From the NCBI RefSeq assembly GCF_010993705.1, contig NZ_WOFO01000012.1:59112-123111 (forward strand): a stretch of DNA of 64,000 nt. Reading direction: 5' to 3'. The notes under the pieces were generated by a model. It was given only the letters and a program-made list of their open reading frames with translations. It made no database searches and was not told the DNA's origin. The position numbers and the translations under genes were made by a program. Source of the stretch: Cyclobacterium sp. SYSU L10401 (GTDB lineage: Bacteria; Bacteroidota; Bacteroidia; Cytophagales; Cyclobacteriaceae). Shown here piece after piece: positions 1 through 64,000 of this stretch. Every line of letters begins with the position of its first letter. Within the stretch, counting starts at the first letter, position 1.

Positions 1-72
1 AAGTTTATCCCGACGGACGACCTGAGGAGACCAAGTCGGGGAACCCCAGCGGGATCACCAAGTTAGAAAAGG

Positions 73-99
73 TTGCATAATAATATGCGATCTTTTTTT
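73..99 (+). terminator. Terminator-like hairpin of repeat unit 1
   Basis: TTGCATA (73-79), loop ATAA, TATGCGA (84-90), then TC and seven T. The stem is 7 bp with one G-T pair. The same element recurs at about 195-222 and 318-345 with eight T. No gene lies upstream on the plus strand inside the window, so it would end transcripts of the repeat itself or of something to the left. Confidence 0.6.
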
Positions 100-435
100 A
101 TTTAAATATTTCATGGGGTGAGAAGTTTATCCCGACGGACGACCTGAGGAGACCAAGTCGGGGAACCCCAGCGGGATCACCAAGTTAGAAAAGGTTGCAT
201 AATAATATGCGATCTTTTTTTTATTTAAATATTTCATGGGGTGAGAAGTTTATCCCGACGGGCGACCTGAGGAGACCAAGTCGGGGAACCCCAGCGGGAT
301 CACCAAGTTAGAAAAGGTTGCATAATAATATGCGATCTTTTTTTTATTTAAATATTTCATGGGGTGAGAAGTTTATCCCGACGGGCGACCTGAGGAGACC
401 AAGTCGGGGAACCCCAGTGGGAGGACATGCCGTTT

Positions 436-460
436 AGAAAATGTCCCTTAGGACATTTTT
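436..460 (+). terminator. Terminator-like hairpin, second repeat type
   Basis: AAAATGTCC, loop CTTA, GGACATTTTT: a perfect 9-bp stem followed by T. A decayed copy (AAAATCTCC, CTTA, GGGCATTTTT, one mismatch) lies in the next repeat, starting near 627. The long A and T flanks make it terminator-like on both strands. Confidence 0.5.
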
Positions 461-690
461 AGGCTTGGGCCAGGATGCAGGGCAGGTCTGTAATTATTTT
501 TAACCTTGTTCTTCGGAGCAAAGTTTTCTTGATTTAAGCAATTTGACTGGGCGAGAAGTTTATCCCGAAGCAGGGCTGCCCAGTGGGAGGATTCGGGAAG
601 CCCGAGCGGGAGGACAAGCCGTATAGAAAATCTCCCTTAGGGCATTTTTAGGTTTGGGCCAGCATGCAGGGTGGGCCTGTATTTATTTAA

Positions 691-720
691 AACCTTGTTC
701 TTCGGAGCAAGGTTTTTGTA
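691..720. terminator. Bidirectional terminator with C(TTCG)G loop
   Basis: AACCTTGTTC (691-700), loop TTCG, GAGCAAGGTT (705-714), then TTT: a 10-bp stem with one G-T pair and the extra-stable C(UUCG)G tetraloop. On the minus strand the stem is followed by TTTAAATAAAT, so it is also the likely terminator of the protease operon ending at 744. A near copy lies at 502-529. Confidence 0.7.
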
Positions 721-743
721 TTTTTAACCAACTGTCTGAGAAG

Positions 744-3700
744 TTACTCCTTCATCACCTTAAAGGCATGCCGTTCACTCCCCGCCTGAACCTGTAGCAG
801 GTACAATCCCTGTGGGAAATCGAAATCCATGACAAACTCCACTCCCTGCTGTTCCTTATTAAAATGGTTTTGCTGCCTTAGCCGACCTGAGCCATCCACT
901 AGGCGTACATCCACTTCTCCCCGGTAACCATTGTTGATAAAGAGGGAAAGCCTTTCATTCACCGGATTGGGCCCAATGGCATAACCCGCCCTTCCGGCAA
1001 AGGTTTCATCCCCGGTACTGGAAACTACCACTACCCCCGATAGCCTGTTACACTGATCATCTATAACGGCTACCTGATAGGCTCCGCCATCTTCTACCAT
1101 GTAGCTTCTTTCTGTGGCGCCTGCTATGACCTGACCATCCCTGTACCACTGATAAGCACTTGCAGGGATCCTGGAGCTCAACTGGGATCCATTGGCCACA
1201 ATTTCCGGTCTTCTCAGGGAATTGGCAGTAATGGTGATATCCCTTTCATACCTGTTGACTCCACCAGGCCCGCCTATCTCAAGGGATACCCGGTAGGTCC
1301 TGGCGTTATTGAATATAAAAGTAGGATCAGAATCAGTAGAAGATCCAAAACCCCCAAAATCCCATTGGTAAGAGGTAATATTTCCTTCAGAGAGGTTCAC
1401 GAATTCGGATAGCCCACCGGCACAGTTGAATACCACTTCAAAATTGGCCAATAAAACGTTTTCACAAGATATATTACTCCAATTGGCTGCGTTGGTTACC
1501 GTAGAAAGGGGATCCAGATTTATGACAGACTCACCCTGTAAATCTACATTTTGCACACTCAGTCCTTCGAAACAATATTTCTTGTAGGGCTCATGAGTCA
1601 AAGTAGCTTTACCCGGCGAACGGATAAGTGTCTGTGCGCCAACGGCATCCGCATGACTGATGTTTTCATTCACTATCAGGGACAAGCCATCGGCAAGAAT
1701 CAACTCTGCCCCGGTCCCCAGATTCAGGGAATTCACTGCGGTCATGTCCTGGTTTATTTGCGTTGCGCCATTTAGCTCGAGATTACGGATGGTACCGGAT
1801 GCATTTACCTCCAAAATTCCACCTGCATTTACCAGACTTTGTATCTCGGAGGCGGAAAAATCTTCATAAACGCCATTTTCCCCTGAAAACACCATGTTCA
1901 GGGACTCTTCTATGATGGCACCCGGATCAGCCCTAAAGCCTTCTTCAAATTCCAGTCTGGACAAGCCTCCACGTAATCTGGTCCCTTCAGACAGGGTAAT
2001 TTCATTCACAAGCAGTCTCTCCATACCAAATTCTACGTCAGCACTGCTGATTTCCAGCAAATCTATACCGGGCATGGAAAGTACCCTCCACCTGCCTTCA
2101 TCAAACCAGACATTAATTTCTGAAAAGTCCAGTTGCCCAAAGTCAAGTATATTTTCATTTTGATCCCTACCTTCGAAGTGGATCAGGCCATTTCTTACAT
2201 TGGTGAGGTTGTTGCTGGACCTGAAGCCATTCCTGATCAATAGTTCATTTTGGTTTAAATCCAAAACCAACGGTTCCTGGCCAAAAATATTCAGGCTAAA
2301 AACATCTGTGTTTCTGGACAGGTTGATGGTTTGGCCTGCCACAGATCGGTCTATCACCACCCGGGTCCCTTCGTCAGGTATTAAATTGGCACTGGGTCCA
2401 TTGCTGTTTTCAGACCAGTTACTGGGATTATCCCAATCCCCATCGCTGCCTATCCAATACAGCGTGCTGGATTGTCCATCTGACACTCCGGCTGAAAAAA
2501 CCAGACTAAACGGCTGTTGTCCATGGGTTAATTCTCCCTTATGACTGACCTGCACGGTATACCGCTGTGGTGTCGGGCTATCTATGGAGACCTGCTCCAC
2601 ATTGTCCCTGAAATTATCCACACTATTGCTGGCGATGGCACTGGAACCATCATTGGGGTTTAAGGTCCAGGGAAAAAAGGTGTTTCCATTTTCGTCAATT
2701 ATCCTCAAGTCCAGGTCATTTACCAACATCAAATTGGTGGGATTTACACTGGGTGACGGAGAAGTCCCGGCCGGGTCGGTCCAGGCGATGGTAGCTTTTA
2801 CGGGGTCCACCCCATTGGAAATAAATTCAAATTCATAGGTCTCTCCCTCCCGAAGGTTTAGCTCCCGGATGATTTTCGAACTACCATCCTCATCAATGAT
2901 CATTTCGGCCGCAGCTTCTGTATCCAGCAGCCCCCATCCAAACATGTAATCAGGGCCAGGGTTCATTCCTGCTTCTTTCGCCGTTTGGATGCTCAGTGCT
3001 TTCAGTGTTGCAGAATGCATGTACCTGCCAGCATTTCTATCATTGAACAATTCCTGAAGCAGCAATAAGGAACCTGATACGTTGGGTGCGGCCATGGAAG
3101 TACCACTCAGCGAGGCATAGCTGTCAGCCCCATTTTCGCTGAGCACTGCCGAGGAGAATACATTAACCCCCATTCCGACAAGGTCGGGTTTGATTCTCCC
3201 ATCATCTACGGGTCCCCAACTGGAAAAGGAGCTCATGGCTATATCTGAAGGATCGGTGTATTCACCCTGCATACCAACCGCCCCAATGGTAAGGCTGTTT
3301 TTGGCCACACCTTCAGGACCGATAGAATCATCCGGCCCGTCAGCATCCCTTGATCCATCACCCACATCGGACCGGTCATTTCCTGCTGCCCAAACAATGG
3401 TATAAAAAGGTTTGGCAAAGGCCAGTTCATCTATTTGCCTGGATTTATTCGTGTAGAATCCAAACCTGTAATCCTCACTTGAACTGATGCTTTCATTTCC
3501 TGCCCAGCTCCAGTTATTGTTGCTGTCGCGGAACCAGCCCATCAAAAAACCATAAGAATGGTTGGAGATGAGATGCCCTTCAGGGTTTAGGTCTGGATCA
3601 TAGCTGTTTTGGGTCATTTTGGAAATATCGGCATCCCAATTAAAGGCCCAACCGGTGGCTTCATTTGCCATACCCCGGGCATTACGGTTGTTTCCTGCTG

Positions 3701-4181
3701 CCAGAATGGTACCTGTGACATGGGTGGCATGGTTACTGATTTCCTCCGTCGATCCATCAATCTGGGTGACCCTGTTACCAAATTCATTGTGAGTAGCTTT
3801 GGGCCTGGTCTGATCGTAGATACCAATGACCATATCTGCACCTGCCAGGTTCAGGTTTAAATTCCCTCCCGCCTGTAAAGCACTGGTACCAGTGGCTGCA
3901 GCAGCATTTACATTATGTGTTGTGTAGTAAACCGGATGGTTTTCCTCATCCAGGTATTGGAATACAGCGACTCTTTCCCGGGAAAGGTTCATGGTGAGCG
4001 GAATTCCCAGCTCCTCAGCCAGGACTGATTTTTCTTCAGGTTTTAAGCTATATTGCCTGACATTATCCTGTAGCCTCTGGAATACTTCTGATCTGACTTT
4101 CTGCATTCCTCCCTGAGGTACCTGGGCAAATCCCACTTTTGCAACCAAAAGAAGGATGACCAAAAGAACATTTTCTTTCAT
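744..4181 (-). CDS. T9SS-secreted subtilisin-like serine protease (S8) with PKD domain
   Basis: 1145 aa. A signal peptide (residues 1-19, ending GFAQ) precedes an S8 peptidase domain with the full catalytic set: Asp123 (GIYDQT), His151 (HATHVTGT), Asn268 (AAGND, oxyanion) and Ser362 (SGTSMAAP). A proprotein-like P domain region and long beta-rich repeats follow, then a PKD-type domain (about residues 930-1000, containing YQWDFG) and a C-terminal T9SS type A sorting signal (about the last 80 residues: GPNPVNERLSL ... GLYLLQVQ). The protein is therefore expected to be exported across the outer membrane by T9SS and anchored or released. It is last in a four-gene minus-strand row with susC, susD and a lipoprotein, which suggests that it cuts protein for import by the SusCD pair (inference). 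Exact domain boundaries were judged by eye. Confidence 0.93.
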   Translation of the reverse strand: MKENVLLVILLLVAKVGFAQVPQGGMQKVRSEVFQRLQDNVRQYSLKPEEKSVLAEELGIPLTMNLSRERVAVFQYLDEENHPVYYTTHNVNAAAATGTSALQAGGNLNLNLAGADMVIGIYDQTRPKATHNEFGNRVTQIDGSTEEISNHATHVTGTILAAGNNRNARGMANEATGWAFNWDADISKMTQNSYDPDLNPEGHLISNHSYGFLMGWFRDSNNNWSWAGNESISSSEDYRFGFYTNKSRQIDELAFAKPFYTIVWAAGNDRSDVGDGSRDADGPDDSIGPEGVAKNSLTIGAVGMQGEYTDPSDIAMSSFSSWGPVDDGRIKPDLVGMGVNVFSSAVLSENGADSYASLSGTSMAAPNVSGSLLLLQELFNDRNAGRYMHSATLKALSIQTAKEAGMNPGPDYMFGWGLLDTEAAAEMIIDEDGSSKIIRELNLREGETYEFEFISNGVDPVKATIAWTDPAGTSPSPSVNPTNLMLVNDLDLRIIDENGNTFFPWTLNPNDGSSAIASNSVDNFRDNVEQVSIDSPTPQRYTVQVSHKGELTHGQQPFSLVFSAGVSDGQSSTLYWIGSDGDWDNPSNWSENSNGPSANLIPDEGTRVVIDRSVAGQTINLSRNTDVFSLNIFGQEPLVLDLNQNELLIRNGFRSSNNLTNVRNGLIHFEGRDQNENILDFGQLDFSEINVWFDEGRWRVLSMPGIDLLEISSADVEFGMERLLVNEITLSEGTRLRGGLSRLEFEEGFRADPGAIIEESLNMVFSGENGVYEDFSASEIQSLVNAGGILEVNASGTIRNLELNGATQINQDMTAVNSLNLGTGAELILADGLSLIVNENISHADAVGAQTLIRSPGKATLTHEPYKKYCFEGLSVQNVDLQGESVINLDPLSTVTNAANWSNISCENVLLANFEVVFNCAGGLSEFVNLSEGNITSYQWDFGGFGSSTDSDPTFIFNNARTYRVSLEIGGPGGVNRYERDITITANSLRRPEIVANGSQLSSRIPASAYQWYRDGQVIAGATERSYMVEDGGAYQVAVIDDQCNRLSGVVVVSSTGDETFAGRAGYAIGPNPVNERLSLFINNGYRGEVDVRLVDGSGRLRQQNHFNKEQQGVEFVMDFDFPQGLYLLQVQAGSERHAFKVMKE

Positions 4182-4250
4182 CCGATTTCTACCATTTGTT
4201 CAGGAGCTGGTAATCCAGGTAATTTTTCCTGGACCCTGCTCAAATTCTCT

Positions 4251-5069
4251 TTATTCTATCACCCTTGTCAGGGTCGTAACACCACTTTCTTCTGCTTCTT
4301 CATTCCTCCAATTGATCCTAATGGTGCCATCCTCGTTTACCCTTCCCGTACCATTGAAAGTATCGTCTCCAAAGACCAGGTCAGGTTGATCCGTAATGGT
4401 TATTTCACCGCACAACTCGGTAAACACCGCTGGGTTATCTTCTGCTCCGAACACCTGAGAATAAACCCCGCCCGTGATATCAGAAATCCTATAGGTAAAT
4501 GGCTCCAATTCGGTAATCACCACCTGATAATTTACGGTTCCTCCGGTACCTACGGTAACCGTACTGTATTCTCCGGCCAAATCAGAAGGACAAGATAACC
4601 TGATCTCTAGGGTCAATTGGTTGTAATTGGTGCTGATTTTCATATCACCGGCATCCAATATGGTCAAGGTCAGGTTGGGGGATTCTTCCGTGCCCAGATT
4701 TCCGGTAAGAATTTCCAGGGGCATGTCCACAAAACTGCTGTTGGCAGGAATGGTGACCTCATTGTCTACCAAACGGTAATGCACCCCTGCTATGGCCGTG
4801 GATTCCGGGTCTACTCCTACCAAAATGGTAACCGGTTCTGACAATTGCTGACCAACCAGGTTTAACCTTACCACTTCCTGGTCTACCTGGTTATCATTGG
4901 TCTTGGTCATGATCTTACGGATGGTACCATTTGGTCTCGATGCATCTTCAAATTCAACTTCCAAACCTTCCCAAACGATATTGAACCCGGATTCCTCCAT
5001 ACAAGCTGATAGCCACAGGGAGGAAAAAACCACCAAGACCAAAACAATTATTTTTTTCAATGCTTCCAT
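4251..5069 (-). CDS. Surface lipoprotein of the SusCD locus, Calx-beta-like N-terminal half
   Basis: 272 aa. The N-terminus is a lipoprotein signal with lipobox LSAC, lipidated Cys at residue 23. The first half (EPVTILVGVDPESTAIAGVHY, TIPANSSFVDMPLEI) has the look of a Calx-beta/DUF4843-type strand-rich domain common in SusCD-linked lipoproteins. The second half, from about residue 160 (SDLAGEYSTVTVG), resembles the C-terminal domain of SusD-neighbour lipoproteins of unknown ligand. It lies 2 nt downstream of susD and 69 nt upstream of the protease, so it is almost certainly co-transcribed. A surface glycan- or peptide-binding accessory role is inferred from position; no catalytic motif is visible. 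Confidence 0.8.
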   Translation of the reverse strand: MEALKKIIVLVLVVFSSLWLSACMEESGFNIVWEGLEVEFEDASRPNGTIRKIMTKTNDNQVDQEVVRLNLVGQQLSEPVTILVGVDPESTAIAGVHYRLVDNEVTIPANSSFVDMPLEILTGNLGTEESPNLTLTILDAGDMKISTNYNQLTLEIRLSCPSDLAGEYSTVTVGTGGTVNYQVVITELEPFTYRISDITGGVYSQVFGAEDNPAVFTELCGEITITDQPDLVFGDDTFNGTGRVNEDGTIRINWRNEEAEESGVTTLTRVIE

Positions 5070-5071
5070 AT

Positions 5072-6511
5072 TTAATATCCCGGGTTTTGCTCAAGGTTTT
5101 CGTTTAACTGAATCTGCTCCAACGGAAGGTTTCCCAGAATCCTGTAATCTGTGTAGGGTACTTCCAGAAATTCTCCATGCTTACTGATATCCCTCCCGTT
5201 TCTTTTCAAATCGAAAAACCGATGTCCTTCCAAGGCAAATTCCAGTCTTCTTTCCAATAAGATCCGATTTAGCAACGCCTCCCCCGAAAGGAGATTGTCA
5301 ATGGCTCCCAGGCCCCTTTTGGAACGAAGGGCATTGATGTCTTCCCTGGCCCCGGCAGGGTTGCGCTGATACCTGGCTTCGGCCCTGATCAGGTACAATT
5401 CCGCTGCCCGGATTACCGGAATATTTTCCAGAAAATCACCCTTATAACCCGTCCATTTTCTGCTGGCATATACCGGACCCTCAATCCCTTCCCTTGTCGT
5501 TTCTCTCCAACAATTCCTTCTGACATCCCCTTCCTCATAGGCGGAAATCAATTCATTGGATGCCCCAATGATAAATTGAGCAGCCGGTTCATTATCTGCA
5601 ACCAGTGAATTGAGGGAATTGTTAACCCCATCTACACTGCTCCAATCCACCTGCCTGAGTTCAAGCTCAAACAGGGACTCAGGGTGGGGTGCCCTGGAAA
5701 AACCCTGTACATACTGACCGGCCTCCGACAAACCGTCCCCGTTGGTTCTAAGGCCCAGGAAGTCCATGGCAGAAGTGGCTGCGGCCTCCGCCTCTTCCAT
5801 GCGATTCCAATACAGGTAAAGCCTGGCCAGCAAGGTCAATGCTGCCCCTGCATTGGCATAATAGACCCCTTCCGAGCCTATGGGGACAGCCCCTACCAGG
5901 GGTATCGCTTCTAGTAAATCACTTTCAATCTGCTGGTAAACCTCCTCCACTGTAGACCTGGTTCTGAAATCGGCATCTGAGGCTACCAATGTGGGGGTCA
6001 ATCGCAAAATTGGCCCCAGGTTAAATCCATCAACCTCCCTCCCTGGCTCATATCCGTATACCCGGCAAAGGTCAAAATAAAACAATGCCCGCATAAAATA
6101 GGCATCCCCTTTGATAAAGGACTTTTCCTGTTCTTCTCCTGAGACAGTTTCATCATCTATACTTTCAATGATGAGGTTAGCATCGTTGATGCCTCCATAG
6201 ACCACACTGTTCCAAATGGCGATGTGATCCCGGTCTCCATTGGATTCTTCTCCCTGATACCTCCCTGTATTGGCTACAATCCTTAAGTTATCAGCCAATA
6301 TTTCTGGAGCAATCATCATTGTTTGCCCATAATAACTGAAGCTTGTCGCCCGGTTATACATGGAATTGGCCACAGATTGAAAGCCAGAGACATCATTAAA
6401 AGCTACCTCTGGAGTAAGACTTTGTCTGGGCGTGGTATTCAGGTCTGTACAGGAAAACACTGGTAAAGCAAGCAAACCTGAATAAAGTATGTATTTTCTG
6501 ATCATCTTCAT
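5072..6511 (-). CDS. SusD/RagB family outer-membrane nutrient-binding lipoprotein
   Basis: 479 aa from the ATG at 6511, chosen because it opens a clean lipoprotein signal (MKMIRKYILYSG ... FSC, Cys21) 11 nt after the susC stop; reading further upstream only adds residues inside susC. Family marks are the N-terminal TTPRQSLTPEVAF, the TPR-like helices with YFMRALFYFDLCRVYG, and the C-terminal RAEARYQRNPAGAREDINALR and LLERRLEFALEGHRFFDLKR motifs. SusD proteins cap the SusC channel and capture the ligand at the cell surface. Pairing with a T9SS protease hints at peptides rather than glycans, as for RagAB of Porphyromonas gingivalis (known), but the ligand here is inferred. Confidence 0.93.
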   Translation of the reverse strand: MKMIRKYILYSGLLALPVFSCTDLNTTPRQSLTPEVAFNDVSGFQSVANSMYNRATSFSYYGQTMMIAPEILADNLRIVANTGRYQGEESNGDRDHIAIWNSVVYGGINDANLIIESIDDETVSGEEQEKSFIKGDAYFMRALFYFDLCRVYGYEPGREVDGFNLGPILRLTPTLVASDADFRTRSTVEEVYQQIESDLLEAIPLVGAVPIGSEGVYYANAGAALTLLARLYLYWNRMEEAEAAATSAMDFLGLRTNGDGLSEAGQYVQGFSRAPHPESLFELELRQVDWSSVDGVNNSLNSLVADNEPAAQFIIGASNELISAYEEGDVRRNCWRETTREGIEGPVYASRKWTGYKGDFLENIPVIRAAELYLIRAEARYQRNPAGAREDINALRSKRGLGAIDNLLSGEALLNRILLERRLEFALEGHRFFDLKRNGRDISKHGEFLEVPYTDYRILGNLPLEQIQLNENLEQNPGY

Positions 6512-6522
6512 CTCTCTCTTTA

Positions 6523-9498
6523 TCAAAATGTAAGGTTGATACCTGCAGTAATTTGTCTTCCTATCGGATAGGTACCATAGGTATCTCCAATGGAATTTAC
6601 TTCCGGATCCAGACCATTGTATTTTGTGAGTGTCCACAGGTTTAATCCCTGTACGAATACATTCATTTCATCTATTCTTGCCTTGGAAAGCAAGGTGGTG
6701 GGCAGGTTATAATTGAGGGTGATTTGCTTTAGCCGGATATAGCTCCCGTCTGAGATTTGTTTGGTAGAAAACTGCTGGTATCCGGAATGCCCCGGGATTC
6801 TTCCACCTTCATAGGGCTTGGGAACATTCGTGATCTGTCCGGGCGTTCTCCAGAAATAAAGCTGATCGGTGGTTTGGTTGTCCTGCCCTATGGATCCCGC
6901 TTGTGCCATGTTGTACAAATCCTGATTGAATGCCAGGTTTCCGTACTGATACTGGAAAAACACTTCCAAACTTACCGGTCCATAGGATAGCGTATTGGAA
7001 AGGCCACCATAATTCCAGGGCAATGCACTTCCTATGTATTTCTGATCATCGTCACTGAGCAGGTAAGTATATTCACCGTTTTCATCGAAGTACATGGGAG
7101 CACCATTGGCTGGATTGACCCCAGCATACTCATAGGCATAATAAAAATCTATGGGTTTTCCTACGATCAGGTCGTTGCCCAGGCGATCCAGGCCTTCGTA
7201 TAGCTCCAGAAGTTCATTGGAAAATATAGAAGTATTGAAAGCAGTGGTCCAACGAAACTTGCCATAGATCAGATTAGTGGTCTGCAAGTCAAAGTCTATC
7301 CCCTGATTCCTCACCTTCCCGGTGTTTCTGGTAATTGACCCGAATCCTGAATCTATGGGTAATTGGGTTTCAAAAAGCAATTTGCGGGAATCCTTTCGCC
7401 AAACATCCACTGTAGCAATGATCCGCCCATTAAAAAAAGTACCATCCACCCCAAAGTTCATGGAAACCGACTCCTCCCAGGTCAATTGGTCATTCCCCAA
7501 CTGCACAAAACGCAAAGCTCCTCCTCCCAGATACTGTCCGGCGGAACCAACCAGGGTTCTGGATTCGAAGTTGCCTATGTTGGAGTTTCCTGTAATCCCA
7601 TAAGAGGCCCTTATCCTCAGGTTATCCACCCATAAAGCGTTCTCCATAAAGCGCTCTGATGAAATCCTCCAGCCCGCAGATACGGCTCCAAAATTACCCC
7701 AGCGGGTATTGGTTCCAAACCTGGACGAGCCATCCCGCCTGATGGTCAAATCAAAGGTATATTTGTCATCATAATCATATTTGGCCTGACCAAAAAAACC
7801 GGACCTGATGTATTCCGTGTAGAAGCCACCCACCTGAAAAGGTTGAGCCGCATTCTGCAAATACCTTAATACCGGGTTGGGAAACCCCCTTCCCGTGGCA
7901 GAGGTGTTTTCCTGGGTTTCCATCTTGTACTCGTATCCCAGGATACCGGATAAGGTATGGATATCATCAAATTTTTTGTTCACATTGAAATTGGCGTTGG
8001 CATTGGAATTGACAATCCTCCGGTCTGTGAACGTGGAAGAGCCGCCATAGCTGGCAAAGGCAGGAATGGTGGAAGGCCGGTTGTTTTCGTCCCGATTGTC
8101 AGAAAAGTCAATGCCTCCAAAAGCAGTAAAACCCAGCCAGGGCAAAAATTTGTAATTCAATTGCAAATTGGAAACCGACTGATAACTGGTCCCTTTTCTA
8201 AGCTCCTGCCTTACTCCCTGAACAATGTTATATCCAAAAAGATGTTCGGAGGGATATTCTGCGAAACTACCATCTTCATTGTAAATGGGAACATTTGGCC
8301 GGGAAACATATCCTGCCACAAAAGGGCTGTTGACAAAATTACCCCGGTCAATGGCGCCATTGGTTATCTGCCTGGATAGTGACAAGTTGGCATTTATACT
8401 GAACCTGTCGTTTACCCGATGGGAAAGGTTCATCCTTCCAGTGGTTCGGGAATAATCGGACATGATGATTTGGCCCTGCTGATAGGTGTGAGAACCGGAT
8501 ATGAAAAACTGGGTACCTGCATCACCTCCTGACAGGGAAACGTCATAGACACTCATTCTCCCATCCCGGAACAACTCTCCCAGCCAGTCTGAATTCTGTA
8601 TGCCTGTGTCGGAAGGACTCCCAAAAATATTTTCTGCATCTTGAGGGTTAAGTCCCGCATTGATATATGCCTGCCTTTTGATAGAAGCCAGTTGATTTGA
8701 ATTCATCACATCATAGAAGCCCAAAGGCTGCACCAATCCTTCCTGTGCAGAAACCCTTACTTTCGTCTGGCCCTGCTTTCCCCTCTTGGTGGTGATCAGG
8801 ACCACCCCATTGGCCGCCTGCGCGCCATAGATAGAAGCAGCGGCTGCATCTTTAAACACCTCTATGGACTCTATATCGTTGGGATTGATGGAGGCAAGTG
8901 CATTCTGAGGTCCCTGACCTGATAATCCACCGGAGGCTACCTGTACGCCATCCACGATATATAAAGGCTGGGTACCCGCATTGATGGAACCTACACCTCT
9001 GATTTGGACGTTTAAAGTGCCTCCCGGCTGGCCCGAACCTGAGGTCACCTGCACACCGGCAACCCTACCCTGCATGGCCCTGTCAAAGGATTGCATGGGA
9101 AGATCCTGGAATATTTCTCCTTTGACGGAGGCAATCGCCCCGGTGACTTCCCTCCTGGTCTGGTCGCCATAGGAGGTGACTACCACTTCATCCAGGGCGG
9201 TAATATCCGGGCTCAAAATTACATTGATGTTGTTTCGGTTTCCTATGGTTACCTCCTGAGGCTGTAATCCCACAAAGCGGAAAATCAAGGTGTTTTCTCC
9301 TTCGAGTACCTCAATCTGGTAATTCCCGTCTATGTCTGTAACCGTTCCCGTGTTGGTCCCCTTTACCAAGACCGTCACTCCTGGGATAGGCAATCCGGCT
9401 TCTTCATCGGTAACAGTACCGGTTATTGTCCTGCTTTGTGCCAGGGCCCAGGTGGACAGGGAAAGTAAAATCAATACCAGTGGTAGGGCTTTATTCAT
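6523..9498 (-). CDS. SusC/RagA family TonB-linked outer-membrane transporter
   Basis: 991 aa. Signal peptide (1-20, ALA-Q), CarboxypepD_reg-like domain (about 23-98: ITGTVTDEEAGLPIPGVTV), TonB-box-like DEVVVTSYG (103-111), plug domain (about 112-235, with RGVGSINAGTQPLYIVDGV) and a beta-barrel to the C-terminal aromatic ITAGINLTF. The SusC family imports oligomers across the outer membrane using TonB and proton-motive force. It is the first gene of a row continuing with susD (11 nt gap), a lipoprotein and the protease. No linked ECF sigma/anti-sigma or hybrid regulator is present, so regulation is not apparent here. The 158-bp upstream gap to the OmpA gene has no clear TAnnTTTG box. Confidence 0.95.
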   Translation of the reverse strand: MNKALPLVLILLSLSTWALAQSRTITGTVTDEEAGLPIPGVTVLVKGTNTGTVTDIDGNYQIEVLEGENTLIFRFVGLQPQEVTIGNRNNINVILSPDITALDEVVVTSYGDQTRREVTGAIASVKGEIFQDLPMQSFDRAMQGRVAGVQVTSGSGQPGGTLNVQIRGVGSINAGTQPLYIVDGVQVASGGLSGQGPQNALASINPNDIESIEVFKDAAAASIYGAQAANGVVLITTKRGKQGQTKVRVSAQEGLVQPLGFYDVMNSNQLASIKRQAYINAGLNPQDAENIFGSPSDTGIQNSDWLGELFRDGRMSVYDVSLSGGDAGTQFFISGSHTYQQGQIIMSDYSRTTGRMNLSHRVNDRFSINANLSLSRQITNGAIDRGNFVNSPFVAGYVSRPNVPIYNEDGSFAEYPSEHLFGYNIVQGVRQELRKGTSYQSVSNLQLNYKFLPWLGFTAFGGIDFSDNRDENNRPSTIPAFASYGGSSTFTDRRIVNSNANANFNVNKKFDDIHTLSGILGYEYKMETQENTSATGRGFPNPVLRYLQNAAQPFQVGGFYTEYIRSGFFGQAKYDYDDKYTFDLTIRRDGSSRFGTNTRWGNFGAVSAGWRISSERFMENALWVDNLRIRASYGITGNSNIGNFESRTLVGSAGQYLGGGALRFVQLGNDQLTWEESVSMNFGVDGTFFNGRIIATVDVWRKDSRKLLFETQLPIDSGFGSITRNTGKVRNQGIDFDLQTTNLIYGKFRWTTAFNTSIFSNELLELYEGLDRLGNDLIVGKPIDFYYAYEYAGVNPANGAPMYFDENGEYTYLLSDDDQKYIGSALPWNYGGLSNTLSYGPVSLEVFFQYQYGNLAFNQDLYNMAQAGSIGQDNQTTDQLYFWRTPGQITNVPKPYEGGRIPGHSGYQQFSTKQISDGSYIRLKQITLNYNLPTTLLSKARIDEMNVFVQGLNLWTLTKYNGLDPEVNSIGDTYGTYPIGRQITAGINLTF

Positions 9499-9656
9499 AA
9501 ATTTGATTTGAAGTTAACAATCAATCAATTTTATACAAATTCTGTGGATATTCCAATCAATGGCAGGAAGTAAAGCGGATGATCTTGGATTTCCAACAAA
9601 TTATAAACGCTTTAAAACCAATTCAGTTTATGCAAATCGGATATTTCTGAAGGAAA

Positions 9657-11576
9657 CTATTGGATAACAACTTCAATCCTTCGATTGTATGACCTGTTTT
9701 CCTCTGTATCATTGGGGCGGAGAGGGGATGAAGAACCTTCTCCACTGGTGTCAATTCTTTCCCCAGGTATTCCTGAATCAATCAGAAATGCCCTGACTTT
9801 TTCCGCTCTTCTTCTGCTAAGGGACACATTATAGGTGTCATTGCCCACATTATCAGTGTGCCCTGCAATCAAAATGGATACTGCAGGATGATCTTCCAAA
9901 AATTTCACCAGCCGCTTAAGCGAACTGATGGAAGCAGGTTTAAGGCTGGTTTCATCAAAATCAAAAAATACATTCTCGAATACAAAATAATTTCCGGAGG
10001 CGATGGGTTCCAGATAGACTTCCAGGTTTTTTCTGTTCTTCAAACTATCACGATCCACATTGAAAATCTTAGGCATAAATCCCTTTTTTTCTACATACAG
10101 ACCTGAAAAAGCCTTGTCCGGATAGATCATGGTGAAAGCCCCGCTTTGTCCATCCGCATTAAATCTGTATAAAGTGCTATCCGTGTCCAGGTCTACAAGA
10201 GAAAGTATAGCATCTACAGGTTCACCGGTTTCCTCATTGACTACCTTTCCTTCGGTCACGATTATTTTTTCACCCAGATCGATCTCCTGCGGAAAATCAA
10301 ATCTATACAAATAAGAACTATCCACCCTTCCCGATAAGTAACTGTTTTCCGTGTAATAGGCATAATCCTTTTGTGCAGCAATAAACAGGGCTACCTGATC
10401 CTTTTGGTCGTTTATGGGATAACCCAGGTTTTCTGGCTTTTCAAACCCTCCGGTCCCATACCTGCTCAAAAAAATGTCCTTTCCCCCGTATCCTTCATGT
10501 CCGTCTGAGGCAAAGAAAAGGACTGTATTGTTAAAAAACACAAATGGAGAGACTTCATTTCCACTGGTATTCACCTCATCTCCAACATTTTTTGCCTCCG
10601 ACCACTGGCCATCTGCATGGCTTTCGGTATACCAAATGTCGTTTTCCCCCTCTCCCCCTGGGCGATTGGAAGAAAAAAACAAGGTACTGCCATCGGCAGA
10701 AAGGGAGGGTTGTGAATCCCAAAACCTGGAATTGACATTTTTCCCCATGTTCTCCGGTTTCTGCCAGGTACCGTTAACTTTTGCTGTAAGGTAAAGATCA
10801 CAGCTTCCAAAGGAATCCGGGGTATCGCAGGAAGTAAAGATCAGGAGGTTACCATCCGCAGAAATGGTGCAGGTACCCTCGTTGTAGCGGGTATTAATCA
10901 TCACCGATATGGGTTCAGGAATGGTCCACTTCCCATCCTCCGAATTGGAAAAATAAATGTCTTCGTGGTCTCTGGGAGCTATTCCATCCCTTTTGGTGAA
11001 AAAAATCCGCTGTCCATCGGCTGTCAACACCGGAAAATACTGTAACCTGAATTGATTGAGAGGAGCGGCCAACTTTTCTTTGTTCAGCTTTAATGGGTTA
11101 TTGATTCCTTCCGCAATGAGCTCAAGTTGGCGCTGCTTCTTCTGATAAGCGTCTGAAGACAGGAATTCAGGAGTGAAATAACCCTTATGCTCCTCCACCA
11201 CATCCAATGCTTGCTGAAAATCCCCCATTTGCAGGTGTATCTGTCCCTGCAACCAACCCATTTTCCCTCTAAAAAAATCACTATCCTTGATGGCAAGCCG
11301 ACTTTGCCCCATTTTTATTACCTCCAAGGCCTCGGTAGCCTGACCACTGCTCAGCAAAACCTGGGCGTGCCGAATATACGCTTCATAAAAATCCTTGCTT
11401 CTGGAATAGGCCTCCCGGAATTTCTCCCTCGCTTCGGCTAATTGCTTCCTTTGAAGAAAACCCTCTCCTTCTTCAAAATACCTGATGGCCCGCTTGTCGA
11501 TAATGGAATATTCCTGAGCCATCCCCTGTACACAGGCAGCAACCAATAGCAAACAAAGCAACACCAACCTCAACAT
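9657..11576 (-). CDS. PorE-like OmpA-family protein (TPR, PD40 propeller, CRD, OmpA)
   Basis: 639 aa. A signal peptide with possible lipobox (LVAAC, Cys15) is followed by TPR-like helices (about 25-100), PD40/WD40-like propeller blades (about 160-430, e.g. NEGTCTISADGNLLIFTS, SQPSLSADGSTLFFSSNRPGG), a carboxypeptidase-regulatory-like module (about 445-520) and an OmpA C-terminal domain (527-639) with the peptidoglycan-binding pattern GHTDNVG (Asp575) ... LSRRRAEKV. This domain order is that of PorE, a T9SS component of P. gingivalis that tethers the system to peptidoglycan (known). The window also has a T9SS substrate and GldH, but related non-T9SS paralogues with the same order exist in Bacteroidota. 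It lies 6 nt downstream of queE. Confidence 0.88.
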   Translation of the reverse strand: MLRLVLLCLLLVAACVQGMAQEYSIIDKRAIRYFEEGEGFLQRKQLAEAREKFREAYSRSKDFYEAYIRHAQVLLSSGQATEALEVIKMGQSRLAIKDSDFFRGKMGWLQGQIHLQMGDFQQALDVVEEHKGYFTPEFLSSDAYQKKQRQLELIAEGINNPLKLNKEKLAAPLNQFRLQYFPVLTADGQRIFFTKRDGIAPRDHEDIYFSNSEDGKWTIPEPISVMINTRYNEGTCTISADGNLLIFTSCDTPDSFGSCDLYLTAKVNGTWQKPENMGKNVNSRFWDSQPSLSADGSTLFFSSNRPGGEGENDIWYTESHADGQWSEAKNVGDEVNTSGNEVSPFVFFNNTVLFFASDGHEGYGGKDIFLSRYGTGGFEKPENLGYPINDQKDQVALFIAAQKDYAYYTENSYLSGRVDSSYLYRFDFPQEIDLGEKIIVTEGKVVNEETGEPVDAILSLVDLDTDSTLYRFNADGQSGAFTMIYPDKAFSGLYVEKKGFMPKIFNVDRDSLKNRKNLEVYLEPIASGNYFVFENVFFDFDETSLKPASISSLKRLVKFLEDHPAVSILIAGHTDNVGNDTYNVSLSRRRAEKVRAFLIDSGIPGERIDTSGEGSSSPLRPNDTEENRSYNRRIEVVIQ

Positions 11577-11582
11577 ATCTTT

Positions 11583-12212
11583 CTAGGGTATTTCCATGTA
11601 TTTATGGGTTTGCAATGAAACCCTCCAGGAAGGATTTTCTTTAACAAATTCGATGATTAAAGGGGTCATCTTTGCTGCCCTGGACCATTCAGGCTGCAGC
11701 AGCAGGTGGCATTTATCCTGGACCAATGCGGCATGTTTCAAGGCAAAATCAAAGTCACTTTTATGGTTAATGATCACTTTCATTTCATCGGCGCGTTCAT
11801 AAATACCCAGATCCGGAGCTTTAAACTTCTTGGGTGAAAAACAGATCCAGTCCAGACTTCCGGATAAGGGATAAACCCCAGAGGTCTCCAAGTTGATTTG
11901 GAACCCCTTTTGTTTCAGCAGTCTGGTAAGCAAGCTTAAATCATACATCATGGGCTCTCCACCCGTTATCACAGCCAATCTTGAAGGATAGGACGCTGCT
12001 TCTTCCACTATCTTTTCCACCGGAACCAAAGGCCAATTGCCTGCCTCCCAGGAGGATTTTACATCACACCAGACACAACCCACATCGCATCCACCCAGGC
12101 GGATAAAGTAGGCGGATTGTCCTGAAAATATTCCTTCTCCCTGAATGGTATAAAAGGCCTCCATTAAAGGCAAAAGCTGCCCTTTCTGAACCAATTGCTG
12201 TTCTTCTTTCAT
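11583..12212 (-). CDS. queE: 7-carboxy-7-deazaguanine synthase (radical SAM)
   Basis: 209 aa. Converts 6-carboxytetrahydropterin to 7-carboxy-7-deazaguanine in queuosine/preQ0 biosynthesis, a radical SAM step. Visible marks: EAFYTIQGEG at the N-terminus, the CX3CX2C cluster motif Cys42/Cys46/Cys49 (GGCDVGCVWCD), typical of QueE rather than generic CX3CXPhiC, and the GGEPMMY SAM-binding motif. The length fits the short Bacteroidota/Gram-negative QueE. It lies between folD (57 nt) and the PorE-like gene (6 nt) in the same direction. Other queuosine genes are not in the window. Confidence 0.93.
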   Translation of the reverse strand: MKEEQQLVQKGQLLPLMEAFYTIQGEGIFSGQSAYFIRLGGCDVGCVWCDVKSSWEAGNWPLVPVEKIVEEAASYPSRLAVITGGEPMMYDLSLLTRLLKQKGFQINLETSGVYPLSGSLDWICFSPKKFKAPDLGIYERADEMKVIINHKSDFDFALKHAALVQDKCHLLLQPEWSRAAKMTPLIIEFVKENPSWRVSLQTHKYMEIP

Positions 12213-12269
12213 AATTTTTGATTGAGCGGGTTATTGAACCGCTGGTTTACAATAAATTAAACGCTAAAC

Positions 12270-13169
12270 TCAGGGATAAATTTCTCCCTTTGCCGCCAAA
12301 AGCGTATTATATAATAGCGAAGCAATGGTCATCGGCCCTACTCCCCCTGGTACCGGTGTGATGGCTGAAGCCTTTTCGGCAACTTCATCGAAAACCACAT
12401 CGCCTACCAGTCGGTAACCGCTTTTCTTGCTGTCGTCTGCGATACGGTGTATGCCCACATCTATCACCACTGCACCGGGCTTTACCATATCCCCAGTCAC
12501 AAATCCAGCTTTTCCAATGGCCACGATCAGGATGTCTGCACTGGCGGCGATTTCTTTGAGGTTTTGGGTGCGGCTATGGGTGAGCGTTACCGTACAATTG
12601 CCCGGATAATCATTCCTGCCCATCAATATACTCATAGGAGACCCTACAATGTGACTCCTGCCGATCACCACGCAATGCTTACCCGACGTTTCTAATTCAT
12701 ACCGCTTCAGTAACTCTACAATGCCATTGGGAGTGGCAGAAATATAGGCCGGCCAGCCAAGCGTCATCCTTCCTACATTTGCCGGAGTAAAGCCATCTAC
12801 GTCTTTTTTAGGTTTAATCTCTGCGGTAACCTTATCCACAGCTATGTGCTTTGGTAGCGGCAACTGTACAATTAATCCGTGGATACCAGGGTTATCATTG
12901 ATTTTCCGGATCTCCCTGAGCAATGCCTCCTCGGACACCTCTGCACCCAGCCGTACCAGGGTGGACTTAAAACCAACCTGCTCACAGGCCTTTACTTTTG
13001 CCGCAACGTAGGTCTGGCTGGCGCCATCCTCGCCCACCAATATGGCAGCTAAATGAGGAGGTTTTTTACCTTCCCCCGTCATTTGGGCTACCTCTGCGGC
13101 TATTTCTTCCTTTATGGTAGCCGAAATTTTTTTTCCGTCGATTTTAACAAATCCGTTCTTTTGTTCCAT
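12270..13169 (-). CDS. folD: Bifunctional methylene-THF dehydrogenase/cyclohydrolase
   Basis: 299 aa from the ATG at 13169; an upstream in-frame TTG at 13184 would add five residues and is less likely. FolD interconverts 5,10-methylene-, methenyl- and 10-formyl-tetrahydrofolate in the cytosol. Motifs: [16 protein letters not shown] (substrate-binding Tyr and catalytic Lys), [17 protein letters not shown], the NADP-binding [13 protein letters not shown] and the C-terminal [13 protein letters not shown]. Length is normal (E. coli about 288). It is flanked in the same direction by lepA (73 nt upstream) and queE, which may form an operon. Confidence 0.95.
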
Positions 13170-13242
13170 AAGTATTTTTTTCAAAAGCAGTTCCGGAATC
13201 AGGTGACCCGGGTTAATTGAACAGGTGTAAAAAAAAGAGTTG

Positions 13243-15036
13243 CTAGTCTAATTTCAACACGGCCATAAAGGCTTCCTGAGGCACTTCCACATTGCCTACC
13301 TGCCGCATCCGTTTTTTTCCTTTTTTCTGCTTTTCCAATAATTTCCTTTTCCGTGAAATATCACCTCCATAGCATTTTGCCAATACATTTTTCCGCAAGG
13401 CTTTAACCGTCTCACGGGCAATTACTTTCGTTCCAATGGCGGCCTGAATGGCGATTTCAAACATTTGCCTGGGCACCAGCTCTTTCAGTTTTTCGCAGAG
13501 TCGTTTTCCCCATTCGTAGGCCTTGTCCCGGTGAACAATCGCTGAAAGGGCATCCACAGGTTCTCCATTGAGCATGACATCTAATCGAACCATGTGCGAC
13601 TGCCTGAAGCCGATCAGTTCATAATCCAGGGAGGCATAACCTCTGGAAATGGTTTTGAGTTTGTCAAAAAAGTCAAAGACAATTTCCACCAGGGGCATAT
13701 CGAAGGTCAATTCCACCCTGTCGGAGGTCAGGTAGACCTGATTTTTGATCTGCCCCCGCTTGTCCATACAGAGCTGGATCACCGGTCCTATATAATCTGC
13801 TGCCGTGATGATGGCTGCTTTTACATACGGCTCCTCAATGTGCTTGAATAAATTGGGCTCAGGCATATCTGAAGGAGCGTTGACAAAGCGGTATTCATCG
13901 TTGTTCATCAATGCCCGGAACTGAACCGAGGGAACAGTGGTGATCACCGTCATGTCAAATTCCCGTTCGAGCCGTTCCTGAATGATTTCCATGTGCAGCA
14001 TTCCCAGAAAGCCGCAGCGAAAGCCAAATCCCAGTGCTGCAGAAGTCTCCGGCTCCCAAACCAGGGAGGCATCATTCAGCTGGAGTTTTTCCATAGAAGC
14101 CCTCAGTTCTTCAAAATCGGTAGTCTCCACAGGATATATACCTGCAAATACCATGGGTTTTACATTTTCAAATCCCTGAACCGTCTTGCTGCAAGGCCGT
14201 TTTACGTGAGTAATGGTGTCCCCTACTTTTACCTCCTTGGCCACTTTGATACCGGAGACCAGGTAGCCTACATTACCGGCCTTCAGTTGCTGCTGGGGTT
14301 TTTGCTGTATGCCCAAAATTCCAATTTCATCGGCATGATATTCCTTTCCGGTATTGACGAACTTGATCCGGTCTCCTTTGTTGATGGTCCCGTTGAAAAT
14401 CCGGAACAACACTTCCACTCCCCTGAAGGGGTTGTACACGGAGTCAAATATCATGGCTTGCAGCGGTCCCTCTTCATCCCCCTTGGGGGCCGGTACTTTT
14501 TCCACCACCGCATTGAGGATGTCTTCGATGCCTATCCCTTCCTTTCCGGATGCCAGAATGATGTCTTCCCTATCGCAGCCTATCATTTCCATGACCTCAT
14601 CGGCCACCACCTCCGGCTGGGCACCGGGCAGGTCAATTTTATTCAATACCGGAATGATCTCCAGGTCATGCCCTATGGCCAGGTAAAGGTTGGATATGGT
14701 CTGGGCTTCAATTCCCTGGGAAGCATCCACTATCAATAAGGCTCCTTCACAGGCAGCAATAGAGCGGGAAACTTCATAAGAAAAGTCCACATGTCCGGGC
14801 GTATCAATCAGATTGAGGGTATATTCTTCTCCCTTGTAGGGATATTTCATTTGGATGGCATGAGACTTAATGGTAATCCCCCGCTCTCTTTCCAGGTCCA
14901 TACTATCCAATAGCTGGTCCTGCATCTCCCTATCCGTCACGGTATTGGTAAATTGCAGGAGCCGGTCTGCCAGTGTACTTTTGCCATGGTCTATATGGGC
15001 AATGATACAGAAATTTCTTATTTTTTGCATGTTCAT
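13243..15036 (-). CDS. lepA: Elongation factor 4 (back-translocating GTPase LepA)
   Basis: 597 aa, the usual length. GTPase motifs: AHIDHGKST (G1, about 13-21), ERGITIKSH (G2), DTPGH (G3) and NKIDLP (G4), followed by EF-G-like domains and the LepA-specific C-terminus ([25 protein letters not shown]). It acts on ribosomes with mispositioned tRNAs. The ATG at 15036 and one two codons later are both possible starts. A TAnnTTTG-type box on the minus strand (15045-15052) lies so close that, if used, the mRNA would be nearly leaderless; I give that little weight. Confidence 0.97.
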
Positions 15037-15430
15037 ACTGGGTGCAAAATTAGTAAATCCCCGGCGTTTTTATAGGTTTTGATGATTTTAATTAGAAGTA
15101 GGCCTTTCTATTGGTTCACCGCCCATTTACACTGATTTTCACAGATTTTTTCTGATATCTCTAAACTGCGAATAACTGACCCTTATTCTGTGATTTATCT
15201 GTGCAAATCAGTTGTGCAACTTTTTTCACCACAGATTTTCCTGGTATATATCGCATAATCTGCAGTGGGACCATTTTGAAGGTTGGATTTGTTTATAGAA
15301 TCGCAGATATTTGGGATATATTGCAAGCTGGTCGGTGAAAATGACCCTTTTTGGGCCGTGCAGTTGGCTCCCCATCCATTTGGAGGAAGGTAGAGGAATC
15401 ACCGCTCATAAGAAGAAATACGGGAGTTTA
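15037..15430. other. 394-bp intergenic region with imperfect inverted repeat
   Basis: Lies between divergent lepA and the DUF922 gene. It contains an inverted repeat: CTGATTTTCACAGAT (15132-15146) and ATCTGTGCAAATCAG (15197-15211), 14 of 15 bases matching, with further similar CACAGATTTT words nearby (about 15229). Such CACAGAT-rich repeats look like a dispersed intergenic element, but copy number cannot be judged from one window. No convincing coding sequence was seen before the ATG at 15431. Confidence 0.5.
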
Positions 15431-16036
15431 ATGAATAGAAATGCTTTTCTGTGTGTGGCAGTCGGACTGTTATTTTGTGGCAGCCTGCTTTCGGGGTCGA
15501 TTCCCAAAGACCCGCCCAAAAGGGGAAAGGTAACCGTCTCTCCCAACCGCACGCTCAATTGGGAAGATTTTAAAGAGGTGGAAGTCATCCGCGGCAAAAG
15601 CAGTATCAATGCCATTTGCCTCAGCACCTGCGAGGTGGAGATCCTGAAGCTGCATACCTATCCCGACCACCTAAAGCTGGAAATCAACGCCAAAATCCAC
15701 CTTCAGAAGGACCTGTCTCAAGTAAGCCGGGATTTTCTGAGCCGCTCGGACGAGTCCACAAAAAAACAGGTTTTACACCACGAGAACGGTCATTTTGCCA
15801 TTGCCCAGATCATCGGTTACCGAATCGTCCGGGATGTGAACGGCCATGCATTCGATCCCAGCCAGTACAAAACCCAACTTAACGGGATCATCCGGGAAAA
15901 TTTCAAAAACTGGAAAAGACTGGATTCCCAGTACGATGCCCAAACCACCAAACCCAATAATGCCGAGGCTCAAAAACGCTGGGATGAATTTTTCACATCG
16001 GAGCTGCTGGAACTACGGCAGGCAATCTACCCTTAA
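15431..16036 (+). CDS. DUF922-like putative secreted Zn-dependent protease
   Basis: 201 aa from the ATG at 15431, chosen because it opens a signal peptide (NRNAFLCVAVGLLFCGSLLSG); an open frame upstream adds 40 residues of non-signal sequence. The TLNWEDFKEV segment is typical of DUF922, a family of predicted metallopeptidases, and the zinc motif HExxH is present as HENGH (His117-Glu118-His121) within LHHENGHFAIAQ. Activity and substrate are unknown. The next gene starts 2 nt after its stop, so they form a pair. Confidence 0.8.
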   Translation: MNRNAFLCVAVGLLFCGSLLSGSIPKDPPKRGKVTVSPNRTLNWEDFKEVEVIRGKSSINAICLSTCEVEILKLHTYPDHLKLEINAKIHLQKDLSQVSRDFLSRSDESTKKQVLHHENGHFAIAQIIGYRIVRDVNGHAFDPSQYKTQLNGIIRENFKNWKRLDSQYDAQTTKPNNAEAQKRWDEFFTSELLELRQAIYP

Positions 16037-16038
16037 GC

Positions 16039-16569
16039 ATGAAATCCATCGCAGAAAAAAAGAAAAACGAGCACCTGATCGAATACATCCTGTACCTGTA
16101 TCGCATGGAAGACCTTATCCGTGTCTATCAGTTTAACATGGAAGATCTGGAGCAGTATGTATTGACGCACAAAAACGTAAGTCCCCGGGATCGGGCGGAA
16201 AGCAAAGCCTGGCTGGAAAGATTGGCCGATGGCATGAAACGGGCCGGAATAGAGGAAAAGGGGCACTTACCCGAAGTGCAAGCCCTGGTAGATCGGCTGG
16301 CAAAATTCCACTGGAAATTACTCAAAACGGACCCGGTTTACCTGTCCCTGCACCGCAAAGCCCAGCCACACTTACTCACGCTGCTTTCCGACCTAAACGA
16401 TGAAAACCCAGGCCACGAAATTCAGATTTTTATACACACCCTCTATGGATTGTTGCTGAGCAAATTAAACGGTAAAAAAGCCCCCGAATCCGTTGAAGCC
16501 GCCGCCGCCCGGTTTGGAGAAGTGCTTTCCTACCTGGATGCGCAGTTTAGAGCTTCTGAACAGGCCTGA
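16039..16569 (+). CDS. DUF4924 family protein
   Basis: 176 aa, helical and soluble, no signal or membrane segment. The opening NEHLIEYILYLYRMEDLIRVYQFN matches what I recall of DUF4924, a Bacteroidota-only family of unknown function. It begins 2 nt after the DUF922-like gene and ends 8 nt before the convergent helicase. No function can be given. Confidence 0.75.
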   Translation: MKSIAEKKKNEHLIEYILYLYRMEDLIRVYQFNMEDLEQYVLTHKNVSPRDRAESKAWLERLADGMKRAGIEEKGHLPEVQALVDRLAKFHWKLLKTDPVYLSLHRKAQPHLLTLLSDLNDENPGHEIQIFIHTLYGLLLSKLNGKKAPESVEAAAARFGEVLSYLDAQFRASEQA

Positions 16570-16577
16570 TACCAGGC

Positions 16578-18512
16578 CTACTGCCCGCCATCCCAGTACT
16601 CGTACACACTGTGGTAGCAGTCGTTTGCCTGCACGTGATCCAGGAAGGACTGGTAAAAAGGATGACTGCCGATGGTGGCGCTATCCCCCAATACGATGAG
16701 TTTCCGCTTTGCCCGGGTAAGCGCCACGTTCATCCTTCGGGTATTGCTCAAAAAACCGATTTCTCCCTGGGGATTGGAGCGGGTGAGGCTGATCAGCATG
16801 ATGTCCTTTTCCTGGCCCTGAAAGCCATCTACCGTACTTATCGTTATGCGATCGCCCAATTGTTTCAAATAAAGCCAGGTTGTGTCCTCATTGAGCATTT
16901 CCCTGAGCAGGTTTACCTGGGCCCTGTAGGGAGCTATGACACCTATATTCCAGGGCTCATTTTCTACCATGCCCGGCCCCATCCTTTTCAGCAGGTTTTT
17001 CAATAGCCGCAGCGCCATGATGGCTTCCTCCTTGTTGCTGATACTAAAGGTTTCCTTGTCCTGATATTCCATAAAACCGCTTCCTGCGGTGTCAATGTAC
17101 TCCATTACCGCTTCATCCGCCTGGAGGTAATGCGATCTGGTATTTTCAGCCGCCTTGAGTGCTCCCCCATAAAAAGTACTGTTCGAAAAACCCATGATGG
17201 TTTCCGGCATGCGGTATTGAAGGTCTAGCATATGGGAAGAGAGTGGGTTGCGGGCAATGGCCTTCTCAAAAAGGGTCACCTGTAATCCCTCAAAGGCTTC
17301 CCTGGATTTTATGGTGGGTGGCAGCTGACAATGATCCCCCGCCATCACCACTTTTTCGGCTTGCAGGATCGGTATCCATGTAGCAGGCTCTAACCCCTGC
17401 GCAGCTTCATCCAAAAATACAACAGGGAAATTTCTACCTTTCAGTAAGGATGAAGCTGCCCCCACCAAGGTACAGGCAATCACCTGACTGCTTTCTAATA
17501 CCGTCTGCACCATGTAATCGTATAACTGTCTGGCTTCTCCAAAACAACGGTTGGCTTCATTCATTTCCATCTTTCTTTTTTCCCTTTCGGCAGGGCCAAA
17601 ATTCCTTTTGAATTTCTTCGCCTTTCTTCTGGCTTCTTCACCGGTTTTTTTGAGCTTTTTATAATCTTTGTAGGCCGGATGTGCCAGCACCTTGGCATCC
17701 AGGGTTTGCTGGAAAATACCATCCTCCACCCTCGCAGGATGCCCCATCCTAAGTACCTGTACCCCCTCTGCCAGGAGCTTTTCCACCAATACATCTACAG
17801 CAGCATTACTTGGCGCACAAACCATAACCTGGGCATGGTACCGGAGGGTAGTAACAATACCCTGAACCAGGGTGGTGGTCTTACCGGTTCCGGGGGGGCC
17901 ATGTACAATGGCGAGGTCCTTTGACCGGTGCATCAGTGCCAATGCCTGATTCTGGCTTTCATTTAGCCCTTCTACCTGTACCTCGTCCATTTTTGATATG
18001 GCCGCATTTTCCTTTCCCAACAATACATCTCTGAGATAGGCCAGCCGGTTGTTTTCTGCCTGAAGCACATTTTCCATGGCTGCACTCATGACCTTATAGG
18101 AGGTTTCATCAAACATCAGGTCCAATCCCAATTTCCCCTCATTGATCCAGTCTGGCAAATGGCCGGCATTCAAACTAAGGGTCATTTGATTTCTATGGAC
18201 ATGGTTTACCACTCCATTTACAAAACTGGCCCGAAGGTTGTTCTCCACGTTGTTGGAAAAAAGACAAATGGATTTTCCAGATTGAAACCTGTGGTTATCC
18301 TGTGCTTCATGAACACTTACTTCTATTATCAGCTGTTCGGAAAAAGTATATTTTACCTTTACCAAATTCACTGGGTACCAACACATTCCGGAAGCAATTT
18401 TGTCTTTGATGGATTTGCTATAGGTAAGTTGACGAAACTGCCTGCGATCTTCTTCCCATTCCTGTTGTAAAAGTTTGCTGGTATATGCTATTTCTTCTTT
18501 TATATTTGCCAT
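16578..18512 (-). CDS. SF1B DNA/RNA helicase, IGHMBP2/Dna2-like
   Basis: 644 aa from the ATG at 18512; an upstream TTG (18569) would add 19 residues and is unlikely. Superfamily 1 helicase marks: Walker A GPPGTGKT (205-212), Walker B LDEAAQG, motif III AGDHCQLPPT, LDLQYRMPE (motif IV region), ISTVDGFQGQEKD (motif V) and NVALTRAKRKL (motif VI). The N-terminal third resembles the OB/stalk of IGHMBP2-like helicases. Probably 5'-3' helicase activity on DNA or RNA; cellular role unknown. Divergent from acpH with a 74-bp spacer. Confidence 0.9.
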   Translation of the reverse strand: MANIKEEIAYTSKLLQQEWEEDRRQFRQLTYSKSIKDKIASGMCWYPVNLVKVKYTFSEQLIIEVSVHEAQDNHRFQSGKSICLFSNNVENNLRASFVNGVVNHVHRNQMTLSLNAGHLPDWINEGKLGLDLMFDETSYKVMSAAMENVLQAENNRLAYLRDVLLGKENAAISKMDEVQVEGLNESQNQALALMHRSKDLAIVHGPPGTGKTTTLVQGIVTTLRYHAQVMVCAPSNAAVDVLVEKLLAEGVQVLRMGHPARVEDGIFQQTLDAKVLAHPAYKDYKKLKKTGEEARRKAKKFKRNFGPAEREKRKMEMNEANRCFGEARQLYDYMVQTVLESSQVIACTLVGAASSLLKGRNFPVVFLDEAAQGLEPATWIPILQAEKVVMAGDHCQLPPTIKSREAFEGLQVTLFEKAIARNPLSSHMLDLQYRMPETIMGFSNSTFYGGALKAAENTRSHYLQADEAVMEYIDTAGSGFMEYQDKETFSISNKEEAIMALRLLKNLLKRMGPGMVENEPWNIGVIAPYRAQVNLLREMLNEDTTWLYLKQLGDRITISTVDGFQGQEKDIMLISLTRSNPQGEIGFLSNTRRMNVALTRAKRKLIVLGDSATIGSHPFYQSFLDHVQANDCYHSVYEYWDGGQ

Positions 18513-18586
18513 TGGTATTTTCTTTTTCACAGGGCCAAGATTAGGAAAAACATTTCTATTTACTATCAAAACAGCCTAAAGACCGC

Positions 18587-19192
18587 ATGAATTTTCTTGC
18601 ACATGCTTATTTATCATTTGATCAACCCAAAATACTGGTCGGTAATTTTATCGGAGATTTTGTCAGGGGCAATCTGGATCGTCAATTCGAAAAAGATATC
18701 GTGAAGGGTATATTGCTACACCGGGAGATTGATTCGTTTACCGATAGCCACCCATTGGTAAAAGAAGCACAAAGCCTGCTCAAACCGGTATTTAAAAGAT
18801 ATGCCATGGTGATTACGGATATGTATTTTGATTATTTCCTGGCAAAAAACTGGCAGGAGTATGATGATCGGAGTCTTGAAAGCTTTGCGCAATGGGTTTA
18901 TGAAGTAGTAAGGTCCCACAAAGAAATACTTCCGGAAAAATTTCAATATCCCTTTAAATACATGCAGAAAGAAAACTGGCTGGTGGCTTACGGAACCATG
19001 GAAGGGCTTCAGCGTTCTTTTACGGGGCTGTCCTACCGCACGGCCTTTGACTCCAAAATGGAAAAAGCTCCGGGCTTTCTTAGACTACATCACGAAGAAT
19101 TTGAGCAATATTTCAAACCATTTTTCCAGGAATTGATTAATTTTTCAAAAAACAAATTAAACCAAATTTCCCTAAAAGATGGTAAGTTGTAA
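18587..19192 (+). CDS. acpH: ACP phosphodiesterase-like protein (AcpH family)
   Basis: 201 aa, the family length (E. coli AcpH 193). AcpH removes phosphopantetheine from acyl carrier protein. Family motifs: MNFLAHAYLS, GNFIGDFVRG and LHREIDSFTDSHP, a divergent HD-type metal site, with MVITDMYFDYFLAKNW. In Bacteroidota this protein is often the only AcpH homologue and its activity has mostly been assigned by similarity. The 3' end overlaps the next gene by 14 nt. Confidence 0.9.
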   Translation: MNFLAHAYLSFDQPKILVGNFIGDFVRGNLDRQFEKDIVKGILLHREIDSFTDSHPLVKEAQSLLKPVFKRYAMVITDMYFDYFLAKNWQEYDDRSLESFAQWVYEVVRSHKEILPEKFQYPFKYMQKENWLVAYGTMEGLQRSFTGLSYRTAFDSKMEKAPGFLRLHHEEFEQYFKPFFQELINFSKNKLNQISLKDGKL

Positions 19193-19628
19193 ACCTAAAA
19201 AAAGCACCTATTTAAGCCTGGGGCTGGTAGTTGTGATACTTTTTTCCGGATTGAGTTTTCTTCTGTACGACTTCTATGCCAACAGAGATTTCCCCTTTTG
19301 GTTTTACCTGCTGGGAAGCTCCATCGTAACAGTCGTTTTATTGCTGGTACTGGTAAAAATGATGGCCGGCTTTAAATTTCTGGCAGCAGGAAAAGACAAA
19401 ATAGAAATATGGCTTCCCCTTAAAGGACAAAGGAGAAAATATGCTGTAATGGACATTCTGGCGTGGCAGGAGGAAGAAGTAAAAGCCAACCAACGGGTTT
19501 TCAAGCAACTGATATTGGTTTTTTCAGATAAATACTCCTTTTCTATCAGCAACCATGAGCACCTGGGCTATGATGGATTAAAAAAATATTTGGTAAAGAA
19601 AGTATCCAAAAAACGGGTGAAGGGCTAA
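19179..19628 (+). CDS. Hypothetical protein with two membrane segments
   Basis: 149 aa. The ATG lies inside the last codons of acpH (14-nt overlap), implying translational coupling. Two hydrophobic helices (about 11-30 and 40-60) are followed by an 85-residue cytosolic domain with PH-like character (KDKIEIWLPLKGQRRKYAVMDILAWQEE). Not recognised; the layout resembles small PH-domain (DUF304-like) membrane proteins, but this is only a resemblance. Confidence 0.75.
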   Translation: MVSCKPKKSTYLSLGLVVVILFSGLSFLLYDFYANRDFPFWFYLLGSSIVTVVLLLVLVKMMAGFKFLAAGKDKIEIWLPLKGQRRKYAVMDILAWQEEEVKANQRVFKQLILVFSDKYSFSISNHEHLGYDGLKKYLVKKVSKKRVKG

Positions 19629-19654
19629 GCCCCCTATCACCGGTGATACCTTAA

Positions 19655-20704
19655 TCAGGGATGCCAATCAAAACTGTGCATTTCTTCCAGACAGGCCTTA
19701 AGCAATTTAATGCTTGCTGCCACATCAGACTTATGGGCCATTTCGATCACCTGATGGAGGTGTCTGGTGGGTATGGAAATGGCACCTGCTATGGCACCCT
19801 GTTTGCCCATACGCTGCACTCCTGCGGTATCCGTACCGCCAGCCGTAAGAATTTCTGTCTGAAAAGGAATGTTATTTTTGGAGGCTGTTTGCTTCATAAA
19901 GGCTACCATGCGGTAATCGCAAATGGCGGAGGAATCCATGATCTTTATGGCAGTCCCTTTGCCCAGTTCGGTGATCTTTTCATGGGCTGCTGCTCCCGGT
20001 AAATCGAAAGCAATGGTAGTGTCCAGGGCTATACCAAAATCCGGGTCTATGTGGTGTGCAGACACCTGGGCTCCTCTAATTCCCACTTCTTCCTGAACAG
20101 TAAAGGTAGCGTACACATCGAAAGCCGGGGATTCTAATTCTCTGAGTGTTTCCAGTAATATAAAAACTGCGATTCGATTGTCAATGGATTTGCAATTGAC
20201 ACAGTCACCCATTTCTATCAAGGCTCTTTCTCTGGTGACCGGATCTCCCACCTGCACCCATTTTTCCACCTCTTCCTTATCCATCCCCAGATCAATGAAA
20301 TAATCGGTAAGTTTGGGAAGCTTGGTTTTTTCTTCCTGGGTCATCACATGGATGGGTTTACTTCCCATCACGCCTACCAGGTCTTTTTTTCCATGAATAA
20401 TTACCCGCTGAGCTGTTAGGGTTTTGGGGTCAAATCCTCCCAGGGGGTGAAACCTTAAAAATCCTTTATCGTCAATATGGGTAACAATAAATCCAATTTC
20501 ATCCATATGGGCAGCCACCATGACTTTTTTATTGTCAGGGTTATTTTTGCCCTTCTTAATGGCGATGACATTTCCCAAATTATCTACCGAAACTTCATCT
20601 GCGAGGTCTCTGACCTTCATCAATATAAAATCACGGATTTTCTTTTCAAATCCCGGTGCTCCGGGCAATTCACAAATCTGTTTTAATAAAGCGATATCAA
20701 TCAT
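19655..20704 (-). CDS. M42 family metallopeptidase (glutamyl aminopeptidase-like)
   Basis: 349 aa, full length for the family. Metal and catalytic residues typical of M42/FrvX aminopeptidases are visible: AAHMDEIGF (His66, Asp68), CKSIDNRIA, VQEEVGIRGA (Glu-Glu pair), ALDTT (Asp) and the C-terminal IPTRHLHQVIEM (His). These are cytosolic dodecameric aminopeptidases acting on peptides; some are mis-annotated as endoglucanases. It lies 28 nt downstream of the purF-like gene, same direction. Confidence 0.93.
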   Translation of the reverse strand: MIDIALLKQICELPGAPGFEKKIRDFILMKVRDLADEVSVDNLGNVIAIKKGKNNPDNKKVMVAAHMDEIGFIVTHIDDKGFLRFHPLGGFDPKTLTAQRVIIHGKKDLVGVMGSKPIHVMTQEEKTKLPKLTDYFIDLGMDKEEVEKWVQVGDPVTRERALIEMGDCVNCKSIDNRIAVFILLETLRELESPAFDVYATFTVQEEVGIRGAQVSAHHIDPDFGIALDTTIAFDLPGAAAHEKITELGKGTAIKIMDSSAICDYRMVAFMKQTASKNNIPFQTEILTAGGTDTAGVQRMGKQGAIAGAISIPTRHLHQVIEMAHKSDVAASIKLLKACLEEMHSFDWHP

Positions 20705-20732
20705 GAAAATGTGATGTTTTTTGTATTTTCGG

Positions 20733-22616
20733 CTAATAAGCCCTGATTACTTTTCCCTCCATGTAGTTAACAAAGGCCTTATTGACTACACGGATACCCC
20801 CATCAGTAGGAAAATCACCTGTAAAATACCAGTCACCCCTATGGGCAGGACAGGAAAGTTGGAGGTTTTGAACGGTCTGATAAATCACATGCACATCGGC
20901 TTCGATCTTTTCAGAGGTAATAATTTGTGCGATTTTATTGGATATTTCCTGATCTGAAAACGGAGCATATATTTCGTTCACAAAGTTGACCTGAGCATCG
21001 GGTTCGGCAAGGCATTTTTCATAAACCTCCTCCAAAACGTACTCCATTTCCCTTTCTTTCAGTAAAGCTACTGCTGCCCGAAAAGCAATAAAATCCTTCA
21101 TCCTGGACATGTCTATGCCATAGCAGTCCGGAAATCTGATCTGGGGTGCTGACGAAACAATGATGATCCTTTTGGGTTTGAGTTTATCCAGGGTAGTCAG
21201 GATACTTTTCTCCAGGGTGGTCCCCCGCACGATACTGTCATCTATTACTACAATGGTATCCACACCGGAGCGAATCACTTCGTAGGTGGTGTCATAGACA
21301 TTAGAAACCATCACATCCCTGTCGGAGTCATTGGTAATGAAAGTTCTGAGTTTGACATCTTTACTCACCAGTTTTTCTACTCTCGGACGGAAATTCAACA
21401 AGTCCTCCAAGTCCTCCAGGTGTGGCTTTCCTTCAATAAGAATCTCGCGTCTTTTGGCACTCAGATAATCCTCCAGTCCTTCGATCATTCCATAATAAGC
21501 AGTTTCCGCAGTATTGGGAATATAGGAAAAGACCGTGTTTTTCAAGTCAAAATCAATGGCCTTGAGAATTTGGGGCACCAGCGCCCGGCCTAGATTTTTC
21601 CTTTCTTTGTAAATATCCGGGTCAGTTCCTCTGGAGAAATAAATCCGCTCAAAACTACAGGATTTTTTCTCTCTGGGAGGAATGATTTCGTGCTCACCAA
21701 AGGAGCCGTCTTTGTTGAAAATCAGTGCATTGCCGGGCTGAATTTCTTTTATCTGCTGGTAGTCTATGTTGAATGCTGTTTTGATAGGCGGTTTTTCTGA
21801 TGCTACCACAATAATTTCATCATCTGCATAGTAATAGGCCGGTCGTATACCGGTAGGATCTCTGACCACAAATCCTGCCCCATTACCGATCAATCCTGCC
21901 ATGGCATATCCCCCATCGAAATCCCTGCAGCTTCTTCTCAGGATTCTGGCCACATCCAGTTCCTGTTCTATGATTTCCGTGATTTCCCGGTTGGTAAAAT
22001 GTCCTTTATACTTATCAAAAATGCGTTGGTTTTCTTCGTCCAGAAAGTGTCCGATTTTTTCCATGACCGTAACGGTATCTGTCTTCTCTTTGGGGTGCTG
22101 CCCCAGCTTCACCAGATTATCAAAAAGTTCTTCCACATTGGTCATATTGAAGTTACCTGCCATGACCAGGTTTCGACTTCGCCAGTTGTTTTGCTTCAAA
22201 AACGGGTGACAGGTTTCTATGCTGTTCTGCCCATGGGTCCCATACCGGAGATGCCCAAGCCATACTTCTCCGGTAAAAGCGGCGTTATCCTTGATCCATG
22301 CAGCGTTTAAAAGATCCTCCTCGGTACCGGTCTTCTTGGCCTTTTTGTATTTTTTATTTATTTTCTGAAATATTTTTGTGACTGCTTCTGATTCCACCGA
22401 CCTGTACCTGCTGATGTATCGTGTCCCGGGAGGGGTATTGATTTTGATATTAGCCAGGCCTGCACCATCTTGGCCCCGGTTGATCTGTTTTTGCATCAAC
22501 ACATACAGTCTGTTCGCAGCATAGAAGGGCGTTTGGTACTTATCAATGTAGTATTGTAACGGTTTCCTTAGCCGGATTAGGGCAATCCCACATTCGTGTT
22601 TGATCTCGTCACTCAT
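20733..22616 (-). CDS. purF: Amidophosphoribosyltransferase (PurF-type, long form)
   Basis: 627 aa, longer than E. coli PurF (505). An Ntn glutaminase domain with Cys9 (KHECGIALIRL), preceded by eight residues that would be removed as a propeptide, carries GHLRYGTHG and DFDGGYAMAGL. The phosphoribosyltransferase domain has the PRPP loop VIDDSIVRGTTL. The reaction would be PRPP plus glutamine to phosphoribosylamine, the first purine step. Bacteroidota often carry two PurF-like proteins; this long form has insertions (KKYKKAKKTGTEED and a C-terminal extension) and could be the paralogue rather than the main enzyme. Confidence 0.85.
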   Translation of the reverse strand: MSDEIKHECGIALIRLRKPLQYYIDKYQTPFYAANRLYVLMQKQINRGQDGAGLANIKINTPPGTRYISRYRSVESEAVTKIFQKINKKYKKAKKTGTEEDLLNAAWIKDNAAFTGEVWLGHLRYGTHGQNSIETCHPFLKQNNWRSRNLVMAGNFNMTNVEELFDNLVKLGQHPKEKTDTVTVMEKIGHFLDEENQRIFDKYKGHFTNREITEIIEQELDVARILRRSCRDFDGGYAMAGLIGNGAGFVVRDPTGIRPAYYYADDEIIVVASEKPPIKTAFNIDYQQIKEIQPGNALIFNKDGSFGEHEIIPPREKKSCSFERIYFSRGTDPDIYKERKNLGRALVPQILKAIDFDLKNTVFSYIPNTAETAYYGMIEGLEDYLSAKRREILIEGKPHLEDLEDLLNFRPRVEKLVSKDVKLRTFITNDSDRDVMVSNVYDTTYEVIRSGVDTIVVIDDSIVRGTTLEKSILTTLDKLKPKRIIIVSSAPQIRFPDCYGIDMSRMKDFIAFRAAVALLKEREMEYVLEEVYEKCLAEPDAQVNFVNEIYAPFSDQEISNKIAQIITSEKIEADVHVIYQTVQNLQLSCPAHRGDWYFTGDFPTDGGIRVVNKAFVNYMEGKVIRAY

Positions 22617-22642
22617 AAGTATTAGCGGGGTAAATTAAGTTA

Positions 22643-22650
22643 CAAAGTTA
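22643..22650 (-). promoter_or_regulatory. TAnnTTTG promoter box upstream of purF-like gene
   Basis: Minus strand TAACTTTG, an exact match to the Bacteroidota -7 consensus, 26 nt before the ATG at 22616. No clear -33 TTG at the expected spacing. Confidence 0.4.
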
Positions 22651-22757
22651 ATTCTTTTTTCAGGAATAAAACCCTGTATGCCACCAAACTTAAGCAAAGG
22701 AGAAAAAAAGGACCGGAGCGGGTAATAGCCGGAAATTGGAAAGAAAACCGTCAAAAG

Positions 22758-23573
22758 CTATTCCCATAAGGGGTACTTTTGAAGTTTGATTTGTTTGCCA
22801 AAGAATAATTTGGTTGTTTCCTCAAATGAAACAGTGTAATCGGAAACCAGAAATTGATCCTCACGACCCGAAACTTTCTTTGCCAAAAGCTGGTGGTATC
22901 CCAGAAAGGAAGCTACAGACCCGGCAACTGTTTCGGAGGCATCTATCAGGTCTATCTTGTTTTTATAAAAAGCCTGAATTTGTGTTTTTATCAGGGGGTA
23001 ATGGGTACAAGCCAACACAAGCGCCTGAATATCTCTCAACACTGGTTGGGAAAGATAGGAAGCAATGATGTCATTGCTGATGTTCTCCTTATGAAAACCC
23101 TCCTCAATCATCGGAGCCAATAAGGGTGTAGCCAGGGACTTGAGGACGATTCCTTCACCTAAATCATTGATTTTCTGCAAGTACACCCCGGAGCTAACGG
23201 TTTGCTTGGTACCAATCAAACCCACTTGCTGGCCGGGATGAACTTCCCTGAGGTAATGAACTACCGGGTCAATGACATTGAAAACGTGCGCTTTTGAAGC
23301 CACATAGGCTTTTACCAATTCAAATGCTGCTGCTGAAGCAGAATTACAGGCAATTAAAATCAACTTGCAATTTTCCTTGATCAGTACATCTGCTATTTTA
23401 ACCGAGTAGGCCTGGATGGCTGCTGTACTCTTATCCCCGTAAGGTAAATGGGCTGTATCCCCAAAATAAATAATCTGCTCATCTGGGAGCAGCTTTTTTA
23501 CCTCCTTTGCTACTGTGAGGCCTCCTATCCCGCTGTCAAAGATTCCTATAGGTGCCTGTGCCTTTATACCCAT
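22758..23573 (-). CDS. murI: Glutamate racemase
   Basis: 271 aa, normal length. Interconverts L- and D-glutamate for peptidoglycan. Catalytic residues: Asp13 in IGIFDSGIGGLT, Cys76 in LIACNSAS and Cys189 in LACTHYPL. The ATG at 23573 is preceded by a leader of about 105 nt with a GC-rich hairpin and a well-formed promoter (separate entries), so expression may be attenuated. Downstream, 141 bp without features separate it from the purF-like gene. Confidence 0.96.
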   Translation of the reverse strand: MGIKAQAPIGIFDSGIGGLTVAKEVKKLLPDEQIIYFGDTAHLPYGDKSTAAIQAYSVKIADVLIKENCKLILIACNSASAAAFELVKAYVASKAHVFNVIDPVVHYLREVHPGQQVGLIGTKQTVSSGVYLQKINDLGEGIVLKSLATPLLAPMIEEGFHKENISNDIIASYLSQPVLRDIQALVLACTHYPLIKTQIQAFYKNKIDLIDASETVAGSVASFLGYHQLLAKKVSGREDQFLVSDYTVSFEETTKLFFGKQIKLQKYPLWE

Positions 23574-23623
23574 TGATTGCTCATTACGAAACGAAAAAAG
23601 ATTTTTTACCGGTTATGACAGAT

Positions 23624-23652
23624 AAAACCCCCGGATTCACGCACCCGGGGGT
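23624..23652 (-). terminator. Terminator-like hairpin in murI leader
   Basis: Minus strand reads CCCCCGG (23651-23645), a 10-nt loop, CCGGGGG (23634-23628) and then TTTTATC. The 7-bp all-GC stem followed by four T is a compact intrinsic-terminator shape. It lies between the murI promoter and the murI ATG with no minus-strand gene upstream, so it can only end a transcript of about 60 nt or act as an attenuator of murI. Confidence 0.6.
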
Positions 23653-23685
23653 ATGCAAGCGAAGCGTTTAAAGTTAATAATAAGA

Positions 23686-23715
23686 CAAAGTTAATAAAGT
23701 TTTCTGAAGCCACAA
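23686..23715 (-). promoter_or_regulatory. Bacteroidota-type promoter of murI
   Basis: Minus strand -7 box TAACTTTG at 23686-23693 and -33 TTG at 23713-23715, separated by 19 nt, which is the preferred spacing of the Bacteroidota primary sigma factor. This is the best two-box match found in the window. The predicted start lies near 23680, about 105 nt before the murI ATG. Confidence 0.6.
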
Positions 23716-23735
23716 TAGTTACCGATTATACGCAA

Positions 23736-23756
23736 TTTGGGTATTTTCTACCCAAA
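23736..23756. promoter_or_regulatory. Palindrome TTTGGGTA-N5-TACCCAAA, candidate operator/enhancer
   Basis: Perfect 8-bp inverted repeat with a 5-nt centre, in the 263-bp divergent region between murI and the small membrane-protein gene. Its centre is about 76 bp upstream of the predicted sigma-54 start site and about 66 bp upstream of the murI start, so it could serve either gene. An enhancer for the NtrC-type regulator encoded at 24300 is an inference. Confidence 0.5.
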
Positions 23757-23795
23757 GTATTTGCGATTTTGATGTCAGGGTGAATCATTTAATGG

Positions 23796-23810
23796 TGGCA
23801 CAGTTACTGC
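23796..23810 (+). promoter_or_regulatory. Sigma-54-like promoter (-24/-12)
   Basis: TGGCAC, 5 nt, CTGC: GG at 23797-23798 and GC at 23809-23810 are exactly 10 nt apart, the invariant GG-N10-GC of RpoN promoters, and the -24 half is a perfect TGGCAC; the -12 half (CTGCG versus TTGCW) is weaker. The start would fall near 23822, 15 nt before the ATG at 23837. Confidence 0.5.
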
Positions 23811-23836
23811 GGATTAATTCATCAAACGGTTGTGTT

Positions 23837-24193
23837 ATGAAAGGCAATTTAAATACATTTACAGGTGGAATCATGGGATGCTTTATTTGTGTCCTCATTT
23901 TTTATTTTAGCGTCCCCTTGAAGAATTTAGAAGGGGATTTCAACAACTATCCCGTCCAAAGCCACGTATACGAAACTAAAGGCACTGATACAGTATTCAT
24001 TGCCGCCCAGGAATTACCGCCTACTGTCAAACAGGTAATTCAAACTGATAGTCTCATCAATGATTTAAAAATCACTGTTGTGAAAAAAATATCCCAGAAG
24101 AATGACGATTACTATGACGTCTGCTTTCTGGACACGGACAACTTCAACATCATGGTTTTATATGATAAAAATGGTGGTGTTATTCTCCAGTAG
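23837..24193 (+). CDS. Small membrane-anchored PepSY-like protein
   Basis: 118 aa from the ATG at 23837; an upstream in-frame GTG (23780) would place the start before the sigma-54-like promoter and is rejected. One N-terminal membrane segment or uncleaved signal (about 10-28), then a polar domain whose end (ELPPTVKQVIQTD ... DDYYDVCFLD ... VLYDKNGGVIL) resembles the PepSY-like fold with its closing D-K-N-G turn. PepSY-like domains often sense or inhibit periplasmic partners. It sits alone between a promoter and a terminator, just upstream of an NtrC-type regulator; a target or input role for that system is inferred. Confidence 0.75.
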   Translation: MKGNLNTFTGGIMGCFICVLIFYFSVPLKNLEGDFNNYPVQSHVYETKGTDTVFIAAQELPPTVKQVIQTDSLINDLKITVVKKISQKNDDYYDVCFLDTDNFNIMVLYDKNGGVILQ

Positions 24194-24229
24194 ATAGATC
24201 AGAAATACAGCTAAGCCAACGATTACCAA

Positions 24230-24264
24230 AAAGCACTGATTGTGAAATCGGTGCTTTTATTTTA
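24230..24264 (+). terminator. Rho-independent terminator after the PepSY-like gene
   Basis: AAAGCACTGATT (24230-24241), loop GTGA, AATCGGTGCTTT (24246-24257), followed by TATTTTAT. A 12-bp stem with one T-G pair. It separates the small gene from the response regulator, whose ATG is 43 nt further on. Confidence 0.75.
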
Positions 24265-24299
24265 TATTTATTCTATTAACACTTGTTTGGATAAAATAC

Positions 24300-25664
24300 A
24301 TGGCAAAAATTCTCTTGATAGAAGACGACCTTACTTACTCAAAAATCATAAAAAATTTTTTGGAAAAAAACGGGTATGAGGTATTGAGCAGTACGAAAGT
24401 CACCGATGGATTGAGTCATTTTGAAAAACACGAAATAGCCCTTACCATAACAGATTACCGGCTTCCGGATGGAACTGGCATGGATGTTTTGGACAAAATC
24501 ATACACGATTACCCTGATACTCCAGTGATTCTGATCACCAATTATTCAGACATTCGTACCGCTGTAAAATCGATGAAGATGGGAGCATTCGAGTACATTA
24601 CAAAACCTATCAATCCAGACGAGCTGCTTCTCACCGTACAACAAGCACTAAAAAAAGATTCGGAAAGTAAGGAGGGGGATAAAAAACCCAAAAAAGCAAA
24701 AAGTCCAGGCACTTCTTCTGAATTGGACTACCAGATCGGGCAGAGTAAGGAGGCACAACAAATTGAAGCACACATAGAGCTGGTGGCACCAACTGATCTA
24801 AGCATCATCGTCTTGGGAGAAAGTGGCACGGGCAAAGAGTATATTTCGAAAAGGATCCACCTGAAATCCAAAAGGTCAGAAGGGCCTTTCGTTGCAGTAG
24901 ATTGCGGGGCTTTATCTAAAGAATTGGCAGGCAGTGAGCTCTTTGGGCATGTCAAAGGGGCTTTTACAGGAGCCATTGACCATAAGACAGGGCATTTTGA
25001 AAATGCTAACGGTGGCACCATACTGCTTGATGAAATCGGCAATCTCAGCTACGATATTCAGATCAAATTGCTCCGTGCCATACAGGAAAGACGGATCCGT
25101 AAAATCGGGGGCAATAAAGACATTGCCATTGACGTCAGGATCATAGCCGCCACCAATGATGATTTACAGGAACTTGCCAGATCAGGGCAATTCAGAGAGG
25201 ACCTTTTTCACAGGCTGAATGAATTTAGCCTTAAGGCACAGCCACTGCGGGAAAGAAAAGAGGATCTCCTTTTTTTTGCACGCCTTTTCATGGAAAAAAG
25301 CAATGCCAGTCTGGAAAAAAATGTGGCCGGATTCAGCCCTGAAGTAGAAAAAATCTTGTTGCAATACCATTGGCCGGGAAACCTCCGGGAGTTGAAAAAT
25401 ATCATCCGCAGAGCTGTTTTACTTACCGGTGAAGGATTGATTCAAGCTGATGTTATTCCCACGGAGCTTCTGGATAGTGAGCCTTTCCAACCTGCAGATA
25501 TACATTCTGCCAAAGACTTGAAATCATCCTTCGAAGAACAGGAGAAATTGCTGATTATCAAGACCCTGGAAGAATTAAAATTCAATAAATCAAAAACAGC
25601 AAAAGTACTGAATATGGATAGAAAAACCCTTTACAATAAGCTTGAAAAATATGGACTGGACTAA
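24300..25664 (+). CDS. Sigma-54-dependent response regulator, NtrC family
   Basis: 454 aa. Receiver domain (about 3-115) with phospho-acceptor Asp52 (TITDYRLPDG) and Lys102 (YITKP). A basic linker leads to an AAA+ domain with Walker A GESGTGKE (173-180), the sigma-54 contact loop GAFTGA (220-225), Walker B ILLDEIG (241-247) and the WPGNLREL sensor motif. The C-terminal Fis-type helix-turn-helix (KSKTAKVLNMDRKTLYNKLEKYGL) binds DNA. It therefore activates RpoN promoters, and one lies at 23796-23810. The partner kinase is probably the convergent gene, whose stop overlaps its own by 3 nt. Confidence 0.95.
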   Translation: MAKILLIEDDLTYSKIIKNFLEKNGYEVLSSTKVTDGLSHFEKHEIALTITDYRLPDGTGMDVLDKIIHDYPDTPVILITNYSDIRTAVKSMKMGAFEYITKPINPDELLLTVQQALKKDSESKEGDKKPKKAKSPGTSSELDYQIGQSKEAQQIEAHIELVAPTDLSIIVLGESGTGKEYISKRIHLKSKRSEGPFVAVDCGALSKELAGSELFGHVKGAFTGAIDHKTGHFENANGGTILLDEIGNLSYDIQIKLLRAIQERRIRKIGGNKDIAIDVRIIAATNDDLQELARSGQFREDLFHRLNEFSLKAQPLRERKEDLLFFARLFMEKSNASLEKNVAGFSPEVEKILLQYHWPGNLRELKNIIRRAVLLTGEGLIQADVIPTELLDSEPFQPADIHSAKDLKSSFEEQEKLLIIKTLEELKFNKSKTAKVLNMDRKTLYNKLEKYGLD

Positions 25665-28210
25665 TCGGCAAAGGCATATCCAAACCTTTGGGCCAATTCT
25701 TCCAGTAAGCCATTTATTTTCTCGGTCAGGTTCCAGACTTTTTCCTGAACCCCCTCCGTCCTTCCCTCTTTGAGATCCAACTCAATACTTCTGGCCAGGT
25801 TCCTTTCCTTGAATTTCAGCTGCCCCAGTCTACTGGAAAGCTGGTGAGCTATGGCTTGTACCTTTTGGAAATCTCCCTCATCTGTAGCCTTATTAATTCT
25901 GATTAAATCCAGTCCTGTCTGGGTATAAAAGCCTTCCAGAATTTCTTTCAATAAATGCTCATCACCCATGCAAAATTTCTTGATTTCGGTGAGGTCATAT
26001 TCCCCTGAATCGGGCTCGGGGGATTTGGCTGTTGGTAAATATTGCTTACCGGCCTTTACCGAAGGCATTTCCTTTTTGTACGACTTTAGTGATGAAGCTA
26101 TTTTCTCTACCAATTCAGCTTCATTAAAGGGTTTTAATAAGAGCCCGTCAAAACCAAACTTAATTAAACTTTCCTTTTCCCTGGCAAAAACATTGGCAGT
26201 CATGGCCAAAATAGGAACACCCTTGTACTTTGGATTTGCTCTTAATTGGTCATAGACCTGATAACCGTCTACCTCCGGCATTTGAATATCCAATAATATC
26301 AGATCGAAATCTTCCTCTTTAAAATTATTTTTGAAATCCACTCCTCCTGAATGGGTGATAATATCAGCACCCAAGCCATCCAGCAAAATCTTTACAAACT
26401 TCAACCCCATTTCGTCATCATCGATCAATAAAATGCGGAGTCCTTCAATACGCTCCAACCTGGCAGCAGGTATGGGCGATTCCTCCTTCTTCTCCAGTAA
26501 GGTGGATGGCAAAGAAACAGTCATGGTAGTACCGTTTCCAGGTTCACTCTTTACTTTAATTTGTCCCTCCTGCAGGTCAACCAGTCTTTTGATAATGGCC
26601 ATCCCAAGACCTGTGCCTCCATATTTTCTGGAAACGCTGCCATCACCCTGATTAAATTCCTTGAATAAATTTCGCTGCAAATCCGCAGACATGCCCATAC
26701 CGGAGTCTATCACCTGTAAGATAAGATCGCCCTTTTTCTCAAAATAAACCCTGACCAATACCTTACCCTTTTCGGTAAACTTCACTGCGTTGGAGAGGAG
26801 GTTATTCATAATTTGGTTGATTCTCAAATCATCCCCCAATAAAAATTTATTTACGGGCAATAGGACTGAAAAATCAAGTTGAAGGCCTTTTTCTTGTGCT
26901 TTTTGCTTATAAGATGAATGGAGGTTTCTGAAGAATAGGTCCGGATTGATGATTCCTTTTTGAATTTTAATCTTTCCTGCTTCCAGTTTTGAAAAATCCA
27001 GGATATCATTGACAATACCCAAAAGTGTACCCGAAGCGAGCTGTATCATCCGCACGTATTCCTGCTGGTCAGGATCCAGGGAAGTTTTAGCAATGGCATC
27101 GTTGTAACCCTTGATTACATGCAAGGGATTTCTGATCTCGTGACTCATACTTGCCAAAAAATCCTGCTTGGTTTTGGCCAGGTTATCTGATCTTTTCTTG
27201 GCCTCTGCAAGTTTGGTTTGATAGGATTCTGATTTCTTTATCTCTTTGATAATACTGAAAATAAATCCGGAAGACCCAATCACACCCACAATAATCAACA
27301 GCCCAAGTAAGAGTGAAAGCTTGTAGGTAAGTTGGTAGGCAGATTGATTCTCCGCTTCGGATTTCAGCAAGGCTTCTTTCTGCAATGAAGAGACAATATG
27401 TTGGATATTGATGATAAGGGCACGGTTTTTTTCATTCAGTTCCTGTTCAAGCTCGCTTAATCGGGAACGAAGAAATTGCTCTTCATTGTTAATGTCCAGG
27501 ACCATTTGCCTCACGGCATAAATGATAGAGTCTGAGCTGGAAAGGGTATGATTATCCACCTGGTTGATCCTATTAAGGTTTAGCCGAAGCATGCCCAGGA
27601 TTTTTTCCATATCTTCCTTCCCCGCCCCGGCCAGTACATCTCCAAAGTCCTCCTGCTTTTTGGGTTGGATCGGTTTTACTTCAGTTTTGTCGCTTTTCTC
27701 TCTGGATGGAGGATTGATACCTATCCGTATCTTACCCAAACTTTGGAGCCGGCTCAATTCCTCTTTTCTTTTTATTTTTCTTTCGATATTGTAGAGGGCT
27801 TCTTTGCTAAAGTTCCTGTTGTAGAGGTTGGCTTTTACGTCCTGTAAACCCTTATATACGACCATCAATTCATTGACACTGTAGTTGATCCGCTTAATCT
27901 GCCCCATTTCAGCAGTGTCTGCAGCCATTCCCTCCAATTTTCTGATTTCTTCCTGGATTCGATTGTAGTAGTCCAGATTTTGGCTGGAATCTTCCTCTGC
28001 AAAAACACTACGGGATTTGTCAAGCTGATAAATGTCAGCCAGTAATTCATTCAAATTTCTAAGCTTTTCGTTGGGTTCGGAAAGGGACTCTACTGATTCG
28101 AGTAATTGCGTTACACTATAATAAGTAATGGCTCCAGCTCCTACAATCAGGCATATCGCCAGAAAAAAGCCAAGGATTACTTTTATTCTCGCATTGAATC
28201 TCATAGACAT
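25661..28210 (-). CDS. Hybrid sensor histidine kinase with receiver and Hpt domains
   Basis: 849 aa. TM1 (about 9-31), a 265-residue extracytoplasmic, mostly helical sensor region, TM2 (about 297-320), HisKA with His357 (FLASMSHEIRNP), HATPase_c (NQIMNNLLSNAVKFT, DSGMGM, GGTGLGMAI), a receiver with Asp641 (LILLDIQMPEVDGY) and a C-terminal Hpt domain with His789 (AIAHQLSSRLG). This is a full His-Asp-His relay that lacks only a final output, which the convergent NtrC-type regulator could provide. The sensor region is not a known family to me; it looks like a four-helix or coiled-coil type such as those of stress or ligand sensors. Confidence 0.92.
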   Translation of the reverse strand: MSMRFNARIKVILGFFLAICLIVGAGAITYYSVTQLLESVESLSEPNEKLRNLNELLADIYQLDKSRSVFAEEDSSQNLDYYNRIQEEIRKLEGMAADTAEMGQIKRINYSVNELMVVYKGLQDVKANLYNRNFSKEALYNIERKIKRKEELSRLQSLGKIRIGINPPSREKSDKTEVKPIQPKKQEDFGDVLAGAGKEDMEKILGMLRLNLNRINQVDNHTLSSSDSIIYAVRQMVLDINNEEQFLRSRLSELEQELNEKNRALIINIQHIVSSLQKEALLKSEAENQSAYQLTYKLSLLLGLLIIVGVIGSSGFIFSIIKEIKKSESYQTKLAEAKKRSDNLAKTKQDFLASMSHEIRNPLHVIKGYNDAIAKTSLDPDQQEYVRMIQLASGTLLGIVNDILDFSKLEAGKIKIQKGIINPDLFFRNLHSSYKQKAQEKGLQLDFSVLLPVNKFLLGDDLRINQIMNNLLSNAVKFTEKGKVLVRVYFEKKGDLILQVIDSGMGMSADLQRNLFKEFNQGDGSVSRKYGGTGLGMAIIKRLVDLQEGQIKVKSEPGNGTTMTVSLPSTLLEKKEESPIPAARLERIEGLRILLIDDDEMGLKFVKILLDGLGADIITHSGGVDFKNNFKEEDFDLILLDIQMPEVDGYQVYDQLRANPKYKGVPILAMTANVFAREKESLIKFGFDGLLLKPFNEAELVEKIASSLKSYKKEMPSVKAGKQYLPTAKSPEPDSGEYDLTEIKKFCMGDEHLLKEILEGFYTQTGLDLIRINKATDEGDFQKVQAIAHQLSSRLGQLKFKERNLARSIELDLKEGRTEGVQEKVWNLTEKINGLLEELAQRFGYAFAD

Positions 28211-28380
28211 GGCTATTTTAAAAGGTTACTATCAACCTTGGTTGGATTTCAGGACTTAAATGTAACCATAAATTACAGGTTTTTATATATAACCTGTTGT
28301 GAATGAACTTGATTTATAAACCATTATTTCCCTCACCAGGGTATTAAAAACGCATGCGGTAGCTAAATTCTTGAATTGAT

Positions 28381-29016
28381 TCAGTCGATTTCTACGGATA
28401 CCTGATGAGAAATGGTTTCAAACACATGATAAATGGCATAATAAGTGACAGGAACGGAAACTACCAAACCTATGCCAAAAAGCAATGCCCCTGCCATATT
28501 GATGACCGCTAAAAATAATCCGAAGATGAAAAATTTCAACCATTGTTTGTGAATAATCTTCCGGCTGTACTCCAGTGATTTCCAGAAATCCAAACCAAAG
28601 AAAATGCTGATAATTATCCCAAACATATAAGCCACCAACAGGTAAATGCCCGGTAAAATCAAAGCAAGAATACCCAGGACTGTCAAAAACTGTCCAACAA
28701 TCCAAACCAAAATAACCGGTATATAGTAGCCAAAACCCTTAAAGAAATCAGGATAATTTACCGGCTCTCTTTGGCTAACCTTATTGGCCACCAAATAAAA
28801 TCCGGCAAATAAGGGGCCTGCCAGAAACAATGAAAACACAAATAAAAAATCAGGTGCATACAGCATAAATAAGAACTGAAGCGAAAGGATCAGCAAAGTA
28901 AAGGAAATTGAATAAAGGCTTACCTTTTGGTAAGTATCCCAAGCTTTGATGAAGGCTTCTCTGATGTCAAATTCGTAATTCCCGGCTGTTAAGAGTTCCA
29001 GATGTCTTTTGTCCAT
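28381..29016 (-). CDS. Multi-pass membrane protein, unknown function
   Basis: 211 aa with about five or six membrane helices (about 33-55, 60-80, 95-130, 135-150, 165-200). The N-terminal FDIREAFIKAWDTYQK and repeated LVAYMFGIIISIFFGLDFWKSLEYSRKIIHKQW are typical of DUF975/GPDPase-membrane-domain-like proteins with two related halves. No catalytic motif. It lies 31 nt downstream of the cystathionine beta-synthase gene in the same direction. Confidence 0.8.
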   Translation of the reverse strand: MDKRHLELLTAGNYEFDIREAFIKAWDTYQKVSLYSISFTLLILSLQFLFMLYAPDFLFVFSLFLAGPLFAGFYLVANKVSQREPVNYPDFFKGFGYYIPVILVWIVGQFLTVLGILALILPGIYLLVAYMFGIIISIFFGLDFWKSLEYSRKIIHKQWLKFFIFGLFLAVINMAGALLFGIGLVVSVPVTYYAIYHVFETISHQVSVEID

Positions 29017-29047
29017 TGTGCGATTTCCCTAATTAACCCAAACAAAA

Positions 29048-30415
29048 TTACCTGGTAATTGCCTCTAAAATGTCATGCTTGGTGATGATGTGTACCCGGT
29101 GTGCCTCATCCCTTACCAAAACGGCCTTTTCTTTTTCCACCATGGAAGAAAGCACATCCAGGGTGCTATCCAAAGCAACAAAATGCATGGAATCTTCCAT
29201 CACCTGATCCACGGTGGCATCTTTCATTTCAGGGTTTTCAATTATTTTTAAGAGCAGTTTATTGTCTGTCAGGCTACCTACCACCTGTCCGTCCTCCATT
29301 ACCGGAATCTGAGATACGCTATTTTCATTCATGATGCCTATGGCGTGCCTGACTTTATCTTTTTTACGAACTACCACCAGTTGGTATTCCTCACTCCTGG
29401 CGTTGACAATGTCCCTGGCCGAGCCAAAGGTTTTATTTTCCATAAAACCATGATTTCTCATCCAGTCGTCATTGTAAACCTTACCCAGGTACCTGGTACC
29501 GTGGTCAGGCAGCAAAATCACCATTACATCCCCTTTTTTCAGGTTTTCTTTGGCATATTCCAATGCACCGTGCACAGCAGATCCACAAGACCAGCCCACA
29601 AATAGTCCCTCTTCCCTGGAAAGCCTACGGGTCATCACAGCAGCATCCTTATCTGTCACCTTGATAAAATGGTCTATAACCGAGAAATCAACATTTTTGG
29701 GTAAGATGTCCTCTCCAATACCCTCTGTCAGGTAGGGATAAATTTCATTCTCATCAAATTCTCCGGTTTCCTTGTACTTCTTAAATACCGAGCCATAGGT
29801 ATCTATACCCACGGAAACCAAACCATCAAACTTTTCTTTGAGGAATTTGGCAGTACCTGACATAGACCCGCCGGTACCTACCCCTGCAGCAAAATGCGTC
29901 ACGGTTCCTTCCGTATCCCGCCAGATTTCAGGGCCTGTAGTTTCATAATGTGCCTTCCAGTTGGAAAGGTTGTCATATTGGTTGGGGTAAAATGAGTTAG
30001 GAATATCCTCATTCAGTTTCCTGGCCACGGCATAATAGGATCGGGGATCATCCGGCGACACATTCGTCGGACATACGATCACCTCCGCTCCCACAGCTTT
30101 CAGAATGTCTATTTTTTCTTTGGATTGCTTGTCGGCCATGGTAAAGATACATTTGTACCCTTTAGCAATACCTGCCAAAGCCAGTCCCATCCCTGTGTTG
30201 CCACTGGTGCCTTCTATGATTGTTCCACCCGGCTTCAAAATACCGGCTTTTTCGGCATCCTCTACCATTTTTATGGCCATCCGGTCTTTCATCGAATTTC
30301 CCGGATTAAAATATTCGACCTTTACCAATATTTCACCAGCGATGCCTTTGTTCAGCTTGTTGAGCCGAACCAATGGTGTATTGCCTATCGTTTCAATAAT
30401 GGAGTTATAAATCAT
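29048..30415 (-). CDS. Cystathionine beta-synthase (PLP enzyme with CBS domains)
   Basis: 455 aa. A fold-type II PLP domain with Lys43 (NPGNSMKDR) binding the cofactor, GTSGNTGMG phosphate-side loop and GVGTGGSMSG, followed by a CBS-domain pair (about 330-455: GIMNENSVSQIPVMEDGQVVGSLTDNKLL). The architecture matches bacterial/eukaryotic CBS without the N-terminal heme domain, making cystathionine from homocysteine and serine; cysteine synthase activity cannot be excluded. The CBS pair would bind adenosyl compounds. Confidence 0.9.
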   Translation of the reverse strand: MIYNSIIETIGNTPLVRLNKLNKGIAGEILVKVEYFNPGNSMKDRMAIKMVEDAEKAGILKPGGTIIEGTSGNTGMGLALAGIAKGYKCIFTMADKQSKEKIDILKAVGAEVIVCPTNVSPDDPRSYYAVARKLNEDIPNSFYPNQYDNLSNWKAHYETTGPEIWRDTEGTVTHFAAGVGTGGSMSGTAKFLKEKFDGLVSVGIDTYGSVFKKYKETGEFDENEIYPYLTEGIGEDILPKNVDFSVIDHFIKVTDKDAAVMTRRLSREEGLFVGWSCGSAVHGALEYAKENLKKGDVMVILLPDHGTRYLGKVYNDDWMRNHGFMENKTFGSARDIVNARSEEYQLVVVRKKDKVRHAIGIMNENSVSQIPVMEDGQVVGSLTDNKLLLKIIENPEMKDATVDQVMEDSMHFVALDSTLDVLSSMVEKEKAVLVRDEAHRVHIITKHDILEAITR

Positions 30416-30482
30416 GAATTCTTCTTAAAGCAATTTAACATAAATGAGCTGTCTAACAGAAGCCTGAGCCACTTACCCTAAA

Positions 30483-30521
30483 GGGTGAAACGTTGGAATC
30501 CTAAATTCCTTTATTTCACCC
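30483..30521. terminator. Long imperfect hairpin downstream of pyrB
   Basis: GGGTGAAA (30483-30490) pairs with TTTCACCC (30514-30521), and inside it GGAAT (30495-30499) pairs with ATTCC (30505-30509). It sits immediately after the pyrB stop on the minus strand and is followed there by TTTA. Probable terminator with a weak T-run. Confidence 0.5.
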
Positions 30522-30526
30522 CTAAC

Positions 30527-31456
30527 TTATTTGACACCCGCCAGCAGGTAAAGGACTGCCATTCTAATGGCAACTCCATTTTCGACTTGTTGTAAGATGA
30601 TCGCATTGTCTGAATCAGCCACATCTGAATTAAGTTCCACACCTCGATTGATCGGGCCTGGGTGCATGATGACGATTTCCTTGTCCAGGCGATTCAATAG
30701 CTTTTTATTGATTCCAAAATAAAGGGCATATTCTCTCAGAGATGGAAAATATTTGATTTGCTGTCTTTCTAGTTGAATGCGCAAGACATTTGCCACATCA
30801 CACCATTGAAGGGCTTTAAAGACATCCTGCTCTACCTTTACTCCCAGTTCCGCAATATGTTTGGGCATCAGGGTCACAGGTCCGCAGACCATCACCTCAG
30901 CTCCCAATTTTTGAAGGCAAAATATATTGGATAGTGCCACCCTGGAATGAAGAATGTCACCAATAATGGCTACTTTTTTTCCTGCCACTTCACCCAATTT
31001 CTCCCGAATGGAAAATGCATCCAGCAAGGCCTGCGTGGGATGTTCATGGGTCCCATCACCCGCATTGATAATATTGGCCCGTATATGTCTGGAAAGAAAG
31101 TGAGGAGCCCCTGGGCTAAAATGCCTCATGACTACCATGTCCACCTTCATGGCCAGGATATTATTTACCGTATCGATCAGGGTTTCTCCCTTCTTCACAG
31201 AGCTACTTCCTGAAGCAAAATTGACTACATCGGCAGATAGTCTCTTTTCTGCCAATTCAAATGACAATTTGGTCCTGGTTGAATTTTCAAAAAACACATT
31301 GGCAATGGTGATGTCTCTGAGGGAGGGCACCTTTTTTATAGGGCGATTCAATACCTCCTTAAAATTATCTGCCGTTTCAAAAATTAGTTGAATGTCTGCT
31401 TCAGTGAGGCCTTTGATTCCTAACAAATGTCTGGTGCTGAGCTGCTGCATGGGCAT
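30527..31456 (-). CDS. pyrB: Aspartate carbamoyltransferase catalytic subunit
   Basis: 309 aa, normal length. Makes carbamoyl-aspartate from carbamoyl phosphate and aspartate, the committed pyrimidine step. Active-site motifs: FFENSTRTKLSFELA (carbamoyl phosphate loop), SSVKKGETLIDT (80s loop), HPTQALLDAF and MHPGPINRGVEL. The ATG overlaps the pyrR stop by one base, so the two are translationally coupled. No pyrI regulatory subunit is present, which fits regulation by PyrR. Confidence 0.97.
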   Translation of the reverse strand: MPMQQLSTRHLLGIKGLTEADIQLIFETADNFKEVLNRPIKKVPSLRDITIANVFFENSTRTKLSFELAEKRLSADVVNFASGSSSVKKGETLIDTVNNILAMKVDMVVMRHFSPGAPHFLSRHIRANIINAGDGTHEHPTQALLDAFSIREKLGEVAGKKVAIIGDILHSRVALSNIFCLQKLGAEVMVCGPVTLMPKHIAELGVKVEQDVFKALQWCDVANVLRIQLERQQIKYFPSLREYALYFGINKKLLNRLDKEIVIMHPGPINRGVELNSDVADSDNAIILQQVENGVAIRMAVLYLLAGVK

Positions 31457-32004
31457 TAATTACTTTCTTTTTCAGTGATCCATATGGCGTCCTCCGGAAA
31501 TCCCTGAGATTGCCACTCTACACTTACATATTGGCTTTCCAGGGTATTCACCTGCCTCCCGTAATAATTCGGTCTGATCGGGAAATCCCTGGTGTATTTT
31601 CTGTCAATCAACACCATCAATTCCACCTTTAGCGGCCTGCCATACGCTATCATGGCATCCATGGCTGCCCTCACAGACCGACCTTTATACAATACATCAT
31701 CTACCAAAATGACTTTCTTGTTTTCAATCAAAAAATTTATTTTAGTCTCGTTGGCTCTGAGGGGAATGTCCCTGCGCCTGAAATCATCCCTGTGAAAAGT
31801 CGCATCTAAATAGCCATACTTCAGGTGGAGCTGCCTGATTTCCTGCATGCGCTGAACGATCCTATCCAGCACCAAAGCTCCTCTGGGTTGAAGACCTAAA
31901 AGCACGGTATTATCAAAATCATCGTGGTTTTCGATCAATTGGTGACAAAACCTGCTGATGATGATGGATATCTGGGTCTGATCAAGAACAAGTCTTTTTT
32001 GCAT
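31456..32004 (-). CDS. pyrR: Pyrimidine operon regulator / uracil phosphoribosyltransferase
   Basis: 182 aa from the ATG at 32004; a TTG 18 nt upstream is less likely. Type I phosphoribosyltransferase fold with PRPP loop VILVDDVLYKGRSVRAA, GLQPRGALV and LIDRKYTRDFPIRPNYYG, typical of PyrR. In Firmicutes PyrR binds pyr mRNA for attenuation; here no obvious PyrR-binding loop precedes the gene, so the regulatory role is open. Overlaps pyrB by 1 nt. A minus-strand TATATTTG box at 32020-32027 could be its own promoter, with a leader of only about 9 nt. Confidence 0.93.
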   Translation of the reverse strand: MQKRLVLDQTQISIIISRFCHQLIENHDDFDNTVLLGLQPRGALVLDRIVQRMQEIRQLHLKYGYLDATFHRDDFRRRDIPLRANETKINFLIENKKVILVDDVLYKGRSVRAAMDAMIAYGRPLKVELMVLIDRKYTRDFPIRPNYYGRQVNTLESQYVSVEWQSQGFPEDAIWITEKESN

Positions 32005-32019
32005 GATTAAACTTTGAGG

Positions 32020-32027
32020 CAAATATA
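32020..32027 (-). promoter_or_regulatory. TAnnTTTG box upstream of pyrR
   Basis: Minus strand TATATTTG matches the -7 consensus 16 nt before the ATG at 32004. No -33 box at normal spacing; the AT-rich context raises the chance of a random match. Confidence 0.3.
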
Positions 32028-32054
32028 TAAATAATTTATTTGGACGAGGCCGAC

Positions 32055-33644
32055 CTAAATGAAATCATCGACTTTTATTTTAGTGAAAAAATTTACCTCT
32101 CTGCTTTTTGCTTTACCATCTTCCCCCTGATAGCGTATCCTTTGTTTTCCACTTAACAGGTAATAATCAGCGTACCACCATAGCAACTGAAGGCTGTCTT
32201 CCCGGGTATCGGCAATGCGTTCGTTTTCGTTGATGAGTTCAATCTCAAAAGGCTCATTTTCCATGACCACTTCTCCCCGCTTGATTTGGCTGAGGAGGAT
32301 TTCCGTTTCATCCAAGTACATGTAAAAAAGATTGTCCCCGCTAAAACTCATTTCACCGAATTTTACCGGCTCTCTTTTACTGGCATTATCCAGATTCAGG
32401 GTATTGTCCCAAACGATATTTCCTTCCTCATCCAATAAAATAAATTGTGCTGCCAGATACTTGTACTGGTTGGTTACCTGATTGCTCCTGAATCTGGGAT
32501 CCATCCACAGTGGATTATACATGCCACTGTAGCCCCCCATCATGGGATTCAAACGGTAAAAATTACTGGCATACATGCCATCTCTGGGTATAGACCTGGA
32601 AGTTGAAGAAATAAAATGATCATTATAAATTAAATAATAACCATCTGAAGCATTGATTTCCCGGGTTACCACTACATTCCTGATGGGGATATTTTTTTCT
32701 CTGTTGAGTTGTCTTTCCACTTTTTTCAACCTTCTCTCCCTGGTTTTTTCAGGCAAATAATTGTAAAAGTTTTCAAAATCAGATACGGAATAAAACTTGT
32801 TTTCATACTCCCCAAACTCGTTGATTTTGGAAAAGTACAAGCCCTGGTAAGCTTCCTTCTTTCGCAATCCGTAGGGTCCGATAAGCGCCTGTTTGTAATT
32901 GTAGGAGGAGGTAAGCAGTCCTTCTACAATTTCCATGGAAGGGTCTTCAAGATCATCAATCTTAACTTCCCTCAACTTGTTGCCATCCATATCAAAAGTC
33001 AGGATGGATACAATTTTCTTCTTGTAAAAATCCCGCCTGCTCATGACCACATCAAAAACATTGAGGTCAGGATCTTTTCTCATTTGCAATATTTTGGCAT
33101 CTTTCTCGAATAAACCCGGAACGGTAACCACCTCCTTACTGGGTATATCCAAAATCTGTATCACCGGTCTGAAATCATACTTGCCCATGAAAACAGCCTT
33201 TTTATTGAAAACCAAAAAATCCTGCAGTTCCATCTCCAAAATGCTAGTGAGCGACATTTCACTTAACGATTCATCTTCCAGATTAATCTCAAAAATCGCT
33301 TTTTCAGGGTTATACTGAGAACCCTTATTAAACAGAACATACAGGAAATCCTCATCCAAATCAAACCCTACCAATTCATGAAAATCCTCCAATTTAATTT
33401 GCCTGGCTGAATCTGCTTCTAACTGAAAGTCGGACTGCAGGTATTCGAAAATGTTTTTAACCCCATAGGTGGTTTCAGACTTCATCCGAAAAGCAACCAT
33501 ACCATCCTGTCTGGGCAGCACAAAAAAATCGTCCTCTGACCAATTTGTTTCCACTTCCAGTCTCTGGGTAAATTGAACCTGACTGTAAATGGCACCAAAA
33601 AAGAAGCTTAAAGCCAAAGTGAACACTAAGGTCTTGTTAATCAT
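32055..33644 (-). CDS. Secreted protein of unknown function
   Basis: 529 aa with a signal peptide (1-21, SLFFGAIYS-Q type). The rest is strand-rich with repeated patterns such as FEINLEDESLSEMSL and ILTFDMDGNKLREVKI, suggesting a beta-propeller-like fold, plus a basic helical stretch (ETRERRLKKVERQLNREK). A Tyr/Met/Asn-rich patch (YRLNPMMGGYSGMYNPLW) is unusual. I do not recognise the family. The gene lies 50 nt upstream of pyrR in the same direction, with no functional link evident. Confidence 0.8.
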   Translation of the reverse strand: MINKTLVFTLALSFFFGAIYSQVQFTQRLEVETNWSEDDFFVLPRQDGMVAFRMKSETTYGVKNIFEYLQSDFQLEADSARQIKLEDFHELVGFDLDEDFLYVLFNKGSQYNPEKAIFEINLEDESLSEMSLTSILEMELQDFLVFNKKAVFMGKYDFRPVIQILDIPSKEVVTVPGLFEKDAKILQMRKDPDLNVFDVVMSRRDFYKKKIVSILTFDMDGNKLREVKIDDLEDPSMEIVEGLLTSSYNYKQALIGPYGLRKKEAYQGLYFSKINEFGEYENKFYSVSDFENFYNYLPEKTRERRLKKVERQLNREKNIPIRNVVVTREINASDGYYLIYNDHFISSTSRSIPRDGMYASNFYRLNPMMGGYSGMYNPLWMDPRFRSNQVTNQYKYLAAQFILLDEEGNIVWDNTLNLDNASKREPVKFGEMSFSGDNLFYMYLDETEILLSQIKRGEVVMENEPFEIELINENERIADTREDSLQLLWWYADYYLLSGKQRIRYQGEDGKAKSREVNFFTKIKVDDFI

Positions 33645-34094
33645 ATCTGAGGCGTTTTTAATGAATTTTTGCTTTCCCTAGTCTTAAGGAAAAGCGGGAA
33701 TTGGATAAATGAGATCAAACCATTAAGCTGGAAATAATCCCCAACGGATTTATGGGTAAAACATCGGCAAATAAAACTTCCGGCAATGATTATTGGTGAT
33801 GGTTTTACCAGTTTCTTTTTTCTTTCCCGGCCAGGAAATGTTGGTTTAAAATATTCAGTCAATCCAAACAGAATACTCCTAAATGTATTAAAGTAAACAA
33901 AATCCAAACCTGCTAAATTCCTTCGTGCAGTAAATTTTTCCATCTGATGCATCCGCATTGGGCATGGGTAACTTTCTCCATTTTCCATGGGGAAATAAAA
34001 ATATTTACCTCTTCTTATTGTAGGAGTAGTGAATCTCAGTTTTTGCATTGCCAGCATAAGATAAGGCGAATGATTTTATTTTAAAACAAATATT
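33645..34094. other. 450-bp region without a convincing gene
   Basis: Lies between the secreted-protein gene (minus) and the PolX-like gene (plus). A minus-strand open frame (33641-34057, 138 codons) spans most of it, but its product is rich in Phe, Pro, Arg and Cys with no recognisable motif, and it would leave no room for the downstream promoter. I treat it as non-coding or decayed. No exact TAnnTTTG box was found on either strand. Confidence 0.4.
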
Positions 34095-35837
34095 ATGGAC
34101 ATTTGTCCTGTAGTCACAACAACGCAACCTGCCTTGGATAACAAACAAATAGTAAGTGTTTTAAAATTGACCATGCAGCTCATGGAGTTGCATGAAGAAA
34201 ATGCTTTTAAAATAAGAGGCTACCAATCAGCCATCAATAGCATAGAAAGGGAGGGCAAGCCCCTTGCTGACCTTGACCTTACGCAACTTCAGGAATTTTC
34301 AGGGATCGGAAAGAGCATTGCGGAAGGCATTGTTACCATCCGGGAAACGGGAACACATCCCCCATTGGAAAAACTGCTGGAGAAAACCCCACAGGGTATC
34401 CTGGAAATAATGGAAATCAAAGGATTGGGGCCCAAAAAAATCAAAGTCCTTTGGCAGGAGCTGGAGATCACCTCCACCCATGAACTTATGGAAGCCTGTC
34501 AGTCAGGTCAGGTGGCTAAAATCAAAGGTTTTGGCGAAAAAACCCAGGAAAGTATCCTGCAGGCACTGGAATACAGGGCTTCCAATAAGGGAAAATGGTT
34601 GTATGCCGATGTGGAAGTACTGGGAGAGGAATTGCAGGCTGAATTGGAAAAATTAGAGGACAGGGAGTGGATTGGCGCAGTAGGCCCCTACGGCAGAATG
34701 TCTGAAATCGTGGACAGCATTTCATTTCTGATCGGAACTGATCAAGCCCAATCTACCCTAAAAAAGATCAATGATTTGGATGGTTGGGAGCAGGAGGCGG
34801 CTTCGTCAAGCCCTTACAGGTGGCAGGGGTATTGGAAAGGTGAAGACATCCCTGTAATTATTTTTCTGAGCACAAAGGCTAATTTTCTGAGGCAAAAACT
34901 TCTTAAAACATCAAGTTCGATGCACCTACAAGCTCCGGTTGACGGAGGGCAAACCCTGGGGCAACATTTTTATCTGGCTGGTTTTACTTCTGAGCAGGAT
35001 GCCTATGAAAAAGCTGGATTTTCGTACCTTCCAGCCCCTTTGCGGGAAGGAAATGGTGAACTGGAATGGATAAAATCTCATGCAATCAGCGAATTATTAA
35101 CGGTAGATGACCTTACAGGTCCGCTACACAATCATTCTACGTACAGCGATGGCAGGCATAGCTTGAAAGAGATGGCCGAATATTGCCGGGACGCAGGCTT
35201 TTCCTACCTGGGCATTGCTGACCACAGCAAATCAGCCTTCTATGCCAATGGCCTGGATGAAGACCGAATCCTGCAGCAGCACAAAGAAATAGATACCCTC
35301 AATGAGGCCCTTGCACCATTTCGTATCTTCAAAGGCATAGAAAGTGACATACTTATTGATGGCAGCCTGGATTATTCAACAGATGTACTGGCTTCCTTTG
35401 ACTATATCGTGGCTTCCATTCACTCAGGTCTGAATATGGATATCAATAAAGCGACTGCAAGGCTCATCAGGGCCATTCAGCATCCATTTACGACCATTTT
35501 GGGGCACCCGACTGGCAGACTACTGCTTCGGAGAGAAGGCTATCCCATAGATCACCGCGCTGTGATTAATGCCTGTGCAGCATATAAAGTAGTGATTGAA
35601 ATCAATGCCAACCCCTGGCGATTGGACCTGGACTGGCGCTGGGTGAGATATGCCATGGACAAAGGGGTATTGCTGTCTATCAATCCTGATGCCCATGAGA
35701 AAAAAGGCTTTGCTGACATGAAGTATGGTGTCATCGCCGGTAGAAAAGGGGGACTGACGAAGGACATGACCCTGAATACAAAAACTACCGAAGAACTGGC
35801 TCAGTATTTTGAATCCCGAAAAAATAAAATCCAATGA
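34095..35837 (+). CDS. PolX-like protein: HhH repeats, inactive polymerase X domain, PHP nuclease
   Basis: 580 aa, the size of bacterial PolX (about 570). N-terminal 8-kDa-like and helix-hairpin-helix motifs (LQEFSGIGKSIAEGI about 65-80; EIKGLGPKKIKVLW 107-120; KIKGFGEKT 142-150). The palm region aligns as GPYGRMSEIVDSISFL (197-212) with the canonical GSxRR..ET.GDIDIL, but both catalytic Asp are Ser (208, 210), and the third Asp is Ile near 255. The C-terminal PHP domain keeps its metal residues: His345 and His347 (LHNHSTYSDG), Asp352, His355, His377. So polymerase activity is probably lost while PHP 3'-5' exonuclease/AP-endonuclease activity could remain. Its stop overlaps the next ATG. Confidence 0.88.
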   Translation: MDICPVVTTTQPALDNKQIVSVLKLTMQLMELHEENAFKIRGYQSAINSIEREGKPLADLDLTQLQEFSGIGKSIAEGIVTIRETGTHPPLEKLLEKTPQGILEIMEIKGLGPKKIKVLWQELEITSTHELMEACQSGQVAKIKGFGEKTQESILQALEYRASNKGKWLYADVEVLGEELQAELEKLEDREWIGAVGPYGRMSEIVDSISFLIGTDQAQSTLKKINDLDGWEQEAASSSPYRWQGYWKGEDIPVIIFLSTKANFLRQKLLKTSSSMHLQAPVDGGQTLGQHFYLAGFTSEQDAYEKAGFSYLPAPLREGNGELEWIKSHAISELLTVDDLTGPLHNHSTYSDGRHSLKEMAEYCRDAGFSYLGIADHSKSAFYANGLDEDRILQQHKEIDTLNEALAPFRIFKGIESDILIDGSLDYSTDVLASFDYIVASIHSGLNMDINKATARLIRAIQHPFTTILGHPTGRLLLRREGYPIDHRAVINACAAYKVVIEINANPWRLDLDWRWVRYAMDKGVLLSINPDAHEKKGFADMKYGVIAGRKGGLTKDMTLNTKTTEELAQYFESRKNKIQ

Positions 35838-36121
35838 ATTGGAAAGAAATGAACGTGGATAGCTTGCTTCAGAAATCCTTCCTATTTGGATTGGCGGGTA
35901 TAGTAAGTTGTATGGTCCCACTAATTACGTTGGCTATGCAATGGGGAGAGAACAGGTATATTCATTTATTTACTGGGCTGGGGCTGGCATTGCAATTGTT
36001 TGGATTGAGTTTGTCCGTATTGGTACTGAGAAGGAAGAAGATAGGAGATATACAAAAAGAGAAAGCCAAAAAAATGGTTTTGGTCCTTGCTGTAGCCCTG
36101 TTGTTTTTTATTTTGGTATAG
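35834..36121 (+). CDS. Small three-helix membrane protein
   Basis: 95 aa, ATG overlapping the upstream stop (ATGA), and followed without gap by the next gene. Three hydrophobic segments (about 15-35, 43-63, 77-95) with a basic loop RRKKIGDIQKEKAKK between the second and third. Not recognised. The tight packing with the PolX-like and YiiX-like genes implies co-transcription. Confidence 0.7.
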   Translation: MNWKEMNVDSLLQKSFLFGLAGIVSCMVPLITLAMQWGENRYIHLFTGLGLALQLFGLSLSVLVLRRKKIGDIQKEKAKKMVLVLAVALLFFILV

Positions 36122-36784
36122 ATGATAAAAACCCTAACCCAGGTCAGTTGCTTGGTTTTGGTATTACTCGCACCATGCTGCCAGTATAAACCCGCTGACT
36201 TTGATTGGAAAGAAGGAGACATACTGTTTCAGGATGGCGATTGTGGTGAGTTTTGTGAGGCCATCAGAAAAGTAACTTCCGGCTATGATGGCCACCACTT
36301 CTCTCACAATGGCATAGTCCTAAAGGAAAACGGAAGATGGATGGTAATAGAGGCCATCAGGGATGGGGTTATCCTGACTCCCCTGGACACTTTTTTAAAT
36401 CGCCACCTAACTGCGGATGGAAACCCGAAAGTGCATGTTGGCCGTTTGAGGCATCCCTATAGGGAATTGATACCGGAAGCTTTGGAATACAGCAAATCTT
36501 TACTGGGTAAACCTTATGACATGGCTTTCGATATGAGCAATGAGGCCTACTATTGCTCAGAACTTATTCATTTTAGTTTCAAAAAAGCCAACAAGGGTAT
36601 TGGCATTTTCAAAACGCCGCCCATGACATTCCTTGACCCGGAAACAGCTGAGGTATTTCCTGTGTGGAAAAAGCATTTTGAAAACCTATCCTTGCCTGTT
36701 CCCGAGGGAAAACCAGGACTTAACCCGGGAGGAATGACCCAAGATCCTATCATTGAAATGATTTTTAATTTTGAATCTCCGTAA
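36122..36784 (+). CDS. YiiX/YebB-like NlpC/P60-type hydrolase, exported
   Basis: 220 aa, starting directly after the previous stop. Short export signal with Cys19-Cys20 (LLAPCCQ), possibly a lipoprotein although the lipobox is atypical. Permuted papain-like (DUF830) fold: GDILFQDG opening, catalytic-type His62 in HHFSHNGIV and Cys145 in AYYCSELIHFSF. Such enzymes cleave peptidoglycan peptides or amide/ester bonds; the substrate is unknown. Confidence 0.85.
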   Translation: MIKTLTQVSCLVLVLLAPCCQYKPADFDWKEGDILFQDGDCGEFCEAIRKVTSGYDGHHFSHNGIVLKENGRWMVIEAIRDGVILTPLDTFLNRHLTADGNPKVHVGRLRHPYRELIPEALEYSKSLLGKPYDMAFDMSNEAYYCSELIHFSFKKANKGIGIFKTPPMTFLDPETAEVFPVWKKHFENLSLPVPEGKPGLNPGGMTQDPIIEMIFNFESP

Positions 36785-36858
36785 GTTTGGTGGAAAATTT
36801 TGGACAAAATACTCCAAAGCCTTAACTTGTATTGACAAACTAACCTGATAAACCCTGA

Positions 36859-37800
36859 ATGAATCGAAGAGCATCGTTTAAAAAAATCCTGGCCGTGGTA
36901 GGTACCGGATTGGCAATCCCTGAAATCCTGGCCTCCCATCAATTCTCCCCAATAAAATCAAAGGCATCCCCGGGCCCACTTTATTTGTTCACCAAGGTCC
37001 TTCAGTGGCTACCCCTCCAGGAGGTTCCGGAAACGGTAAAATCCCTGGGGTTTGATGGAATTGACCTGCCGGTCCGGAAAAATGGTTTTTTCGACAAAGA
37101 TGAAATTAAGGGTAAATTACCGGGTATCGTCCGTGCCAGTGAGAACCTAAATCTCAGTAGACCGGTGCTCACCACCGACATGAATGTGTATCAATTGAAT
37201 GAAATGGATGAATTTTTAAGGATACTGGCCGGGGAAGGTATCCGGGATTACCGGATGGGATACCTTTCCTTCACCTCCAAAAACGTTTTAAAAGAGCTTC
37301 AAACCCTGAATGGCTCCATGAGAAAATTGGCTGAGTTACATGAAAAACACGGGGTCAACGGGCATTACCAAAACCATGCTGGCAAAAGGGTCGGTGGCTC
37401 TGTTTGGGAAATTCACCACCTACTCGAAGGCATACAGCCCAAACATATAGGTATTCAATTTGACCTGCGCCATGCGACTGTGGAAGGATATCAATCTCAT
37501 GAAAATGCCTACCAGCTGATTGCAGAAAAAATCAGAAGTTTTGACCTGAAAGATTTCGTTTGGGGAAATCCTGATGGGAAAGGTGACAAGCCTGTAAATG
37601 TACCCATGGGAGAAGGACATGTTAATTTCAGCTTACTGAAAGAACACCCGGGTTTTAACGGAACACTTCCTAAAATACTTCATGTAGAATATGATCTGGG
37701 AGGTGCGGAGCATGGACATGCCCGTCCTTCCGTAAAAAGCAATGAGATCCTTTCTGCCATTGAAAAAGATGTCGAAGTGTGCCGGTCCCTGATGTCCTGA
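36859..37800 (+). CDS. Sugar phosphate isomerase/epimerase-like TIM barrel, Tat-type signal
   Basis: 313 aa. The N-terminus NRRASFKKILAVVGTGLAIP carries a twin-arginine-like motif. The body is an AP-endonuclease-2-like TIM barrel (xylose isomerase-like): LGFDGIDLPV, KHGVNGHYQNHAG, HIGIQFDLRHATVEG, SFDLKDFVWG and the C-terminal LHVEYDLGG, supplying the usual metal-binding Glu/Asp/His. These Bacteroidota secreted paralogues probably act on sugars in the periplasm; the substrate is not known. No linked genes explain it. Confidence 0.85.
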   Translation: MNRRASFKKILAVVGTGLAIPEILASHQFSPIKSKASPGPLYLFTKVLQWLPLQEVPETVKSLGFDGIDLPVRKNGFFDKDEIKGKLPGIVRASENLNLSRPVLTTDMNVYQLNEMDEFLRILAGEGIRDYRMGYLSFTSKNVLKELQTLNGSMRKLAELHEKHGVNGHYQNHAGKRVGGSVWEIHHLLEGIQPKHIGIQFDLRHATVEGYQSHENAYQLIAEKIRSFDLKDFVWGNPDGKGDKPVNVPMGEGHVNFSLLKEHPGFNGTLPKILHVEYDLGGAEHGHARPSVKSNEILSAIEKDVEVCRSLMS

Positions 37801-37808
37801 ATTTACAG

Positions 37809-38408
37809 TTAGGTCAAAGCTTTGTCCAGCAATCGTTTCGCTTTAGGAGAATGAGACATGGAAAGGGCTTTCTCCTTGCCTTTGTCTGACATCTTGTTCC
37901 AGGTTTTCTGAAGTATGCCTACCAGTTTTGATTCTTCATCCTCATGTTTGGAAATGAAGTCTTGAAAATAATATTTCAAAAAAACCAAACAGATTACATC
38001 TTCCAAAGCCTGCGTATCGGGGTCAGTTTTTAGCCTTTTTTTGTTTAAAAGGTCCTCCACTTTTTTAATTTCTGCTGTGGAATAACCATTTCTCTCCATG
38101 ATTTCCCCGGCCAGTTCACCATGAAATTGTTTGAGCCTGGTCCTCCAGAGCAAATATCCCTTTCTGTCCATGGGGTAATCTTCCCTGGGAATGGCCCAGC
38201 GTTTGATATGCTGGCTCCTGGCAGCCAGGCGGAGCAACTCATTCGAATCCGGATAGGTTTCCATCAGCATTTCAGACATACGGATACCATAAATCAACTC
38301 TTTCGCAATAGGTTTTTCATTTACCAACTCTTTATGGGGATCCTCTGCGTTGACGGCATCAAAATCTGAAATTGTAATCTTGAACCGCTCTTTCAAATTA
38401 TCAGTCAT
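37809..38408 (-). CDS. DUF4202 family protein
   Basis: 199 aa, soluble and helical. It opens with ERFKITISDFDAVNAEDP and contains ARSQHIKRWAIPREDYPMDR and LEDVICLVFLKYYF, sequence features I associate with DUF4202, where the His and Glu-Asp residues recall an HD-type site. Function unknown. It converges with the TIM-barrel gene (8 nt apart). Confidence 0.8.
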   Translation of the reverse strand: MTDNLKERFKITISDFDAVNAEDPHKELVNEKPIAKELIYGIRMSEMLMETYPDSNELLRLAARSQHIKRWAIPREDYPMDRKGYLLWRTRLKQFHGELAGEIMERNGYSTAEIKKVEDLLNKKRLKTDPDTQALEDVICLVFLKYYFQDFISKHEDEESKLVGILQKTWNKMSDKGKEKALSMSHSPKAKRLLDKALT

Positions 38409-38634
38409 TGGTTTCCTTTTTTTGAATAATTAAATGTAGTAAAATAAATGGCAATACCAGGTATTACACAGTGGAACCCTTGATCTTGCAAAAGGAAAAA
38501 TATAAACTGATACAGGGAGGTTCTTTAATTTATTTACGACATCAAGTGCGGGGAAATACCATTACTAACTCCATTCTGATTATGCGCCGGCCAGGTTAAA
38601 TGAAGCTTTCTCGTGCATCTTTAAGAAATTTGTT

Positions 38635-38642
38635 TAATTTTG
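38635..38642 (+). promoter_or_regulatory. TAnnTTTG box upstream of carB
   Basis: TAATTTTG matches the -7 consensus, 42 nt before the carB ATG. A -33 TTG at standard distance is not seen. No PyrR-binding or riboswitch-like structure is evident in the 276-bp upstream gap. Confidence 0.4.
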
Positions 38643-38684
38643 CACCAATTTAGCCAAATGTAAAGCACTTCAAAAAACCTCAAC

Positions 38685-41504
38685 ATGCCAAAAGACAGTA
38701 GCATCAAACATGTCCTTATTATCGGAAGCGGTCCAATCGTGATCGGACAGGCCTGTGAATTTGATTACGCAGGATCACAAGCAGCAAGATCTCTAAGGGA
38801 AGAAGGCATCATTGTAACCTTGATCAATTCAAATCCCGCCACCATCATGACCGATCCGGTAACGGCAGACAATGTGTACTTGTTACCCCTGGAGAAAAAA
38901 TCCATTGTCCAGATTTTGAAAGAACATCCGGATATTGATTGTGTATTGCCCACCATGGGAGGTCAGACGGCATTAAATCTGGCCATTGATTGTGACAAAG
39001 CCGGTATTTGGGAAAAATTCAATACCCGCATGATTGGTGTAGACATTGACGCCATTGAAACGGCAGAAAACAGGGAAAAATTCAAAGCCCTGATGGGAAA
39101 GTTAGACGTAGAAGTATGTATCGGGCGTACAGCTACCTCCTTTTTGCAGGGCAAGGAAATCGCACAGGAGATAGGTTTTCCGCTGGTGATCAGACCATCC
39201 TACACTTTGGGAGGAACCGGCGGGGGATTTGTAGACGGACCGGACAATTTTGAAAAGGCGCTGAGTGCTGGCTTACAGGCCTCCCCCACCCATGAGGTGC
39301 TCATCGAGCAAAGTATTTTGGGATGGAAAGAATATGAGCTGGAAGTATTGCGGGACAATATCGGCAACATGGTGGTCATATGTTCTATTGAGAACTTTGA
39401 TCCTATGGGGGTACATACGGGAGATTCCATTACCGTGGCCCCGGCAATGACACTTCCAGACACGGTTTATCAGAAAATGAGAAACATGGCCATCCGGATG
39501 ATGAATGGTATCGGCAATTTCGCTGGCGGATGTAATGTACAATTTGCCGTGAGCCCCGATAACCAAACCATTATTGGTGTAGAGATCAACCCCCGGGTAT
39601 CGCGCTCCTCTGCTCTGGCCTCTAAAGCCACAGGATATCCAATTGCCAAGGTGGCTGCCAAATTAGCTGCGGGCTATAACCTGGATGAGTTGAAAAACTC
39701 CATCACCGGCAATACCTCGGCTTACTTTGAGCCAGCCATTGATTATGTGATTGTCAAAATCCCCAGATGGAACTTTGATAAATTTAAAGGTTCTGACAGG
39801 AAACTGGGGCTATCCATGAAAGCTGTTGGCGAAGTAATGGGCATTGGCAGAAATTTTCAAGAGGCCTTGCAAAAAGCTTGTCAATCCCTGGAAATCAAAA
39901 GAAATGGATTGGGTGCGGATGGCAAAGAGCTCAAAAACCAGGAAGAAATATTGTATAGCCTGGCCAACCCCAGTTGGAACAGGCTTTTTCATATATATGA
40001 TGCCTTCAAACTAGGGATTTCATTCCGAACCATTCAGGACCTGACCAAAATTGACAAATGGTTTCTCAAGCAGATTGAAGAATTGGTCCGTTTGGATATT
40101 ACGCTGGCCAACGAAACGCTGGAAAGCATTAGTTTTGACCTGATGAAGAAAGCCAAGCACAAAGGCTATGCGGACCGGCAAATAGCCCATTTGTTGGGTT
40201 GTCTGGAAAGTGAGGTTTTTTATAAAAGAAGGGACGAAATGGGGATCAAAAGGGTATTTAAATTGGTGGATACCTGTGCGGCTGAGTTTGAAGCTAAAAC
40301 CCCTTACTTTTTTTCCAGTTTCGGGGATGAAAATGAATCTTTGGTCTCTGACCGAAAAAAAGTGGTAGTTCTGGGATCAGGCCCCAACCGTGTCGGACAG
40401 GGTATAGAGTTTGATTATTCCTGTGTACATGGTGTATTGGCCGCCAAGGAGTGTGGATACGAAACCATCATGATCAATTGCAACCCTGAAACGGTTTCTA
40501 CGGATTTTGATATCGCAGACAAGCTCTATTTTGAACCTGTTTTCTGGGAACACATTTATGAGATTATACTCCACGAAAATCCCATTGGGGTAATTGTTCA
40601 ATTAGGCGGGCAAACAGCTTTGAAGTTGGCGGAAAAACTGGACAAATACAATATTCCCATATTGGGAACCAGCTTCAGGGCATTGGACCTGGCTGAAGAC
40701 AGGGGCAGTTTTTCTACCTTACTTAAAGAAAACAACATCCCCTATCCGGAATTTGGCACCATTCACAGTACGGATGAGGCATTGGAACTCTGCAAAACCA
40801 TAGGCTTTCCTCTTCTCGTCAGACCTTCTTATGTATTGGGCGGGCAGGGAATGAAAATCGTTATTAATGAAAAAGAACTGGAACAACATGTAGTAGATGT
40901 TCTGCGTGATATCCCCAATAATGAAATTTTGCTGGATCACTTTCTAGAAGGTGCCATAGAAGCTGAAGCTGACGCCATCTGCGATGGTGAGCATGTCTAC
41001 ATCATCGGAATCATGCAACATATTGAACCGGCAGGTATCCATTCTGGGGATTCATATGCTGTGCTCCCTCCCTATAATCTTGGAGATCTGGTCATACGAC
41101 AGATAGAAACCTTTACAGAGAAAATTGCGCTGGCATTGGAAACCAAAGGCTTGATCAACATACAGTTCGCCATCAAAAACGATAAGGTGTATATCATTGA
41201 AGCCAATCCCAGGGCTTCCCGAACAGTCCCATTTATCTGTAAGGCTTATCAGGAGCCCTATGTCAATTATGCCACCAAAGTAATGCTCGGAGAGAAAAAG
41301 GTCAGGGACTTTAATTTTGCCCCCGTCAAAAAGGGCTATGCCATCAAAGAACCTGTTTTTTCTTTCCATAAATTCCCGAATGTCAACAAAGAATTAGGGC
41401 CTGAAATGAAATCTACGGGAGAAGCCATCTATTTTATCGATGACTTAATGGATGATTATTTTCTCAAGATTTTTGCTGAAAGAAACCTTTACCTCAGCAG
41501 GTAA
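38685..41504 (+). CDS. carB: Carbamoyl-phosphate synthase large subunit, lacking MGS domain
   Basis: 939 aa. Two homologous halves, each with an ATP-grasp domain: first SGPIVIGQACEFDYAGSQA, PSYTLGGTGGG and NPRVSRSSALASKATGYP; second GSGPNRVGQGIEFDY, RPSYVLGGQGM and NPRASRTVPF. It makes carbamoyl phosphate for pyrimidines and arginine. E. coli CarB has 1073 residues; this one stops after the second half (LKIFAERNLYLSR), so the C-terminal methylglyoxal-synthase-like allosteric domain (UMP/ornithine site) is absent. I recall this length in other Bacteroidota. carA is not in the window. Followed by a strong terminator. Confidence 0.97.
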   Translation: MPKDSSIKHVLIIGSGPIVIGQACEFDYAGSQAARSLREEGIIVTLINSNPATIMTDPVTADNVYLLPLEKKSIVQILKEHPDIDCVLPTMGGQTALNLAIDCDKAGIWEKFNTRMIGVDIDAIETAENREKFKALMGKLDVEVCIGRTATSFLQGKEIAQEIGFPLVIRPSYTLGGTGGGFVDGPDNFEKALSAGLQASPTHEVLIEQSILGWKEYELEVLRDNIGNMVVICSIENFDPMGVHTGDSITVAPAMTLPDTVYQKMRNMAIRMMNGIGNFAGGCNVQFAVSPDNQTIIGVEINPRVSRSSALASKATGYPIAKVAAKLAAGYNLDELKNSITGNTSAYFEPAIDYVIVKIPRWNFDKFKGSDRKLGLSMKAVGEVMGIGRNFQEALQKACQSLEIKRNGLGADGKELKNQEEILYSLANPSWNRLFHIYDAFKLGISFRTIQDLTKIDKWFLKQIEELVRLDITLANETLESISFDLMKKAKHKGYADRQIAHLLGCLESEVFYKRRDEMGIKRVFKLVDTCAAEFEAKTPYFFSSFGDENESLVSDRKKVVVLGSGPNRVGQGIEFDYSCVHGVLAAKECGYETIMINCNPETVSTDFDIADKLYFEPVFWEHIYEIILHENPIGVIVQLGGQTALKLAEKLDKYNIPILGTSFRALDLAEDRGSFSTLLKENNIPYPEFGTIHSTDEALELCKTIGFPLLVRPSYVLGGQGMKIVINEKELEQHVVDVLRDIPNNEILLDHFLEGAIEAEADAICDGEHVYIIGIMQHIEPAGIHSGDSYAVLPPYNLGDLVIRQIETFTEKIALALETKGLINIQFAIKNDKVYIIEANPRASRTVPFICKAYQEPYVNYATKVMLGEKKVRDFNFAPVKKGYAIKEPVFSFHKFPNVNKELGPEMKSTGEAIYFIDDLMDDYFLKIFAERNLYLSR

Positions 41505-41523
41505 GCCTCATTAAATTCCTTTG

Positions 41524-41557
41524 ACCCGGTCCCCTGAAGCAGGACCGGGTTGTTTTT
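41524..41557 (+). terminator. Rho-independent terminator of carB
   Basis: ACCCGGTCC (41524-41532), 9-nt loop, GGACCGGGT (41542-41550), then TGTTTTT. Perfect 9-bp stem 20 nt after the carB stop. Confidence 0.85.
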
Positions 41558-41700
41558 ACCCATTCCGTTTGGGATCAATCCAATTGGTTTTTATATAATT
41601 TTTCCCTTAATATTGAATGGTAGAAAGGAATTTTCCGTTAGAAAAATAGGTTGGTATTTAATCAGCGACCAGTTTCAGTGTATTTTCAAAATTGATCACC

Positions 41701-41955
41701 ATGATTTTAAAAATAATTATTTTCTTTATTGCTTTGGGTTGGATATTCTCCAGTTTGGTCCGGTACTTTTTGAATAGCAAACTCAAAAAGTTTGCCGATC
41801 AGGTTCAGGAAGCCCAAAGAGAAGAAGCCCGGAAAAGGAACAAGCCTAAAGATGGAAATGTGAATGTTGATTTTGTTCCCGGAAAAGGTAAAAAAGGTTC
41901 TTCCGGCAACATATCCGGTGGTGACTATATTGACTATGAAGAAGTTAAAGACTAA
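41701..41955 (+). CDS. DUF4834-like small membrane protein
   Basis: 84 aa from the ATG at 41701; an in-frame TTG three codons upstream is less likely. One N-terminal membrane helix (MILKIIIFFIALGWIFSSLVRYFL) followed by a charged cytosolic tail with EAQREEARKRNKP and a final GDYIDYEEVKD. This pattern matches DUF4834, a Bacteroidota family of unknown function. Confidence 0.78.
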   Translation: MILKIIIFFIALGWIFSSLVRYFLNSKLKKFADQVQEAQREEARKRNKPKDGNVNVDFVPGKGKKGSSGNISGGDYIDYEEVKD

Positions 41956-42046
41956 ATTTTCGATAATAATTTATTTTTTTAATACCTGCATCCCAAAATT
42001 TCCTTAATCCATTTTTTTTCATAGCTTTAGGTTTATAACCCTAAAG

Positions 42047-42586
42047 ATGAGGCCATTTATTGCCATATTGCTATTATTTTGTTTCGTTGTCTATCATTTT
42101 GGATACCATTTATTTCATAAGGTTTACCAGAATCAAATAGAAAAAAATTGGTCTGAGAGGGTCTTTCAGGAAGACTTTATCGAAAAAAAGGTCATGAAAA
42201 TCCCCATGAAACTGCCTTATTCCTTTGAAGAGGAAGGATTTCAATTGACCAATATTCCATTTACCAAAGATGGTAAAGCCTACAGGGCCATTCAAAAACG
42301 CTTCAGAGATGACACCTTTGAATTGGTATATGTTCCCGACATGGCCAGAATTAAATTAGAGATCAATACCCGGCAATGGATCCTCTCATTGATACCGGCT
42401 GCACATTCAAGTGCTGAGCAGGACCATATTATTTCCCAATCCTCCATTAAAGACTATATCAAACCTATATTTCGATTCCTACCCCTTCAACCATTAACCG
42501 AATTCATGGATTGGAATAAATTTTTTATCTTATTCTGGATAGAAACCATCCTGCCTTTCCCCACTCCTCCCCCCAGGTTGGTATAA
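42047..42586 (+). CDS. Hypothetical membrane-anchored protein
   Basis: 179 aa. N-terminal hydrophobic helix (PFIAILLLFCFVVYHFGY), then a polar domain (KIPMKLPYSFEEEGFQL ... DDTFELVYVPDMARIKLEI). The end (WIETILPFPTPPPRLV) looks unlike a natural terminus and may be a frameshifted or truncated tail. Not recognised. Confidence 0.6.
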   Translation: MRPFIAILLLFCFVVYHFGYHLFHKVYQNQIEKNWSERVFQEDFIEKKVMKIPMKLPYSFEEEGFQLTNIPFTKDGKAYRAIQKRFRDDTFELVYVPDMARIKLEINTRQWILSLIPAAHSSAEQDHIISQSSIKDYIKPIFRFLPLQPLTEFMDWNKFFILFWIETILPFPTPPPRLV

Positions 42587-42991
42587 CAAAATATCGTCGA
42601 AATTATAAGTAGCATGATCTCTCCATACAGATCCTGCCTTCCTTTTCCCCTGCCTTTGATGAAAAAAAGTGACAACATCGGCTTTCCAACGAGGGGGCAT
42701 GCTGCCGACTCTATGGTATCATCAATAGTCTGCTCATCTTCCATCGAATGGTGGCAACCTCTTGCTATCCTTTATTTCGGGATAAAAAGCCATTTCAAAA
42801 TGCTGGGTAGCATGGGCGAAACAGCTTAATCTATCCTGGAGCAAGTCCCTGTAAATGGGTAAAAAAGAGGTCTGAATGGATGAATTATCAATATCTAACC
42901 TCCTGGGTGTTATCATAGCTAATCACAAGGCATATAAAAAGTAATTGGAAAATAAATCTCCGAAGAAATCAATCATTTAAACAACTAACCA
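42587..42991. other. 405-bp region, possible gene remnant
   Basis: Follows the odd proline-rich end of the previous gene. A short direct repeat ATCCTGCCTT occurs near 42549 and 42633. Short open frames exist on both strands (e.g. 42614-42829 plus, 42487-42744 minus) but none has a recognisable motif or a credible start context. No terminator or promoter box was identified. Confidence 0.4.
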
Positions 42992-44119
42992 ATGAACCGT
43001 ATATACAAATTGACTCTATTATCAGTACTGCTTTCCGGAATAATTCTGGAAAACCACCTGAATGCCCAGGGCTGTGTCGCCATTCGGCAGTTTTCAGGAG
43101 TAGGAAATGCCCTGAATCAAGGTGAACTGCTTCAAAAAGGCGACTGGAACTTGGTCAGTAATTACCGCTATTTCAGGTCTTTCAGGCACTTTAAGGGAAC
43201 GCATAAAGAACCAGACAGAATCGCCAATAACACCGAGGTAATCAACTGGTCACATGCAGTGGATTTTAATATTAGCTATGCTTTCAACAACCAATTATAT
43301 GGGGCCCTTTCCTTACCATTTGTCTATAATGAAAGGAGCTCTCTTTACGAACATGGCAGAACAGAAAGACATGTAAGTTATTCCCAGGGAATAGCAGACA
43401 TGAGAGTTGGCTTGGGGTATTGGTTGTTTAAAGGCGAAAGTGCAAAAAACGGCAATATGGCATTTGGCCTCAACCTAAAACTCCCCACTGGAAATTATGA
43501 CGCCCATAGCACTTTCTTCAATGTCGGTCCTGAAGGAGCGCCTGAAAGGCGGCCAGTGGATCAATCCATCCAACCCGGAGATGGGGGAATAGGGATGATC
43601 GTCGATATGCAGGGATTGCGATTTCTGGGAAAAGAATTTGTCCTGTTTTACGATGGATTTTACCTGATCAATCCCAGAGAGACCAATGGTACCAGAACAT
43701 TTCGGGAGACGTTAAGCCCCATCCTATCCAATGAGTCCGTTATGGCAGTACCAGACCAGTTCGCTTTAAGAGCAGGGGTTTTCAAATCCCTGTTTGTACA
43801 CGGCTTGGGTCTTTCCCTTGGTGGAAGGATTGAGGGCATTCCTGTAAAAGACTTAATCGGAGGAAATGAAGGCTTTAGAAGGCCTGGTTATGTGATATCC
43901 TTCGAGCCGGGTATCAGTTACATGATCAATAATTTCACCATTAACGTCAATGTGCCGGTAGCTTTGCACCGCAACCGTACCAGAAGTGTGACGGATATAG
44001 CGGCCAGCACCCCTGACAATTTCCGCCATGGGGATGCTGCATTTGCAGATTACCTGTTGAATGTAGGTCTGGCCTGGAGGATCGTCAAAAAAGAAACGCC
44101 GGTTTTCAATGAATTTTAA
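42992..44119 (+). CDS. Outer-membrane beta-barrel protein of unknown function
   Basis: 375 aa with a signal peptide cut near residue 25 (NHLNAQ-G). Alternating amphipathic strands throughout (INWSHAVDFNISYAFNNQLYGALSLPFVY, MRVGLGYWLF, MAFGLNLKLPTG) and a final strand LLNVGLAWRIV indicate a beta-barrel, perhaps a porin-like or transporter-type outer-membrane protein. The conserved CVAIRQFSGVG at the mature N-terminus is seen in a Bacteroidota family without assigned function. Confidence 0.8.
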   Translation: MNRIYKLTLLSVLLSGIILENHLNAQGCVAIRQFSGVGNALNQGELLQKGDWNLVSNYRYFRSFRHFKGTHKEPDRIANNTEVINWSHAVDFNISYAFNNQLYGALSLPFVYNERSSLYEHGRTERHVSYSQGIADMRVGLGYWLFKGESAKNGNMAFGLNLKLPTGNYDAHSTFFNVGPEGAPERRPVDQSIQPGDGGIGMIVDMQGLRFLGKEFVLFYDGFYLINPRETNGTRTFRETLSPILSNESVMAVPDQFALRAGVFKSLFVHGLGLSLGGRIEGIPVKDLIGGNEGFRRPGYVISFEPGISYMINNFTINVNVPVALHRNRTRSVTDIAASTPDNFRHGDAAFADYLLNVGLAWRIVKKETPVFNEF

Positions 44120-44124
44120 TCATC

Positions 44125-44155
44125 TTCCCGCCCTATCAATCAGGGCGGGAATTTT
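44125..44155. terminator. Bidirectional terminator between convergent genes
   Basis: TTCCCGCCCT (44125-44134), loop ATCAATC, AGGGCGGGAA (44142-44151), then TTTTAT. Perfect 10-bp stem, 5 nt after the barrel gene and just before the end of the convergent metalloprotease gene; A-runs on the other side allow use in both directions. Confidence 0.85.
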
Positions 44156-44927
44156 ATCTCCCCCCATTGGCCCGGAGGTCATTCCTGCAATTCTCATCCA
44201 GTTCGGGCACGGAATTCTGCATAAAATTGAGTACGTTACTGGTTTCCACTGCCCAAAACATCAAACAATCCTCATTGTCACAATGGAATTTATGATCTTC
44301 ATCCGAGGCTTCGTGAGGAGTCACCATTTCACTTCCCACATTCACCAACCCTAAAAGGTGTCCCAGTTCGTGCAGGGCCACCGTAGCTTCCAGGTTTCCC
44401 CTGCCCGGCCTTCTGAATCCTCCGGAATTTTCAGCTATTCGTTTTCCAAAAAGTGCCATGCTGGTATTTCGGTAAGCAGCGCCAATGGTAAAATATTCCT
44501 CCTCATTTTGCCTGAAATAGCCATCTACAACCAGTAAAAAAACTGAAACAGTATCGCCCTCGTTGTAACTTTCCCGATAACGGTTTTCCAGTTCAGAAAG
44601 ATGTGCGGTAGTATAAAACTCCTCTCCCTCTGCGGGTATTTCTTTTTCGATAACATGGATTCCATCAGGTTTCAGGGTAAGGTCCTGCAGGAAATTCGTC
44701 ATCTCATCCATCATAAAATTCGTAGGCCGGAACCCCTCCATATAAGCAATTTCAATTTCCATGGCCGTAAACCGGTCGTCAGAGAGTAAAAAATTGGCGG
44801 ATTTTCCCACATCCCATCTCGCAGCGCCCACTCCCACAAAGGGATCTTCTCTCATCGGTTCTTCACAGGCGAAAACCAAAAAGGCTAGAATTGGTAAAAA
44901 TAATAATCTCTGAAATGTACCTTTCAT
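44154..44927 (-). CDS. Metzincin-like zinc metalloprotease lipoprotein
   Basis: 257 aa from the ATG at 44927, which gives a compact lipoprotein signal (lipobox LVFAC, Cys21); an ATG 9 codons upstream (44954) is also possible. The zinc motif is TVALHELGHLLGLVN: HExxH at 186-190 followed by Gly and then Asn196 where metzincins have His or Asp as third ligand. A Met-turn-like DNEDCLMFWA follows about 20 residues on, supporting the fold. Probably an outer- or inner-membrane-anchored protease facing the periplasm or surface; with Asn as third ligand activity is uncertain. Converges with the barrel gene. Confidence 0.82.
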   Translation of the reverse strand: MKGTFQRLLFLPILAFLVFACEEPMREDPFVGVGAARWDVGKSANFLLSDDRFTAMEIEIAYMEGFRPTNFMMDEMTNFLQDLTLKPDGIHVIEKEIPAEGEEFYTTAHLSELENRYRESYNEGDTVSVFLLVVDGYFRQNEEEYFTIGAAYRNTSMALFGKRIAENSGGFRRPGRGNLEATVALHELGHLLGLVNVGSEMVTPHEASDEDHKFHCDNEDCLMFWAVETSNVLNFMQNSVPELDENCRNDLRANGGR

Positions 44928-44954
44928 GTGTCGTAATTGCTTCTTAATGGTCAT

Positions 44955-45344
44955 GATCTATCTCTCACCCAAGGTTCAATAGCGCGTCCCGATCGTCCAT
45001 CGAGAGAACCTCAAATTAATTCCCTCCAAGTAGTTGTCGGGCCTATCAGGGCATCTCTCTGTGGTTCGCCTCCCTCACCCCTGCCTGGTAGGCAGACTCG
45101 ACTTTATGTGAAAAGAATTTAAACAGTAACAAAGACAGGCATCGGATATAAAATAAACCTGAACGTTTTAACGACAAAACCTTCCAGATGCATACATGGT
45201 TTCGAAAAAACTCTAAATTCATGACCCATACCCATTCAAAAGTAGTTTAATATTGGTTAAAAAATGACTATCAAATTATACTAAATTGCCGTAAATTTTG
45301 TTTTCAAAGTAACTGATTCAAATTTTCATTTTAAATCCCAGCAC
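44955..45344. other. 390-bp intergenic region with a GC-richer structured block
   Basis: About 44970-45110 is visibly richer in G and C than the flanks and contains pairable segments: CTGCCT-GGT-AGGCAG is a perfect hairpin, and AGGTTC (about 44974) can pair with GAACCT (about 45006). The rest, 45120-45344, is AT-rich and probably carries the promoter of the next gene. No open frame with a recognisable product. It may be a dispersed repeat, a remnant or an unrecognised RNA. Confidence 0.4.
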
Positions 45345-45920
45345 ATGAAAAAAGTATGGATTATTATCTTTCTATTGAGCTTTGGACAATTGAATGCGCA
45401 GGTATTGTCGATTGGACCTAAGTTAGGCGTTTCTCAGGGCGATGTCAGCGTTACAGATGGCTTTAAAGGAGAAGATTCCATGATGGGTTACCATGTCGGA
45501 GCCTTTGTCAGGGTAAATTTACCAGTCATCTACTTGCAACCTGAAGTTTTATATACCAATACAGGTGGGTCTTTTTCAGACAACACCTTCAATTATGACG
45601 TCAATTTTGACCGGTTAGATGTCCCATTAATGATAGGAATGAAGTTAGGAGGGCTTTTCAGGCTGCAAGCCGGGCCAGTAGCCAGTTACCTGATCAACGG
45701 AGACATGACTGCTGACAATGGTACCAGACAAAAAATTATTCCTCCCACGGAAGAATTTACTTTTGGATACCAGGCAGGAGTAGGTTTTGATATAGGAAAT
45801 TTCCTGATGGATTTAAAATACGAAGGAGCACTGACCAACTCGGTCAACAATTTCGGACAGGTCCCCACCGATCAAAGACAAAATCAGCTTATCCTTTCCT
45901 TGGGATTCAACCTTTTTTAG
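45345..45920 (+). CDS. Outer-membrane beta-barrel protein (porin family, PorT-like)
   Basis: 191 aa. Signal peptide 1-19 (GQLNAQ-V), then an eight-strand-type barrel: LSIGPKLGVSQG, GYHVGAFVRVNLPVIYLQPEVLYTNTGG, LDVPLMIGMKLGGLFRLQAGP, GYQAGVGFDIGNFLMDLKYEGALTN and a C-terminal LILSLGFNLF ending in Phe. Typical of the Bacteroidota outer_membrane_beta-barrel family. Specific role unknown. Confidence 0.87.
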   Translation: MKKVWIIIFLLSFGQLNAQVLSIGPKLGVSQGDVSVTDGFKGEDSMMGYHVGAFVRVNLPVIYLQPEVLYTNTGGSFSDNTFNYDVNFDRLDVPLMIGMKLGGLFRLQAGPVASYLINGDMTADNGTRQKIIPPTEEFTFGYQAGVGFDIGNFLMDLKYEGALTNSVNNFGQVPTDQRQNQLILSLGFNLF

Positions 45921-45938
45921 CACCCTCACCAAAGAGAT

Positions 45939-45972
45939 CCACCATTAGTTGATTACCATTAATTAACGGTGG
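45939..45972. terminator. Weak hairpin between convergent genes
   Basis: CCACC (45939-45943) pairs with GGTGG (45968-45972) with partial pairing of TTA/TAA inside. It lies between the barrel gene and convergent cstA. Imperfect, with no long T-run. Confidence 0.3.
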
Positions 45973-45986
45973 CATTATTTCCCTTA

Positions 45987-47618
45987 TTAAGCCATTTCTT
46001 TTACTTCTGTTTCTTTGGTAAGGCTTTTTCTCGCTAGAATGATCAAAGCAAAAGAAAGCACAAATAAAATGGCAGCAATGACAGACAAAACATAGGCATC
46101 TTTCTGATAATTCTGCCAGGCAAATAAGCCCAGGGAACTAAGGGTTACCGTAAACATGAAAAACATGGGAATGGTAACAAAAGTAGGATTGATTTTCTTC
46201 TTGATTAACCAAACCGAAATGGTCAACAATGCCAGGGCTGCCAAAAGTTGGTTGGCAGAACCGAAAATTGGCCAAAGGGTAGCAAAACCTCCGCTTCCCA
46301 GGAGCAAAACAGAAAGTACCACTACTACGCTGGTAGAGAGGTACCTGTTTTGGGATAATTTTTTACCAATGGGTTGTTCCACATCCTCAAAATATTCTTG
46401 CAGGGTAAATCTTGCCAGTCTGGTACAAGTATCCAGCGTAGTCAATGCAAATGCTGACACGGTCAAAGCCACAAAGCCGATGGCAAATGGTTCGGAAACA
46501 CCCATCGAGGAAATGATGTTACCCAAGCCATCTGCAAATAATGGCACAGGTCCTTCCTCCCCAAGTCTGGACAAATAATCAGTCCTGCTCAGAACGACTA
46601 CTGCACCCACTGAAATAATCGCCAAAAAAGATTCTATCAACATGCCCCCAAACCCAACTAATTTGGCGTCTCCTTCCCTATCGATTTGTTTGGAAGTGGT
46701 GCCGGATGCTACCAGGGAGTGAAAGCCACTAATGGCCCCACAGGCTATGGTCACAAAAAGTACAGGAAACAGGTAGCCTAGATTCTCATCTGTAACATGT
46801 ATATCCGTATCCATTACTATGGTAGGATTAGCTACAAAAACACCCACTATAGCGGCCAGAATCAACCCATAAAGCAGGAAACTGTTGAGGTAATCTCTGG
46901 GTTGCAACAACATGGATACAGGGGTAACGGAAGCAATAAAGGCATAAATCAACAGTATATAAATCCAGGTTTGATAATTCAACACAAAAGGGATTTGCAT
47001 TCCCAGGTACACAAAATAATACATGACAGCAACGCCTACGATTGAAGCGATCAGGAAGGCACTTTTCTTATGTCCCGTCATTTTAGTAATAAACCCAAAA
47101 ACCACTGCCAATCCAATGAACAAAATAGAGGCTGAAGCTACCCCCGGATTACTGATAAAGGTTTTGGCAATAATATCTGCAAATACTGCAATGATCAGAA
47201 TCAGGGTAGAAAAGCTGAAAAGAATAAACAATCTTTTTCCTTTTTTCCCAATATTGTTTTGAATGATAACCCCGATGGATTTACCATCATTTCTCAGGGA
47301 GGCCACCATACTCCCGAGGTCATGTACGGCTCCAAAGAAGATTCCACCAATTAAGATCCATATAACTGCAGGAATCCAGCCGAAAGTAATGGCAATAATC
47401 GGTCCCACTATGGGTCCTGCACCTGCAATGGAGGCAAAATGATGCCCCAGCACAACAATCGGCTTGCTTGGCACATAATCCACCCCATCTTTTAGCCGAT
47501 GGGAAGGCGTAATGTTATCATTATTGATTTTAAACTTTTTGAAAACAAATTTCCCATAAATAAAATAGGCGCCTGTCAGAATGATGGCTGAAAAAACAAA
47601 TAAGTAGGTGAGCTGCAT
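45987..47618 (-). CDS. cstA: Carbon starvation protein CstA family peptide/pyruvate transporter
   Basis: 543 aa, shorter than E. coli CstA (701) but typical of the short form. About 14 membrane helices. Conserved FKIN...PSHRLKDGVDYVPSKPIVVLGHHFASIAGAGPIVGPI near the N-terminus, GAISGFHSLVASGTTSKQI and DTCTRLARFTLQEYF. CstA proteins import peptides or pyruvate during carbon starvation. A divergent 165-bp region separates it from mscS. Confidence 0.93.
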   Translation of the reverse strand: MQLTYLFVFSAIILTGAYFIYGKFVFKKFKINNDNITPSHRLKDGVDYVPSKPIVVLGHHFASIAGAGPIVGPIIAITFGWIPAVIWILIGGIFFGAVHDLGSMVASLRNDGKSIGVIIQNNIGKKGKRLFILFSFSTLILIIAVFADIIAKTFISNPGVASASILFIGLAVVFGFITKMTGHKKSAFLIASIVGVAVMYYFVYLGMQIPFVLNYQTWIYILLIYAFIASVTPVSMLLQPRDYLNSFLLYGLILAAIVGVFVANPTIVMDTDIHVTDENLGYLFPVLFVTIACGAISGFHSLVASGTTSKQIDREGDAKLVGFGGMLIESFLAIISVGAVVVLSRTDYLSRLGEEGPVPLFADGLGNIISSMGVSEPFAIGFVALTVSAFALTTLDTCTRLARFTLQEYFEDVEQPIGKKLSQNRYLSTSVVVVLSVLLLGSGGFATLWPIFGSANQLLAALALLTISVWLIKKKINPTFVTIPMFFMFTVTLSSLGLFAWQNYQKDAYVLSVIAAILFVLSFALIILARKSLTKETEVKEMA

Positions 47619-47783
47619 GACATGGTTTTAAGTTAATGTTTAAAGATAATGAGAAAATTGATTTCATCAGAAATAAACCCTAATTTAAAAAATTATCAGG
47701 GTCTGGCATACTCCTCCCCGTTAAAAAAAGGGCATTTTAATATCTAGTACAATTTTCCCTTCAAAACCATCAAAAATTAAAGC

Positions 47784-48830
47784 ATGGAAAGAGAAACCAT
47801 CATTTTTATTGGCATAGCACTGGGATTATTGGTCTTCAGCCATATTTTTCTTTGGCTATTTTTTCCAAAACTGGCCAGGCTGGTTTACCGACCTGCTACT
47901 GAAAAAGGAAAAAATTCCATGAGGAAATTTTCCAATGCACTAAAATGGGGGCTGTTTTTTGCAGTATTCCCAATCATCGAACCCTTTTTCTCACCTCCTG
48001 ATCTGGACCACCTGGGCCGAAAACCCTTCTTTATAGTACTTGCCATAATCACCTTCTCCTGGATTATCATTGAGCTGTCCAATGTATTGCGATATGCCTT
48101 TTTGGAGAATTTCAATTCCAATAAGGAGGATAACCTCAGAGAAAGGCGGTTGCTTACCCAGGTAGCTTTTATCAGAAAACTTTTCATCATAATCGTAGTC
48201 ATCATCGCCTTTTCGGCTATATTGATGAATTTTGAATCTGCCCGAAAAATAGGAGCTGGATTGCTGACCTCAGCCGGGATTGTGGGCATCATCGTCGGTT
48301 TGGCCGCACAAAAATCAATCGCCAATTTATTGGCTGGATTCCAAATTGCCTTTACCCAGCCTATAAGAATCGATGATGTGGTGGTGGTAGAGGACGAATG
48401 GGGAAAAATAGAAGAAATCAATCTCACCTATGTGGTCGTCAGGATTTGGGACCAGAGAAGGCTGGTATTACCCATCAACTATTTTATTGAGAAACCATTC
48501 CAGAATTGGACCAGAACTACCGCCGACATATGGGGGACGGTATTTATGTATGTTGATCACACCATTCCCGTTGAAAATTTAAAAATTAAGCTTAAAGAAA
48601 TATTGGATAACAGTACTTTATGGGATAAAAAGGTACAGGTACTTCAGGTGACTGATTACACAGAAAAAACCATAGAGATTCGCTGCCTGATGAGCGCCAG
48701 GGATAGCCCTACTGCCTTTGACCTCAGGTGTTTGGTTAGGGAAAAGATGTTGGAATACCTCCAGCAAAATTACCCGGGATCCTTACCCAAATCCCGGGTT
48801 TTGCTATCTCAGGAAGCAGAAAAAAAATAA
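47784..48830 (+). CDS. Small-conductance mechanosensitive channel (MscS family)
   Basis: 348 aa. Three to five membrane helices (about 5-25, 50-67, 76-98, 130-148) leading to the pore helix LLTSAGIVGIIVGLAAQKSIANLLAGF and the beta domain QPIRIDDVVVVEDEWGKIEEINLTYVVVRIWDQRRLVLP. It opens under membrane tension to release solutes. The longer N-terminal membrane part resembles YbdG/YnaI-like members rather than minimal MscS. Confidence 0.92.
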   Translation: MERETIIFIGIALGLLVFSHIFLWLFFPKLARLVYRPATEKGKNSMRKFSNALKWGLFFAVFPIIEPFFSPPDLDHLGRKPFFIVLAIITFSWIIIELSNVLRYAFLENFNSNKEDNLRERRLLTQVAFIRKLFIIIVVIIAFSAILMNFESARKIGAGLLTSAGIVGIIVGLAAQKSIANLLAGFQIAFTQPIRIDDVVVVEDEWGKIEEINLTYVVVRIWDQRRLVLPINYFIEKPFQNWTRTTADIWGTVFMYVDHTIPVENLKIKLKEILDNSTLWDKKVQVLQVTDYTEKTIEIRCLMSARDSPTAFDLRCLVREKMLEYLQQNYPGSLPKSRVLLSQEAEKK

Positions 48831-48892
48831 TGGGAGAAATCTTATTCTGAAGGAGAATGCAGATTTTGGTTTTATTTAACGGATAATACCCA

Positions 48893-48900
48893 TAAATTTG
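48893..48900 (+). promoter_or_regulatory. TAnnTTTG box upstream of accD
   Basis: TAAATTTG, exact -7 consensus, 40 nt before the accD ATG. A TTTTG at 48864-48868 could be the -33 element, at a long spacing of 24 nt. Confidence 0.4.
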
Positions 48901-48940
48901 TAATCCCAAATGACTTTTGGGCTAATTTAAACAAAACTTT

Positions 48941-49783
48941 ATGGCTTGGTTTAAAAGGAAAGATGCCGGGATCAAAACCTCCACAGAGGAAAAAAAAGAT
49001 ACTCCTGACGGATTGTGGTACAAGACCCCAAAAGGAAACATCATCCATACCCGGGAACTGAAAAACAACTCCTATGTCTGCCCGGATGATGATTATCATG
49101 TAAAAATAGGATCCAAAGAATATTTTGAAATCCTCTTTGATGATAATCAATTCAAAGAACTGGACAAAGAAATGACCTCTGGAGATCCACTGAATTTTGT
49201 GGATAGCAAACCCTACACTACTAGAATCAAAGACACCATTGCCAAAACAAACCTCAAGGATGCCGCTCGCACAGGAGTAGGTAAAATCAATGGCCTGGAT
49301 ATCATCATTACCTGTATGGATTTCAACTTCATAGGTGGATCCATGGGATCAGTGGTAGGAGAAAAAATTTCAAGGGCCATCGACTACGCCCTTAAAAACA
49401 AAATTCCTTTCCTGATGATATCCAAATCAGGAGGGGCGAGAATGATGGAAGCTGGATTTAGTCTGATGCAAATGGCTAAAACTTCGGCTAAACTGGCTTT
49501 ACTAGATGAAGCAGGAATTCCCTACATTTCGCTGATGACAGACCCGACTACAGGGGGTGTAACGGCTTCTTACGCCATGCTGGGAGATTTTAATATTGCT
49601 GAACCGGGAGCATTGATAGGCTTTGCCGGTCCGCGGGTGATCAGGGAAACCATCGGTAAAGACCTACCCAAGGGATTTCAAAGTTCTGAATTTGTTTTGG
49701 AACATGGATTTCTGGATTTTATCATCGACCGTCGTCAGTTGAAAAACAGAATGTATACTTTACTAAACTTATTGCGCAATTAA
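48941..49783 (+). CDS. accD: Acetyl-CoA carboxylase carboxyltransferase beta subunit, zinc ribbon lost
   Basis: 280 aa. Transfers carboxyl from biotin to acetyl-CoA in fatty acid synthesis with AccA. The crotonase-like core is intact ([58 protein letters not shown]). The N-terminal zinc ribbon of AccD normally has Cys-X2-Cys ... Cys-X2-Cys; here the positions read Thr29, Gly32, Cys47 and Asp50, so only one Cys remains. I recall similar loss in other Bacteroidota AccD. accA is not in the window. Confidence 0.95.
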
Positions 49784-49851
49784 GCAGTTAATAAGCTTGA
49801 ATAGGTGGATTAAAATATTCTCATATTGCGGTGGATTTGTTGAAATATAAA

Positions 49852-49859
49852 TATATTTG
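49852..49859 (+). promoter_or_regulatory. TAnnTTTG box upstream of nqrF
   Basis: TATATTTG, exact -7 consensus, 50 nt before the nqrF ATG, with a TTG at 49826-49828 (23-nt spacing) as a possible -33 element. Confidence 0.4.
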
Positions 49860-49909
49860 TACCGATCAATCACCGATTAAACATACTGATAAAAAATAAA
49901 ATTTATTAA

Positions 49910-51214
49910 ATGACTTCAGTAATCATAACTTCGATAGTAGCTTTCACCATTATTATTTTGCTACTGGTATTTGTCCTTCTTTTTGCGCAATCCAAACTGG
50001 TGGCTTCGGGAGACGTTAAAATCATCATCAACGGGGACGAAAAAAACCCACTGGTGGCTTCTGCCGGATCTACTTTGCTATCTACACTGGGAAATAAAAA
50101 AATATTTCTCCCATCAGCCTGTGGGGGCGGAGGTACCTGTGCCATGTGCAAATGCACCATTGAAGAAGGCGGGGGTGAAGTTTTACCCACCGAGGAGGGT
50201 CACCTCAGCAGGGCGGAAAAACAGAATAATGTCAGGCTTTCCTGTCAGGTAAAGGTGAAGAATGACATGAAAATCCGGATTCCTGAAGAAATATTCGGTA
50301 TTAAGAAATGGGAATGCGAAGTAATTTCCAATTACAATGTATCCACTTTTATTAAGGAATTTAAGGTTAAACTTCCTGAAGGAGAAATACTGGATTTCGA
50401 GCCAGGAGGATACATACAGATTGATGTGCCGCAGGTAGTCGTCAACTTTAAAGACATGGATATCACACCCCATCCGGAATTGGAACATCCGGAGGATGTT
50501 TACCAAAGCGACTGGGATAAATTTGGCTTGTGGGATTTGGTAATGAAAAATGACGAAGAATTATTCAGGGCTTACTCCATGGCCAATCATCCAGCTGAAG
50601 GAAACATTGTCATGTTGACCATCCGAATAGCTACCCCACCTTGGGATAGGGCTAATAATAAATGGATGGATGTCAATCCGGGAGTTTGTTCTTCCTATGT
50701 TTTCTCTAGAAAGCCAGGTGACAAGGTCACCATATCCGGACCATACGGTGAATTCCACATCAATCCTACGCAAAGAGAAATGATTTATATTGGAGGTGGC
50801 GCAGGAATGGCACCCCTTAGATCACATTTATTTCACTTATTCCATACTGAAAAAACAGACCGGAAAGTATCCTACTGGTATGGTGGTCGGTCTAAAAAAG
50901 AATTGTTTTATACCCCGCATTTCAGGGAGATAGAAAAAGAGTTTCCTAACTTTAATTTTCATATTGGCCTCTCAGAACCGTTGCCTGAGGATAACTGGAA
51001 AGTTAAGAAATCTCTGGACGACAAAGAAGGAGACGGTTATGTAGGCTTCATTCATCAGGTACTCTATGACAATTACCTGAAAGACATTGAAGAGCCGGAT
51101 GAGATAGAATATTACCTATGTGGTCCTCCACTGATGAATTCGGCAGTTTTGAAAATGCTGGATGATATGGGAGTCCCCAACGAAAATATCAGATTTGATG
51201 ATTTCGGAGGATAA
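49910..51214 (+). CDS. nqrF: Na+-translocating NADH:quinone reductase subunit F
   Basis: 434 aa (Vibrio NqrF 408). N-terminal membrane helix (about 6-26), a 2Fe-2S ferredoxin domain with Cys71, Cys77, Cys80 and Cys112 ([12 protein letters not shown]), then a ferredoxin-reductase module with FAD motif [12 protein letters not shown] and NADH motif [12 protein letters not shown], ending in the usual [10 protein letters not shown]. It is the NADH entry subunit of the sodium pump. The other five subunits, normally in one operon nqrABCDEF, are not adjacent: accD precedes and a terminator follows. Confidence 0.96.
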
Positions 51215-51224
51215 ATGAAATTGT

Positions 51225-51254
51225 GTCCCGTTAATTTTTAACGGGACTTTTTTT
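51225..51254 (+). terminator. Rho-independent terminator of nqrF
   Basis: GTCCCGTTA (51225-51233), short AT loop, TAACGGGAC (51239-51247), then seven T. Begins 11 nt after the nqrF stop. Confidence 0.9.
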
Positions 51255-51270
51255 ATGCTTGAATTTTCAA

Positions 51271-51278
51271 TAAATTTG
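51271..51278 (+). promoter_or_regulatory. TAnnTTTG box upstream of arginase-like gene
   Basis: TAAATTTG, exact -7 consensus, 25 nt before the ATG at 51303 and 17 nt after the nqrF terminator. No well-placed -33. Confidence 0.35.
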
Positions 51279-51302
51279 ATTTTAAAATTTTAATGATGAT
51301 TC

Positions 51303-52460
51303 ATGGATCTTGAGGCATTTTTCGAACCCATACCGCCAACTATCTTAAATGAAGAATACGGTCACAATGCATTTTTTTATCATATCCATTGTCATGGGGA
51401 GGGCTTTCCAGAAATAAAAGGCATTCAGATTGCACTGATAGGGGTAGACGAATATAGGGGCGCAGCAGCTGATCACCTGGAAAATTCCCCACTTACTACC
51501 AGTCAAATCAGAAAAAAGCTTTATCCACTTAAAAAAGGCCAAAACAACTACAGCATTGCGGATTTAGGCAACCTAAAAGTCGGGGAAAACAGGGAAGAAA
51601 CCCTTGCACTGATCAGCTCAATTGGTGAATTTTTATTGAAAATGGAAGTGCTTCCCGTTTTTTTGGGTGGCAGCCATGACCTGGACATGGGGCAATACCT
51701 TTCTTACCAAAACATGAAAAAACTCGTAAGCCTGCTTACAGTAGATGCTAAGATGGATATGGAGGATAAGGGTAAACCGATGGATCTTCACTCTCAGGAC
51801 ATCATATTAAACAAGCCCAACTATATGTTTAACTATTGCCATCTGGCCTATCAGAGCTTTCTGACAGATCCGGAATTGGTTACTACATTGGAAAAGCTTT
51901 ATTTTGACCATGTGAGGTTGGGGCAACTCAGGGATAGTTTTAAAGAGGTAGAACCATTGATCCGAAATACGGACCTCCTGAGTTTTGATGTTTGTTCCAT
52001 ACATGCATCGGATGCACCAGGAGCCATAGAAGCCCAGCCATTCGGGCTCAGTGCAGAGGAAGCTTGCCAGATATGCTGGTTTGCAGGGATGAATGAAAAG
52101 TTAAGTTCGATGGGAATTTATGGCTACCATGCCAAATTGGATGATGCCCGGTTCAAAACGGCCTCCGTAATAGCTACCATGGTTTGGTACTTTATTGAAG
52201 GTTTTTATCAAAGGAAAGACAGTTTATCCTTTAAAAGCAGTGATTACATCAAATATACTGTATCTTTAGACTCTAAACCTTCTATTTTATATTTCTACAA
52301 AAGCAAGTTAAGTGGCAAGTGGTGGATGGAAATTCCCAGCAATAAAAATGAAAAATTCAAAAGGGACACCATCATTCCCTGCAGTTATCAGGATTACCTT
52401 ACGGCCCAACAGGGAGAAATCCCTGAAAGGTGGGTCAACTCCCAACTGAAACTATATTGA
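51303..52460 (+). CDS. Arginase/formimidoylglutamase-like protein with altered metal site
   Basis: 385 aa. Ureohydrolase fold: GVDEYRGAAADHLENSP, FLGGSHDLDMG (His125), LTVDAKMDM (148-152) and SFDVCSIHASDAPG (229-239). Arginases bind two Mn through GGDHS, DAHxD and DxD; here the His of DAHxD is Lys150 and the second Asp of DxD is Cys231, so two of six ligands are changed. Bacteroidota members are annotated as formimidoylglutamase, but this site suggests weak or no hydrolase activity (inference). Its 50-nt downstream neighbour encodes a cytochrome b5-like protein. Confidence 0.85.
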   Translation: MDLEAFFEPIPPTILNEEYGHNAFFYHIHCHGEGFPEIKGIQIALIGVDEYRGAAADHLENSPLTTSQIRKKLYPLKKGQNNYSIADLGNLKVGENREETLALISSIGEFLLKMEVLPVFLGGSHDLDMGQYLSYQNMKKLVSLLTVDAKMDMEDKGKPMDLHSQDIILNKPNYMFNYCHLAYQSFLTDPELVTTLEKLYFDHVRLGQLRDSFKEVEPLIRNTDLLSFDVCSIHASDAPGAIEAQPFGLSAEEACQICWFAGMNEKLSSMGIYGYHAKLDDARFKTASVIATMVWYFIEGFYQRKDSLSFKSSDYIKYTVSLDSKPSILYFYKSKLSGKWWMEIPSNKNEKFKRDTIIPCSYQDYLTAQQGEIPERWVNSQLKLY

Positions 52461-52511
52461 TGAATTGCAGCCGCTAGCCCGCTGTGTGGAACCTTTGTTA
52501 TTTGGTCAAAT

Positions 52512-52739
52512 ATGATTACCATTTCAAAAAACCAACTGGCCCTGAGAAACGGGCAAGATAAACCTGAGATCTGGATCGCCTTCCAGGGAAAAATCTATGA
52601 CCTTGCTGGCTCAAGGCTTTGGAAATCGGGCAGACATTATGAACATTGGGCCGGCCAGGATTTGACAGAAGAATTGAAAAGTGCTCCCCATACGGCCCAT
52701 GTATTTGATAAATTTGAACCTATAGGCTACCTGAAATAA
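52512..52739 (+). CDS. Cytochrome b5-like heme/steroid-binding domain protein
   Basis: 75 aa, a single small domain: WIAFQGKIYDLAGSRLWKSGRHYEHWAGQDLTEEL with the His-rich GRHYEHWAGQ and later APHTAHVFDKF typical of the bacterial cytochrome-b5-like family (COG4892 type). Cytosolic, no signal. Probable heme binding; role unknown. It abuts the kinase gene (start overlaps the position right after its stop). Confidence 0.85.
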   Translation: MITISKNQLALRNGQDKPEIWIAFQGKIYDLAGSRLWKSGRHYEHWAGQDLTEELKSAPHTAHVFDKFEPIGYLK

Positions 52740-53582
52740 ATGATTCTTATCGCAGACAGTGGTTCGAGCAAAACCGATTGGCGGGCAATCCGAAAGGATG
52801 GAAATATCTCCCAGTTCAGGACGATTGGGTTCAACCCCTATTATCAGACCCGGGAGGATATGATATTGGGCCTGAATAACCCTCATTTATTGGCATTAAA
52901 GCACCAGGTAGAGCAAGTTTATTTTTATGGATCCGGATGCACCTCAGATACCAACAAAGCATCTGTCATGCAGGCCATCCACAGTATCTTTCCACTCACC
53001 GAAGTACATGTCGATCACGACCTGATGGCCTCTGCCAGAGCCACCTGCGGACACAGCGCCGGAATTGCCTGTATTTTGGGTACAGGATCCAACAGCGGTG
53101 ATTATGATGGGGAAAACATCACTTCCAGCAGGCCTTCGCCTGGTTATTTATTGGGAGACGAGGGAGGTGGGGCTTATATTGGCAAGCACTTTCTTCAGGA
53201 TTTCATCTATGATGACATGCCTGAGGAGATACGCAGGGAACTGATCCGGGTATATAACCTATCCATATTTGAGATCCAGGACAATGTGTACAAAAAGCCC
53301 TTTCCCAACCGATATATGGCTGGGTTTTGTCAGTTTATTTCACAGCATAAATCTGATCCCTATTGCTATAATTTGATATACAATGCTTTCAGGGATTTTT
53401 TCCACAGACATGTGATGAGATATGAAGATTATCTAAACAAACCCGTGAATTTTGTGGGGTCCATAGCTTATTTTAACCATGACATCCTGAGAAAGGCCGG
53501 AAAGGATTTTCACATACAAATCAATACCATCATTGAAACGCCAATAGCAGGATTGACATTATATCATCAAGAAAAAATATGA
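52740..53582 (+). CDS. BadF-type amino-sugar kinase (GlcNAc/MurNAc kinase)
   Basis: 280 aa, ASKHA fold: phosphate-1 motif ADSGSSKTDWRA at the N-terminus, ILGTGSNSG (phosphate 2) and GDEGGGAYIG. The family includes GlcNAc kinase and MurK. Its stop overlaps the ATG of murQ, and a kinase coupled to murQ is the arrangement of the MurNAc salvage operon of Tannerella forsythia (murTKQ, established), so MurNAc kinase giving MurNAc-6-P is the favoured reading; GlcNAc kinase remains possible. Confidence 0.87.
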   Translation: MILIADSGSSKTDWRAIRKDGNISQFRTIGFNPYYQTREDMILGLNNPHLLALKHQVEQVYFYGSGCTSDTNKASVMQAIHSIFPLTEVHVDHDLMASARATCGHSAGIACILGTGSNSGDYDGENITSSRPSPGYLLGDEGGGAYIGKHFLQDFIYDDMPEEIRRELIRVYNLSIFEIQDNVYKKPFPNRYMAGFCQFISQHKSDPYCYNLIYNAFRDFFHRHVMRYEDYLNKPVNFVGSIAYFNHDILRKAGKDFHIQINTIIETPIAGLTLYHQEKI

Positions 53583-54394
53583 GTACTACCGAAAGCTCCT
53601 CTTACTACGATCACCTGGAAAAAATGTCCGTAAGTGAATTGCTGACCAATATGAATAAGGAGGATCAAAGTGTTCCTTTGGCGGTAAGTAAAGCTTTGCC
53701 ACAGCTGGAGGCATTGATAGCTGCCATTGTGCCAAGAATGGAAAAAGGAGGCCGCTTATTTTACATTGGAGCCGGTACAAGCGGAAGATTGGGTATTCTG
53801 GATGCTTCCGAATGCCCGCCTACCTATGGAGTGCCGCACGACATGGTAATAGGTATCATTGCAGGTGGAGACCATGCCATCAGAAAGGCAGTGGAAAATG
53901 CAGAAGATGACCAGCATCAGGCATGGAAAGACATTCAGTCATTTGGATTCAACGCACAGGACACCATCATTGGCATCGCTGCTTCTGGCACCACCCCCTA
54001 TGTAATTGGAGGAGTGAAGGCAGCTGAATCGGCCGGCTTGCTCACAGGTTGCATCACTTGTAATCCGGATAGCCCTCTGGCAGCAGCCGTAAGGCTTCCG
54101 GTTGAAGTAGTGGTAGGACCTGAATTTGTGACGGGAAGTACCAGAATGAAATCCGGTACAGCGCAAAAACTATGTCTCAACATGATCTCTACCAGTGTCA
54201 TGATTAAATTAGGGAAGGTCAAGGGAAATAAAATGGTAGATATGCAGCTGTCCAATAAAAAACTGGTGGATAGAGGGACAAAGATGATCATGGAAGCTAC
54301 AGGCTTGCCAGAAGGAGAAGCCAGCGACTTGCTGCAAAGGTATGGATCCGTCAGAAATGCAGTAGCAGCCTATGAGCAATCCCAAAACCCCTAA
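53579..54394 (+). CDS. murQ: N-acetylmuramic acid 6-phosphate etherase
   Basis: 271 aa, slightly short for the family (about 300). SIS-domain lyase: FYIGAGTSGRLGILDASE, GIIAGGDHAIRKAVENAEDD (acidic catalytic region), GIAASGTTPYVIGG and FVTGSTRMKSGTAQKLCLN. Converts MurNAc-6-P to GlcNAc-6-P and lactate in peptidoglycan recycling. Coupled by ATGA overlap to the upstream kinase; converges with manC 5 nt downstream. Confidence 0.96.
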   Translation: MSTTESSSYYDHLEKMSVSELLTNMNKEDQSVPLAVSKALPQLEALIAAIVPRMEKGGRLFYIGAGTSGRLGILDASECPPTYGVPHDMVIGIIAGGDHAIRKAVENAEDDQHQAWKDIQSFGFNAQDTIIGIAASGTTPYVIGGVKAAESAGLLTGCITCNPDSPLAAAVRLPVEVVVGPEFVTGSTRMKSGTAQKLCLNMISTSVMIKLGKVKGNKMVDMQLSNKKLVDRGTKMIMEATGLPEGEASDLLQRYGSVRNAVAAYEQSQNP

Positions 54395-54399
54395 GGCTG

Positions 54400-55476
54400 T
54401 CAAATATAACCTTCATCGATTTTTTTTGCATCATTTACGAATTTTCTAAATTCACCTTCCTCTCCAAGTTTACAGATCAACAGCACATTTTCGCTATCAC
54501 TGACCAGGTAATTTTTCAGGCCCTGAATAACTACCAGTTTGTCCTGGGGTAGCTTAATGAAGCAATTTTCGGTATCATAAAGCAATGCGTTCCCCTTGAC
54601 TGAGTTTCGTTCTCTGTCCTTTTCAGAGATTTCATAAAGATTTTGCCAGGAGCCCAAATCCGACCAGCCAAAATCCCCCAATACCATGAACACCTCATCG
54701 GACCTTTCGAGAATCCCATGGTCTATGGATATGTTTTTGATCAGACTGTAGGCTTTGTTCAGAAAAAGGTGCTCCTTTTCAGTACAAAAGTAAATTTCCC
54801 CTTCATCAAAAACTTCAGCCATTTCCGGCAGGTGTTTTTCAAATGCATTGATGATGCTTTCATTTCTCCAGACAAATGTTCCCGAATTCCAGACGAAATC
54901 ACCACTTTCAAGAAACGTTGCCGCCAGGGATTCGTCAGGCTTTTCGGTGAATGTTTTTACCTTTTTAACCGGGTTTTCATTTTCCGGAAAATACTGAATG
55001 TAACCATAGCTGGTATCTGCCCTATTTGGCCTGATCCCAATGGTTACCAGATTCCCTATTGGTGAAGCACCGTTCATGGCCAGGTCAATGGCTTCAAAAA
55101 AAGCTTTTTCATTAAAAATTAACTGATCAGATGGACTGATCAATACCTTGGCATTTGGATTCAGTTTCTTGATTTTGTAGCTGGCAAGGGCGATAGATGC
55201 TGCCGTATTGCGTCTTAATGGTTCTACCAGAATTTGATTGTCCGGTATCTCAGGCAACTGCTCTTTCACCAATGAAACATATCTTTTATTGGTGACTACT
55301 ATAAATTGATATGCGGCGAAGGAAAATCTTAACCTATCAAATGTCATTTGAAGCAAGGACCTTCCGGTACCTAATAAATCCAAAAACTGCTTGGGTTTGT
55401 GATGCCTGCTAAAAGGCCAGAACTTTATACCCAGACCTCCTGCCAGAATAACAACATACTTGTCCTTCACTTCCAT
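54400..55476 (-). CDS. manC: Mannose-1-phosphate guanylyltransferase
   Basis: 358 aa, the single-domain form without a C-terminal isomerase domain. Nucleotidyltransferase signature VILAGGLGIKFWPFSRHHKPKQFLDL; the usual Gly-Thr/Arg of GGxGTRLWP reads GIKF here, an unusual change. Further motifs: PLRRNTAASIALA, SPSDQLI, FTEKPDES, WNSGTFVWR and GDFGWSDLGSW. Makes GDP-mannose for surface polysaccharides. It follows kdsD by 2 nt. Confidence 0.93.
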   Translation of the reverse strand: MEVKDKYVVILAGGLGIKFWPFSRHHKPKQFLDLLGTGRSLLQMTFDRLRFSFAAYQFIVVTNKRYVSLVKEQLPEIPDNQILVEPLRRNTAASIALASYKIKKLNPNAKVLISPSDQLIFNEKAFFEAIDLAMNGASPIGNLVTIGIRPNRADTSYGYIQYFPENENPVKKVKTFTEKPDESLAATFLESGDFVWNSGTFVWRNESIINAFEKHLPEMAEVFDEGEIYFCTEKEHLFLNKAYSLIKNISIDHGILERSDEVFMVLGDFGWSDLGSWQNLYEISEKDRERNSVKGNALLYDTENCFIKLPQDKLVVIQGLKNYLVSDSENVLLICKLGEEGEFRKFVNDAKKIDEGYI

Positions 55477-55478
55477 AA

Positions 55479-56447
55479 TTATACAATTCCTTCCTTCATC
55501 AAATCATGAATATGAATAAATCCAACGACCTCATCAGCTTCTTTTACCACCAATTGCGTAATATTAAAATCTCTCATCATTCCCAGCGCTTTAACTGCAT
55601 ACTCATCCACAGGTATGGTTTTCGGATCCCTTATCATGATTTCAACTGCTTTAATCCTGCTCAAATCAGGATCCCGCTGAAGCATTCTTCTCAGGTCTCC
55701 ATCTGTAATGATACCCAGCAGCTGATTTTTGGCATCCACCACCGCTGTCGCTCCAAGTCGTTTACTACTGATTTCTACAATCACATCTTTCAATGAGGCA
55801 TTTTCCGAAATAATGGGAAGTAAAGCCTGATCCATAACATCCCCTACCTTCAGGTAAAGCTGCCTGCCCAATGTACCTCCTGGGTGAAACCTGGCAAAAG
55901 ATTCGGCAGAAAACCCTCTGGCTGAAAGCAAGCAGACAGCCAGCGCATCTCCCATGGCCATTTGAGCAGTAGTACTGGTCGTAGGGGCCAGATTATTCGG
56001 ACAGGCTTCTTCTGCTACACCCGCATACAAAACGTAATCTGCCTGTTTGGCCAGATAACTGGATTCATTACCGACCAAAGCTATCAGTTTGTTTCCTGAT
56101 TGTTTGAGCAGGGGAATGAGCACCTTAATTTCCGGAGTATTACCACTTTTGGATACGCATATTACAAAATCTTCTTTTTTAATCATACCTAAATCACCAT
56201 GAATTGCATCGGCAGCATGCATAAATAAAGAAGGAGTTCCTGTGGAATTGAGCGTAGCCACAATTTTATTGGAAATGATGGCACTTTTGCCGATTCCGGT
56301 AACCACCACCCTACCCGAGTGCTGCAAAATATCTTCCACACAAGCTTCAAAATCTTCTCCTATGAAGGGTATCAGATTTATAAGTGCATCCGCCTCGTTT
56401 TGCAGTACATTTTTTGCCGTGGTTTTAATATTTTTTAGTAAATTCAA
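55479..56447 (-). CDS. kdsD: Arabinose-5-phosphate isomerase (KpsF/GutQ family)
   Basis: 322 aa. SIS domain (GRVVVTGIGKSAIISNKI, CVSKSGNTPE, AHGDLGM-type AIHGDLGM, APTTSTTAQMAMGDALAVCLL) followed by two CBS domains (about 200-322). Makes arabinose-5-P for Kdo of LPS. The start is read as TTG at 56447: no ATG occurs before residue 75, an in-frame stop lies 19 nt upstream, and the family N-terminus (KNVLQNEADALINL) requires this region. Pairs with manC; divergent from recQ. Confidence 0.93.
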   Translation of the reverse strand: MNLLKNIKTTAKNVLQNEADALINLIPFIGEDFEACVEDILQHSGRVVVTGIGKSAIISNKIVATLNSTGTPSLFMHAADAIHGDLGMIKKEDFVICVSKSGNTPEIKVLIPLLKQSGNKLIALVGNESSYLAKQADYVLYAGVAEEACPNNLAPTTSTTAQMAMGDALAVCLLSARGFSAESFARFHPGGTLGRQLYLKVGDVMDQALLPIISENASLKDVIVEISSKRLGATAVVDAKNQLLGIITDGDLRRMLQRDPDLSRIKAVEIMIRDPKTIPVDEYAVKALGMMRDFNITQLVVKEADEVVGFIHIHDLMKEGIV

Positions 56448-56545
56448 TTTTACAGTTGTTAATTGTTAATTTTGTATAAAGGTAGGAAAGTTTTACCTTA
56501 AACTTTAATGATTGACAAAGAGCAACTCATTAAACTATTTACCTA

Positions 56546-58723
56546 GTGGATAACGCAGTAAAAGAAAATCTGAAAAATATTTTTGGTTTCAATCAGTTCA
56601 GAGGGAACCAACAATTCATAGTAGAAAATATACTTAAGGGGAAAAACACTTTTGTTATAATGCCTACAGGGGCAGGGAAATCCCTTTGCTACCAATTGCC
56701 GGCTGTTTCAAAAAAAGGGACTGCCATCGTCATTTCTCCTTTGATTGCCCTGATGAAAAATCAGGTTGACCAGCTGAACAGTTTTGGGATCAATGCCCAC
56801 TTCCTTAATTCAACCCTGAGCAAATCTGAATCCAACAGGGTAAAGGGGGAAGTTACCGCAGGTCTCACCAAGCTGCTTTACGTGGCCCCCGAGTCGCTGA
56901 CCAAAGAAGAAAATGTCCAGTTTTTAAAAAATGCGGATATCAGTTTCGTTGCCATTGATGAAGCCCATTGCATTTCTGAATGGGGGCACGATTTCAGGCC
57001 AGAGTACCGGAAGATAAAATCTATCATCGCACAAATCGGAGAAAAACTTCCAGTCATTGCGCTTACTGCCACCGCTACACCGAAGGTACAGCAGGATATA
57101 CAACGGAATCTTCAAATGGAAGAGGCAGACTTGTTCAAGTCTTCCTTTAACAGGACCAACCTCTATTATGAGGTACGGCCGAAAATGAAGAATGATACCA
57201 AAAAAGAAATCATCAAATACATCAAGTCCCAAAAAGGTAAATCGGGTATCATCTACTGCCTGAGCAGGAAAAAAGTAACAGAAATAGCTGACCTTCTCAA
57301 AGTAAATGGAATCAATGCCGCCCCCTACCACGCTGGACTTGACGGGCATGTGAGGGTGAAAAATCAAGATGATTTTCTCAATGAAGAAGTGGATGTCATT
57401 GTGGCTACCATCGCTTTCGGAATGGGCATAGACAAACCCGATGTGAGGTATGTCATCCATTACGACGTTCCCAAGTCCCTTGAAGGTTATTATCAGGAAA
57501 CAGGAAGAGCCGGAAGGGACGGTTTGGAAGGCCATTGTCTGATGTTTTACCGATATGAAGACATCGTAAAACTGGAGAAATTCAATAAAGATAAACCTGT
57601 CAATGAGCGAGAAAATGCCAAGGTTCTGCTCCAGGAGATGGCTGCCTATGCAGAAAGTTCCGTTTGCAGGAGAAGGTTTTTACTTCATTATTTTGGGGAA
57701 AATCTGGGCAAAGACTGTGGCTTTTGCGACAATTGTAAAAAGTCAAAAGAAACCTTTGATGGTCAGGATGACATCCTTACAGTAATCAAAGCTGTAAAGG
57801 AGACCAACCAAAGGTTCAGTATGGATCATATCGTCAGCATGATCAGAGGGGAAAAAGATGATTACATAGAAAGCTATGACCATGATAAACTTTCCACCTT
57901 TGGACAAGGTAAAGACAAAGATACCATCCATTGGAAGACGGTAATTCGTCAAACCATGATTTACGGTTTGCTGGATAAAGACATTGAAAATTATGGTGTG
58001 CTTTTGTTGTCTGATAAAAGTGAATCTTATTTGAAGGAACCATATCCTATAAAGATCAGTAAAAATCATAATTTTGAGGAAATGGCTGAAAGTATATCTT
58101 CTGAAGAGTTGAGCAACATGGGCAAGGCCTATGATGAAAAGCTTTTTGAACTTCTGAAAGCAGAACGAAAAAAAGTAGCAAAAGTCAAAAACCTTCCCCC
58201 TTATGTGATCTTCCAAGACCCTTCGCTGGAGGAAATGGCCACTGTCTATCCTACCTCAAAAGAGGAGCTGGCCCAAATCAATGGTGTAGGCATGGGAAAA
58301 GTGGCTAAATTTGGCGCTTCCTTCTTAAGGTTAATCGAAAAATATGTAGAAGAAAATGAGATTATCACAGCCTCTGACGTTGTAGTAAAAACTTCAGGAA
58401 CCCGGTCAAAAGTAAAAATCACGATCATTCAGCAAATAGACCGAAAGATTGACCTTGACGAAATTGCCAATAACCTGAATATCAGCATGAGTGAATTGCT
58501 GCACGAAATAGAGCAAATCATTTACAGCGGCACAAAATTAAATATCAATTATTACATACAGAATATCATGGATGATGAAAGAGAAGACATTCTCCATGAT
58601 TATTTTATGACGGCCGATACTGACAAAATACGGGAAGCCATGGCGGAATTGGAAGAAGATGATTTTTCTGAGGAGGAAGTAAGGGTTTACCGGATAAAAT
58701 TTATTTCAGATCACGCCAACTAA
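56546..58723 (+). CDS. recQ: ATP-dependent DNA helicase RecQ
   Basis: 725 aa. The start is GTG at 56546: an in-frame stop lies 15 nt upstream and no ATG is available before the helicase core. Motifs: FRGNQQFIV (motif 0), MPTGAGKSLCYQLP (Walker A), AIDEAHCISEWGHDFRPEY (DEAH and aromatic loop), LTATATP, TGRAGRDG (motif VI), the zinc-binding CRRRFLLHYFG ... CGFCDNC, an RQC winged helix, an HRDC domain (LPPYVIFQDPSLEEMA ... INGVGMGKVAKFG) and an about 100-residue C-terminal helical extension common in Bacteroidota RecQ. 3'-5' helicase in recombination repair. Confidence 0.96.
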   Translation: MDNAVKENLKNIFGFNQFRGNQQFIVENILKGKNTFVIMPTGAGKSLCYQLPAVSKKGTAIVISPLIALMKNQVDQLNSFGINAHFLNSTLSKSESNRVKGEVTAGLTKLLYVAPESLTKEENVQFLKNADISFVAIDEAHCISEWGHDFRPEYRKIKSIIAQIGEKLPVIALTATATPKVQQDIQRNLQMEEADLFKSSFNRTNLYYEVRPKMKNDTKKEIIKYIKSQKGKSGIIYCLSRKKVTEIADLLKVNGINAAPYHAGLDGHVRVKNQDDFLNEEVDVIVATIAFGMGIDKPDVRYVIHYDVPKSLEGYYQETGRAGRDGLEGHCLMFYRYEDIVKLEKFNKDKPVNERENAKVLLQEMAAYAESSVCRRRFLLHYFGENLGKDCGFCDNCKKSKETFDGQDDILTVIKAVKETNQRFSMDHIVSMIRGEKDDYIESYDHDKLSTFGQGKDKDTIHWKTVIRQTMIYGLLDKDIENYGVLLLSDKSESYLKEPYPIKISKNHNFEEMAESISSEELSNMGKAYDEKLFELLKAERKKVAKVKNLPPYVIFQDPSLEEMATVYPTSKEELAQINGVGMGKVAKFGASFLRLIEKYVEENEIITASDVVVKTSGTRSKVKITIIQQIDRKIDLDEIANNLNISMSELLHEIEQIIYSGTKLNINYYIQNIMDDEREDILHDYFMTADTDKIREAMAELEEDDFSEEEVRVYRIKFISDHAN

Positions 58724-58737
58724 AAGAAATACTACAA

Positions 58738-60033
58738 ATGAACATATTGCTCATTGGAAGCGGTGGCAGAGAACACGCCTTTGCCTGGAAAATAAATCAA
58801 AGTAAACATTGTAAAAAATTATGGATTGCTCCGGGAAATGCCGGAACACAGGACCTGGGAGAAAACATCCCCCTATCGGTAAATGATTTTGATGGAATTA
58901 AAGCTTTTTGCATCAAAAATGACGTCAGTTTACTTGTAGTTGGACCTGAAGAACCATTGGTAAAAGGATTAAGAGACTTTTTGGCGCTGGACTCCAAAAC
59001 TGCCTCCTTGCCCATAGTAGGTCCAGGAAAAGCCGGTGCTCAGCTGGAAGGAAGCAAGGATTTTTCAAAGGCCTTTATGAATCAATATGGTATTCCTACG
59101 GCCACCCATGCCACCTTCACCCAAGCTTCTTTTCAGGAAGGTATAGCGTATTTAAAACAACAAAAACTTCCTATTGTCCTTAAAGCTGATGGACTGGCAG
59201 CTGGGAAGGGGGTTTTGATATGCCACAGTCTGGAGGATGCTGAAGAAAGCTTTAAGGATATGCTTCTGGGAAAAAAATTTGGGGAGGCCTCGACGAAGGT
59301 TGTGATTGAAACCTTCCTCCATGGCATTGAGCTTTCCGTATTTGTTGCAACAGACGGAGAAAGCTATAAAATCCTACCGGAAGCCAAGGATTACAAAAGA
59401 ATTGGAGAGCAGGATACGGGACCAAATACCGGCGGAATGGGTGCCGTTAGCCCGGTACCTTTTGCAGACCCTGCCTTCATGAAAAAAGTGGAAGAAAAAA
59501 TAATTCAACCTACCGTTCGCGGATTAAAAAATTCCGGAATTGATTTCAGAGGCTTCCTCTTTATTGGACTCATGAACATGGAAGGAGAGCCTTATGTTAT
59601 CGAATACAATGTCAGAATGGGAGATCCGGAAACACAGGCAGTGTTGCCTCGTATTGAAAGTGACTTTGTCTCCCTGCTTCACGCCATTGCAGTTAAGGAT
59701 TTAAAGAATTATAGTTTAAAGACTGCTGACACCAGGTCTGCAACGGTAGTAATGGTAGCCGGCGGGTATCCGGATACCTATGAAAAAGGCAAGGTCATTT
59801 CTGGTTTGGAAAAAAATGATCTCAAACAGGCCATCACCTTTCATGCGGGCACCAAAGCAATCCATCCTGAAACCATCGTCACCAATGGTGGCCGGGTATT
59901 GGGAATCACAGGATTAGGAAATACAATTGAGGATGCCATAAAGCATGCCTACGAAAGAGTAAACCAGATCAATTGGGAAAAAGTAAATTACCGGAAGGAT
60001 ATCGGACAGGACATACTCCATTCCGGGGATTGA
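58738..60033 (+). CDS. purD: Phosphoribosylamine-glycine ligase
   Basis: 431 aa, normal length. Second step of purine biosynthesis, ATP-dependent joining of glycine to phosphoribosylamine. Opening NILLIGSGGREHAFAWKI, ATP-grasp motifs LPIVLKADGLAAGKGVLI, DYKRIGEQDTGPNTGGMGAVSP and YNVRMGDPETQAVLPR. Starts 14 nt after recQ, which suggests co-transcription without clear functional link. Confidence 0.97.
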   Translation: MNILLIGSGGREHAFAWKINQSKHCKKLWIAPGNAGTQDLGENIPLSVNDFDGIKAFCIKNDVSLLVVGPEEPLVKGLRDFLALDSKTASLPIVGPGKAGAQLEGSKDFSKAFMNQYGIPTATHATFTQASFQEGIAYLKQQKLPIVLKADGLAAGKGVLICHSLEDAEESFKDMLLGKKFGEASTKVVIETFLHGIELSVFVATDGESYKILPEAKDYKRIGEQDTGPNTGGMGAVSPVPFADPAFMKKVEEKIIQPTVRGLKNSGIDFRGFLFIGLMNMEGEPYVIEYNVRMGDPETQAVLPRIESDFVSLLHAIAVKDLKNYSLKTADTRSATVVMVAGGYPDTYEKGKVISGLEKNDLKQAITFHAGTKAIHPETIVTNGGRVLGITGLGNTIEDAIKHAYERVNQINWEKVNYRKDIGQDILHSGD

Positions 60034-60079
60034 AAACCCATTTTCACGAGGAGGAAACTCCCTTAAATATAGATGAATT

Positions 60080-61462
60080 ATGTCAGGATGTACAAATTGT
60101 AGCACCGGAACGACTGCTGTCGGCGGCTGTCAGAATAATGGCAGTTGTGGTACCAGCGATTGCAATAAAATGAATGCTTTTGATTGGTTATCCCATATGG
60201 GCATACCGGAAATAGATAAATTTGATATCGTAGAAATTAAATTTAAGGGAGGAAGAAAGGACTATTTCAGAAATTCAGGACTTTTGCCTCTTACCACGGG
60301 CGACCCGGTGGTGGTGGATGTACCCAATGGTCACCATATCGGATACGTATCCCTCCAGGGTGAGCTGGTAAGGCTGCAGATGCAAAAAAGGAAAATCAAA
60401 AATGATGACAATATCCTTAGCATTTACAGGATCGCCACTCCAAAAGACCTGGAAAAATGGCAGGAAGCCAAAAACCGGGAAATCCCTACCATATACAGAA
60501 GCAAACAAATCATTGAAGAATTAAAGTTGGGGATGAAACTATCTGATGTGGAATATCAGGCAGATAATTCCAAAGCCACTTTTTACTATTCAGCAGATGA
60601 CAGGGTGGATTTCAGGGAACTGATCAAGTTATTGGCCTCAGAGTTTAAAATACGGGTGGAAATGAGGCAAATTAGCCTCAGACAAGAAGCGGGTCGATTG
60701 GGCGGTATTGGAGTTTGTGGGAGGGAGCTTTGCTGCTCTACCTGGATACATGATTTTAAAAGCGTAACCACTTCAGCAGCCCGGTATCAGAACCTATCCC
60801 TGAATCCAAGTAAATTGTCCGGCCAATGCGGTCGGTTGAAATGTTGCCTGAATTTTGAATTGGATAGCTACCTGAGTGCACTGGAAGATATCCCAAACGT
60901 AGAGAAGCCCCTCTTGACAGAAGCTGGTCCTGCCAAGCTCCAGAAAACAGATATTTTCAGACGCCTCATGTGGTTCAGCTACAATGATGACAACAACTGG
61001 CACTCTATAGATTGTGACAGGGTCAAAATGATCATTGAGCAAAATGAGAAGGGCATTACTCCTTTTAACCTAAAACAGGACAAAGCATTTGAAGGAGAAT
61101 TTGATCAAAGCAAGAACAATCAGGACCTGGAATTACTGGACAAGAAATTTGCGCAATCCAAAAGAAAAAAGAAACGCAAACCGAAATCGAGAAAACCTAA
61201 CATGAATGCGGGCGATTCGGGGGCAGCCAGACCGGAACAGCAACAGCAGGAAAAAAGGGGCAGAAATCAAAGAAACAACAAAAACCAGAAAAGGGGAAAT
61301 AAAAATCAAAACCAAAAGGATAATCCATCCCAATTCCAAGCTGACAATCCTCAAAAGGGACCTATAGGCAAAAATGAGGGCGCACCAAACAAAAGGAGAA
61401 GACCCAATCGAAACCGGAATCAAAAGAATCATCCAAATAAAGGGCAGTCTGATGATAAATAA
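60080..61462 (+). CDS. ricT: PSP1-domain protein, RicT/YaaT homologue
   Basis: 460 aa. N-terminal Cys cluster (Cys4, 7, 17, 23, 28), then the PSP1 domain with the conserved GRLGGIGVCGRELCCSTW and LSGQCGRLKCCLNFE motifs. B. subtilis RicT works with RicA and RicF around two 4Fe-4S clusters to control RNA processing and competence (known); the partners are not in the window. The last about 90 residues are a basic, Asn/Gln/Lys/Arg-rich tail expected to be disordered and possibly RNA-binding. The gldH start lies 11 nt inside its 3' end; this gene pair recurs in Bacteroidota as I recall. Confidence 0.9.
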   Translation: MSGCTNCSTGTTAVGGCQNNGSCGTSDCNKMNAFDWLSHMGIPEIDKFDIVEIKFKGGRKDYFRNSGLLPLTTGDPVVVDVPNGHHIGYVSLQGELVRLQMQKRKIKNDDNILSIYRIATPKDLEKWQEAKNREIPTIYRSKQIIEELKLGMKLSDVEYQADNSKATFYYSADDRVDFRELIKLLASEFKIRVEMRQISLRQEAGRLGGIGVCGRELCCSTWIHDFKSVTTSAARYQNLSLNPSKLSGQCGRLKCCLNFELDSYLSALEDIPNVEKPLLTEAGPAKLQKTDIFRRLMWFSYNDDNNWHSIDCDRVKMIIEQNEKGITPFNLKQDKAFEGEFDQSKNNQDLELLDKKFAQSKRKKKRKPKSRKPNMNAGDSGAARPEQQQQEKRGRNQRNNKNQKRGNKNQNQKDNPSQFQADNPQKGPIGKNEGAPNKRRRPNRNRNQKNHPNKGQSDDK

Positions 61463-61928
61463 AAGTCCGACTGCATATTTGTGCCTTCTGGGCAACATAC
61501 TACTTCTGGCTGCCTGTAACGGGGACAGGTTATATGAATCATTTGAAGATTTCCCCGGCCAGGAATGGGTGGTGTCTGATACCGTTTCTTTTCCGGTAGA
61601 CTCATTATCTTCCGATTATTCAAAAATCTTATCTGTAGGCATCAGGTACAATGACAGCTACGAATACCATAACTTGTACCTGCGCTTTCTTCTCATGGAT
61701 AGCCTTGAAAATGTATTGGTGGATTCTCTGGTCAACCTGCAATTGTTTGACCCCAAATCAGGGCAACCTTTGGGTTCGGGCTTTGGAAACAGAAGGACCT
61801 TATACGACACCTTACCTGCGAGAGAACTCCCTGCACCAGCCAAAGTACAATTTATCCAATACATGAGAAAAGACACCCTGGAAGGCATTGAATCGATTGG
61901 CCTAAAAATAGCTGCAGAAAGGGACTAA
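61452..61928 (+). CDS. gldH: Gliding motility lipoprotein GldH
   Basis: 158 aa from the ATG at 61452, which opens a lipoprotein signal (NILLLAAC, Cys about 22); the open frame upstream is the shadow of the ricT tail. Family features: the DRLYESFEDFPGQEWVVSDTVSF start of the mature protein and LYLRFLLMDS ... LPARELPAPAKVQFIQYMRKD. GldH is required for gliding in Flavobacterium johnsoniae (known); its mechanism is unclear. It fits the T9SS cargo and PorE-like protein in the window. Confidence 0.9.
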   Translation: MINKSPTAYLCLLGNILLLAACNGDRLYESFEDFPGQEWVVSDTVSFPVDSLSSDYSKILSVGIRYNDSYEYHNLYLRFLLMDSLENVLVDSLVNLQLFDPKSGQPLGSGFGNRRTLYDTLPARELPAPAKVQFIQYMRKDTLEGIESIGLKIAAERD

Positions 61929-62147
61929 ACCCGAAATATGCATTTGGAATTTCATTGCAAACTGAAATTACTTCAAAATCAGTCAATCGTTGCAGTTTTC
62001 AACTTCACCATAGCGGTGCTAGTTTCCAAACTGCCTTATTTTCTTGCAATTTCAGCCTTCATAACGAAACCTAATACTCAATCAGGTTTAAAAGTACCTA
62101 AAGAAACCTGGAAATTTCTTTTTACCTTAGAAGAGGAAAGGGAATTT

Positions 62148-64000
62148 CTATGTCCCTGACTTTTCTACCTTATTGAAATTTCCTTGCGCTATTTTGGTTT
62201 GCAACAAATCCTCCCTGTCCAACCAATACTGCCTGCTAAACAAAAAAACAATGTTCCAGTTTCTGGCGGTCAACAACTGCGGGTGATATACAAAAGCCTC
62301 CTTTGCTGTTTTGGAAGCAAAAAATCTTTGATCATCAGTCAAAATTGCAGCCAGGGCTTTGCCATTTTCCTTCACCTCCAAATCCATCACCTTAACATAG
62401 GGATTTTCTCCCACTTCATGGTTGCCATAGGTTCCCAGTAGCCTGTCTTTCAATGACCAATTATTATCAAACCCTTGTACTTTCAGGACAGACTTTTCAG
62501 GGCTTTTTCCCTCCTGTATTGCAGCAGCATAAGCAATGTATTCGCACAACAACCTGATCCCTGGATTTTTCAGGTGCTTCTCCTTAAAATCGCTCTCCAA
62601 CAGACTTGTAATCAAAATACTTTCTTTTCTTGCCCTTGTAACGGCTACATTCAATCGGTTTTCTCCTCCCTTTCTTGACAGAAGCCCAAAATTGGCCGTA
62701 AACCTTCCTTCCGGATTCCTGGCGTAGCCCACAGAAAAGACCACCCTGTCAAATTCATCTCCCTGTACATTTTCTATGTTTTTTACCTTTATATATTTGT
62801 CCTTTCTGAGGTTATCATCCTCCTCCAACAAGGTAAGGATCAAAATCATCTGGTAATAATTAAACGTAATGACCCCCAGAGAATCTGATGGATGCTTGGC
62901 TCTTAGTTTAATCAGCTGTGTCAATACCTCCTTTGCCTCAACAAGGTTCGTCTGGTTTTCCCAAACCCCATCCGTTGAAATCATTTTAACACCTTGCTCG
63001 TTGCTATTCAATACTTTCCTATCGGGCAACATGTAAAGCCGTTCCTCATAGAAATGTACATTCGAAAAATGGATCAAGGGCAGGGTTGCGCTCCTGTAGT
63101 GGGTACTGAGGTGAAAAGTAGGGAAAAATTTACCGGCCATGTCCAATAAGGCGTCAATTTCCAACTCCATTTTTTCTTCCTCTGATTGAATTCTTGTCTG
63201 GTACAAATCATAGGGCTGAAGTTGCTGGCTGTCCCCTGCAATGAGCACTTGTTTTCCACGCATCATCATGGGCAGCCCCCTTTCGAAATAACATTGGCTG
63301 GCCTCATCAAAAATAACCAGATCGAAGTCCTGTTCCAGCGGGAAGAGGGCCGATGCCGTCTCCGGAGAAGCCAACCAGCAGGGCACCAATCTGAATATTT
63401 CATCTTTATAATAGGCGATTAATTTTTTGACCGACCAGATTTGCTTTTTTTTACTTACCTGGTGAGCCAGTTCCCGGTAAGTAATGAGATTGTTCAGGCG
63501 GTTGTATTCCAATTGATGGCATACCTCCTCCCTCAGTCGCATTTCTACAATAAAACGGGCCGTCTTGAGCTTTTCTTCAACAGAAAATTCAAAATCAGAG
63601 ATGTAACTTTTTATTTGAGGACCATAGATTTCTTTCAAAACCGGATATTTTGCCTCTAAATGCCCCACCCAACTGACCTTCAAGCTGGATAGAAATATTT
63701 GCCGTAGGCTGGAAAAATCCCTGTCAGGAAAGGTATCAATGATTTTTTCGGCAACCTTTCTTTCGACTTCATTCATCTGGCTTCTGAGCCGGTCAAATCT
63801 TATCAACTCATCCACCTCTCTGATAAGATTTTGACTGACTTCCTGCAGTTTCCCCTCATCTGGTGAACTCAGCAAATGTTTGATCTGAATCTCACTGAGA
63901 TATTTCCTCCAATTGGAAAAATGGTCTTCCACCCAGTCATTGATTACGGTAACCCCCTCCAGGAGAGATTGAAAATGGCCGTAGGAAAATTGCGGCTTGT
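62148..64000 (-). CDS. SF1 DNA helicase, C-terminal part (5' end outside window)
   Basis: The frame stays open to the right window edge, so the start and Walker A lie outside; the GTG at 63932 is not the start. Visible motifs: Walker B LVIFDEASQCYFERGLP, motif III AGDSQQLQPYDLYQ, LSTHYRS (motif IV region), NVQGDEFDRVVFSVGYARN (motif V) and NVAVTRARKESIL (motif VI), as in UvrD/Dna2-like and DUF4011-type helicases. A C-terminal extension of about 110 residues (VMDLEVKENGKALAAILTDD ... FLFSRQYWLDREDLL) resembles nuclease-like tails of such proteins; active residues were not confirmed. Possible DNA repair or defence role. Confidence 0.88.
   Translation of the reverse strand, partial: KPQFSYGHFQSLLEGVTVINDWVEDHFSNWRKYLSEIQIKHLLSSPDEGKLQEVSQNLIREVDELIRFDRLRSQMNEVERKVAEKIIDTFPDRDFSSLRQIFLSSLKVSWVGHLEAKYPVLKEIYGPQIKSYISDFEFSVEEKLKTARFIVEMRLREEVCHQLEYNRLNNLITYRELAHQVSKKKQIWSVKKLIAYYKDEIFRLVPCWLASPETASALFPLEQDFDLVIFDEASQCYFERGLPMMMRGKQVLIAGDSQQLQPYDLYQTRIQSEEEKMELEIDALLDMAGKFFPTFHLSTHYRSATLPLIHFSNVHFYEERLYMLPDRKVLNSNEQGVKMISTDGVWENQTNLVEAKEVLTQLIKLRAKHPSDSLGVITFNYYQMILILTLLEEDDNLRKDKYIKVKNIENVQGDEFDRVVFSVGYARNPEGRFTANFGLLSRKGGENRLNVAVTRARKESILITSLLESDFKEKHLKNPGIRLLCEYIAYAAAIQEGKSPEKSVLKVQGFDNNWSLKDRLLGTYGNHEVGENPYVKVMDLEVKENGKALAAILTDDQRFFASKTAKEAFVYHPQLLTARNWNIVFLFSRQYWLDREDLLQTKIAQGNFNKVEKSGT

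Follow-up and report, generated by a model that had tools for sequence, protein, structure and literature searches.

The module described here lies in a Cyclobacterium genome (Bacteroidota), within a window of 64,000 nucleotides (the whole stretch of DNA that was analysed), and all of its parts are present at positions 23736-28210 (Table 1). A small gene is followed by the gene for an NtrC-type response regulator and by a convergent gene for a hybrid histidine kinase, and the order murI–small gene–regulator–kinase is kept in all 12 genomes of the genus in a synteny comparison. The regulator–kinase pair extends through the Cyclobacteriaceae, where its neighbourhood is kept across genera, and the Cyclobacterium genome also encodes rpoN (E 5.3e-58). 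Judged from sequence, this marine Cyclobacterium and its relatives appear to carry a compact sigma-54 circuit in which the kinase and the regulator switch on a small envelope protein. The original prediction had called the module self-contained, which fits this genome because the exact palindrome core occurs at one place in it; Pleomorphovibrio and a related MAG speak against a strict reading of the term, since their kinase and regulator genes are apart in the genome and a small gene could not be recognised.

Table 1. Features of the module, in window coordinates.
Feature	Position	Strand	Remark
Palindrome TTTGGGTA-N5-TACCCAAA	23736..23756		Putative UAS (enhancer) for the NtrC-type regulator
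Sigma-54 promoter TGGCACAGTTACTGC (-24/-12)	23796..23810	+	Inferred transcription start ~23822
118-aa PepSY-like protein, N-terminal membrane anchor	23837..24193	+	
3'-UTR block CAGCTAAGCCAACGATTACCAA of the small-gene transcript	24208..24229	+	Conserved
13-bp GNRA-capped hairpin and T-rich run	24229..24262	+	Probable terminator; separates small gene and regulator
NtrC-type response regulator, REC-AAA+-Fis HTH	24300..25664	+	Pfam Response_reg, Sigma54_activat, HTH_8
Hybrid histidine kinase, HisKA-HATPase-REC-Hpt, large extracytoplasmic region	25661..28210	-	Pfam (Hpt below its cut-off)

The regulator carries D52 and the GAFTGA loop, as had been claimed. D52 is invariant in all 45 regulators compared, and the loop reads GAFTGA in 37 of them and GSFTGA in the other 8; G050 was dropped before these counts, as its contig ends inside the regulator and the upstream region is absent. 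The His-Asp-His relay ascribed to the kinase was recovered as H357, D641, and H789. All 41 kinase frames detected at the 45 loci keep these residues, including H789 of the putative Hpt domain, itself a weak Pfam match under the cut-off (E 0.088). Of 118 relatives, 36 match the sensor region of the kinase at E <= 0.001, and 24 of these do so below 1e-60; the structural model of this region is of low confidence (pLDDT 61).

The box upstream of the small gene has the predicted GG-N10-GC form, and the ATG at 23837 follows it by 27-41 nt. Within this single sequence the promoter evidence is modest, because the 64-kb window contains two copies of the strict form TGGCAC-N6-TGC, at 19792 and 23796, and the score of the box within its own 200 nt reaches p = 0.02. 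Across the genus, TGGCAC-N6-TG(C/T) is kept in 12 of 12 genomes, with TGGCAC in every one and the -12 element being GC in nine and GT in three; 10 of the 15 promoter columns are invariant, and the promoter score falls below p = 0.05 in 11 of the 12 loci. The palindrome, TTTGGGTA-TTTTC-TACCCAAA, stands where it had been placed, and the 76 bp given for its distance is correct from its centre to the inferred transcription start but not to the start codon, since its 3' edge lies 80 nt from the ATG. At this locus, TGGGTA-N5-TACCCA is exact in 10 of the 12 genus genomes and differs by one change in the other two; 10 of 17 palindrome-core columns are invariant, compared with 0 of 38 columns of the spacer between palindrome and promoter and 0 of 26 columns of the leader. 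The real evidence for both predicted sites is this conservation across genomes, which outweighs the modest support from the single sequence. As the palindrome and the -24/-12 box are conserved in relatives, being present in 12 of 12 genus genomes and degenerate in part of the other genera, the proposed activation of the small gene by the regulator is well supported, and so is its predicted dependence on RpoN.

The palindrome 21-mer has a single exact copy in its own 5.9-Mb genome. The original prediction had suggested a search for further copies near RpoN promoters, and this did not enlarge the set: relaxed copies (<=2 mismatches) in the same genome number 8 vs 10 in the control, with no excess. 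Elsewhere in the genus, the exact core occurs at four other places in three genomes. A palindrome regulon was considered and set aside; in the genus, the joint palindrome-TGGCA pattern is found at seven other places in five genomes vs six in the control; no -24/-12 box was seen at the two extra joint-pattern places inspected (L146 and L158).

It is improbable that the palindrome instead serves another transcription factor or a divergent minus-strand promoter, namely that of a small RNA candidate beside murI. In this genome, the palindrome does precede the inferred minus-strand start by ~65 bp, as such a role would allow, but a site of this type persists upstream of the module in most loci of g41, g2, g54, g21, and G037, where the small RNA is absent from the locus.

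The minus-strand small RNA candidate beside the module and murI is unrelated to the module and is found in many relatives; 3 of 26 sequences were left out of its alignment, and Rfam gave no match above the gathering score. Its full core was found in none of five outside-family matches inspected, and partial cores occur outside the family in G501 (CTTCGCTTGCA) and G404 (TTGCTTGCA). The hairpin on this side was rejected as a murI leader: among the 17 loci listed, murI is directly downstream in 2 and absent in 14, and in one a partial, weak match lies at a distance of over 1 kb.

Regulation of the module through an upstream enhancer and a sigma-54 promoter would extend, in degenerate form, to other genera. 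A UAS-like site, TGNG-N9-CNCA, whose definition was made partly by eye, is found upstream in 9 of 14 loci of genera not used in its definition, vs a mean of 1.21 and a maximum of 4 in shuffled controls; one of the nine, that of G342, overlaps the promoter-like box there and lacks credibility as an enhancer. The site is present in 5 of 8 g41 loci (shuffle mean 0.48, maximum 3) and in 3 of 11 g48 loci, a count equal to the shuffle maximum of 3 (mean 0.62), and the rule did not find it in 8 of 11 g48, 3 of 8 g41, and 5 of 14 other loci. The upstream tests used G341 but not G042; the two have contigs of equal length and very probably represent a single genome. The promoter score reaches p<0.05 in 16 of 31 other-genus loci and misses it in 15; G310 and G223, in which no first gene was found, were left out of this scoring. 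The -12 element also deviates in these genera, reading TTTC in g41 loci and being not clear in G058 and g35.

All 12 genus genomes have the 118-aa protein, encoded within four genes of the kinase or the regulator. Its description as PepSY-like is suggested by fold but not by family assignment: the best Foldseek matches of its AlphaFold2 model (pLDDT 70.6) are DUF2874, BLIP-like, or calcium-regulated periplasmic proteins of Bacteroides and Parabacteroides (3due, 3u1w, 3db7, and 4hbr, at prob 1.00 and TMq 0.45-0.50, with E values of 0.0085-0.14 and none <0.001), and no PepSY family match was found in Pfam or NCBIfam. Nor do its Pfam and NCBIfam matches include a ZraP-type family. A profile of the relatives' small proteins matches 3u1w at E 1.1e-4, and PF11396 matches 1 of 12 relatives (E 0.0088); a profile of the genus small proteins matched no PepSY-like or DUF2874 structure. 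The small PepSY-like proteins are homologous across genera by profile comparison (hhalign prob 97.4, E 1e-11, 74 columns).

A 52-aa membrane protein is encoded in 14 of 33 other-genus loci, and its C-terminal tail, [LV]E..[FL]Y.[PQS], is conserved. The frame begins 12-15 nt after the -12 element in 14 of 14 cases, 12 of which were found automatically, and together with this fixed promoter distance the proteins probably represent a new micro-protein family. No 52-aa frame was recognised at the Cyclobacterium locus, and neither kind of small gene was recognised in G341, G342, G310, and G223. The idea that the Cyclobacterium protein is the 52-aa protein fused to a PepSY domain was dropped, as it had no profile support (hhalign prob 3.9).

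Downstream of the small gene, the hairpin (MFE -16.8, z -3.55) and its T-rich run are the probable terminator of the Cyclobacterium small-gene transcript, before the regulator gene. The hairpin loop reads GTGA, GTAA, GGGA, GCAA, or GCGA, conforming to GNRA in 12 of 12 genus genomes. Among these genomes, 16 of 21 columns are invariant at 24209-24229 and 45 of 55 at 24208-24262, the figure for third codon positions of the PepSY part being 1 of 69. No stretch measured at the locus is more conserved, and this, with a GNRA loop that is retained while its letters change, suggests another reading, in which the main sigma-54 product is a 3'-UTR-derived small RNA (GCTAAGCCAACG core and GNRA-capped terminator), comparable to LuxO-Qrr and GlrR-GlmY, and the protein is its carrier or partner. 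We consider this unlikely, since the 3' block (<=3 mismatches) is confined to the 12 genus members among 295 family genomes and the circuit is wider, near-matches of the 19-nt core in its own genome are not above the control (3 at three mismatches), and part of the block may be kept as the regulator's promoter (TTG-N20-TATATTTA, by eye). Pairing of the block with the core of the neighbouring small RNA was discarded, as 6.6% of shuffles paired equally well.

A dedicated sigma-54 envelope-signalling circuit, with a probability of about 0.6 for the whole explanation, would account for the locus as follows. An extracytoplasmic signal would alter the activity of the hybrid kinase, and phosphate would pass from His357 through Asp641 and His789 to Asp52 of the convergent regulator, along residues that are all invariant. 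The phosphorylated regulator would bind the conserved palindrome, whose centre lies ~76 bp before the inferred start, and activate RNA polymerase–sigma-54 at the -24/-12 box. In Cyclobacterium, the transcript would yield one TM-anchored PepSY-like protein and end at the terminator before the regulator gene; in other genera, it would yield the 52-aa membrane protein, a PepSY-like protein bearing an export signal, or both. That the regulator acts at these sites to produce a small envelope protein is, on the conserved sequences, very likely. Finally, the small protein or proteins may feed back on the sensor region of the kinase, damping being more probable than amplifying; this last step, suggested by the analogues DbfQ, ZraP, and MgrB, has in our estimate slightly less than an even chance. 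A more elaborate arrangement is only a speculative extension: a near-leaderless sigma-54 promoter would direct a 52-aa protein and a PepSY-like partner to one kinase, as an MgrB-plus-DbfQ device under an NtrC-type regulator, and Cyclobacterium would use a single TM-anchored PepSY-like protein instead, with the conserved 3'-end RNA as a second output.

The small protein could also be an ordinary output of the regulator, periplasmic binding or chaperone-like, that exerts no feedback on the kinase, a reading that we regard as a serious, if less probable, one. PepSY-like proteins are known in other settings, and the close structural match BT0923 is listed in an iron-dependent stimulon table, in which the row for BT0922 names a PAS-domain sensor kinase (available text of PMC10434189); contact of the small protein with the kinase is proposed by analogy only. 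However, the analogues DbfQ and ZraP do feed back, the small gene is apparently the only exact-palindrome target of the regulator in this genome, and PepSY-like genes accompany the regulator–kinase pair in all 12 genus loci and in 23 of 33 loci of other genera. The last two observations favour a role inside the circuit. In Bacteroidota, a sigma-54 version with one exact palindrome in this genome would be a clean case, in which feedback by the small protein is directly testable, since a single main target seems to be all that the regulator has.

No published account of this circuit was recognised among the matches listed, the subscription literature being mostly outside their scope. To our knowledge, ZraP is not known as PepSY-like, and MgrB-PhoPQ is neither a sigma-54 system nor equipped with a PepSY partner. 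The locus resembles ZraPSR of E. coli and Salmonella in that an NtrC-family regulator and a sigma-54 promoter serve a small accessory protein; ZraR drives the divergent sigma-54 promoters of zraP and zraSR, and ZraP is a zinc-binding periplasmic chaperone and, by the title of a work referenced there, a repressor of its own two-component system (available text of PMC4987338). Unlike in ZraPSR, the kinase here is encoded by a convergent gene of its own and has a REC and a putative Hpt domain, and the small protein is PepSY-like by model. MgrB, a tiny membrane protein made under the regulator of PhoPQ that feeds back on its kinase (available text of PMC2789325), is comparable by description to the 52-aa proteins of other genera. 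The small protein has Bacteroides BT0923 and BVU_2987 (DUF2874/PepSY-like) among its best structural matches and differs from them in lacking a Pfam PepSY match, in its TM anchor, and in having just one short domain. In the available text of PMC12714742, kinase tuning through PepSY binding is a recent report: the periplasmic PepSY protein DbfQ binds the sensor domain of DbfS and causes a phosphatase shift, dbfQ is predicted to be co-transcribed with dbfRS, and the phyla named are Proteobacteria, Terrabacteria, and Fusobacteria, the string "Bacteroid" being absent from that text. Like DbfQRS of Vibrio cholerae and the BqsS-type modules of Pseudomonas aeruginosa, as far as these are described there, the Cyclobacterium locus encodes a small, predicted extracytoplasmic PepSY-like protein immediately upstream of a two-component system; unlike DbfQRS, its small gene has its own predicted sigma-54 promoter and probable terminator, and is accompanied by an NtrC-type regulator and a hybrid kinase.

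The original prediction placed the palindrome, the -24/-12 box, the 118-aa ORF, an NtrC-type regulator (RR) and a convergent hybrid kinase (HK) in this region, and ORF analysis, sequence inspection and Pfam located all of them, with their key residues, where they had been described, as well as murI on the minus strand. The genome of origin (G000), a 5.9-Mb Cyclobacterium genome, also encodes RpoN. A 137-aa version of the small ORF with a GTG start is listed as well; it is not likely to be the gene, because it begins upstream of the promoter and because, in 12/12 genus genomes, 26-28 nt separate the -12 position from the first ATG 3' of the promoter. The gene order murI-small gene-RR-HK is identical in all 12. 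The small gene of one of them, G007 (locus L044, about 6160-6210), has one additional base close to the start codon region and is listed with a non-ATG start, reflecting either a real change or a sequencing error.

Single-sequence statistics for the palindrome and box are modest: the strict -24/-12 box occurs twice in the window, its score reaches p = 0.02 within its own 200 nt, and relaxed palindrome copies are no commoner than controls in the genome of origin. The question of chance is decided instead by sequence comparison across the genus. Among the 12 genus genomes, 10 of 17 columns are invariant in the palindrome core and 10 of 15 in the promoter, the corresponding values being 0/38 for the spacer and 0/26 for the leader. 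Ten of the 12 carry an unaltered TGGGTA-N5-TACCCA at this locus and the remaining two differ from it by one change; the core has a single exact copy in the genome of origin. A joint palindrome-plus-TGGCA pattern recovers this locus in 10/12 genus genomes and hits 7 places elsewhere, in five of them, versus 6 reversed-control hits.

The association of the circuit's parts extends across genera. The HK sensor profile matches 36/118 relatives at E <= 0.001, and the 24 matches below 1e-60 comprise 12 from Cyclobacterium and 12 from other genera; among the latter, RR directly adjoins HK in nine, lies within ~3.2 kb in two (genomes G045 and G031), and was not found in the region examined around HK in G042, very probably the Pleomorphovibrio genome of L054. 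A further 21 genomes, drawn from six of these other genera, yielded 21 HK matches, with RR in every locus region examined. In Pleomorphovibrio and a related MAG (L054/L129; L055/L130), HK resides on the cysK/pyrB side and RR beside murI at another locus, the small gene being recognised at neither locus; either the two may have been joined in Cyclobacterium, or this arrangement may be a split.

The degenerate palindrome TGNG-N9-CNCA was found upstream of RR in 5/8 loci of genus g41 (shuffle mean 0.48, maximum 3) and in 3/11 of genus g48 (mean 0.62, maximum 3), the g48 count alone not exceeding chance, as it equals the shuffle maximum. Since the rule was set partly by eye from g1, g48 and g41 alignments, the fairer figure is that from genera not used to define it, namely 9 of 14 loci (200 shuffles: mean 1.21, maximum 4); one of these nine, in G342, overlaps its own promoter-like box and is doubtful as an enhancer site. 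Promoters, scored with a -24/-12 consensus and first genes assigned by hand, reach p < 0.05 in 11/12 genus loci and 16/31 other-genus loci, those missing it including 6/9 g48 loci and both g35 loci. The g48 alignment shows a GG-N10-GC variant of the TTGGTCTGATTTTGGC type. In the eight g41 genomes (L128, L174, L176, L177, L179-L182), the -12 part reads by eye as TTTC, not TTGC; this sequence, which may be a lineage-specific form of the sigma-54 -12 element, lies 12-15 nt before the start codon of a 52-aa protein.

The Cyclobacterium small protein has a TM segment at its N-terminus and a PepSY-like domain; sequence searches detect it in 13/118 relatives, 12 of them Cyclobacterium. Pfam gave no PepSY match for the window protein. 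Its AlphaFold2 model (pLDDT 70.6, nine sequences) most closely matches, among solved structures, Bacteroides/Parabacteroides periplasmic proteins (DUF2874, calcium-binding, BLIP-like), with a Foldseek probability of 1.00 but a best E of 0.0085 and TM scores around 0.45-0.50. At profile level it is homologous (probability 97.4, E 1e-11) to the ~104-128-aa proteins encoded upstream of RR in other genera, 12 of which made up the profile compared; such proteins are recognised in 23/33 other-genus loci. Read by eye, their export signals are apparently of the lipoprotein type in g48 and cleavable elsewhere, so the anchor of these small proteins seems to vary while their location outside the cytoplasm stays constant.

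Features at the locus and small proteins encoded upstream of RR in other genera (g, genus; G, genome; L, locus)
Feature	Position	Strand	Location	Occurrence
Small RNA candidate	23611-23720	minus	between palindrome and murI	
3'-UTR block + probable terminator hairpin	24208-24262	+	between small gene and RR	
52-aa membrane protein			upstream of RR	g41 8, g21 2, g54 2, G037, G054; L122, L124, L126, L127, L128, L173, L174, L176-L182
~104-128-aa protein			upstream of RR	g48 9/11, g41 8/8, g2 2/2, G064, G056, G061, G037

A 52-codon membrane protein with the C-terminal tail [LV]E..[FL]Y.[PQS] precedes RR or the PepSY gene in 14/33 other-genus loci, its length hanging on start choice in 6/14 (GTG in G064; a longer in-frame ORF with an ATG upstream of the inferred transcription start in G164, G269, G257, G031 and G037). 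Silent sites differ more than others in 6/7 gene pairs (e.g. pS 0.50, pN 0.06), the G269-G257 pair being too close for this comparison. In 14/14, 12-15 nt separate the -12 position from the start codon, as read by eye in G198 and G220, where automatic scoring ranked another site higher; with this spacing the leader would be about 1-4 nt long and the transcripts near-leaderless. Pfam matched none of the 11 proteins scanned, and profile comparison found no link to the Cyclobacterium small protein. The tail is missing from the TM proteins of genus g35, which are 66 and 58 aa long.

The most conserved stretch measured at the locus, exceeding the flanking coding sequence, is the 3' block of the small gene's transcript, in which 45/55 columns are invariant versus 1/69 third codon positions of the PepSY-coding part. 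Within it lie CAGCTAAGCCAACG and a hairpin of 13 bp (z -3.55) with a GNRA loop in 12/12 genus genomes (GTGA, GTAA, GGGA, GCAA or GCGA). At <=3 mismatches, the block occurs in all 12 and in none of the 283 other family genomes searched. The hairpin probably separates the small gene from RR, which may be transcribed from a TTG-N20-TATATTTA promoter, read by eye, that overlaps the block; a 3'-derived small RNA from the block is possible.

The minus-strand element beside murI is a small RNA candidate of Cyclobacteriaceae, linked to the sigma-54 module only via the shared intergenic region. It comprises a TTG-N19-TAnnTTTG promoter, a core (in the window ACGCUUCGCUUGCA; in other genomes mostly ACUCUUYGCUUGCA), a terminator hairpin and a U-run, with GCUUGCA invariant in all 23 aligned rows. 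Across these 23 related sequences, 184/184 cells of the eight hairpin pairs are standard pairs, and the covariation score is reached by 0/500 shuffles; six of the eight pairs change on both sides, as reached by 71/500 shuffles. Of 23 loci inspected, 16 have TAnnTTTG upstream and 8 the full TTG-N18-22-TAnnTTYG, both counted without a shuffle control. Matches occur in 42/118 relatives, single in 39, and mostly away from murI, which is directly downstream in 2/17 loci. At order level, 72/341 genomes match, 49 of them within the family; the full core is absent from the five outside-family matches read, two of which hold part of it. In Rfam, the window copy has no hit above the gathering score.

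For the circuit itself, we infer phosphotransfer, RR binding, activation, feedback and the sign of that feedback; further sources are PMC10434189, PMC12316311 and PMC9723704. The closest known systems are ZraPSR, which has sigma-54 promoters and a periplasmic accessory protein (PMC4987338), DbfQRS, in which a PepSY protein binds the kinase sensor (PMC12714742), and MgrB-PhoPQ (PMC2789325).
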